Below, piece after piece: positions 1 through 35,919 of a stretch of 35,919 nt of DNA. Within the stretch, counting starts at the first letter, position 1; each line of letters opens with the position of its first letter. This DNA comes from Rubrivivax sp. (GTDB lineage: Bacteria; Pseudomonadota; Gammaproteobacteria; Burkholderiales; Burkholderiaceae_C): the NCBI GenBank assembly GCA_016790425.1, contig JAEUPF010000074.1, positions 1 to 35,919 on the forward strand, written 5' to 3'. The notes beneath the pieces are model-generated. The model did no database searches. It worked only from the letters and a program-made list of their open reading frames with translations, and was not told where the DNA came from. Both the position numbers and the translations under genes were made by a program.

Positions 1-1485
1 TACCACTCGCGCGTGGCGTTCCCGGTCTACGACAGCCTCGTCGGCCGCGACGAGAAGTTCAAGCTCGAACCGGCGCTGGCCACCTCGTGGCAGATGACCG
101 GCCCGACGACCTGGCGCTTCAGGTTGCGTGCCGGCGTGAAGTTCCACGACGGCAGTGCCTTCACCGCCGACGACGCCGTGTTCTCGGTCGAGCGCACGAT
201 GGCGCCGCCGTCGCAGCGCGCCTTCCAGTTGAAGGGCCTGAAGGCGGCCAGGAAGATCGACGACCTCACCGTCGAGTTCCAGCTCGAGGCGCCCGACGCC
301 GTGCTGCCCGAGAAGCTGCAGTTCGTGGCGATGATGAGCAAGGCCTGGTGCGAGAAGCACGGCGTCACGAAGGCGCAGGACTTCAACGGCAAGCAGGAGA
401 CGTTCACGGTGCGCAACGCCAATGGCACCGGGCCGTTCCGCCTCAAGAGCTTCCAGCCCGACGTGCGCGTGCTGCTCGAGCGCCACGAGGCCTGGTGGGG
501 CTGGGCCGACAAAGGTGCCGACGGCAAGCCGCGCCACGGCAACGTCGCCGAAGTGAGCTTCGTGCCGATCAAGAGCGATGCCACGCGCCTGGCCGCGCTC
601 GCCTCGGGCGAAGTGGACCTCGTGCTCGACCCGCCGTACCAGGACATCGCGCGCCTGAAGGCCGATACGCGCATGACGCTCGTGCAGACGGCCGACATCG
701 GCCAGCAGTACCTCACCTTCGACCAGGCGCGCGACGAGCTCGAGTTCAGCGACGTCAAGGGCCGCAATCCCTTCAAGGACCTGCGCGTGCGCCGCGCCGT
801 CTACCACGCCGTCAACGTGCCGCTGATCATCGACAAGGTGCTGCGCGGCCAGGCGGTCCCCACCGGAACGTTCCTGTCGACGCTGGTCGACGGCAGCCCG
901 GCCGACCTCGACCGGCGGCTGCCGTTCGACCCCGCGCAGGCGAAGGCGCTGCTGGCCGAAGCCGGCTACCCGAACGGCTTCGCGGTGACGCTGGACTGCG
1001 TGAACGTGGCTTGGCGCGAGAACGCCTGCCAGGCGATGGCGGCGATGCTGACGCAGGTGGGCATCCGCACGACGCTGCGCAGTTCGACCACCGGCACGTT
1101 CTTCCCCAAGCTCAGCCAGGCCACCGCCAGCTTCGTCGAATTCGGCTGGACCGCCGCGCCCGACGCCTGGAACTCGCTCAACGCGCTCTTTCGCACCTAC
1201 GACAGGAGCGGCCTGGGGACCTTCAACGCCGGCCGCTACAGCAACCCGAAGCTCGACGCGCTGATCGACCAAATCCGCACCGAGCCCGACCTGACGCGCC
1301 GGCGCGCGATGGTGGCCACGGTGCTGCGGCTGGTGGCCGAGGACCTGCCCTACATCCCGCTGTACCGGCGCACGCTCACCTGGGCGATGCTGAAGAAGGT
1401 GAGCGCGGTGCAGTGGCCCAACGACATCATCGAGCTGCGCTGGGTGCGCGTGAAAGGCGACGCGCGCGGCGGCGGCGCGAACTGA
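1..1485 (+). CDS. ABC transporter substrate-binding protein, family 5 (5'-truncated)
   Basis: This is the C-terminal part of a periplasmic peptide/nickel-type (SBP_bac_5) binding protein that feeds a dipeptide/oligopeptide-class ABC importer. The frame is open from base 1, reading YHSRVAFPVYDSLV, so the gene starts upstream of the window and the signal peptide is not visible. A GTG at 13 opens the same frame but is internal. Family-typical segments are present: YDSLVGRDEKFKLEPALATSW near the N-terminal edge, then FRLRAGVKFHDGSAFTADDAVFS-type sequence, then RVRRAVYHAVN and LLAEAGYPNGF in the second lobe. The substrate cannot be deduced, because specificity within this family is broad and no permease or ATPase gene lies in the window. 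The last 59 bp overlap the 3' end of the convergent nuclease gene. Confidence 0.93.
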   Translation, partial: YHSRVAFPVYDSLVGRDEKFKLEPALATSWQMTGPTTWRFRLRAGVKFHDGSAFTADDAVFSVERTMAPPSQRAFQLKGLKAARKIDDLTVEFQLEAPDAVLPEKLQFVAMMSKAWCEKHGVTKAQDFNGKQETFTVRNANGTGPFRLKSFQPDVRVLLERHEAWWGWADKGADGKPRHGNVAEVSFVPIKSDATRLAALASGEVDLVLDPPYQDIARLKADTRMTLVQTADIGQQYLTFDQARDELEFSDVKGRNPFKDLRVRRAVYHAVNVPLIIDKVLRGQAVPTGTFLSTLVDGSPADLDRRLPFDPAQAKALLAEAGYPNGFAVTLDCVNVAWRENACQAMAAMLTQVGIRTTLRSSTTGTFFPKLSQATASFVEFGWTAAPDAWNSLNALFRTYDRSGLGTFNAGRYSNPKLDALIDQIRTEPDLTRRRAMVATVLRLVAEDLPYIPLYRRTLTWAMLKKVSAVQWPNDIIELRWVRVKGDARGGGAN

Positions 1486-2086
1486 GCCGCGGCGGGCGCC
1501 GGCGCGGGCGCGGGCACGGCCCGTGCGTCTTGCGGAACTCCTTGGGCATCACGGCGCCGGACGTGGCGTGCACGCCGCGGCGCAATGCCGTGGCCATGCG
1601 CTCTTCCTTCATCAGCGGGCCGCGGTCGAAGCGCGTGCGCGTGCTCCACGCATGCCCTTCGGCGACCATCCACTTCGACAGCGACTGCCCCTCGACGACG
1701 ACACCGCCGACGGCGCGCCCGTAGGAGTCGTGGGCGCTGAAGGTCAGCGTCGCCGGCTTGCCGAGCGCGAAGCCCTCCAGCGCCTTCTTCGCCTCGACGC
1801 CGTAGTCCTGGCAGATCTCCGGCGCGTCGATGTCGCGCAGCCGCACCTCGATCGGCGGCCGGCCGGGGGGCTGCAGCGTCAGCGTGTCGCCGTCGATGAC
1901 GCGGCTGATGACGCCGGCGATGCCTTCGCCCTTCTTCAAGGCGCCTGCGCGCGCCGACGCCGCCGGCGCCGCCTGCGCGCGGGCCTCCTCCGGCACCGCC
2001 GCCGCGCCGGCCAACCCCAGCGCGAACGAGAACGCGAGCGGCAGCGCGAGGCGCCGCGCCGAGTCAAGGCTTCCCGGGCGTTTCAT
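1427..2086 (-). CDS. Exported thermonuclease-like protein (SNase fold)
   Basis: This 219-residue protein has a hydrophobic export signal (residues about 1-38, ending near the motif ARAQA) followed by a staphylococcal-nuclease domain. Visible catalytic motifs are VIDGDTL (calcium-binding Asp), [10 protein letters not shown] (catalytic Arg and Glu, metal Asp) and DSYGRAVG (second catalytic Arg). It should be a periplasmic or secreted phosphodiesterase acting on DNA or RNA. The ATG at 2086 is chosen because an AGAAGGAG Shine-Dalgarno lies about 10 nt upstream and the signal peptide follows directly; the frame stays open further upstream but is Arg-rich shadow sequence. The start overlaps the end of the helicase gene by 23 bp, suggesting translational coupling. 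The C-terminal tail is Arg-rich and runs into the coding sequence of the convergent binding-protein gene. Confidence 0.9.
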
Positions 2087-4739
2087 GGTCGATCGACTCC
2101 TTCTCTTCGGGGCGCGGCCCGTCTTCGGCCGCTGCCGGCGGCGATGATGCCGCAGCGGCCGCCTTGCGCTGCAACGTCGCACGCGGCGCCTTCGAGGAGC
2201 GCGCCGCCCGGGCGCCGGCGACCGCGTCGGCCGCATCGAGCGAGCGCTCGGCTTCGGCGAGCAGGCGGTCGATGCGGTCCTTGAGCTTCTCGGTGGTGAG
2301 CTGCTCGCGGAAGCGCTCCACCAGCAGCGGCAGCGCGAACGGACTCGGGTGCTTCAGCGCCACGCGCTGCAGCGGCAACGCCGCCAGGCGCTTGAGCGCG
2401 GCGCGCAGGCGTTCGAGTTCCAGCTCCTGGCTCAGCACTTCGCCTTCGGCCTGGCCGAGCAGGCGGTTGCCGGCGTCGTACTTGCGGAACACCTCGTAGA
2501 ACAGCGAGCTGGACGCCTGCAGCTGACGCAGGCTCTTCGGCGCGCCCGGGTAGCCGCTGAACACGAGGCCGGCGACGCGCGCGATCTCGCGGAAGCGCCG
2601 CTGCGCCAGTTCGCCCGAGTTGAGGCTGGCCAGCACGTCGGCCAGCAGGTCGCGGCCGCTGAACAGCGCCGTCAGCGCCTCGTCCGAAAGCGCCATCGGC
2701 TTGGCCGCCAGCACTTCGAGGCCGTAGTCGTTCACCGACAGCGAGAACGTGTTCGGCTCGCTTCGGGCCAGCCGCCATGCCAGCAGCTGCGCCAGGCCGA
2801 TGTGCACGTTGCGCCCGGCGAACGGGTAGAAGAAGAAGTGCTGGCCCTCGCGTGAGCGGAACTCCTCCACCAGCAGGTGGCCGCGCTGCGGCAGCTGCGA
2901 CAGCCGGGCCTGCGCCTGCAGCATCGGCCGCGCGCACTGCATCTCGGGCTCGAAGAAGTCGCCCTGCGCCGCGCCTTCGAGCATCGCCAGCACCGCGTCG
3001 CCGAGCTCGTTGGACAGCGGCATGCGCCCGCCGGCCCACGCCGGCACGACGCCCTTGTTGTTCTTCGTCGCGCGGCGCACGTAGGCCGCCATGTCCTGCG
3101 TGCGCACGTACTCCAGCACGCGGCCGGCGAAGACGAAGTGGTCGCCCTTGTTCAGGCGCGCGATGAAGCCTTCCTCGATGGTGCCCAGCGTGCCCCCGCT
3201 GAGCCACTTCACCTGCATGCTGGCGTCGCTGACGATGGTGCCCACCTGCAGCCGGTGCCGCCGCGCGATGCCGCGGTCGGGCACGCGCCACACGCCATCG
3301 ACGAGCTGCACGCGGTGGTACTCGGGGTAGGCGGCGAGGCTGTCGCCGCCGCGCTCGACGAAGGCGAGCGCCCAGTCGAACTCCTCGCGCGTCAGCTCGG
3401 CATAGGCCGGCGCCGTCCTGACTTCCTCGAACAGCGCGTCGGCACCGAACCCCCCGCCTTCCTTCGCATTGGCGGCAAAGCCGCCGCCGAGGGCCACCGT
3501 CACCAGGTGCTGCACCAGCACGTCCAGCGGCTTGTTCGGGCTCGTGCGCGACTCCACCCGGCCGGCCAGTGCCGCGCGCCGCGCGGCGGCCGCTTCCACC
3601 AGTTCCAGCGTGTGCGTGGGCACCAGCGTCACGCGGCTGGCCCGGCCCGGCGCGTGGCCGCTGCGGCCGGCGCGTTGCAGCAGCCGCGCGATGCCCTTGG
3701 CGCTGCCGATCTGCAGCACCCGCTCCACCGGCAGGAAGTCCACGCCGAGGTCGAGCGAACTGGTCGCGACCACCGCCTTCAACCGCCCTTCCTTCAGCCC
3801 CGCCTCGACCCACTCGCGCACGCTCTTGTCCAGCGACCCGTGGTGCAGCGCCACGACACCGGCCCACTCGGGCTTCGCGGCGAGCAGCAGCTGGTACCAG
3901 ATCTCGGCCTGCGAACGCACGTTGGTGAAGACGAGCGTCGTCGAACTCTTCTCGATCTCGTCGACCACCGGCTGCTGCATCTGCGCGCCCAGGTGCCCGC
4001 CCCAGCTGAAGCGGCCGGGCTCGTGCGGCAGCAGCGTGTCGATGACCAGCGCCTTGTCGACCTTGCCGCGCACCAGAAGCGGCGGCGGGCCGGCGCTGCC
4101 GCCGGGCGATGAGCCGACGAGCGTGGCCATCGCCTGCTCGAGATTGCCCAGGGTTGCCGACAAGCCCCACACGATGAGCCTCGGGTTCCAGCGCCTGAGC
4201 CGCGCCAGCGCGAGCTGCACCTGCACGCCGCGCTTGTTGCCGATCAGCTCGTGCCATTCGTCGACGATCACCGTGTGCACGCCGCCGAGTTCGGCGGCCG
4301 CGTTCTCGCGCGTCAGCATCAGCGTCAGCGACTCGGGCGTCGTCACCAGCGCCTCGGGCGGGCGGCGCTCCTGGCGGGCGCGCTCGGCGCTGCCGGTGTC
4401 GCCGGTGCGCTGCCCCACCTGCGCCCACGGCGCCAGCGCCGGCAGCGGGCGTTGCAGCGCCTTCGTCGTGTCGGCGGCGAGCGCGCGCATCGGCGTCAAC
4501 CACAGCACCTGCAGGCCGCCGCTGCCCTTCGCTCCCCGCTGAGGCGCCCGCAGCCGCGCCAGCGCCCCCATCCACACCGCGTAGGTCTTGCCGCTGCCGG
4601 TCGTGGCGTGCAGCAGGCCGCTGGCGCCTGCGGCCATCGCGGCCCACACCTCGCGCTGGAAGTCGAAGGGGCGATAGCCGTTCGCGGCGAACCACGCTTC
4701 GGCGGCGGCCATCGACGCGGTGCTCGCTTGTGCAGTCAC
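2064..4739 (-). CDS. Ligase-associated-type (Lhr-like) DEXH box helicase
   Basis: This is an 891-residue superfamily 2 ATP-dependent helicase. A Q-motif-like Gln is at about 28, Walker A TTGSGKT at 46-52, the DEWH box at 160-163, GLSAT (motif III), and [12 protein letters not shown] as motif VI. The DEWHEL signature and the winged-helix plus DEAD/H-associated C-terminal half match Lhr-family proteins, in particular the subfamily called ligase-associated DNA damage response helicase. Those proteins normally sit beside a DNA ligase, an exonuclease and a phosphoesterase; none is present here. It lies between a DUF429 gene (18-bp gap) and a thermonuclease gene (23-bp overlap). The start is a GTG at 4739; an in-frame ATG at 4712 is an alternative that still keeps every motif. 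The C-terminus is Lys/Glu-rich. Confidence 0.93.
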
Positions 4740-4757
4740 GGCCGCTTCGACGCGCCT

Positions 4758-5750
4758 TCACACCGGCCCGACGATCCAGCCTTCGACGCCATCGACGACC
4801 TCGGGCAACCCGTGCCGCGGCTGCCGTTCGGCCCAGGCGGCCTGCATCAGGCACAGCACCGCGTCGATCAAGTCGCCGCTGGCGTCGGCCACGATGGCGG
4901 CGCGCTCGCTGGCGCCCAGGCGCAGCGCCAGGCCGAGCGGGCTGCGGCCGCGTTCGAGCGCCGCCAGCATCTCCTCGCGCGCCGCGCGCCGCTCGCTGTC
5001 GTCGCGGTTCTTGTACGAGCGGCGGCCGATCAGCTCGAACGCCAGCCGGCCCGGGTAGCCCTCGACGCCCACACGCGCCGCGTCGCCGCTGCGCAGCCCG
5101 GGCAGCATCAAGCCCGCGGCGACGAGCCGGGCGAAGCCCTCGTAGTACATGAATCCCACCGGCACGTAGCGCGTCTGCAGCGGACTCGACGACGTGGCCG
5201 CGTGTGCGGTGTCGGTGCGGCGGTGGATGAGCCGCTGGCCGCTGGCGCGCGCGTTGCCCCAGGCATCGACGAGCGCGCGGAACTGCATTCGCGCCGGGCA
5301 GCGCCGCTTCAACTCGGCGATCACCGCGTCGGCGCTGTCGCCGAGCGCGTGCGCGTCGACGAATGCGCGCGGCAGACCGAACGGGAAATCGAAAGCGCCG
5401 AACCACGGGCCCGGTGCGGCGAGCGCGCTCTCGAACTGGGCCAGCGTCGGCAGCGCGTCGATGCCGAGCAAGCGCACGGCGCCATGGCCCTGGCCCTGGC
5501 CCTGGCCCTTGTCTTCGCCCTGGCCTTCGCCTGCGCCCCGACCCTCGCCTGTGCCCTGGCCTTCGCCTTCCCGCCGGCCGCGCGCCACGGTGATGGGCTT
5601 GCGGCGCGAAGGCGCGCAGCTGAAGTCCACGCCCAGCAGCAGCGGCGGCTGCGAAAGTGCGGCCGCCACGCCGGCGGCCACTCCGGTGGCCCGCGCCGAC
5701 CGGGCGCCGGGCGCGTGCAAGTCAGCGGGAAGGTCGGCAGCGTGGGTCAT
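4758..5750 (-). CDS. DUF429 family protein (predicted RNase H-fold nuclease)
   Basis: This 330-residue protein belongs to DUF429, a family that is uncharacterised but predicted to have an RNase H-like nuclease fold. The first strand LLLGVDFSCAPSRRKPI supplies a conserved Asp, FGAFDFPFGLPR a second, and the C-terminal DASGDLIDAVLCLMQAAW helix carries further acidic residues, consistent with an RNase H-type active site. Between the first strand and the rest of the domain sits a Gly/Gln/Glu-rich insert encoded by a 6-bp tandem repeat. The start is the ATG at 5750; translation further upstream would run over the divergent asparaginase gene. It heads a leftward operon with the helicase and thermonuclease. 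A CAGAAT hexamer at 5768-5773 on the minus strand is a weak -10 candidate. The function is not known. Confidence 0.85.
   Translation of the reverse strand: MTHAADLPADLHAPGARSARATGVAAGVAAALSQPPLLLGVDFSCAPSRRKPITVARGRREGEGQGTGEGRGAGEGQGEDKGQGQGQGHGAVRLLGIDALPTLAQFESALAAPGPWFGAFDFPFGLPRAFVDAHALGDSADAVIAELKRRCPARMQFRALVDAWGNARASGQRLIHRRTDTAHAATSSSPLQTRYVPVGFMYYEGFARLVAAGLMLPGLRSGDAARVGVEGYPGRLAFELIGRRSYKNRDDSERRAAREEMLAALERGRSPLGLALRLGASERAAIVADASGDLIDAVLCLMQAAWAERQPRHGLPEVVDGVEGWIVGPV
5482..5568. repeat. Degenerate 6-bp tandem repeat inside the DUF429 gene
   Basis: Four consecutive CCCTGG-type hexamers are followed by diverged CCTTCG/CCCTGG copies. On the coding (minus) strand they give a Gly-Gln/Glu-Gly run inserted in the DUF429 domain. 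Because the unit is 6 bp, copy-number change keeps the frame. Confidence 0.85.
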
Positions 5751-5785
5751 GGCGAGCGGCTCGCAGGCATTCTGGCCGCTGCCGC

Positions 5786-5791
5786 CACAAT
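5786..5791 (+). promoter_or_regulatory. Candidate -10 element of the asparaginase gene (leaderless)
   Basis: CACAAT lies 8 nt before the ATG at 5800, so transcription would begin at or next to the start codon. No convincing Shine-Dalgarno is present and no clear -35 is seen. The divergent DUF429 start is only 49 bp away, so both promoters must fit in this gap. Confidence 0.45.
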
Positions 5792-5799
5792 GCCGGCGC

Positions 5800-6837
5800 A
5801 TGAACGCCAACCCCGTCCTGGCCGAGGTGCTGCGCGGCGGCATCGCCGAGAGTTTCCATCGCGGCGCCGTCGCCGTCGTCGACGCGCAAGGGCGCGTGCA
5901 CACCGCCATCGGCGACATCGAGCGGCCGATCTTCCCGCGCTCGGCGGTCAAAGTGCTGCAGGCGCTGCCGCTGGTGGCCAGCGGCGCGGCCGAGCGCTTC
6001 GGCCTCACCGACGCCGAACTCGCGCTCGCCTGCGCCTCGCACGGCGGCGAGCCGCAGCACACCGAGACGGCGCGCGCGATGCTCGCCAAGGCGGGTCTGG
6101 GCCCCGAGGCGCTCGAATGCGGCACCCACTGGCCCTACCACGAAGGCAGCCAGCGCGCCCTGGCCGCCGCAGGCCAGCAGCCGAGCGCGCTGCACAACAA
6201 CTGCTCGGGCAAGCACGCCGGCTTCGTGTGCCTGGGCTGCGCGCTCGCCGGCCGCAGCGGCGCGGCCGACTTCGTGCGCGGCTACGTGCAACCCGGCCAC
6301 CCCGTGATGCGCGAGGTGACCGCTTCGCTTCAGGACGCCACCGGCTTCGACCTCGCCGCCACCGCGCGCGGCACCGACGGCTGCTCGATCCCCACCCTCG
6401 CGGTGCCGCTGCGCCACCTGGCGCACGCCTTCGCGAAGGTGGCCACCGGCGTCGGCCTCGATGCCGACCGCGCCCGAGCCGCGCGGCGCCTGCGCGAGGC
6501 GGTGGCGCGCGCCCCGGCGATGGTGGGCGGCAGCGGCCGCTTCGACAGCCGCGTGGCCGAGCGCCTGGGCGAGCGGGTCTTCTGCAAGGTCGGCGCCGAA
6601 GGCGTGTACTGCGCTGCCTTGCCGCAGCAAGGCCTGGGCGTGGCCTTGAAGATGGACGACGGCAACACCGCGCGCGCCGCCGAAGTGGTGATGGCGGCGC
6701 TGATCGAGCGCCTCGTGCCGCCGGCCGGCGACGACGAAGCGGCCTTCGTTGGCGCGCTGGCCGACGTGACGCTGCGCAACTGGAACGGCATCGAGGTGGG
6801 CCGGTTGCGCGCCGGCGGGGCGCTGGCCAGAGCCTAG
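5800..6837 (+). CDS. L-asparaginase, class 3 (Rhizobium etli AnsA-type, PF06089)
   Basis: This 345-residue cytoplasmic enzyme should hydrolyse L-asparagine to aspartate and ammonia. It belongs to the asparaginase family typified by Rhizobium etli AnsA, unrelated to the E. coli AnsA/AnsB type. Residues reported as catalytic in that family are present: Ser48 and Lys51 (PRSAVK), Ser80 (ASHGGE), Lys263 (FCKVGAEG), and a zinc-ligand-like set Cys135/Lys138 (NNCSGKH) and Cys195 (TDGCS). The start is the ATG at 5800; an ATG 10 nt earlier is out of frame, and the longer open frame upstream is shadow of the divergent DUF429 gene. The gene is monocistronic, flanked by a divergent gene upstream and a 124-bp gap downstream. 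Confidence 0.93.
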   Translation: MNANPVLAEVLRGGIAESFHRGAVAVVDAQGRVHTAIGDIERPIFPRSAVKVLQALPLVASGAAERFGLTDAELALACASHGGEPQHTETARAMLAKAGLGPEALECGTHWPYHEGSQRALAAAGQQPSALHNNCSGKHAGFVCLGCALAGRSGAADFVRGYVQPGHPVMREVTASLQDATGFDLAATARGTDGCSIPTLAVPLRHLAHAFAKVATGVGLDADRARAARRLREAVARAPAMVGGSGRFDSRVAERLGERVFCKVGAEGVYCAALPQQGLGVALKMDDGNTARAAEVVMAALIERLVPPAGDDEAAFVGALADVTLRNWNGIEVGRLRAGGALARA

Positions 6838-6860
6838 GCCCGCGCCGCGAGCCGGCGGGC
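6838..6860 (+). terminator. Weak stem-loop after the asparaginase gene
   Basis: GCCCGC (6838-6843) and GCGGGC (6855-6860) can pair around an 11-nt loop directly after the stop codon. There is no T-run, so intrinsic termination is uncertain. A perfect 10-bp palindrome CCGCTAGCGG follows at 6870-6879. Confidence 0.3.
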
Positions 6861-6961
6861 GGCCTCATCCCGCTAGCGGTTGCCTAACGCTGCACGCCGA
6901 CACTTCAATCGCTGCACCGCCATTCGGCCGGTGCCCCGCCTGAACTGGAAGGGAGACAGCG

Positions 6962-9823
6962 ATGAAGAAGGCTTCCTGCCGCGTTGGCCGCCGCGTGCTG
7001 GCCGCGCTTTGCACCCTGGCGCTGGCAGCCGGCTGCGGCGGCGGGGGCGGTGGCGACGGTGGAGGAAGCGGTGCCGGTGCCGGTGGCGGCGGAGGAGGCG
7101 GCGGCGGAGGCGGCAGCGGCGGCGCCATCGCCTTCAACCTCTCCGGCACCATCACCATCGCCGAGACGGCCGCGGTGGACTCCGACACCAACGACGTCAA
7201 CCAGTCCGGCTACACGGGCAACGACACCATCGGCACCGCGCAGCCGCTGACGACGCCGGTGCTGCTGGTGGGCAGCGTCAACAAGCCCGACACCGGCCCG
7301 CGCGGCAACAACAACGACGGCAGCGCCACGCGCGGCGACGCCGACGACGTGTACCGCGTCGACCTCGTTGCCGGCCAGGTGGTCGAGCTGGAGTTCGCCA
7401 ACGACCCGGCCACCGCCGATGTCGACCTGTACCTCTACAGCCCGAGCGGCGGCACGCCGGTGGGCGCTTCCAACGGCACCGGCTCGCGCTTCGAGTGCGT
7501 CACGGTCACCCAGGCCGGCACCTACCTACTGCGCGTCAACGCCTTCAGCGGCGCTTCGATCTACAACCTGCGCATCGGCGCGCCGGGCACCGCCGCCGCC
7601 TGCGCGCAGCGCACCGCCGAGAGTGCGTTCGTGCCCGGCGAACTGGTGCTCGAACCGCGGCGCGCGCCGGTCGACGCCGCCACCGGCATGGCCAAGCCCG
7701 AGGCAACGCCGGCGGCGCTGAAGCTGGCGCAACAGTGGCTGCGCGCCGCCGGTGCGCAAGTCGCCTCCGGCGCCGACGGGTCGGCCGGCGAGCTGCGCAC
7801 CGACATCGGCGCCCAGATGGTGAAACTGCCCGCCGACGCGCTGGCGCGCAGCGACGGCCTGGCCAAGCTTTCCGAACTCACCGCCGCCGGCGGTGCCACG
7901 CTCGCCGCCGCGCGCGCTGCCTCGGCGCACGACCTGCGCCGGCGCGCGCTGGCCGCCGCCGACCCCTGGCCCGAGGCGCTGGAGACGCTGCGCTACGCCA
8001 AGGCGCTGCGCGCCAGCGGCGCGTTCGAGTACGTGGAGGTGAATCGCCGCTTCGACACGCTGGCGCTCACCGGCAACTTCCCGCCCAACGACCGCGGCTA
8101 CTCGTACCAGCGCTGGCACTACGAGCAGATCAACCTGCCCGCGGCGATGGAGCGCATCACCGCGCTCGGCCTGCCGGGCACGCAGGTGCGGCCGCTGGTG
8201 GCCGTCGTCGACTCGGGCGTGGTGATGAACCACCCCGACCTGGCGCCGCAGCTCTTCGGCAACGGCCGCAGCTTCGTCAGCGTCAACGCCGACGGCGACG
8301 GCGACGCGGCCAACGGCGACGACCCCTCCACCGCCGCACAGACGCCGCGCTTCCACGGCACGCACGTGGCCGGCACCGTGGGCGCGGCCACCTACGACGG
8401 CGTCGGCGGCGCCGGCACCGCGCCCATGGCACAGATCCTGCCGCTGCGGGTGTTCGCCCCGGGGGCATTGGCGCGCACCAGCGACATCCTGCAAGCGCTG
8501 CGCTATGCCGCGCGCCTGCCCAACCGCTCGAACCTCGTGCCGGCGCGGCGCGTCGACGTCATCAACATGAGCCTGGGCGGCCAGGGCGCGTGCGACGCCG
8601 CCTGGACGACCGCCATCGCCGACGCGCGCACCGCCGGCGCCGCGGTGGTCGTCGCCGCCGGCAACGACGCGCACAACGCGAGCGGCCAGGCGATGCCCGT
8701 GGCCGCGCCGGCCAACTGCGCCGGCGCCATCGCCGTCAGCGCCACCGACGCCCAGCGCAACATCGCCAACTACTCGAACACCGGCAGCGCGATCCTCGTC
8801 GCCGCGCCCGGCGGCGACCTCTCGGCGTCCACCACGGGCAACGGTGCCAGCGACGGTGTCTACAGCGCCGTGGCCACCTTCGACGCGGCCGGCACGCGCC
8901 AGCCTTCGTTCGGCGGCAAGCAGGGCACGTCGATGGCCGCGCCGCACGTGGCCGGTGTCATCGCGCTGATGCGGTTCGTCAATCCGGCGCTGACGGTGAC
9001 GCAGATCGACAACCTGTTGGCCGCCGGCAGCCTCACCGACGACCTCGGCGCCGCCGGCCGCGACAACACGTTCGGCTTCGGCCTCGTCAACGCGCGCAAG
9101 GCGGTCGACGCGGCGCTGGCGGCGCTCGGCACGCCGCCGCCGCCGCCGGCGGTGCAGATCGTCGCGCTGCCGTCGTCCGTCGACTTCGGCTCGCTGCAGA
9201 CCAGCGCCGTGATCGAGCTGCGCGCGCCGGGCACGACGACGGAGTCGGTCAGCGGTGCGCCGGCGGTGGTCCTGGCCGCGGGCATGAACAGCGGCTCGGT
9301 CGCGGTGGCGCCCACCGCGGTGGGCGCGGGCGGGCTCGGCCGCTACACCGTCACCGTCAACCGCAGCGCCATCCCGGCCCCCGGCGGCTACTTCCCGAGC
9401 GTGCGCTTCACGCTTTCCAGCGGCCGCACGCTCGCCGTGCAGCTGGCCGTCAACAAGCCGGCCGGCAGCGTGGCGCGCGGCAACTGGGGCCCGGTGTACG
9501 TGCTGCTCATCGACCCGGCCAGCGGCCACGTCGAGCACACCGTGCTCGCCTCGCTGGCCAGCGGCCGCTACACCTGGAGCATGACCGGCTACGCGAAGAG
9601 CCGCGTGCAGATCGTCGCCGGCGGCGACACCGACAACGACGACTTCATCTGCGCCCGCGGCGAGACCTGCGGCGCCTTCCCGGTGCTGCCCGGCGGCGAC
9701 GCCTTCACCATCGTCGAGCTCACCGGCCACCGCAGCGACCTCGACTTCCAGCTCGCACCGCTGTCGGGGATGTCGCCAGCCGAAGGCGGCAGCGGCCGCA
9801 GCGGGCTGCGGAGGACGCGATGA
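6962..9823 (+). CDS. Subtilisin-like serine protease, lipoprotein (S8 family)
   Basis: This 953-residue protein is probably surface- or periplasm-anchored. The signal peptide ends in a lipobox LAAGC with Cys25 as lipidation site, followed by a Gly-rich linker to about residue 54. Residues about 80-205 resemble a pre-peptidase (PPC) beta-domain (DADDVYRVDL, YLYSPSG, TYLLRV). A prodomain-like stretch ends at FEYVEVNRRFD. The S8 catalytic domain follows, with Asp417 (VVDSGV), His465 (FHGTHVAG), oxyanion Asn568 (AAGND) and Ser657 (GTSMAAPHVAG). After a Pro linker, about 230 residues form a beta-rich tail of unknown role. The ATG at 6962 has an AAGGGAG ribosome-binding site 8-9 nt upstream. A PPC module before the catalytic domain is unusual, since it is better known at the C-terminus. 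Confidence 0.95.
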   Translation: MKKASCRVGRRVLAALCTLALAAGCGGGGGGDGGGSGAGAGGGGGGGGGGGSGGAIAFNLSGTITIAETAAVDSDTNDVNQSGYTGNDTIGTAQPLTTPVLLVGSVNKPDTGPRGNNNDGSATRGDADDVYRVDLVAGQVVELEFANDPATADVDLYLYSPSGGTPVGASNGTGSRFECVTVTQAGTYLLRVNAFSGASIYNLRIGAPGTAAACAQRTAESAFVPGELVLEPRRAPVDAATGMAKPEATPAALKLAQQWLRAAGAQVASGADGSAGELRTDIGAQMVKLPADALARSDGLAKLSELTAAGGATLAAARAASAHDLRRRALAAADPWPEALETLRYAKALRASGAFEYVEVNRRFDTLALTGNFPPNDRGYSYQRWHYEQINLPAAMERITALGLPGTQVRPLVAVVDSGVVMNHPDLAPQLFGNGRSFVSVNADGDGDAANGDDPSTAAQTPRFHGTHVAGTVGAATYDGVGGAGTAPMAQILPLRVFAPGALARTSDILQALRYAARLPNRSNLVPARRVDVINMSLGGQGACDAAWTTAIADARTAGAAVVVAAGNDAHNASGQAMPVAAPANCAGAIAVSATDAQRNIANYSNTGSAILVAAPGGDLSASTTGNGASDGVYSAVATFDAAGTRQPSFGGKQGTSMAAPHVAGVIALMRFVNPALTVTQIDNLLAAGSLTDDLGAAGRDNTFGFGLVNARKAVDAALAALGTPPPPPAVQIVALPSSVDFGSLQTSAVIELRAPGTTTESVSGAPAVVLAAGMNSGSVAVAPTAVGAGGLGRYTVTVNRSAIPAPGGYFPSVRFTLSSGRTLAVQLAVNKPAGSVARGNWGPVYVLLIDPASGHVEHTVLASLASGRYTWSMTGYAKSRVQIVAGGDTDNDDFICARGETCGAFPVLPGGDAFTIVELTGHRSDLDFQLAPLSGMSPAEGGSGRSGLRRTR

Positions 9824-9826
9824 CTG

Positions 9827-9844
9827 CCGAGGGGTTCCCCTCGG
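9827..9844. terminator. Bidirectional stem-loop between convergent genes
   Basis: CCGAGGGG-TT-CCCCTCGG is a perfect 8-bp inverted repeat lying exactly in the 24-bp gap between the protease stop (9823) and the stop of the convergent CNB-CPBP gene (9848). It can act for either strand. There is no T-tract. Confidence 0.6.
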
Positions 9845-9847
9845 GAA

Positions 9848-11122
9848 TCAGAAGTACGGAAACGACACCACGAACACCGCGAACAGGCCGATCAGCAGGT
9901 GCGAGCACACCACGCCCACCAGCGTCGGGTGGCGCGAGTACAGCCAGCCCCAGAACAGGCCCATCGGGAACACCGCCAGCGCGAACACGACGCCGGTGTG
10001 CAGGTGCGTCGAGGAGAACAGCAGCGTCGACATGAAGATCGACATCGGCACGCGGTGGCGGCCGCGCAGGTACATCGCCAGCGAGCTCTGGATGCCGCTG
10101 CGCGCCACCATCTCCTGCACCGGCACGAAGAGGGCGTAGGCCGCCGCCACCGCCAGCGTGCCGCCCGCGCCGAGCGCGGCCGGGCGGTACAGGTCGAAGA
10201 GCTGGCGGCCCTCGAACGCCGGCGAGGCGTGCAGCAGCAGCCACTTCAGCCCCACGATGGCGGCCAGGATCGGCAGGCTGAACAGCACCGCTTCGCGCAG
10301 CGCCGGCCGCCAGCCCTCGAGCGTGAAGCCATAGGCCCCGGGCGGGAACATGCTGGTGCGGATGTTCAGCCACAAGCCGAACGCGAAGCCCAGCAGCACC
10401 AGCACGCTGAAGACCGTGCTGTCGGGCACCAGCGCGCGCAGCGGCTGCATCAGGACCATCGCGAACATGTACAGGCAGGTGCCGATCAGCACCCGGCTCA
10501 TGAAGCGGCCCATCTCGACGCGCGTGCGCGCTTCCAGCAGGCTCGCCTCGAGGTGGCGCACGGTGCCCGAGGTGACGTGGCGCATCTTGCGCGCCATCTC
10601 CCCGGCCAGGTTGAGCTGCATCTGCAGCGCCGGGTCCAGTGCTGCGGCGGCCGCCCGCGCGGGGTCGCCGAGCTGCAGCACCAGGACCGACGCGTCCGCG
10701 AGCGCGCGCACGGTGGTCGAGCGCGTGCCGCGGTCCAGCAGCGCCACTTCGCCGACGACGCTGCCGCTGTCCATCTCGCCGATGCGGTGGTCCACGTCGT
10801 CGCCACTGCCGCCCTCGCTGCGCTTGCGCACCTCGAAGCGGCCGCTCTCGATGAAGTAGATCGCGTCGGCCGCGTCGCCTTCGGTGACGAGGTCCTCGCC
10901 CGCGGCCAGGTGCAGGCGGTGCGCCGAGCGGCGCAGCAGCGCGGCCAGCGCTGCGGGCTCGATGCCGGCGAAGAGACCCGACTGCGCGGCGAGCAGCCGC
11001 TCGACCAGCGGCGCCAGCTCCGCCTCGGCGAGCGCTGCTTCCTTCCCGGCCGTCGCCGCCACCACCACCGTCGCCACCGCCACCGCCACTGCCACCGCCA
11101 CCGCCGCCTCTGCCGCCCGCAC
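9848..11122 (-). CDS. Cyclic-nucleotide-binding domain fused to CPBP/CAAX-type membrane protease domain
   Basis: Residues about 45-165 form a cyclic-nucleotide-binding domain with the phosphate-binding cassette pattern GSVVGEVALLDRGTRSTTV. From about 200 the protein is a multi-spanning membrane domain of the CPBP (Rce1/Abi) family. Motif 2 is F369xxxH373 (FSSTH) and motif 3 SHLLIG near the end. Motif 1, normally EExxxR, reads Q336-E337-M-V-A-R341, so the first glutamate is Gln; activity is uncertain. The pairing suggests a membrane protein gated by cAMP, c-di-GMP or a similar ligand (inference). The start is a GTG at 11122 in an Ala-Val run encoded by a GGTGGC-type repeat; later in-frame GTG codons are equally possible, so the N-terminus is unsure. 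It converges on the subtilase gene and diverges from the acyltransferase gene. Confidence 0.88.
   Translation of the reverse strand: MRAAEAAVAVAVAVAVATVVVAATAGKEAALAEAELAPLVERLLAAQSGLFAGIEPAALAALLRRSAHRLHLAAGEDLVTEGDAADAIYFIESGRFEVRKRSEGGSGDDVDHRIGEMDSGSVVGEVALLDRGTRSTTVRALADASVLVLQLGDPARAAAAALDPALQMQLNLAGEMARKMRHVTSGTVRHLEASLLEARTRVEMGRFMSRVLIGTCLYMFAMVLMQPLRALVPDSTVFSVLVLLGFAFGLWLNIRTSMFPPGAYGFTLEGWRPALREAVLFSLPILAAIVGLKWLLLHASPAFEGRQLFDLYRPAALGAGGTLAVAAAYALFVPVQEMVARSGIQSSLAMYLRGRHRVPMSIFMSTLLFSSTHLHTGVVFALAVFPMGLFWGWLYSRHPTLVGVVCSHLLIGLFAVFVVSFPYF
11055..11109. repeat. CCGCCA-type low-complexity run at the CNB-CPBP N-terminus
   Basis: Repeated CCACCG/CCGCCA triplets and hexamers encode (Ala-Val)n on the minus strand. 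Each GTG in it is a possible start codon, so the repeat makes the translation start ambiguous. Confidence 0.7.
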
Positions 11123-11180
11123 GCCGCCGGCGCGCTACAGTGCCGCGCCACCGCCGCCGGCGGCGTCGAGCGGATCGGAC

Positions 11181-11882
11181 GTGATCGGAAAGCACCTCGC
11201 GCGCATCTTCCTGCGCCTTGCCGGCTGGCAGTTCGAAGGCATGCTGCCCGAAGTGCGCCGCTTCGTGCTGATCGCCGCGCCGCACACCTCGAACTGGGAC
11301 TTCGTCTTCATGATGGCGATGGCTTGGTCGACCGAAGTGCCGTTTCGCTGGATGGGCAAGGCCTCGTTGTTCGCGCCGCCGCACGGCCGGTTGTTCAAGG
11401 CGCTGGGCGGCGTGCCGATCCGCCGCGGCACGCGTTCGGGGCTCGTGGCCCAGAGCGCGGCCTGCTTCGAACAAGCGCGCAGCGCCGGCGCCGACTTCGT
11501 GCTCGCCGTGCCGGCCGAAGGCACGCGCGAACGGGCCGCGTTGTGGCGCTCGGGCTTCTATCACATCGCGCGCCTGGCCGACGTGCCCGTGGTGCTGGGC
11601 TACCTCGACTACGCGCGCAAGCGCGGCGGCCTCGGCCCGGCGTTGCACGCCAGCGGCGACGTGCGCGCCGACATGGACCGCATCCGCGCGTTCTATGCCG
11701 GCAAGACGGGCCGCCACCCCGGGAAGTTCACGCCGCCGCGGCTGGCCGAGGAAGACGAGGCGGTGCCGGCGGCGGCAACCGCGACGCCGGCCGCGGCAAC
11801 GGCGGCAGCACCAGCGGGGTCGGGAACAGCGCCCGAAGGCGCGCTGCCCGCGCCGGCGCCCGCGGCCGCGGAAGGCGCCTGA
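11181..11882 (+). CDS. Lysophospholipid acyltransferase family protein (PlsC-like)
   Basis: This 233-residue acyltransferase carries the HX4D motif at His35-Asp40 (HTSNWD) and the PAEGTR substrate-phosphate motif, followed by WRSGFYHIA as in 1-acyl-glycerol-3-phosphate acyltransferase relatives. It should transfer an acyl chain to a lysophospholipid or similar acceptor at the inner membrane; the acceptor is unknown. The GTG at 11181 is chosen because homology begins at once (GKHLARIFLRLAGW); the frame upstream is the antisense of the divergent gene. The core ends near residue 190. The last 40 or so residues are an Ala/Pro/Thr-rich low-complexity tail. The gene ends just before the 13-bp repeat array at 11891. 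Confidence 0.88.
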   Translation: MIGKHLARIFLRLAGWQFEGMLPEVRRFVLIAAPHTSNWDFVFMMAMAWSTEVPFRWMGKASLFAPPHGRLFKALGGVPIRRGTRSGLVAQSAACFEQARSAGADFVLAVPAEGTRERAALWRSGFYHIARLADVPVVLGYLDYARKRGGLGPALHASGDVRADMDRIRAFYAGKTGRHPGKFTPPRLAEEDEAVPAAATATPAAATAAAPAGSGTAPEGALPAPAPAAAEGA

Positions 11883-11890
11883 GCAGGCCG

Positions 11891-11978
11891 CGGCGGCACG
11901 TCAGGCCGGCACGTCAGGGCGGCACCACAGGCCGGCACCTCAGGCCGGCACCACAGGCCGGCACCTCAGGCCGGCACC
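11891..11978. repeat. 13-bp minisatellite containing a stop codon
   Basis: The unit is GGCCGGCACNNCA, with five full copies at 11904-11968 in steps of 13, a diverged copy at 11891-11903 and a partial copy at 11969-11978. The last units alternate CTCA and CACA, giving a 26-bp higher-order repeat. Read on the minus strand, the units reproduce the end of the OpuC-like gene (GGTGCCGGCCTGA), including its TGA stop. Each unit has the palindrome GCCGGC. The array fills the gap between two convergent genes. Confidence 0.9.
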
Positions 11979-13519
11979 TTGCGCAGGCGCTTCTCGAAGC
12001 GGTCGAACAGCCCCTGCACGACCAGCGCCAGCAGCGCCGCCGGCACCGCGCCGGCCAGCATCGCGGCGCTGTCGTTGACGGCCAGCCCGGCGACGATGCG
12101 CTCGCCGTAGCCGCCGGCGCCGACGAACGCGGCCACCGTGGCCGTGCCGACGTTGATGACCGCCGCCGTCTTGACGCCGGTGACGATGGTGGGCAGCGCC
12201 AGCGGCAGTTCGACGAGGCGCAGCGCCTGCAGCGGTTTCAGGCCGAGCGCGCGCGCCGCCAGCGACAGCTCGACCGGCACCGCGGCCAGCCCCGCGTGCG
12301 TGTTGGCGACGATCGGCAGCAGCGCGTAGACAAAGAGTGCCAGCAGCGCCGGCCAGAAGCCGATGGTGCCCAGCACCGCGATCAGTACCGCCAGCAGCGC
12401 CAGCGAGGGCACGGTCTGCAGCACGCCCACGACGGCGAGCACCCAGCCCGCCAGCCGCGGCCGCCGCCACGCCAGCACGCCCAGCGGCACCGCGACCGCC
12501 GCTGCCAGCGCCACCGAGGCGAACACGAGCCACAGGTGCTGGCGCGTCAGGCGCATGAGGTCCGGCGCGAACAGGCGCCGCCACAGCCCCGCCGGCGCCG
12601 CCGCGGGCGCTGCGCTCGCCCCGGCGCTCGCCGCCGCCGCAGCGGGGGCGCCGGGCGGCGCCGCGAGGAAGCCGCGCGCCACCGCGGCGAACGGCTTGCC
12701 GTCGATTTCCGCTTCCGCGTTCAGCGCCGTCATGCGCGCCTCGTCGATGCGGCGCACCAGCGGCAGCAGCAGGCTCTCGTCGACGGTGAGCCGCATCAGC
12801 AGCACCGCGTCGTAGCGCGGAAAGAAGGCGCGGTCGTCGGCGAGCACGCGCAGGCCGTCGCGGCCGATGCGCGCATCGGTGGAGTAGGCGTCGATGAGGT
12901 TGACGCGCCCGGCCTTCACCGCGTCGTAGGCAAGGCCGTGGTCGAGTGCATTGCCGGCTTCGAACGGCAGCCCGTAGGCGCGCTTCAGCGCCGGCCAGCC
13001 GTCTTCGCGCACGATGAACTCGTGCGACAGGCCCGGCTGGACGGCACCGGCGGGAACGCGCGCGAGGTCGGAGACCTTCGCCACGCCCAGGCGCTGCGCC
13101 ACGGCTTCGGGCATCGCCAGCGCATAGGTGTTGTTGAAGCCCAGCGGCACCGCGGCCTTCAGCCCGCGCGGCGCCAGCCACTCGTTCAGTTCGGCCAGCG
13201 TCGGGTTGCCGGCGGCGGCGCCTTCGCGCTTGAGGATGGCGCGCACGATGGTGCCGGTGTACTCGGGGTACAGGTCGACCTCGCCGGCCGCGAGCGCCTG
13301 CTCGAGGATGCCGGTGTTGCCCAGCCCCTGTCGGTGCGTGCACGGCTGGCCCTGCGCGGCGAGCGTGCCGCAGACGATCTCGCCGAGGATGTAGCTCTCG
13401 GTGAAGCGCTTGGAGCCGACGACGATGGGCTTGCCGTCGACGGCAGCGGCGTTCGCCGCCATCGTCGCCGCCAGCGCTGCAGCCGCGGCAGCGCCGGCGA
13501 GCCGCAGCGCCGCACGCAC
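11966..13519 (-). CDS. Glycine betaine/choline-type ABC transporter, substrate-binding and permease fusion
   Basis: This 517-residue protein joins two subunits of an osmoprotectant (OpuC/OsmF/YehZ-like) importer. Residues 1-25 are a signal peptide. Residues about 30-290 form an OpuAC-type binding domain (KPIVVGSKRFTESYILGE, GLGNTGILEQAL, EVDLYPEYTGT). An Ala/Pro linker (about 295-320) leads to a BPD-type permease with five or so membrane segments and an EAA loop (ARALGLKPLQALRLVELPLALP region). The start is GTG at 13519, supported by GGAAGGA 9 nt upstream inside the end of argG, and by the signal peptide that would be lost from the ATG at 13462. The gene follows argG by 5 bp. No ATPase subunit is in the window. 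Its stop codon lies in the 13-bp repeat array. Confidence 0.9.
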   Translation of the reverse strand: MRAALRLAGAAAAAALAATMAANAAAVDGKPIVVGSKRFTESYILGEIVCGTLAAQGQPCTHRQGLGNTGILEQALAAGEVDLYPEYTGTIVRAILKREGAAAGNPTLAELNEWLAPRGLKAAVPLGFNNTYALAMPEAVAQRLGVAKVSDLARVPAGAVQPGLSHEFIVREDGWPALKRAYGLPFEAGNALDHGLAYDAVKAGRVNLIDAYSTDARIGRDGLRVLADDRAFFPRYDAVLLMRLTVDESLLLPLVRRIDEARMTALNAEAEIDGKPFAAVARGFLAAPPGAPAAAAASAGASAAPAAAPAGLWRRLFAPDLMRLTRQHLWLVFASVALAAAVAVPLGVLAWRRPRLAGWVLAVVGVLQTVPSLALLAVLIAVLGTIGFWPALLALFVYALLPIVANTHAGLAAVPVELSLAARALGLKPLQALRLVELPLALPTIVTGVKTAAVINVGTATVAAFVGAGGYGERIVAGLAVNDSAAMLAGAVPAALLALVVQGLFDRFEKRLRKVPA

Positions 13520-13524
13520 GCCGC

Positions 13525-16422
<2,898 letters not shown>

Positions 16423-16460
16423 TTACAGGCCCACCGTCCGCCGCGGCCGAAGCGGCCCCC

Positions 16461-16466
16461 TAGACT
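16461..16466 (+). promoter_or_regulatory. Candidate -10 element of the DUF1810 gene (leaderless)
   Basis: TAGACT lies 5 nt before the ATG at 16472. Transcription would start at the initiation codon. There is no Shine-Dalgarno in that short space. The same hexamer recurs at 26495 and, on the minus strand, at 20615-20620. Confidence 0.5.
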
Positions 16467-16471
16467 GCCCC

Positions 16472-16984
16472 ATGACCCGCAGCAGCAAGAAGCCCGACCC
16501 CTGGGCGCACACCACCTTGCCGGGCGAGCTGCAGCCCGCCGGCCCGGCGCCGGGGTCCAACGAGCTGGAGCGCTTCGTCCACGCCCAGGATCCGGCCTGG
16601 GAGCATGTGGTCGAGGAACTGGAAGAAGGCGCCAAGCAGACGCACTGGATGTGGTTCGTCTTCCCGCAACTGCGCGGCCTGGGCCGCAGCGACCTGGCGC
16701 GCCGCTTCGGCATCGCCTCGCTCGCCGAGGCCGAGGCCTACATCGCGCACCCCCTGCTGGGGCCGCGCCTGACGCGCTGCTGCGAGATCCTCGATCGGCT
16801 GCAAGGCCGCACGGCGCTGGCCATCTTCGGCAGCGTCGACGAACTCAAGCTGCGCTCGTGCCTGACGCTGTTCGAGCGCGCCGCGCCCGAAGAGCCGCTG
16901 TTCACGCACCTGCTGGAGAAGTACTTCGGCGGCCAGCGCGACGCGGCGACGCTGGCGCTGCTGGACAACGTGCGGGCGGGTTGA
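16472..16984 (+). CDS. DUF1810 domain-containing protein
   Basis: This 170-residue cytoplasmic protein of unknown function matches DUF1810. Family-typical stretches are LERFVHAQDPAWEHVVEEL, THWMWFVFPQLRGLG, YIAHPLLGPRLTRC and FGSVDELKLRSCLTLF. The N-terminal 25 residues are Pro-rich and poorly conserved. The ATG at 16472 follows a -10-like hexamer by 5 nt; the frame is open upstream to 16310 but that part lies in the divergent intergenic region with the VOC gene and shows no conserved sequence. The 221-bp gap before it holds no other gene that I can support. Confidence 0.9.
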   Translation: MTRSSKKPDPWAHTTLPGELQPAGPAPGSNELERFVHAQDPAWEHVVEELEEGAKQTHWMWFVFPQLRGLGRSDLARRFGIASLAEAEAYIAHPLLGPRLTRCCEILDRLQGRTALAIFGSVDELKLRSCLTLFERAAPEEPLFTHLLEKYFGGQRDAATLALLDNVRAG

Positions 16985-16985
16985 G

Positions 16986-17037
16986 GCCGCTTTCGCGGCT
17001 GCGCACGGGTTGCCGGCGCGGGTGGCGGCGCGGCAAC
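16986..17037. terminator. Two stem-loops between convergent genes
   Basis: GCCGC-TTTC-GCGGC (16986-16999) directly follows the DUF1810 stop. A second inverted repeat, GTTGCC...GGCAAC (17009-17037), precedes the stop of ogt on the other strand. Either could end transcription; neither has a T-run. Confidence 0.45.
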
Positions 17038-17041
17038 GCAG

Positions 17042-17623
17042 CTAGAACAGCTCGCCGTCGCGCCGCGCCAGCGGCGCCTCGATGGCGAGCAGCCGCTCCT
17101 TCACCGCCACGCCGCCGGGCGCGGAGAAGCCGCCCAGCTTGCCGCCGGCGGCCAGCACGCGGTGGCAGGGCACCACCAGCGGCCACGGATTGCGGCCGAG
17201 CGCGGTGCCCACGGCGCGGGCATCGCTTGCGCCGCCGCCGAGTTCGCGCGCCAGCTCGCCGTAGGTGCGGGTGGCGCCAGGGCCGATTCGTTGCGTCGCT
17301 TCGTAGACGCGGCGCTCGAAGCCGCTGACGCGAGTCCAGGCGAGCGGCACGCCGGCGAGCGCGGCCGCTTCGCCACGCAGCAGCGCCTGCATGCCATCGA
17401 CCGCCCGGCGCACGAACGGCGGCCAGGGCGCATCGGTGGCGTCTTCGCCGCCGCTCAGGTGGCGCAGCAGCGAGCGCGGTGCGGCGCCGTCGGCGGCCGG
17501 CAGCAGCACGTTCGTCAGTTCGTCGCCCTGCCAGGCGACGCCGCAATCGCCGATGGCGGTGGCGAAGAGCGCGAAGCGGCGCGCGGGCGCCGTGCCGGTG
17601 GAGCGCTCGGCCGTGTTGCGCAT
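17042..17623 (-). CDS. ogt: Methylated-DNA--protein-cysteine S-methyltransferase
   Basis: This 193-residue suicide repair protein removes O6-alkyl groups from guanine in DNA. The acceptor is Cys153 in the signature PCHRVL; the helix-turn-helix region TYGELARELGG and the Asn-containing GRNPWPLVVPCHR segment are typical. The N-terminal half is the smaller ribonuclease-like domain. The start at 17623 gives a normal Ogt length. It lies 20 bp after the acyl-CoA dehydrogenase gene and ends a four-gene leftward cluster, though it is functionally unrelated to galactonate metabolism. Confidence 0.95.
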   Translation of the reverse strand: MRNTAERSTGTAPARRFALFATAIGDCGVAWQGDELTNVLLPAADGAAPRSLLRHLSGGEDATDAPWPPFVRRAVDGMQALLRGEAAALAGVPLAWTRVSGFERRVYEATQRIGPGATRTYGELARELGGGASDARAVGTALGRNPWPLVVPCHRVLAAGGKLGGFSAPGGVAVKERLLAIEAPLARRDGELF

Positions 17624-17643
17624 CGCTGGCTCGCAGCCGCGCC

Positions 17644-18846
17644 TCAGAGCCCGAGCTGGCGCGCCGCGAGGTCCTTCAGGATCTCCTCGCTGCCGCCACC
17701 GATGACCATGACCTTCACCTCGCGGTACAGGCGCTCGCTCTTGGTGCCGCGCATGTAGCCCATGCCGCCGAGGATCTGCACCGCTTCGCTGGCGCAGAAG
17801 GCCATCGCCTGCGTCGCCTGGATCTTGGCCAGGCAGGTGCGCGCCACGAGGGCTGCCTCGTCACCGGCGCGATGCATCAGCCGCCAGGCCAGCGCATGCA
17901 CGAACTCGCGCGCCACTTCCACGCGCTGCACCATGTCGACGAGCTTGTGGCGGATCACCGGGTGCTCGGCGAGCGCGCGGCCGAAGGTCTTGCGCTCGCG
18001 CGCCCAGGCGAGCGCCTCCTCGGTGCAGGCCTGCGCGTACCCCACGGCGCTGGCGGCCATGATGAGCCGCTCGTGGTTGAAGTTGCGCATGATGGCCTTG
18101 AAGCCCTCGCCCTCTTCGCCGAGCAGGTTCGCCGCCGGCACGCGGCAGCCCGTGAAGCGCAGGTGCGCGGTGTCGCTGGCCCACCAGCCGGTCTTCCTGA
18201 GCTCCGTGCGTTCGAGGCCGGGCGTGCCGCCCTCGACGAGCAGCAGCGACAGGCCGGCGGCGCCGCGGCTTTGCGGGTCGGTGCGCACGGCCACGGTGAT
18301 GAAGTCGGCGCGCACGCCGCTCGTGATGAAGGTCTTCTCGCCGTCGACGACGTAGCCGTCACCGTCGCGCACGGCGCGCGTGCGCAGCGCCGCCACGTCG
18401 GAGCCGCCACCGGGCTCGGTGATGGCCAGCGCGGCGATCTTCTCGCCGCGCAGCACCGGCGGCACGACGCGCGCCTTCAGCTCGGCGCTGCCCAGCGCCA
18501 GCACCGGCGGCAGCCCGATGTGCAGCGAGCCGAGCGACGCCTGCACGCCGCCCGTTCCGGCGCGCGCCAGCTCCTCGGCGGCAACGACGGCGAACATCGT
18601 GTCCGCGGGCGTGCCGCCGTACTCCTCAGGGTAGCCGATGCCCAGCAGGCCGAGTTCGGCGGCCTTCGCATACAGCGAGCGCGGGAAGGTTCCGGCCTCG
18701 TCCCACTCGGCCGCGAAAGGCGCGATCTCGCGCTCGGCGAAAGTGCGCACGGCGGCGCGAAACGCCTCGTGCTCGGGGCCGAAGTGGTGCGGCGCGGGGG
18801 GCAGGTCGAATGGCGACACGGCAGGTTCCGGTGGCGGTCGGATCAT
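17644..18846 (-). CDS. Acyl-CoA dehydrogenase
   Basis: This 400-residue FAD enzyme should oxidise an acyl-CoA to the 2-enoyl-CoA. FAD/substrate motifs AITEPGGGSDVAAL and ITSGVRADF are present. The usual C-terminal catalytic Glu position (YEGT in medium-chain enzymes) reads IGGGSEEI, so that Glu is absent. Instead Glu259 in NFNHERLIMAA aligns with the helix-G base used by isovaleryl- and long-chain acyl-CoA dehydrogenases. This points to a branched- or long-chain substrate (inference). The start ATG at 18846 overlaps the aldolase stop as ATGA. Coupling to a galactonate aldolase gene is unusual and may be only an operon of convenience. Confidence 0.95.
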   Translation of the reverse strand: MIRPPPEPAVSPFDLPPAPHHFGPEHEAFRAAVRTFAEREIAPFAAEWDEAGTFPRSLYAKAAELGLLGIGYPEEYGGTPADTMFAVVAAEELARAGTGGVQASLGSLHIGLPPVLALGSAELKARVVPPVLRGEKIAALAITEPGGGSDVAALRTRAVRDGDGYVVDGEKTFITSGVRADFITVAVRTDPQSRGAAGLSLLLVEGGTPGLERTELRKTGWWASDTAHLRFTGCRVPAANLLGEEGEGFKAIMRNFNHERLIMAASAVGYAQACTEEALAWARERKTFGRALAEHPVIRHKLVDMVQRVEVAREFVHALAWRLMHRAGDEAALVARTCLAKIQATQAMAFCASEAVQILGGMGYMRGTKSERLYREVKVMVIGGGSEEILKDLAARQLGL

Positions 18847-19472
18847 GCGCCCGCCGGCCCGGCGGCCGACACCCAGCGCTCGACCAGCGCGCGCGCCCGC
18901 GGCACCAGCTCGGCCGCCGGCGTACCGGGAGCGTAGAGCGATGAACCGGTGCCCACGCCGGTGGCGCCGGCGGCCTTGAACGCGGCGAGGTTGTGCTCGC
19001 CGATGCCGCCGACGGGGAACATCGGCGTCGCCTTCGGGAACACGGCGCGCCACGCCTTCAGCACCGGCGGGCCGAGCATCTCGGCGGGGAAGAGCTTCAG
19101 CGCGTCGGCACCGGCGGCCAGAGCCTGGAAGCCTTCGCTCGGCGTGGCGACGCCGGGCATGGCCAGCAGGCCGCGGATGCGCGCGCGGCGCACGACAGCG
19201 GCGTCGAAGTTGGGCGCCAGCACCAGGCGGCCGCCGGCGTCGGCCACGCGCTCGGCGTCGTCGGGGCTGAGCACGGTGCCGGCGCCGACGAGCAGCTCGC
19301 TGCCGAACTCGCGCGCCAGCAGCGCGATGCTGTCGAACGGATCGGGCGAATTGAGCGGCACCTCGACGATGCGAATGCCGCCCTCGACGAGCGCCCGGCC
19401 CACGGCCGGCACCTCGGCCGGCGTGATGCCGCGCAGGATGGCGACGACACCTTGCAGCGGCGGTGTGCTCAC
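18843..19472 (-). CDS. dgoA: 2-dehydro-3-deoxy-6-phosphogalactonate aldolase
   Basis: This 209-residue class I aldolase splits KDPGal into pyruvate and glyceraldehyde 3-phosphate in the De Ley-Doudoroff galactonate pathway. Glu37 lies in IVEVPLNSP, a signature separating KDPGal from KDPG aldolases, and the Schiff-base Lys126 is in LKLFPAEM; both positions match E. coli DgoA. The start is GTG at 19472, overlapping the kinase stop as GTGA, with a GGAAGGGG ribosome-binding site just upstream. The ATG at 19441-19443 region is not needed. Together with dgoK it gives the last two steps; dgoD and a regulator are not in the window. Confidence 0.95.
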   Translation of the reverse strand: MSTPPLQGVVAILRGITPAEVPAVGRALVEGGIRIVEVPLNSPDPFDSIALLAREFGSELLVGAGTVLSPDDAERVADAGGRLVLAPNFDAAVVRRARIRGLLAMPGVATPSEGFQALAAGADALKLFPAEMLGPPVLKAWRAVFPKATPMFPVGGIGEHNLAAFKAAGATGVGTGSSLYAPGTPAAELVPRARALVERWVSAAGPAGA

Positions 19473-20560
19473 GACGATGCCCCTTCCTGGCCAATCTCTT
19501 GGCCCAGCTCCTGGCCCAACTGCTGGCCCACCCCTTCGTCCAACCCTTCGCCCACCCCTTCGGCGACGAGCCCGGCGGCGGCGGCCACGCGCCACTGGCC
19601 GCGCGTGGTGGCATCGGCGGCGACACGTTGGTGGCTGATGCGCGCGAGGTCCAGCGCGAGCGCGTAGCGCGCGCACAGCGCCGGCTCGCCGAGCAGCGCC
19701 ACGCCGGCCGGCCTGCTGGCGCGGGTGGCGCTGCCGATCTCGATGCCGATCAGCAGCCCGGAGAGGAAGTCCGGCAGCGCCGCGGCGCCGATGCGTCGCG
19801 TCAGCCCCGCCGTGCGGGCCGCGAACAGCACATGCGTGGCGCTGGCGTATTCGGCCAGGCCGAGCTGCACGCCCTCGGCGAAGGCCGCTGCGCCGCCCGG
19901 TGCGCCTGCCGCGGCGGCGGCCGGCGGGGCCGGAATCGCCGCTTCCTCGTTGCCGCCGAAGTCCATCAGGCGGCCGAGGATCGAGTGGCGGGCCAGCACG
20001 GCGTACAGCTCGCCGGTCATGAAAGTCTGGAAACTGCGCACCTCGCCGCCCTCGCCCAGCCAGGCCCACTTCGAGTGGGTGCCCGGCAGCACGCAGCAAC
20101 TGCGGGGCGGCAGCGCGGCGCCGAAGAGCTGCGTCTCCTCGCCTCGCATCACGTCGTCCTGCCCGTCGGCACCGATGCAGGCGAGCCCGGGCACGATGTG
20201 CAGCGTGCCGCCACTGGCCATCGGCACCGGCACGAGGTGCGCCGCCACCTGCGACAAGCCGGCCGGGCACTGGACGTAGGGTGCTTCGCGCCAGCCCTGG
20301 CGGCTGCCGATCATGCCGCTGGCCACCAGCGGGCAACGGTGACGGTCGATCCAGTCACCCACGAGCGCCATGAGCGGCGCCTCGAAGCGGCCGGCGCCTT
20401 CGTCCGTTGCGGCCGGAGCACCCGTGGCGCCCGGAACGGCCATCACGCCGGCCGCGGCCGAGCGCGTGGCCAGCACGCGAGCGCCGCTGCCGAGCAGGCT
20501 GGCGCGCAGGTTCGACGTGCCCCAGTCGAGCGCGATCAGTCGGGCGGCGGTGTCGGCCAT
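19469..20560 (-). CDS. dgoK: 2-dehydro-3-deoxygalactonokinase
   Basis: This enzyme phosphorylates 2-dehydro-3-deoxygalactonate with ATP, the step before the DgoA aldolase. Family segments are ALDWGTSNLRA near the N-terminus, CVLPGTHSKWAWL, FMTGELYAVL and DFLSGLLIGIEI. At 363 residues it is longer than E. coli DgoK (about 290). The extra length comes from an Ala/Pro/Gly insert around 225-245 and a C-terminal Gly/Gln/Glu-rich tail of about 30 residues encoded by an imperfect 12-bp repeat. The start is the ATG at 20560. It is the first gene of the dgoK-dgoA-acyl-CoA dehydrogenase-ogt cluster. Confidence 0.94.
   Translation of the reverse strand: MADTAARLIALDWGTSNLRASLLGSGARVLATRSAAAGVMAVPGATGAPAATDEGAGRFEAPLMALVGDWIDRHRCPLVASGMIGSRQGWREAPYVQCPAGLSQVAAHLVPVPMASGGTLHIVPGLACIGADGQDDVMRGEETQLFGAALPPRSCCVLPGTHSKWAWLGEGGEVRSFQTFMTGELYAVLARHSILGRLMDFGGNEEAAIPAPPAAAAAGAPGGAAAFAEGVQLGLAEYASATHVLFAARTAGLTRRIGAAALPDFLSGLLIGIEIGSATRASRPAGVALLGEPALCARYALALDLARISHQRVAADATTRGQWRVAAAAGLVAEGVGEGLDEGVGQQLGQELGQEIGQEGASS
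19485..19564. repeat. Imperfect 12-bp repeat encoding the DgoK C-terminal tail
   Basis: Units of the form CTGGCCCAnCTC followed by CCCTTCGCCCAC encode a Gly-Gln-Glu-Leu-type tail on the minus strand, at the very end of dgoK before the GTGA junction. The composition resembles the repeat in the DUF429 gene. Confidence 0.75.
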
Positions 20561-20614
20561 GGTCTGGCGGCTTCGGGCGGGCGCGTTTCGGGCAGCGCGG
20601 TTCGGTGCGGCGGC

Positions 20615-20620
20615 AGTCTA
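20615..20620 (-). promoter_or_regulatory. Candidate -10 element of the dgoK cluster
   Basis: TAGACT on the minus strand, 54 bp before the dgoK start. No matching -35 hexamer is clear, so this is a weak call. Confidence 0.35.
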
Positions 20621-20661
20621 GTGGCTGGGCGCAGAATGCCGGCCCCGCCGCATCCTCCCGA

Positions 20662-20677
20662 GGGCCGGTACCGGCCC
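20662..20677. promoter_or_regulatory. 16-bp perfect palindrome between dgoK and vapB
   Basis: GGGCCGGTACCGGCCC has no spacer, so it would be a poor terminator hairpin but a good dimer-binding site. It lies 3 bp before the vapBC -35 and 42 bp upstream of the dgoK -10 candidate, so it could serve a regulator of either unit. The protein that binds it is unknown. Confidence 0.5.
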
Positions 20678-20680
20678 CGC

Positions 20681-20709
20681 TTGATTCGGACAACATCGGT
20701 ACGTATCAT
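20681..20709 (+). promoter_or_regulatory. vapBC promoter (-35 TTGATT, -10 TATCAT)
   Basis: TTGATT (20681-20686) and TATCAT (20704-20709) are separated by exactly 17 bp, a strong sigma-70 match in an unusually AT-rich island. Transcription would start near 20716, giving a leader of about 48 nt before vapB. Confidence 0.75.
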
Positions 20710-20720
20710 TCGTGCATACC
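20698..20720. promoter_or_regulatory. Imperfect palindromic operator over the vapBC -10
   Basis: The 23-bp segment reads GGTACGTA ... TGCATACC with near-symmetrical arms (GGTAyGyA and its complement). It covers the -10 and likely start site, where a VapB or VapBC complex would repress. VapBC autoregulation is established for the family; this particular site is inferred. Confidence 0.6.
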
Positions 20721-20763
20721 AAAGTCGTCTGAAGCCTTCGATCAGATTGCGGAGTTTCCCCCC

Positions 20764-21042
20764 ATGGACGCCACGGTGGCCGAACGCGGCCAGATCACGC
20801 TGCCCAAGGCGGTGCGCGACGCCCTCGGCCTGACCAAGGGCACCAAGCTCAAGGTCGAGATCGACGGCGGCCGCATCATCCTGCGCAAGGACGTGGGCGA
20901 CGCGATCTCGCGCGTGCGCGGGCGGCTGAAGCTGCCGCCGGGCGTGCGCACCGACGACATCATGCGCGAGCTGCGCGGCCGCGCCCCCGGCGACCCGACC
21001 CCCGAGTGGGACCAGCCCCTGCCGCCGGCCAAGCGCCGTTGA
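20764..21042 (+). CDS. vapB: AbrB/MazE-type antitoxin (VapB)
   Basis: This 92-residue protein begins with a SpoVT/AbrB DNA-binding domain (residues about 4-45: VAERGQITLPKAVRDALGL, then KLKVEIDGGRIILRKD). The C-terminal half is basic and Pro-rich and would wrap the toxin. It should neutralise the adjacent PIN-domain toxin and repress its own promoter. The ATG at 20764 is the only start that fits, since the frame upstream crosses the promoter. It lies 50 bp before vapC, a longer spacing than the usual overlap of such pairs. Confidence 0.92.
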   Translation: MDATVAERGQITLPKAVRDALGLTKGTKLKVEIDGGRIILRKDVGDAISRVRGRLKLPPGVRTDDIMRELRGRAPGDPTPEWDQPLPPAKRR

Positions 21043-21092
21043 CGCCGCCGCCGATGCCGCTCGCGCACTGAAGCCGTGCCGACCTTCTCGCG

Positions 21093-21518
21093 ATGATCGC
21101 CGTCGACAGCAGCGTCCTCATCGACATCATCGGCGACGACGCCGTCGCCGGCGATGCCGCCGACGCCGCACTGCGCCGGGCGCTTTCCACGGGGCCCGTC
21201 GTCGCCTGCGAGGTGGTGCTGGCCGAGGTGGTGGCCGGGCTCGGCAACGGCTCGGTGGTGGTCGAGGCGCTGGAGGAAATGGGCATCGACTTCCAGCCGC
21301 TGGAGCAACGCTCGGCGGTGCGCGCCGGCGAGATGCAGCGGCGCTACAACGAACGCCGCCGTGCCGCCGGCGAGGCCGGTCCCGGCCCGCGCACCGTGCC
21401 CGACTTCCTCATCGGCGCGCACGCGCTGCTGCAGTGCCAGGGGCTCATCACGCGCGACGCCGGCTTCTACCGCGACTACTTCAAGGGCCTCAAAGTCATC
21501 GTCCCGAAAGCCCCCTAG
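21093..21518 (+). CDS. vapC: PIN-domain ribonuclease toxin (VapC)
   Basis: This 141-residue PIN domain would be a Mg-dependent ribonuclease that stops translation, typically by cutting tRNA or rRNA. Acidic residues expected at the active site are present: Asp5 (AVDSS), Glu45 (VLAEV), Asp104 (VPDFLIGAHAL) and Asp122 (ITRDAGFY). The C-terminal pattern FYRDYFKGLKVIVP is standard for the family. The start is the ATG at 21093; no good Shine-Dalgarno is visible, so translation may depend on vapB. It is followed after 87 bp by acnA. Confidence 0.93.
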   Translation: MIAVDSSVLIDIIGDDAVAGDAADAALRRALSTGPVVACEVVLAEVVAGLGNGSVVVEALEEMGIDFQPLEQRSAVRAGEMQRRYNERRRAAGEAGPGPRTVPDFLIGAHALLQCQGLITRDAGFYRDYFKGLKVIVPKAP

Positions 21519-21605
21519 CGCAGCATCCGGCCCGGACGAACGGGTCGAACACCCCTCCCCGGCCTCCTCCCGCGAGGCCCACAAGCAAGAAGGTTCCAAC
21601 GCACC

Positions 21606-24338
<2,733 letters not shown>

Positions 24339-24342
24339 GCGC

Positions 24343-24371
24343 GCCGGCGGCTCTTGCCGCAGGCCGCCGGC
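24343..24371. terminator. Stem-loop between acnA and mutL
   Basis: GCCGGCGGC (24343-24351) and GCCGCCGGC (24363-24371) form a perfect 9-bp stem with an 11-nt loop, 5 bp after the acnA stop. It separates convergent acnA and mutL. No T-tract follows. Confidence 0.55.
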
Positions 24372-24425
24372 CCCGCCTTCGCGAGGCGCCGGCGGCGCGG
24401 GCGGCGCGGGCGGCCGAGGTTTCCT

Positions 24426-26432
24426 TCAGCGCCCGCGCAGGAACAGCGCGTCCAGCTCCTGCATCGTCACCTGCCGCCACGTCGGGCGGCCGTGGTTGCA
24501 GGTGTCGGCGCGATCGGTGGCTTCCATGTCGCGCAGGAGCGCGTTCATCTCCTCCAGCGTCAGCCGCCGGTTGGCGCGCACGGCACCGTGGCAGGCCATC
24601 GTGGCGAGGATGTCGTCGCGCGAGCGCTGCACGATGCGGCTGGCGCCGCCGCTGTCGGCCGCGGCGAGTTCGGCCAGCACCGAGCGCGTCAGTTCGGCCA
24701 CGTCGGCGTCGGGCAAGGCCGCGGGGCGGCTGCGCACGGCCAGCGTCGTGGCGTTGAGGCGCCCGACATCGAGGCCGAGTTGCGCGAGCGTGGCCTGCTC
24801 GCTCTCGGCCGCCGCGAGCTCGGCCGCGGTGGCCTGGAAGGTCACGGGGATGAGCAGCGGCTGTGCCGGCAGCGGCCTGCCGGCTTCGCTGCCGTCTTCG
24901 CTGCCGGCTCCGCCGTCGGCATGCGCAGCGGCGGCCGCACGCTTGAGTCGTTCGTAGACGATGCGCTCGTGCGCGGCATGCATGTCGACGACGACGAGGC
25001 CGTGGCGGTTCTCGGCGAGGATGTAGACGCCGCCGACCTGCGCCAACGCCCGGCCCAGCGGCCAGGCCGGCTGTTCACCGCTGCCCGCCGACCCATCGCC
25101 GCGCAGGCTTGCGCCGGGTGTCACGGGTGTCAGCGGTGTCAGCGGTGTCAGGGGCGAGCGCAGCGCGGCCCATGCGGCCAGGCCCGCTCCGCTCGAAACC
25201 GCGGCAGTGCCAGCCGGGCGCTGCGGTGCTTGCGCCCAGGGCGGGGCAGGCTCCTCGGCGCGCCAGCGCGCGACCGATGCAGCGGCTGCCGCCTCGTTCA
25301 TCGCGCCCGCTTCGGCCAGCGCCAGCGCAGGCTGCCACGAGGTCACCGCGGCCGCCTCGTTGCCGCGCGCCGCCGGGGCGGCCTCGCCGGCTGGCGCCGC
25401 CTGCATCGCCCGCGTCGGCGCCAGTGCCCGTTCCACCGCCTGCCGCACCGCCTGGTGCACGGCGCGGCTGTCGCGGAAGCGCACCTCGATCTTCGTCGGG
25501 TGCACGTTCACGTCGACGAGTTCGGGCGCGATCGAGAGGAACAGCGCATACGCCGGCTGCCGGCTGCCGTGCAACTGGTCCTCGTAGGCCGAACGCACCG
25601 CGTGCGCCAGCAGCCGGTCGCGCACGAAGCGGCAGTTGACGAAGAGGTACTGGTGGTCGGCGCGCGCCCGCGCCGCCTCGGGGCGACCGATGCGGCCTTC
25701 GAGCGCGAGCGGCCCCGCTGCCGCATCGAGCGCCACGCTGGCGGCGATGAACGCCGCCCCCAGCACTTCGGCGCGCCGCGCCGCCGCCGCGCTGGCCCGC
25801 CATTGCGCGACCAGCCGCCCCTCGTGCCACACGGCGAAGCCCACGTCCGGCCGCGCCAGCGCGTGCCGGCGCACGGCCTCGATGCAGTGCGCCAGTTCGG
25901 TGGCGTCGCTCTTCAGGAACTTGCGCCGCGCCGGCGTGGCGAAGAAGAGTTCCTGCATTTCCACCGTGGTGCCGCGCCCGCGCGCTGCCGCGGCGATGTG
26001 GCCGTCGCGCGCATCGAGCCGCCAGGCGTGCTCGGCAGCAGCGGTGCGGCTGGTGATCGCCAGTTCCGCCACCGAGCCGATGGCCGCCAGCGCCTCGCCG
26101 CGAAAGCCCATCGTCGCCACCGATTCGAGGTCGGCGAGGTCGGCGATCTTGCTCGTCGCGTGCCGCTGCACCGCGAGCACGAGGTCCTCGCGCGCGATGC
26201 CCAGGCCGTCGTCCTCGACGAGGATCGAACGCACGCCGCCGCCGGCCAGGCGCAGCGTCACCTGCGTGGCACCGGCGTCGAGCGCGTTGTCCACGAGCTC
26301 GCGCACCACCGAGGCGGGCCACTCGACCACTTCGCCGGCGGCGATCTGGCTCACCAGGTCGTCGGGCAGGGCACGGATGCGGCGCACGGCGGCGCCGCCG
26401 CCTTGGCGCAGGTCAATGCGCTCGCCGTTCAT
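24426..26432 (-). CDS. mutL: DNA mismatch repair protein MutL
   Basis: MutL links mismatch recognition by MutS to strand incision and excision. The GHKL ATPase motifs are present in order: ELVDNALDAGA with Glu45 and Asn49, DDGLGI, ATSKI and GFRGEAL. After a long Ala-rich linker (about 320-460) with a 9-bp repeat, the C-terminal domain has DMHAAHERIVYE (483-494), fitting the DQHA(X)2E(X)4E endonuclease motif with Gln replaced by Met, then ACHGAVR, CNHGRPT and the final FLRGR. These features are absent from E. coli MutL and suggest a MutH-independent, nicking MutL. The ATG at 26432 is preceded by a -10-like TAGAAT only 7 nt upstream. Confidence 0.96.
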   Translation of the reverse strand: MNGERIDLRQGGGAAVRRIRALPDDLVSQIAAGEVVEWPASVVRELVDNALDAGATQVTLRLAGGGVRSILVEDDGLGIAREDLVLAVQRHATSKIADLADLESVATMGFRGEALAAIGSVAELAITSRTAAAEHAWRLDARDGHIAAAARGRGTTVEMQELFFATPARRKFLKSDATELAHCIEAVRRHALARPDVGFAVWHEGRLVAQWRASAAAARRAEVLGAAFIAASVALDAAAGPLALEGRIGRPEAARARADHQYLFVNCRFVRDRLLAHAVRSAYEDQLHGSRQPAYALFLSIAPELVDVNVHPTKIEVRFRDSRAVHQAVRQAVERALAPTRAMQAAPAGEAAPAARGNEAAAVTSWQPALALAEAGAMNEAAAAASVARWRAEEPAPPWAQAPQRPAGTAAVSSGAGLAAWAALRSPLTPLTPLTPVTPGASLRGDGSAGSGEQPAWPLGRALAQVGGVYILAENRHGLVVVDMHAAHERIVYERLKRAAAAAHADGGAGSEDGSEAGRPLPAQPLLIPVTFQATAAELAAAESEQATLAQLGLDVGRLNATTLAVRSRPAALPDADVAELTRSVLAELAAADSGGASRIVQRSRDDILATMACHGAVRANRRLTLEEMNALLRDMEATDRADTCNHGRPTWRQVTMQELDALFLRGR
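25116..25151. repeat. 9-bp tandem repeat in the MutL linker
   Basis: Four units of GGTGTCAGC-type sequence encode LTPLTPLTPVTP on the minus strand, between the ATPase and dimerisation domains. The unit length keeps the frame when copy number changes. Confidence 0.85.
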
Positions 26433-26439
26433 CGCGAAG

Positions 26440-26445
26440 ATTCTA
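26440..26445 (-). promoter_or_regulatory. Candidate -10 element of mutL (leaderless)
   Basis: TAGAAT on the minus strand lies 7 nt before the mutL ATG, so the transcript would start at or near the start codon. No clear -35 is visible 17 bp further up. Confidence 0.5.
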
Positions 26446-26494
26446 GGGGTGGCTCACCTGGGAAGCCGCCGGGTTCCCGCTCGGCGAGTGCGCC

Positions 26495-26500
26495 TAGACT
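26495..26500 (+). promoter_or_regulatory. Candidate -10 element of the diiron oxidase/DSF synthase unit
   Basis: TAGACT lies 88 bp before the ATG at 26589, in the 156-bp gap between divergent mutL and this unit. The -35 is poor, so this is a tentative call; the leader would be about 80 nt. Confidence 0.4.
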
Positions 26501-26588
26501 CCGGTCCTGTCAATGGCCTTCCGCGCGAACACGCCGCATTCGAACGCGCGGCGCCGGGGGAGGCAGTGAATCGTTGGGGAAACGACAG

Positions 26589-27248
26589 ATGTCGACGTTC
26601 TTTGCCGACCTGGTCGGCCGCACGGACGAAGATCGCCGCGCGTTCGAAACGCATCCGGCGGTCCTCGATGCCGTTGCCCAGGGCATGCCGCTGGAGCGGT
26701 ATCGCAGGCTGCTGCTCGAGCTGTACCACGTCGTGTGGCACTTCAACCCGGCCAGCGCCGCGGCGGCCAGCCGCATGGGGCACCCGGGGCACGACGCGCT
26801 GCAGCCGATCCGCCACTTCCTCTACCAGCACATGCAGGAGGAAAGCGGGCACGAGACCTGGGTGCTCAACGACCTGGAAGCCATCGGCGTGCCCGGCAGC
26901 GACGCACGCGCCTACTCGCCTTCGGTCAACACGTTGAGCTTGGTGGGCTACAACTACTGGGCCGCCGACCGCGGCCATCCGTGTTCGGTGCTGGGCATGC
27001 TGTACGCGCTGGAAGTGGTGGCCAGCGTCTACGGCGGGCCGTTCGCCGCAGCGATCCGCGAATCGCTGCTGCTCGAAGGCGAGCGCGGGGTTTCGTTCAT
27101 CGCCTCGCACGCCACGCTGGACGCGCAGCACATGGCCGACCTCCGGCAGGTGCTGAACCAGGTGCGCGACGAGGCCGGGCAAGCGGCGATCGTGCAGTCG
27201 GTGCGCGTCAACTTCCATCACTTCACGCGCATCGTCGAAGGTGTCTGA
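26589..27248 (+). CDS. Heme-oxygenase-like diiron oxidase (iron-containing redox enzyme family)
   Basis: This 219-residue all-helical protein belongs to the TenA/heme-oxygenase-like superfamily. It carries the metal-ligand pattern of the diiron oxidase branch (UndA, CADD, SznF): Glu85 and His88 in EESGHETW, Glu142 in YALEVVASVYGG, and His174, Asp178 and His181 in SHATLDAQH. The H-x3-D-x2-H spacing and most positions match CADD; residue 81, a Glu ligand in CADD, is His here, and ExxH follows UndA instead. UndA acts on fatty acids, CADD makes p-aminobenzoate; the substrate here is unknown. The ATG at 26589 follows GGGGAAA 6 nt upstream. The 3' end overlaps the DSF-synthase-like gene by 8 bp. 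Confidence 0.88.
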   Translation: MSTFFADLVGRTDEDRRAFETHPAVLDAVAQGMPLERYRRLLLELYHVVWHFNPASAAAASRMGHPGHDALQPIRHFLYQHMQEESGHETWVLNDLEAIGVPGSDARAYSPSVNTLSLVGYNYWAADRGHPCSVLGMLYALEVVASVYGGPFAAAIRESLLLEGERGVSFIASHATLDAQHMADLRQVLNQVRDEAGQAAIVQSVRVNFHHFTRIVEGV

Positions 27249-28296
27249 AAGGCTGGCCCCCGAAGTGGCCGCACCCGCTTCAGGTTCAGCGGCCGGACCC
27301 GCGGCGGGTCCGGCGCCTGCGGCCGCGCCCGCGGGGGCGCCGGGCGTCGGTGTGGCCGGGCTGCTCGGCCGGCCGTACAAGACGATCCGCCTGGAGTGGA
27401 CGAGCGACCTGCGCCTGCTGCGCGTGCGCCTTTGCGTGCGGCCGATCCAGTGCTACAGCCTCGCGGCGATGGGCGAACTGCAGCAGATGCTGGACGACAT
27501 CACCGCCAATCCCGGGCTGGTGCGGCACTTCGTGATGACCTCCGACGTGCCGCAGGTGTTCAACTTCGGCGGCGACCTGGCGCTGTTCGTGCTGCTGGTG
27601 CGCGCCGGCGACATCGAATCGCTGGAGCTGTACGGGCGCCGCTGCGTCGACCTCGTGTGGTGGATGGAGAACGCCGCCGACCTGGGCATCCACACCACCG
27701 TGCTGGCGCAAGGCGACACGCTGGGCGGCGGCCTGGAGAGCGTGCTGCCGTTCCACAAGGTCATCTTCGAGCGCGGTGCGCAGGCGGGCTTTCCCGAGGT
27801 GCTGTTCAACCTCTTCCCGGGCATGGGCGCCTGGGACTTCACCATCCGCAAGGGCGGCCTGGCGGTGGCCAACGAGATGATCCTCTCCGGGCGCCTGTAT
27901 ACCGCCGAGGAACTGCAGTTCCGACGCCTGGTGGACGTGGTGGCCGAGCCGGGCGAAGGCGAAGCGGCGCTGGAGCGCGTGGTGCGCGAGGTCGACCCGC
28001 GCCACCGCGGCACCATCGCGGCGCTGCGGGCGCAACGCATCGCGGCCCCGGTGCGGCACGAGAGCCTGCTGGCCATCGTCAAGCTGTGGGCCGAGAGCGC
28101 GATGGGCCTCACCGACCGCGACCTGCGGCTGATGGAGCGCCTGGCGCGCGCGCAGGCCCGCAAGGCCGGCGGCGCCGACGAAGGCGCCGTCGAGGAGATC
28201 AAGCGCCTGGAGCTGGAGAACGCCTGGGGCGGCGACCGCCGCAGCGGCTTCGAGCGCCGCGCCGCCAACAGCGGCGACCGGCGCACGCGCGGCTGA
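27241..28296 (+). CDS. RpfF-like DSF-family signal synthase (crotonase fold)
   Basis: This 351-residue protein of the crotonase superfamily closely resembles RpfF, which makes cis-2-unsaturated fatty acid signals from acyl-ACP by dehydration and thioester hydrolysis. Shared stretches are FNFGGDLALF, LAQGDTLGGGLES, GFPEVLFNLFPGMGAW and WAESAM...RLARAQARK. Both catalytic glutamates are present: Glu166 (GGGLES) and Glu186 (GFPEV), 20 residues apart as in Xanthomonas RpfF (141 and 161). About 40 N-terminal residues are Ala/Pro/Gly-rich and the C-terminus adds a basic tail with repeated DRR/ERR motifs; neither is in RpfF. The GTG start at 27241 overlaps the upstream gene. No RpfC, RpfG or RpfR gene lies in the window. 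Confidence 0.88.
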   Translation: MSERLAPEVAAPASGSAAGPAAGPAPAAAPAGAPGVGVAGLLGRPYKTIRLEWTSDLRLLRVRLCVRPIQCYSLAAMGELQQMLDDITANPGLVRHFVMTSDVPQVFNFGGDLALFVLLVRAGDIESLELYGRRCVDLVWWMENAADLGIHTTVLAQGDTLGGGLESVLPFHKVIFERGAQAGFPEVLFNLFPGMGAWDFTIRKGGLAVANEMILSGRLYTAEELQFRRLVDVVAEPGEGEAALERVVREVDPRHRGTIAALRAQRIAAPVRHESLLAIVKLWAESAMGLTDRDLRLMERLARAQARKAGGADEGAVEEIKRLELENAWGGDRRSGFERRAANSGDRRTRG

Positions 28297-28323
28297 AAGC
28301 ACAGGCCGGGGCCGGTGCCCTCG

Positions 28324-28340
28324 GCGCGGCAACCCCGCGC
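28324..28340. terminator. Stem-loop between convergent genes
   Basis: GCGCGG and CCGCGC pair around a 5-nt loop in the 91-bp gap between the DSF-synthase-like gene and the transporter gene. It could act on both strands. There is no T-run. Confidence 0.35.
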
Positions 28341-28387
28341 TCGATGTCGCCAGCCGGCCGGGCGCTGCACGCAGGCCTGAACCGCGC

Positions 28388-29359
28388 CTACCGCGCCGGC
28401 GCCGGCCGCGTCGCCAGCCAGATGCCCGGCAGGATGAGCGCCGCACCGACGCCGTGGTACCAGCGCGGCACTTCGCCCAGCACCCACCAGGCGCCCAGCG
28501 CGCCGTACACCGGCGCCAGGTACTGCATCAGCGCCGTGCGCGCCGCGCCCAGTTCGCGCTGCAACAGCGAATAGGCGCCGTAGCTCAGCACGCCGGGCAG
28601 CACCGCGGCGAGTGCCACCAGCCAGGCGGCGCGCGCCGTGAAGGGCAGTGGCGGCGCCGTCATCGCTTCCCACACGGTGGCCGGCAGCAGCGCGAGCAGG
28701 CCGCCGGCGATGATCGCGGCCAGCCGCTCGCCCGGGCCGAGCGCCGAGGGCCAGTGCTTGAGCAGCAGCGAATACGCCGTCCACGCCACCACGGCGGCGA
28801 CGATCCACGCGTCCCCGGGCGCGAGCTGCAAGGCCAGCAGTGTCGCGAGTTCGCCGCGCGCGATGACGAACAGCACGCCGGCCAGCGCCGCGGCAACGGC
28901 CGCCCATTGCAGCGACGACATGCGCTCGTGCAACAGCTTCACGCCGATGATGGCAATGGCCACCGGCGCCGCGGCGTAGATGAGCGCGATGTTGGCCGCG
29001 CTCGTGCTCTGCCCGCCCAGGTACACCCAGGCGCCGCAGATCCACATGCCGAGCGAGCCCAGCACGAGCAGATGCTGCCACTCGCGCCGCACCGCCTGCC
29101 GCCGCTCGAGAAGGCCGCGGCCGACGAAAGGCAGCAGCAGCACCAGCGCCACCGCCCAGCGCCCGAAGGCGAGCGCATGCGGATGCACCACGCCGCTGGC
29201 CAGCCGCGCGATGAGGTAGTTGGACGACCACAGCGCCGGCACCGCGAAGAGCAGCATCGGCGCCCACCAGCGGGCGGCCCTGCTCGTCGTTGCCTGCGCC
29301 GCCATCGTCGGCGTCGGCGCCATCGTCGGCGCCATCGTCGGCGCCGTCGTCGGCGCCAT
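28388..29359 (-). CDS. EamA/DMT family transporter
   Basis: This inner-membrane protein of about 300 residues has ten predicted membrane helices in two EamA repeats (LLFAVPALWSSNYLIARL at the start; AWIVAAVVAWTAYSLLLKHW opens the second). The family exports metabolites or drugs; the substrate cannot be told. The start is uncertain. In-frame ATGs occur at 29359, 29335, 29323 and 29305 within a repeated MAPT-coding stretch, none with a good Shine-Dalgarno; 29359 gives 323 residues, 29305 gives 305. The gene follows psd by 59 bp or more and is the last in a long leftward cluster. Confidence 0.85.
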   Translation of the reverse strand: MAPTTAPTMAPTMAPTPTMAAQATTSRAARWWAPMLLFAVPALWSSNYLIARLASGVVHPHALAFGRWAVALVLLLPFVGRGLLERRQAVRREWQHLLVLGSLGMWICGAWVYLGGQSTSAANIALIYAAAPVAIAIIGVKLLHERMSSLQWAAVAAALAGVLFVIARGELATLLALQLAPGDAWIVAAVVAWTAYSLLLKHWPSALGPGERLAAIIAGGLLALLPATVWEAMTAPPLPFTARAAWLVALAAVLPGVLSYGAYSLLQRELGAARTALMQYLAPVYGALGAWWVLGEVPRWYHGVGAALILPGIWLATRPAPAR

Positions 29360-29365
29360 CGCGGC
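29300..29365. repeat. 12-bp repeat at the start of the EamA gene
   Basis: Copies of GGCGCCATCGTC (some diverged to GTCGTC or GTCGGC) encode MAPT repeats on the minus strand and supply several alternative in-frame ATG codons. Copy-number change would alter start choice without shifting the frame. Confidence 0.8.
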
Positions 29366-29418
29366 CGCCTGCGCCGCCGTCGAAGGCGCTGCCGCTGCCG
29401 CTGGCCGGCCGCGCAGGC

Positions 29419-30318
29419 TTAAACCCAGTCGGCCATGCGCTGGCCCATGCGGATGTCGGCGCCCGGGGCCCAGGCGATGTTCCAGGCCAGCCGCGGCGAA
29501 GGGAACAGCAGCACGACGGTGGAGCCGAGCTGGAAGCGGCCCATCTCCTCGCCTTGCGCGAGCGCGATCTTCTTGTCCTCGTAGGACCACTGCCGCAGGT
29601 GCGTGGGCCTGAGCGCGTTGACCACGCCATGCCAGGTGGTGGCCATGCTGCCGACGATCGTGGCACCCACGAGCACCAGCGCCCAGGGGCCGCGGTCGCC
29701 TTCGAAGACGCAGACGACGCGCTCGTTGCGCGCGAACAGGCCCGGCACGCCGCGCGCCGTGGCCGGGTTGACCGAGAACAGCATGCCGGGCACGTGGATC
29801 ATGCGCAGCAGCCGCCCCGCGCACGGCATGTGGATGCGGTGGTAGTCCTTGGGCGCCAGGTACAGCGTGGCGAAGTGCCCGCCCTGGAAATGCGCCGCCA
29901 GCGCGCTGTCGCCGCCCAGCAGCGCGGTGGTGCTGTAGCGGTGGCCCTTGGCCTGGAAGACCTGGTCGCCGTCGATGGCGCCGAACTGGCTGATCGCGCC
30001 GTCCACCGGGCACACGAGGTCGGCGCCGGGGGTGAGCGGCCGCGCGCCCTTGGCCAGCGGCCGCGTGAAGAACTCATTGAAGGTGCGGTAGGCGGCGGCG
30101 TCGGGCTGCACCGCTTCGAGCATGTTGACGCCGTAGCGGCCGATGAACCAGCGGATCACCGCCGTCGTCGCCGCGCCACCCTCGGCGGCGGCGAGCTTGC
30201 CCATCAGCACCGTCAGCGCCTGCTTGGGCAGCAGGTACTGCAGTGCCACCGTGGCGCGGTCGCCCGCCCACGATGCGAGCTGCATGCCGGCGCCCACCCT
30301 GCCTTGCGCCGCGCTCAT
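29419..30318 (-). CDS. psd: Phosphatidylserine decarboxylase proenzyme
   Basis: This 299-residue membrane-associated enzyme makes phosphatidylethanolamine from phosphatidylserine. The self-cleavage motif LGST is present, with Ser266 becoming the pyruvoyl group of the alpha subunit. The other members of the processing triad fit Asp in VCPVDGAISQ and His in KDYHRIHMP. The segment FNEFFTRPLAKGARP is a strong family signature. The ATG at 30318 is chosen; Met12 is an alternative. It lies 10 bp after sppA and is probably co-transcribed with it. Confidence 0.97.
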   Translation of the reverse strand: MSAAQGRVGAGMQLASWAGDRATVALQYLLPKQALTVLMGKLAAAEGGAATTAVIRWFIGRYGVNMLEAVQPDAAAYRTFNEFFTRPLAKGARPLTPGADLVCPVDGAISQFGAIDGDQVFQAKGHRYSTTALLGGDSALAAHFQGGHFATLYLAPKDYHRIHMPCAGRLLRMIHVPGMLFSVNPATARGVPGLFARNERVVCVFEGDRGPWALVLVGATIVGSMATTWHGVVNALRPTHLRQWSYEDKKIALAQGEEMGRFQLGSTVVLLFPSPRLAWNIAWAPGADIRMGQRMADWV

Positions 30319-30328
30319 CGTGATTTCC

Positions 30329-31501
30329 TCAGCGCAGCGGCGCGAAGTCGCGCAGCGCGCGCACGACGCTGCGGCCCATCGCGGCGCCGAAGCGCTTGGC
30401 CAGCCGCTCGGCGACGTTCTCGCGCGGCGTGTAGTCGACGATCTCCTCGGCCTTCACCACGTCGCGGGCGACCTGGTCGAGGTTGCCCAGGCCGTCGACG
30501 AGGCCGAGCTTGACCGCCTCCTCGCCGTTCCACACGAGGCCGGAGAACATGTCGGGCGTCTCCTTCAGGCGCGCGCCACGGCCGGCCTTGACGACCTCGA
30601 TGAACTGGCGGTGGATCTGCTCGATCATCTGCTTCACGTAGGCGCGCTGCTTGTCCGGCAGCGGGCTGAAGGGGTCGAGCATCGCCTTGTTCTCGCCGGC
30701 GGTGATGAGGCGTCGCTCGACGCCCAGCTTCTCCATCGCGGCGGTGAAGCCGAAGCCGTCCATCAGCACGCCGATGCTGCCCACCAGGCTCGCCTTGTCG
30801 ACGTAGATGCGGTCGGCGGCCACGGCCACGTAGTAGGCACCGCTGGCGCAGATCTCGTCGACGACGACGTAGAGCTTCTTGTCGTGCCGCGCCTTCAGGC
30901 GGCGCAGTTCGTCGTTGAGGATGCCCGACTGCACCGGGCTGCCGCCGGGCGAGTTGATGCGCATCACCACGGCCACCGCGCCCGGATCCTGGAACGCCTG
31001 CTTCAGCGCGCCCAGCAGCAGTTCGGCGCTGGCTTCGGTGTCGGGCCCGATCTCGCCGCGCAGCTCGACGAGCGCCGTGTGCGGGGAGCTCGACGCCACG
31101 GGCCCGGCCTTGTACGCGAAGAGCGCCCAGGCCACCGCCAGCGCCAGGCCGAACCAGCAGGCACGGAAGAAGTTGCGCCAGCGGCGCTCGCTGCGCTGGT
31201 GCAGCACGAGGCCGGCGGCCAGCCGCTCCAGCGTCGATTCGATGCGCGCGAGGGGGTTGCCGGCGGGCGCCGCGGCCGTCGCCGGCGGACCCGCGGGCCG
31301 TGCGGCAGCAGCCGTGCCCGCTGCGGCTGCGGCGCTGGAAGCAGCCGCGGCGGCTGCCACCGGCTCCTCGGCCGGCGAGACCGCGGTGTCCTGGAACGGC
31401 GGCGGCGCTGCCGAGGCGTCGCGCGGGCCCGGCGCCGCGGCGGGAAGCTGCTGCGCCGGGGTCATCGGCTGCGTGGAGGGGTTGTCGTCGGGACGGGTCA
31501 T
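30329..31501 (-). CDS. sppA: S49 family signal peptide peptidase (SppA-like)
   Basis: This 390-residue membrane-bound serine protease should degrade cleaved signal peptides. An Ala/Pro-rich cytoplasmic N-terminus (about 1-100) precedes a single membrane helix (FFRACWFGLALAVAWALFAY) and the short-form S49 domain. The nucleophile Ser220 lies in CASGAYYVA and the general base Lys272 in AGENKAMLDPF, 52 residues apart as in Bacillus SppA. The GSIGVLMDGFGF stretch follows. The start ATG at 31501 overlaps the Rieske gene stop as ATGA, pointing to coupled translation. Confidence 0.94.
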   Translation of the reverse strand: MTRPDDNPSTQPMTPAQQLPAAAPGPRDASAAPPPFQDTAVSPAEEPVAAAAAASSAAAAAGTAAAARPAGPPATAAAPAGNPLARIESTLERLAAGLVLHQRSERRWRNFFRACWFGLALAVAWALFAYKAGPVASSSPHTALVELRGEIGPDTEASAELLLGALKQAFQDPGAVAVVMRINSPGGSPVQSGILNDELRRLKARHDKKLYVVVDEICASGAYYVAVAADRIYVDKASLVGSIGVLMDGFGFTAAMEKLGVERRLITAGENKAMLDPFSPLPDKQRAYVKQMIEQIHRQFIEVVKAGRGARLKETPDMFSGLVWNGEEAVKLGLVDGLGNLDQVARDVVKAEEIVDYTPRENVAERLAKRFGAAMGRSVVRALRDFAPLR

Positions 31502-31944
31502 GGGGCGGAGGGCGGAGGATGTGGCGCCTCGTCGAACCGCACCGGCGCAATGTCGCGGGAAGGATACCAATAGACCTCGCCGTCGCGTTCCTCGACGCGC
31601 AGTGCCGTCAGCTTGCCGCGGCCGCAGGGCCCGCCGACGCAGCGGCCGCTGGCCGGCTCGTAGGCCGCGCCGTGGATCGAGCACAGGATCCAGCGCCGGT
31701 CGATGTCGAGGAACTCGCCGTCCTGCCAGTCCATCTCGGTGGGCACGTGCACGCAGCGGTTGAGGTAGGCCACCACCTTGCCGTCGAAACGCAATGCGAA
31801 GGCACGCGCCGGGCGGCCCCACAGCAGCACGTCCCAGACGACCGCGCGGCCGCGCTCGGGCAGCTCGGCCCCGGCGCACACCCGCTCGGGCGGCAGCGGC
31901 CCCTCGCTCACCGTGCGCGGCGGCGCATCGCCGGCTTCAGCCAT
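31498..31944 (-). CDS. Rieske [2Fe-2S] protein
   Basis: This 148-residue small Rieske protein has cluster ligands Cys64-x-His66 (RCVHVPTEMDW) and Cys88-x2-His91 (LCSIHGAAYEP), and a GRCVGGPCGRGKL loop after them. It resembles ferredoxin components of ring-hydroxylating oxygenases, but there is no oxygenase here, so its electron partner is unknown. The start ATG at 31944 lies 53 bp after the HAD gene. It is found between rluC-HAD and sppA in many Burkholderiales, as far as I recall. Confidence 0.92.
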   Translation of the reverse strand: MAEAGDAPPRTVSEGPLPPERVCAGAELPERGRAVVWDVLLWGRPARAFALRFDGKVVAYLNRCVHVPTEMDWQDGEFLDIDRRWILCSIHGAAYEPASGRCVGGPCGRGKLTALRVEERDGEVYWYPSRDIAPVRFDEAPHPPPSAP

Positions 31945-31997
31945 CGGCCCGGCCGGCCATCGCCGCCTCGACCGTCGCCCTGCCGGTCCTCGCGCCT

Positions 31998-32660
31998 TCA
32001 GCCATTGGCGAGAAGCCAGTCGTGCAGCTGGCGCGTGTCGTGCACCACCGCCAGCGGTTCGAACTCGGTGAACGACTCGTGGCTGTGCGCGCCGAAGCTC
32101 ACGCCCAGGCGCGCCACGCCGGCATTGCGGGCCATCTGCAGATCGTGCGTGGTGTCGCCGATCATCAGCGTGCGCTCGGGCTCGGCGCCGAACTCGCGCA
32201 TCAGCTCCAGCAGCATCAGCGGGTCGGGCTTGGAGGCCGTTTCGTCGGCGGTGCGCGAGCCGTCGAACAGGCCCGACAGCTGCGCCGTCGCCAGCGCCTC
32301 GTCCAGGCCGCGCCGGCTCTTGCCCGTGGCCACCGTCAGCCAGTGGTTGCGCGCCTTGAGCGCCTGCAGCATCGACAGCGTGCCCTCGAACAACACCAGC
32401 TCGTGCTGGCGCGCGAAGTAGTGGTGCCGGTAGCGGCGGCCGAGGTCGGGGTAGCGCGCCGGTTCGAGCCCCGGCGCGGCGTGGCGCAGCGCGTCGTTCA
32501 GGCCCAGGCCGATGACGTAGGCGGCGTCGGCGTCGCTGGGCACCGCGACGCCGACGTCGCGGCACGCTTCCTGGATGCAGCGCGCGATCAGCGCCGTGCT
32601 GTCGAAGAGCGTGCCGTCCCAGTCGAAGGCAATGAGGTCGAAGCGGCGCGGGCGGGTCAT
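31998..32660 (-). CDS. HAD family hydrolase, phosphoglycolate phosphatase-like
   Basis: This 220-residue HAD-IA phosphatase has the nucleophile Asp13 in AFDWDGTLFDS, motif II TVATGKSRRG, motif III Lys in TASKPDPLMLLEL, and motif IV MIGDTTHDLQMARNAG. It is similar to Gph-type phosphatases, but the substrate cannot be fixed from sequence. The ATG at 32660 lies 11 bp after rluC, so the two are co-transcribed. Confidence 0.94.
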   Translation of the reverse strand: MTRPRRFDLIAFDWDGTLFDSTALIARCIQEACRDVGVAVPSDADAAYVIGLGLNDALRHAAPGLEPARYPDLGRRYRHHYFARQHELVLFEGTLSMLQALKARNHWLTVATGKSRRGLDEALATAQLSGLFDGSRTADETASKPDPLMLLELMREFGAEPERTLMIGDTTHDLQMARNAGVARLGVSFGAHSHESFTEFEPLAVVHDTRQLHDWLLANG

Positions 32661-32671
32661 CGGACGGACGC

Positions 32672-33727
32672 TCAGGATGCGGGCGATGCGGCGGGCGATG
32701 CAGCGCGAGATGCGGTCGATTTTCCCGCCACCGCCGCGCCCGCCAGCGCGGCCAGCAGTGTCTCGCACTCGGCCGGAAGCGGCGCGATGATGGTGATGCG
32801 CTCGCCGCTGGCCGGGTGCTCGAACCCGAGTTCGCGCGCATGCAGGAACATGCGCGTGAAGCGCTGCCCCGCGTGGCCTCCGTCGCCACGGCCGGCGCCC
32901 CGGGGCTCGCGTGCGAACGCCTTGTTGGCGGCGAAGTCGCCGTACTTCGGGTCGCCGACGATCGCGTGGCCGGCGTGCGCCAGGTGCACGCGGATCTGGT
33001 GCGTGCGGCCGGTCTTCAGCGTCACGGCCAGGAGCGCCACGCCGGGGAACTGACGCTGAAGCTTCACCAGCGTGATCGAACGCCGCGCCTGCTCGTGCCC
33101 CGGCGCCACCACGCGCACGTGGCGCTCGCCGGCGGCGTCGGTCGTCTTCCAGAGCGGCTCGTCGATGACCTTGCGGCTCGGCGGCCAGGCGCCCCACACA
33201 AGCGCCTGGTAGACCTTCGTCGTCTCGCGCTCGCGGAACTGCTGCTGCAGCGCCGCCAGCGCGCTGCGCTTCTTGGCCAGCAGCAGCACGCCGGAGGTTT
33301 CCTTGTCCAGGCGGTGCACGAGTTCGAGGAAACGCTGCCCGGGGCGCGCGCGGCGAAGCTGCTCGACGACGCCGAAGGCGACGCCGCTGCCGCCGTGCAC
33401 GGCAACGCCGGCCGGCTTGTCGACGGCCAGCAGGTGCTCGTCTTCCAGCAGCACCGGGAACTCGCGTGCGGGAACGGCGGCAGCCGCCGCCTCGTCGCGC
33501 ACGGCCACCCGCACCGGCGGCAGCCGAACGATGTCGCCTTCCGCAACGCGCGTATCGGCAGCGGCGCGGCCCTTGTTGATGCGCACCTCGCCGGAGCGGA
33601 TGACGCGGTAGACATGCGTCTTCGGCACGCCCTTCAGCAGACGCAGCAGGTAGTTGTCCAGGCGCTGGCCGGCCGAATCGGCGTCCACCGTGAGCAGGCG
33701 CACACTCGGAGCGGCCGCCGCGCCCAC
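32672..33727 (-). CDS. rluC: 23S rRNA pseudouridine synthase (RluC family)
   Basis: The RluC/RluD-type enzyme isomerises uridines in 23S rRNA. An N-terminal S4 RNA-binding domain (QRLDNYLLRLLKGVPKTHVY region) is followed by the catalytic domain with the Asp in LVHRLDKETSGVLLLAK and the RTHQIRVHLAHAGHAIVGDPKYG stretch. The C-terminal 20 residues are Ala/Ser/Pro repeats. The start is uncertain: the frame stays open to 33943 but that part crosses the promoter region of rne, so the GTG at 33727 is preferred, with GTG 33703 as an alternative. It is divergent from rne, an arrangement shared with E. coli and most proteobacteria. Confidence 0.9.
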   Translation of the reverse strand: MGAAAAPSVRLLTVDADSAGQRLDNYLLRLLKGVPKTHVYRVIRSGEVRINKGRAAADTRVAEGDIVRLPPVRVAVRDEAAAAAVPAREFPVLLEDEHLLAVDKPAGVAVHGGSGVAFGVVEQLRRARPGQRFLELVHRLDKETSGVLLLAKKRSALAALQQQFRERETTKVYQALVWGAWPPSRKVIDEPLWKTTDAAGERHVRVVAPGHEQARRSITLVKLQRQFPGVALLAVTLKTGRTHQIRVHLAHAGHAIVGDPKYGDFAANKAFAREPRGAGRGDGGHAGQRFTRMFLHARELGFEHPASGERITIIAPLPAECETLLAALAGAAVAGKSTASRAASPAASPAS

Positions 33728-33760
33728 CCCGGCACGCCCCGGCCGCGGGGCTTTGGCCGC

Positions 33761-33766
33761 TATACT
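33761..33766 (+). promoter_or_regulatory. Candidate -10 element for rne
   Basis: TATACT is the best -10 match in the region and would give a leader of about 710 nt. No good -35 lies 16-18 bp upstream. The reverse strand reads TATAGC here, so rluC might use it too. Confidence 0.45.
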
Positions 33767-33841
33767 CCGCTCACCCAAGATTGCGCCGCAAGTGCTTGAT
33801 TCATCGGAGTCTAAGCGGGCGCTTCGGCAGCGATCCCGGGG

Positions 33842-33893
33842 TGCCGCCGGCGCAGCGCGAACCAACAGCGTTCGAGCGTTCGCAAAGGCGGCA
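33842..33893 (+). other. Two-tier stem-loop in the rne leader
   Basis: TGCCGCC (33842-33848) pairs with GGCGGCA (33887-33893), and inside it GCGAAC (33857-33862) pairs with GTTCGC (33878-33883). It starts about 70 nt after the likely transcription start and is a candidate structure for RNase E feedback. Confidence 0.4.
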
Positions 33894-34483
33894 ATTCCAG
33901 GTGATGCAACGCCGGCGGTGCCGGACGGATCGCGTTTCGCCACAGCGACGCGAACGCCCGCGGGCCGCCGGTGGCAGAGATTCGGAACAACAGAACCGCC
34001 GCCTCGTCTTCTCGCCCATCAGCGAAGCGAGGGTCACGAAAGATTCGAGGTGCGCGAGACGCAACGCGTTTCGGGCACCTGCGTCCGGCACAGGCTCCGC
34101 GCCACCACCATGCCTTCCTCTTCCACTCCCGGCACCCCGCCTCGGCATTCGCTTGCCGCAGCGGCGGTGGCGCGGCCCGGCGCGCTCTTCGGCGCACGCC
34201 GAGGGGCCCGCGCGCCGTGGGTGGATGGCGGTCGGCCCGTGGTGGACGGCTCGAGCCGCACCGGCACGCACGCGCCAACGCTGCGCACCGGCTGAGCCCC
34301 GCCACGAGCGGGTCAGGCGCCGGCGCGCGGTCCAGGGCATTTCGCCAGGGCCGCAAGGCCCGGGGTTCTCGCCGCCGCTTCTCGTGCATCGAAGCAGTGC
34401 CCGCTTCGGCTTCGGCCGGACGAGCACGAGAGGGCTCGGCGCGCGCGTCGAACGCGCAGCGCCGGGCCGCCAGCGGAGTGCAC

Positions 34484-35919
34484 ATGAAAAGAATGCTCAT
34501 CAACGCCACGCAGCCCGAAGAGCGGCGCCTGGCGATCGTCGACGGCCAGAAGCTGCTCGACTTCGAGACCGAGATCGAAGGGCGCGAGCAGCGCAAGGGC
34601 AACATCTACAAGGCGGTGATCACGCGCGTCGAGCCCAGCCTCGAAGCCTGCTTCGTCGACTACGGCGAGGACCGCCACGGCTTCCTGCCGTTCAAGGAGA
34701 TCGCCAAGACCTACTTCCGCGAAGGCGTCAGCGCCCGCGACGCGAAGATCAGCGACGCCGTCAAGGAAGGCGACAACCTGCTCGTGCAGGTAGAGAAGGA
34801 AGAGCGCGGCAACAAGGGCGCCGCGCTCACCACCTTCATCAGCCTGGCCGGCCGCTACCTCGTACTGATGCCCAACAACCCGCGCGGCGGCGGCGTCAGC
34901 CGGCGCATCGAGGGCGAGCAGCGCGAGGAGCTCAAGGACAACCTCGAGCAGCTCGAGTACCCCAAGGGCATGAGCCTGATCGCGCGCACCGCCGGCATCG
35001 GCCGCAGCGCCGACGAGCTGCAGTGGGACCTGAACTACATGCTCAAGCTGTGGGACGCGATCGACAGCGCGTCCAAGGCCGGCAAGGGCGCGTTCCTGAT
35101 CTACCAGGAGTCGAGCCTCGTCATCCGCGCCATCCGCGACTACTTCACCGCGGACATCGGCGAGATCCTGATCGACACCGACGACATCTACGAGCAGGCG
35201 CACCAGTTCATGAACCACGTGATGCCGGAGACGGCCGCACGGGTCAAGCGCTACCGCGACGACGCGCCGCTGTTCAGCCGCTTCCAGATCGAGCACCAGA
35301 TCGAGACGGCGTTCAGCCGCACCGTGAACCTGCCCTCGGGCGGCGCCGTCGTCATCGACCACACCGAGGCGCTGGTGGCGGTGGACGTCAACAGCGCGCG
35401 CGCCACGCGCGGCAGCGACATCGAGGAGACCGCCACCCGCACCAACCTCGAGGCCGCCGACGAGATCGCGCGCCAGATGCGGCTGCGCGACCTGGGCGGC
35501 CTGATCGTCGTCGACTTCATCGACATGGAGGAGAGCAAGAACCGGCGTGAAGTCGAGCAGCGCCTGCGCGACGCGCTTCGCTACGACCGCGCGCGGGTGC
35601 AGTTCTCCTCGATCAGCAAGTTCGGCCTGCTGGAGCTGAGCCGCCAGCGCCTGCGCCCGGCGTTGAGCGAGGGCAGCCACATCACCTGCCCGCGCTGCAA
35701 CGGCACCGGCCACATCCGCGACACCGAGAGCTCGGCGCTGCAGATCCTGCGCATGGTGCAGGAGGAGAGCATGAAGGACAACACCGCCGCCGTGCACGTG
35801 CAGGTGCCGGTGGAGGTGACGAGCTTCCTGCTCAACGAGAAGCGCGCCGAGATCAGCAAGATCGAGCTCAAGCAGCGCGTCACCGTGCTGCTGGTGCCGA
35901 ACAAGCACCTCGAGACGCC
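34484..35919 (+). CDS. rne: Ribonuclease E (3'-truncated by the window)
   Basis: This is the catalytic half of RNase E, the endonuclease that starts mRNA decay and processes rRNA and tRNA. The first 478 codons are visible and the frame is open to the window edge. An S1 RNA-binding domain ([24 protein letters not shown] region) is followed by the 5'-sensor and DNase I-like domain, with magnesium ligands Asp301 ([11 protein letters not shown]) and Asp344 (VDFIDMEE), and the Zn-link Cys402 and Cys405 (CPRCNGTG). These lie two residues from the E. coli numbering. The ATG at 34484 begins [10 protein letters not shown] as in other RNase E proteins, with GGAG about 5 nt upstream. The degradosome scaffold half is outside the window. 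Confidence 0.97.

Follow-up and report, generated by a model that had tools for sequence, protein, structure and literature searches.

What is a gene for a heme-oxygenase-like diiron oxidase (HDO) doing directly in front of a gene for an RpfF-like synthase, the arrangement seen in the window, i.e. the whole 35,919-nt stretch of Rubrivivax sp. DNA analysed here (contig JAEUPF010000074.1)? The sequence-only reading of this DNA had taken the two genes (Table 1) for a translationally coupled pair that may produce an oxidised or decarboxylated DSF-family signal, had contrasted it with the classical rpfC/rpfG loci, and had kept a p-aminobenzoate-forming oxidase as the alternative. We followed the two proteins, their neighbours and their relatives through families, structures, genomes and literature.

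Table 1. Positions of the paired genes and of the elements adjoining them in the window
Feature	Positions	Strand	Details
HDO (heme-oxygenase-like diiron oxidase)	26589..27248	+	219 aa, ATG to TGA; PF14518
RpfF-like crotonase	27241..28296	+	351 aa from GTG; glutamates E166 and E186
HDO stop / rpfF start overlap	27241..27248	+	8 bp, GTGTCTGA; likely
mutL-HDO intergenic region	26433..26588	+	presumed promoter of the pair, by position only

The upstream protein belongs to the HDO superfamily. In a profile search it matched PF14518 with 72 bits (E 5.6e-20; cut-off 28.9), and an AlphaFold2 model from a 16-row alignment (pLDDT 91.6, pTM 0.89) displayed the heme-oxygenase-like helical fold of the superfamily, for which Foldseek returned the uncharacterised Shewanella HDO 3dde (TMq 0.80-0.83), UndA (0.79-0.84), CADD (0.83-0.84) and BesC (0.73-0.74). 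E85, H88, E142, H174, D178 and H181 are the predicted diiron ligands and would make up the 3-His/3-carboxylate (3H/3C) set of the superfamily; they are invariant in the alignment of the window with 30 of the 31 close-relative loci (31/31 sequences, the truncated L039 being left out) and in a wider set (39/39), so that family model, structure and alignments all uphold the fold and the six ligands read from the letters. By profile, 3dde is the nearest solved structure (E 1.1e-17) and MboA, the mangotoxin acetylenase, the nearest characterised sequence relative (1.2e-5), followed by CADD (1.9e-4) and UndA (7.5e-4). All characterised HDOs are remote: UndA has the same fold and 3H/3C set (PMC13108848) but only 15-17% identity in the structure alignment, while MboA acts on a peptide substrate and binds its metals through E86, H89, E143, H172, D176 and H181 (PMC13185094), with the last two ligands spaced differently from those of the window protein. 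The window's genome also encodes another, very distant PF14518 protein, in which all six ligands align (G000:C155:14396-14917, L001).

The downstream protein is an RpfF-like crotonase. It scored 298 bits on NF006452 (PRK08788; cut-off 177) and matched the solved RpfF-type chains 7zq7, 3m6m, 6dgn and 5fus (E 1e-47 to 3e-38), and on the RpfF equivalog model NF053515 it stayed below the cut-off (186 versus 550 bits); this model looks narrow, because the rpfF product of L130, whose gene faces rpfG-rpfC, also reaches only 222 bits. Its two glutamates, presumably the catalytic pair, lie 20 residues apart, align with glutamates of 3m6m, and are present in all 55 tree rows and in all 43 RpfF rows, the profile behind the latter taking in 42 of 61 candidate loci (L042-L071 in forward frames alone; L011-L041 with more than 270 aligned residues); the glutamate pair had thus been read correctly from the DNA. 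The 8-bp overlap proposed in the same reading stands as likely but not proven. The six nearest loci (L011-L016) also have the GTG at -8, together with more in-frame starts upstream, and the start in the window stays short of proof because a second in-frame GTG sits 16 bp past the HDO stop. Among the 31 close-relative loci ten have an ATG at -4, and in most of the remaining tandem loci the first rpfF start lies 2-39 bp past the HDO stop. The pair is flanked by a divergent mutL upstream and by opposite-strand EamA transporter and phosphatidylserine decarboxylase genes downstream, and a promoter and terminator scan of positions 26400-28450 returned nothing, with no sigma-70-like match. Further upstream in the window (20764-21518, +), two small ORFs resemble by eye a VapBC-like pair of AbrB-type antitoxin and PIN-domain toxin.

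The pairing of HDO with rpfF is not incidental. Public genomes were scanned with the window peptides as queries, which reaches close kin only, and the window RpfF yielded 31 loci with the HDO gene directly upstream in every one (L039 has the HDO end only). In the family sample (200 genomes, some possibly of the same species as loci of that scan), 13 HDOs of 341-404 bits were found and all 13 directly precede a same-strand rpfF; rpfF itself occurs in 16 of these genomes (17 places), a close HDO being absent from three of them (G612, G719 and G727). The order sample (200 genomes) contains HDOs of at least 225 bits in G000, G065, G103 and G141, all four adjoining rpfF, while 41 of its 45 rpfF places (43 genomes) have no close HDO neighbour. 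One further close HDO came from the class sample (369 genomes), in G319 (235 bits), where the neighbours are BCCT transporter and globin genes and rpfF lies on another contig, and in the phylum sample (398 genomes) the close type was confined to G000 and G654. Pooled over all samples, a close HDO occurs in 17 distinct genomes, in 16 of which it adjoins rpfF, and rpfF is present in all 17. The genome comparison therefore bears out a conserved adjacency, tandem in one family and convergent in three genomes of three other families, that reaches beyond a few close relatives and in which the adjacent homologues keep the ligands invariant.

That the pairing is an accident of close kinship was rejected, because the convergent loci of three other families carry the same HDO clade; a by-product of mutL synteny was rejected as well, because the pair stays intact in loci lacking mutL (a mutL-cluster gene is in the fetched flank of 23 of 32 loci and absent in nine, of which L039 starts inside the HDO gene). 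Gene orders of fetched loci come from a simple gene caller, except in the annotated records L195 and L196, and genes without a Pfam assignment are grouped by BLAST cluster only. rpfF is in two pieces in L036 and L039, which may reflect frame breaks or sequence errors. The RpfF-like proteins of L134-L136 (G612 and G719) belong to a divergent lineage that has no close HDO; their genes lie beside ketoacyl-synthase-cluster and kinase-cluster genes, with a Pfam assignment for the L134 kinase only, and one internal stop was flagged in each of two of the three matches. L023, filed as a Silanimonas MAG, has the pair beside a mutL-cluster gene as in betaproteobacterial loci, and its contig is possibly mis-binned.

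Two arrangements were distinguished. In the tandem type the HDO gene precedes rpfF on the same strand, and in the convergent type, found in G065, G103 and G141 (families f19, f11 and f8), it lies tail-to-tail with rpfF on the strand of rpfC, with a 4-bp overlap in L129 (G065) and spacings of 11 bp in L130 (G103) and 120 bp in L131 (G141). L130 has rpfG (REC-HD type), rpfC (HisKA-HATPase-REC-Hpt) and then HDO on one strand facing rpfF; L131 has rpfC and then HDO facing rpfF, with dnaJ instead of rpfG before rpfC; and in L129 rpfF is faced by HDO, rpfC and rpfG on a common strand, while between HDO and rpfC a gene for a fatty acid hydroxylase runs the other way (L129:1902-2852, +; PF04116, 107.6 bits). 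The rpfG, rpfC and HDO genes of a convergent locus would form one transcript. Thus the HDO also enters classical Rpf loci, and the earlier contrast with rpfC/rpfG loci was mistaken, because the same oxidase clade sits within such loci in G103 and G065 and beside rpfC in G141.

Around the window pair itself, none of the neighbours is rpfC, rpfG or rpfR, and no kinase-cluster gene lies beside rpfF in the window or its nearest loci. In other tandem loci rpfF faces a convergent kinase-cluster gene, either directly (L030, L035 and L037-L039) or one gene further (L033, L034 and L041), and the HisKA-HATPase-REC architecture was confirmed for the kinases of L033, L035 and L039. In the window's genome no match to the L130 RpfC starts before residue 146 of 848, i.e. 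its N-terminal sensor was not found, which weighs little because the assembly is only 82% complete. On plasmid RPME01 of Methylibium petroleiphilum PM1 (L195), the HDO gene (WP_011831608) overlaps the crotonase gene (WP_011831609) by 4 bp, and 34 bp after the latter follows a gene annotated as ferritin (WP_041930496; L195:9702-10544, +), whose product matches FA_desaturase_2 with 32 bits (cut-off 22.7) over only 51 of 325 profile positions; by tblastn of the fetched loci this gene was found only in L195 and L103 (100% identical).

Trees separated the HDOs by context. A quick tree of 39 rows (12 tandem loci and the window, three convergent loci, G319, 21 operon HDOs and L001, with a long-branch warning for L001 and L120) placed the rpfF-linked HDOs, tandem and convergent alike, in one clade (SH-aLRT 99) and the 21 operon HDOs, which represent a larger clade, in a separate group (support 88). 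The rpfF-linked HDOs, with G319 counted among the 17, have L45 (17/17), W50 (16/17) and F52 (17/17), and the operon HDOs A45 (21/21), K50 (18/21) and T52 (21/21); on these residues, the rpfF-linked HDOs would have the more hydrophobic pocket. In a quick RpfF tree of 55 rows (tandem rows being 16 of the 31 loci L011-L041, L103 and the window; long-branch warnings for L055, L061, L131 and L175, and, against the tandem clade, for L115-L117), the RpfFs whose HDO is in tandem grouped as a single clade (SH-aLRT 100), its stem measuring 1.47 changes per column. Ten residue changes are specific to this clade when the three divergent rows L115-L117 are set aside. The convergent-type RpfFs fell into another group, among those without an HDO.

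The operon-type HDOs, whose loci come from the class, order and family samples, have neighbours of their own. All 20 fetched loci (L149-L168) contain an AMP-ligase-cluster gene and an SDR-cluster gene, 19 a thermostable-hemolysin-cluster gene (L158 ends early) and 18 a TPR-cluster gene, the families being named from L149 and the annotated Salinivibrio record. This hemolysin-family / AMP-binding ligase / HDO / SDR / TPR cluster, present in L149-L168 and L196 (Salinivibrio kushneri), is often followed by response-regulator and kinase-cluster genes, and no product of it was found among the literature matches listed. An operon-type HDO adjoined rpfF in none of 28 class loci (flanks of at most 1.5 kb) and, by coordinates, in none of 27 from the order sample.

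A gene for an HDO, kept beside one whose product probably synthesises a fatty-acid signal, suggests an oxidative modification of the signal, and most likely the HDO extends a DSF (cis-2-unsaturated fatty acid) synthase by an oxidative tailoring step. We infer that the window RpfF makes DSF and that its product is the HDO substrate. By analogy with an RpfF homologue, for which dehydration of 3-hydroxyacyl-ACP and release of the free cis-2 acid have been described (PMC4504480), the window RpfF would dehydrate 3-hydroxyacyl-ACP and hydrolyse the thioester to give a free fatty acid. The HDO would then bind the free carboxylate at one iron, as in the five substrate-bound 3H/3C HDO structures, UndA included, in which the substrate ligates Fe1 (PMC13108848); a free fatty acid supplied by the neighbouring gene fits this mode, and characterised HDO substrates are predominantly fatty or amino acids (PMC13108848). 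With O2, the enzyme would oxidise the acyl chain near its carboxyl end. For a cis-2-enoic acid, the most plausible reactions would be allylic oxidation at C4 (hydroxylation or formation of a 2,4-diene) and desaturation of the C2 alkene to an alkyne in the manner of MboA, the end product being a modified DSF-family molecule; MboA itself makes an alkyne from an alkene, together with a redox partner (PMC13108848). A second double bond alone needs no HDO, because Xanthomonas oryzae makes CDSF, a known DSF with two, via RpfF, and the excerpted text of the source (PMC2909994) does not mention an HDO. That the HDO oxidises the free fatty acid released by RpfF to a tailored DSF-family molecule is, in our judgement, an evenly balanced proposition.

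Several other roles can be read from the same evidence. The HDO might instead remove the signal, oxidising DSF to an inactive product and so resetting signalling; the position of its gene, which shares the strand of rpfC in G065, G103 and G141, would be sensible for a feedback enzyme, but its overlap with rpfF in many tandem loci would co-produce maker and destroyer at a fixed ratio, and we think this role unlikely. Hardly different in probability is a departure of the tandem RpfF clade from DSF synthesis, the pair making a non-signal fatty acid or lipid (for membrane, volatile or antibiotic): the product of the tandem RpfFs may not be DSF, because the clade has a long stem and its window member lies under the NF053515 cut-off, and the ten clade-specific changes and the lack of rpfC, rpfG and rpfR next to the window pair point the same way, against which stand the hybrid histidine kinase gene convergent with rpfF in several tandem loci and the occurrence of the same HDO clade in rpfC loci. 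A UndA-like decarboxylation of saturated or 3-hydroxy acids released by RpfF, giving 1-alkenes as a volatile or to remove surplus acid, is unlikely too, if only a shade more so. It agrees with the fold match to UndA and with a six-ligand set like that of 3H/3C HDOs, going by what we take to be the ligand spacing of UndA, yet CADD and BesC match the fold as well and the sequence is nearer to MboA and CADD by profile. RpfF is reported to release saturated free fatty acids, an effect that RpfB counteracts (PMC4504480); in Xanthomonas surplus free acid is dealt with by RpfB re-activation. In UndA, both C3-H and the carboxylate have been considered as the site of attack (PMC13108848), and since a cis-2-enoic acid offers only a vinylic C3-H, UndA chemistry on it would be unlikely and oxidation at C4 easier; of the original pair of products, the oxidised DSF therefore stays the best reading and the decarboxylated one is chemically doubtful.

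Improbable, in our estimate, is an HDO acting before RpfF on the acyl chain or an acyl-ACP precursor: the partial FA_desaturase_2 match of the third PM1 gene and the dependence of signal patterns on substrate supply (PMC4504480) would suit it, but the five substrate-bound structures of 3H/3C HDOs in the excerpted text of PMC13108848 include no acyl-ACP complex. The p-aminobenzoate alternative, a CADD-like self-sacrificing synthase paired incidentally with rpfF, has the shared fold (TMq 0.83-0.84), the profile match (E 1.9e-4) and the 29 bits of the PM1 homologue on the CADD model in its favour. Those 29 bits, like the 14 bits of the window protein, are set against a TIGR04305 cut-off of 200. 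Phe152 of the HDO occupies the column of CADD Lys152, which we take to be the active-site lysine; the window HDO contains no lysine at all; and the adjacency to rpfF is conserved, so model scores and residues disfavour the CADD identity, which we consider very improbable.

Seen beside known systems, the locus shares with the Xanthomonas-type RpfF/RpfC/RpfG system an RpfF-like synthase with both glutamates and, in L129 and L130, an HDO of this clade inside an rpfG-rpfC / rpfF convergent locus; it differs by the added HDO gene, by the lack of rpfC and rpfG at the window locus, and by a further fatty-acid-oxidation-like gene in L129 and L195. The HDO is an addition to the Xanthomonas layout, because the published one consists of an rpfGHC operon and a convergent rpfF (PMC4504480); an HDO-free example of it, with a kinase of RpfC type, is L144. 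With the Burkholderia-type RpfF/RpfR system it shares the RpfF-like synthase; however, PAS-GGDEF-EAL genes adjoin rpfF in the HDO-free L137, L138, L140 and L142 and not at the window pair. Literature searches returned no work joining an HDO to rpfF among the 10-20 best matches each, in agreement with the sequence-only reading, which knew of no described system of this composition; an HDO in rpfC loci, or UndA paired with a DSF synthase, likewise did not appear in the matches listed or in the text excerpted. The DSF synthase and the HDO superfamily are already known, and their conserved combination is new in so far as it did not appear in the literature listed.

DSF-family signals are described as varying in chain length, in branching and in their double bonds, and it is the supply of substrates, not the specificity of RpfF, that is said to determine the pattern (PMC4504480). 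A dedicated oxidase coupled to the synthase would serve to tailor such signals, and the few HDOs characterised so far would gain a reaction on a fatty acid; M. petroleiphilum PM1, with WP_011831608 and WP_011831609, is a named strain for a product search. A wider reading, which we hold tentatively and at somewhat less than even probability, is that these loci represent a novel branch of DSF signalling: the HDO, at times accompanied by another fatty-acid oxidase, would convert the product of RpfF by oxidation into a tailored signal, for example a 2,4-dienoic, 4-hydroxy-2-enoic or 2-ynoic acid. The pairing, found in some environmental bacteria, suggests a chemical modification of a cell-to-cell fatty-acid signal that is as yet undescribed; if the new-branch reading is true, the signal would depend on O2 and iron and would be a private dialect for these bacteria.
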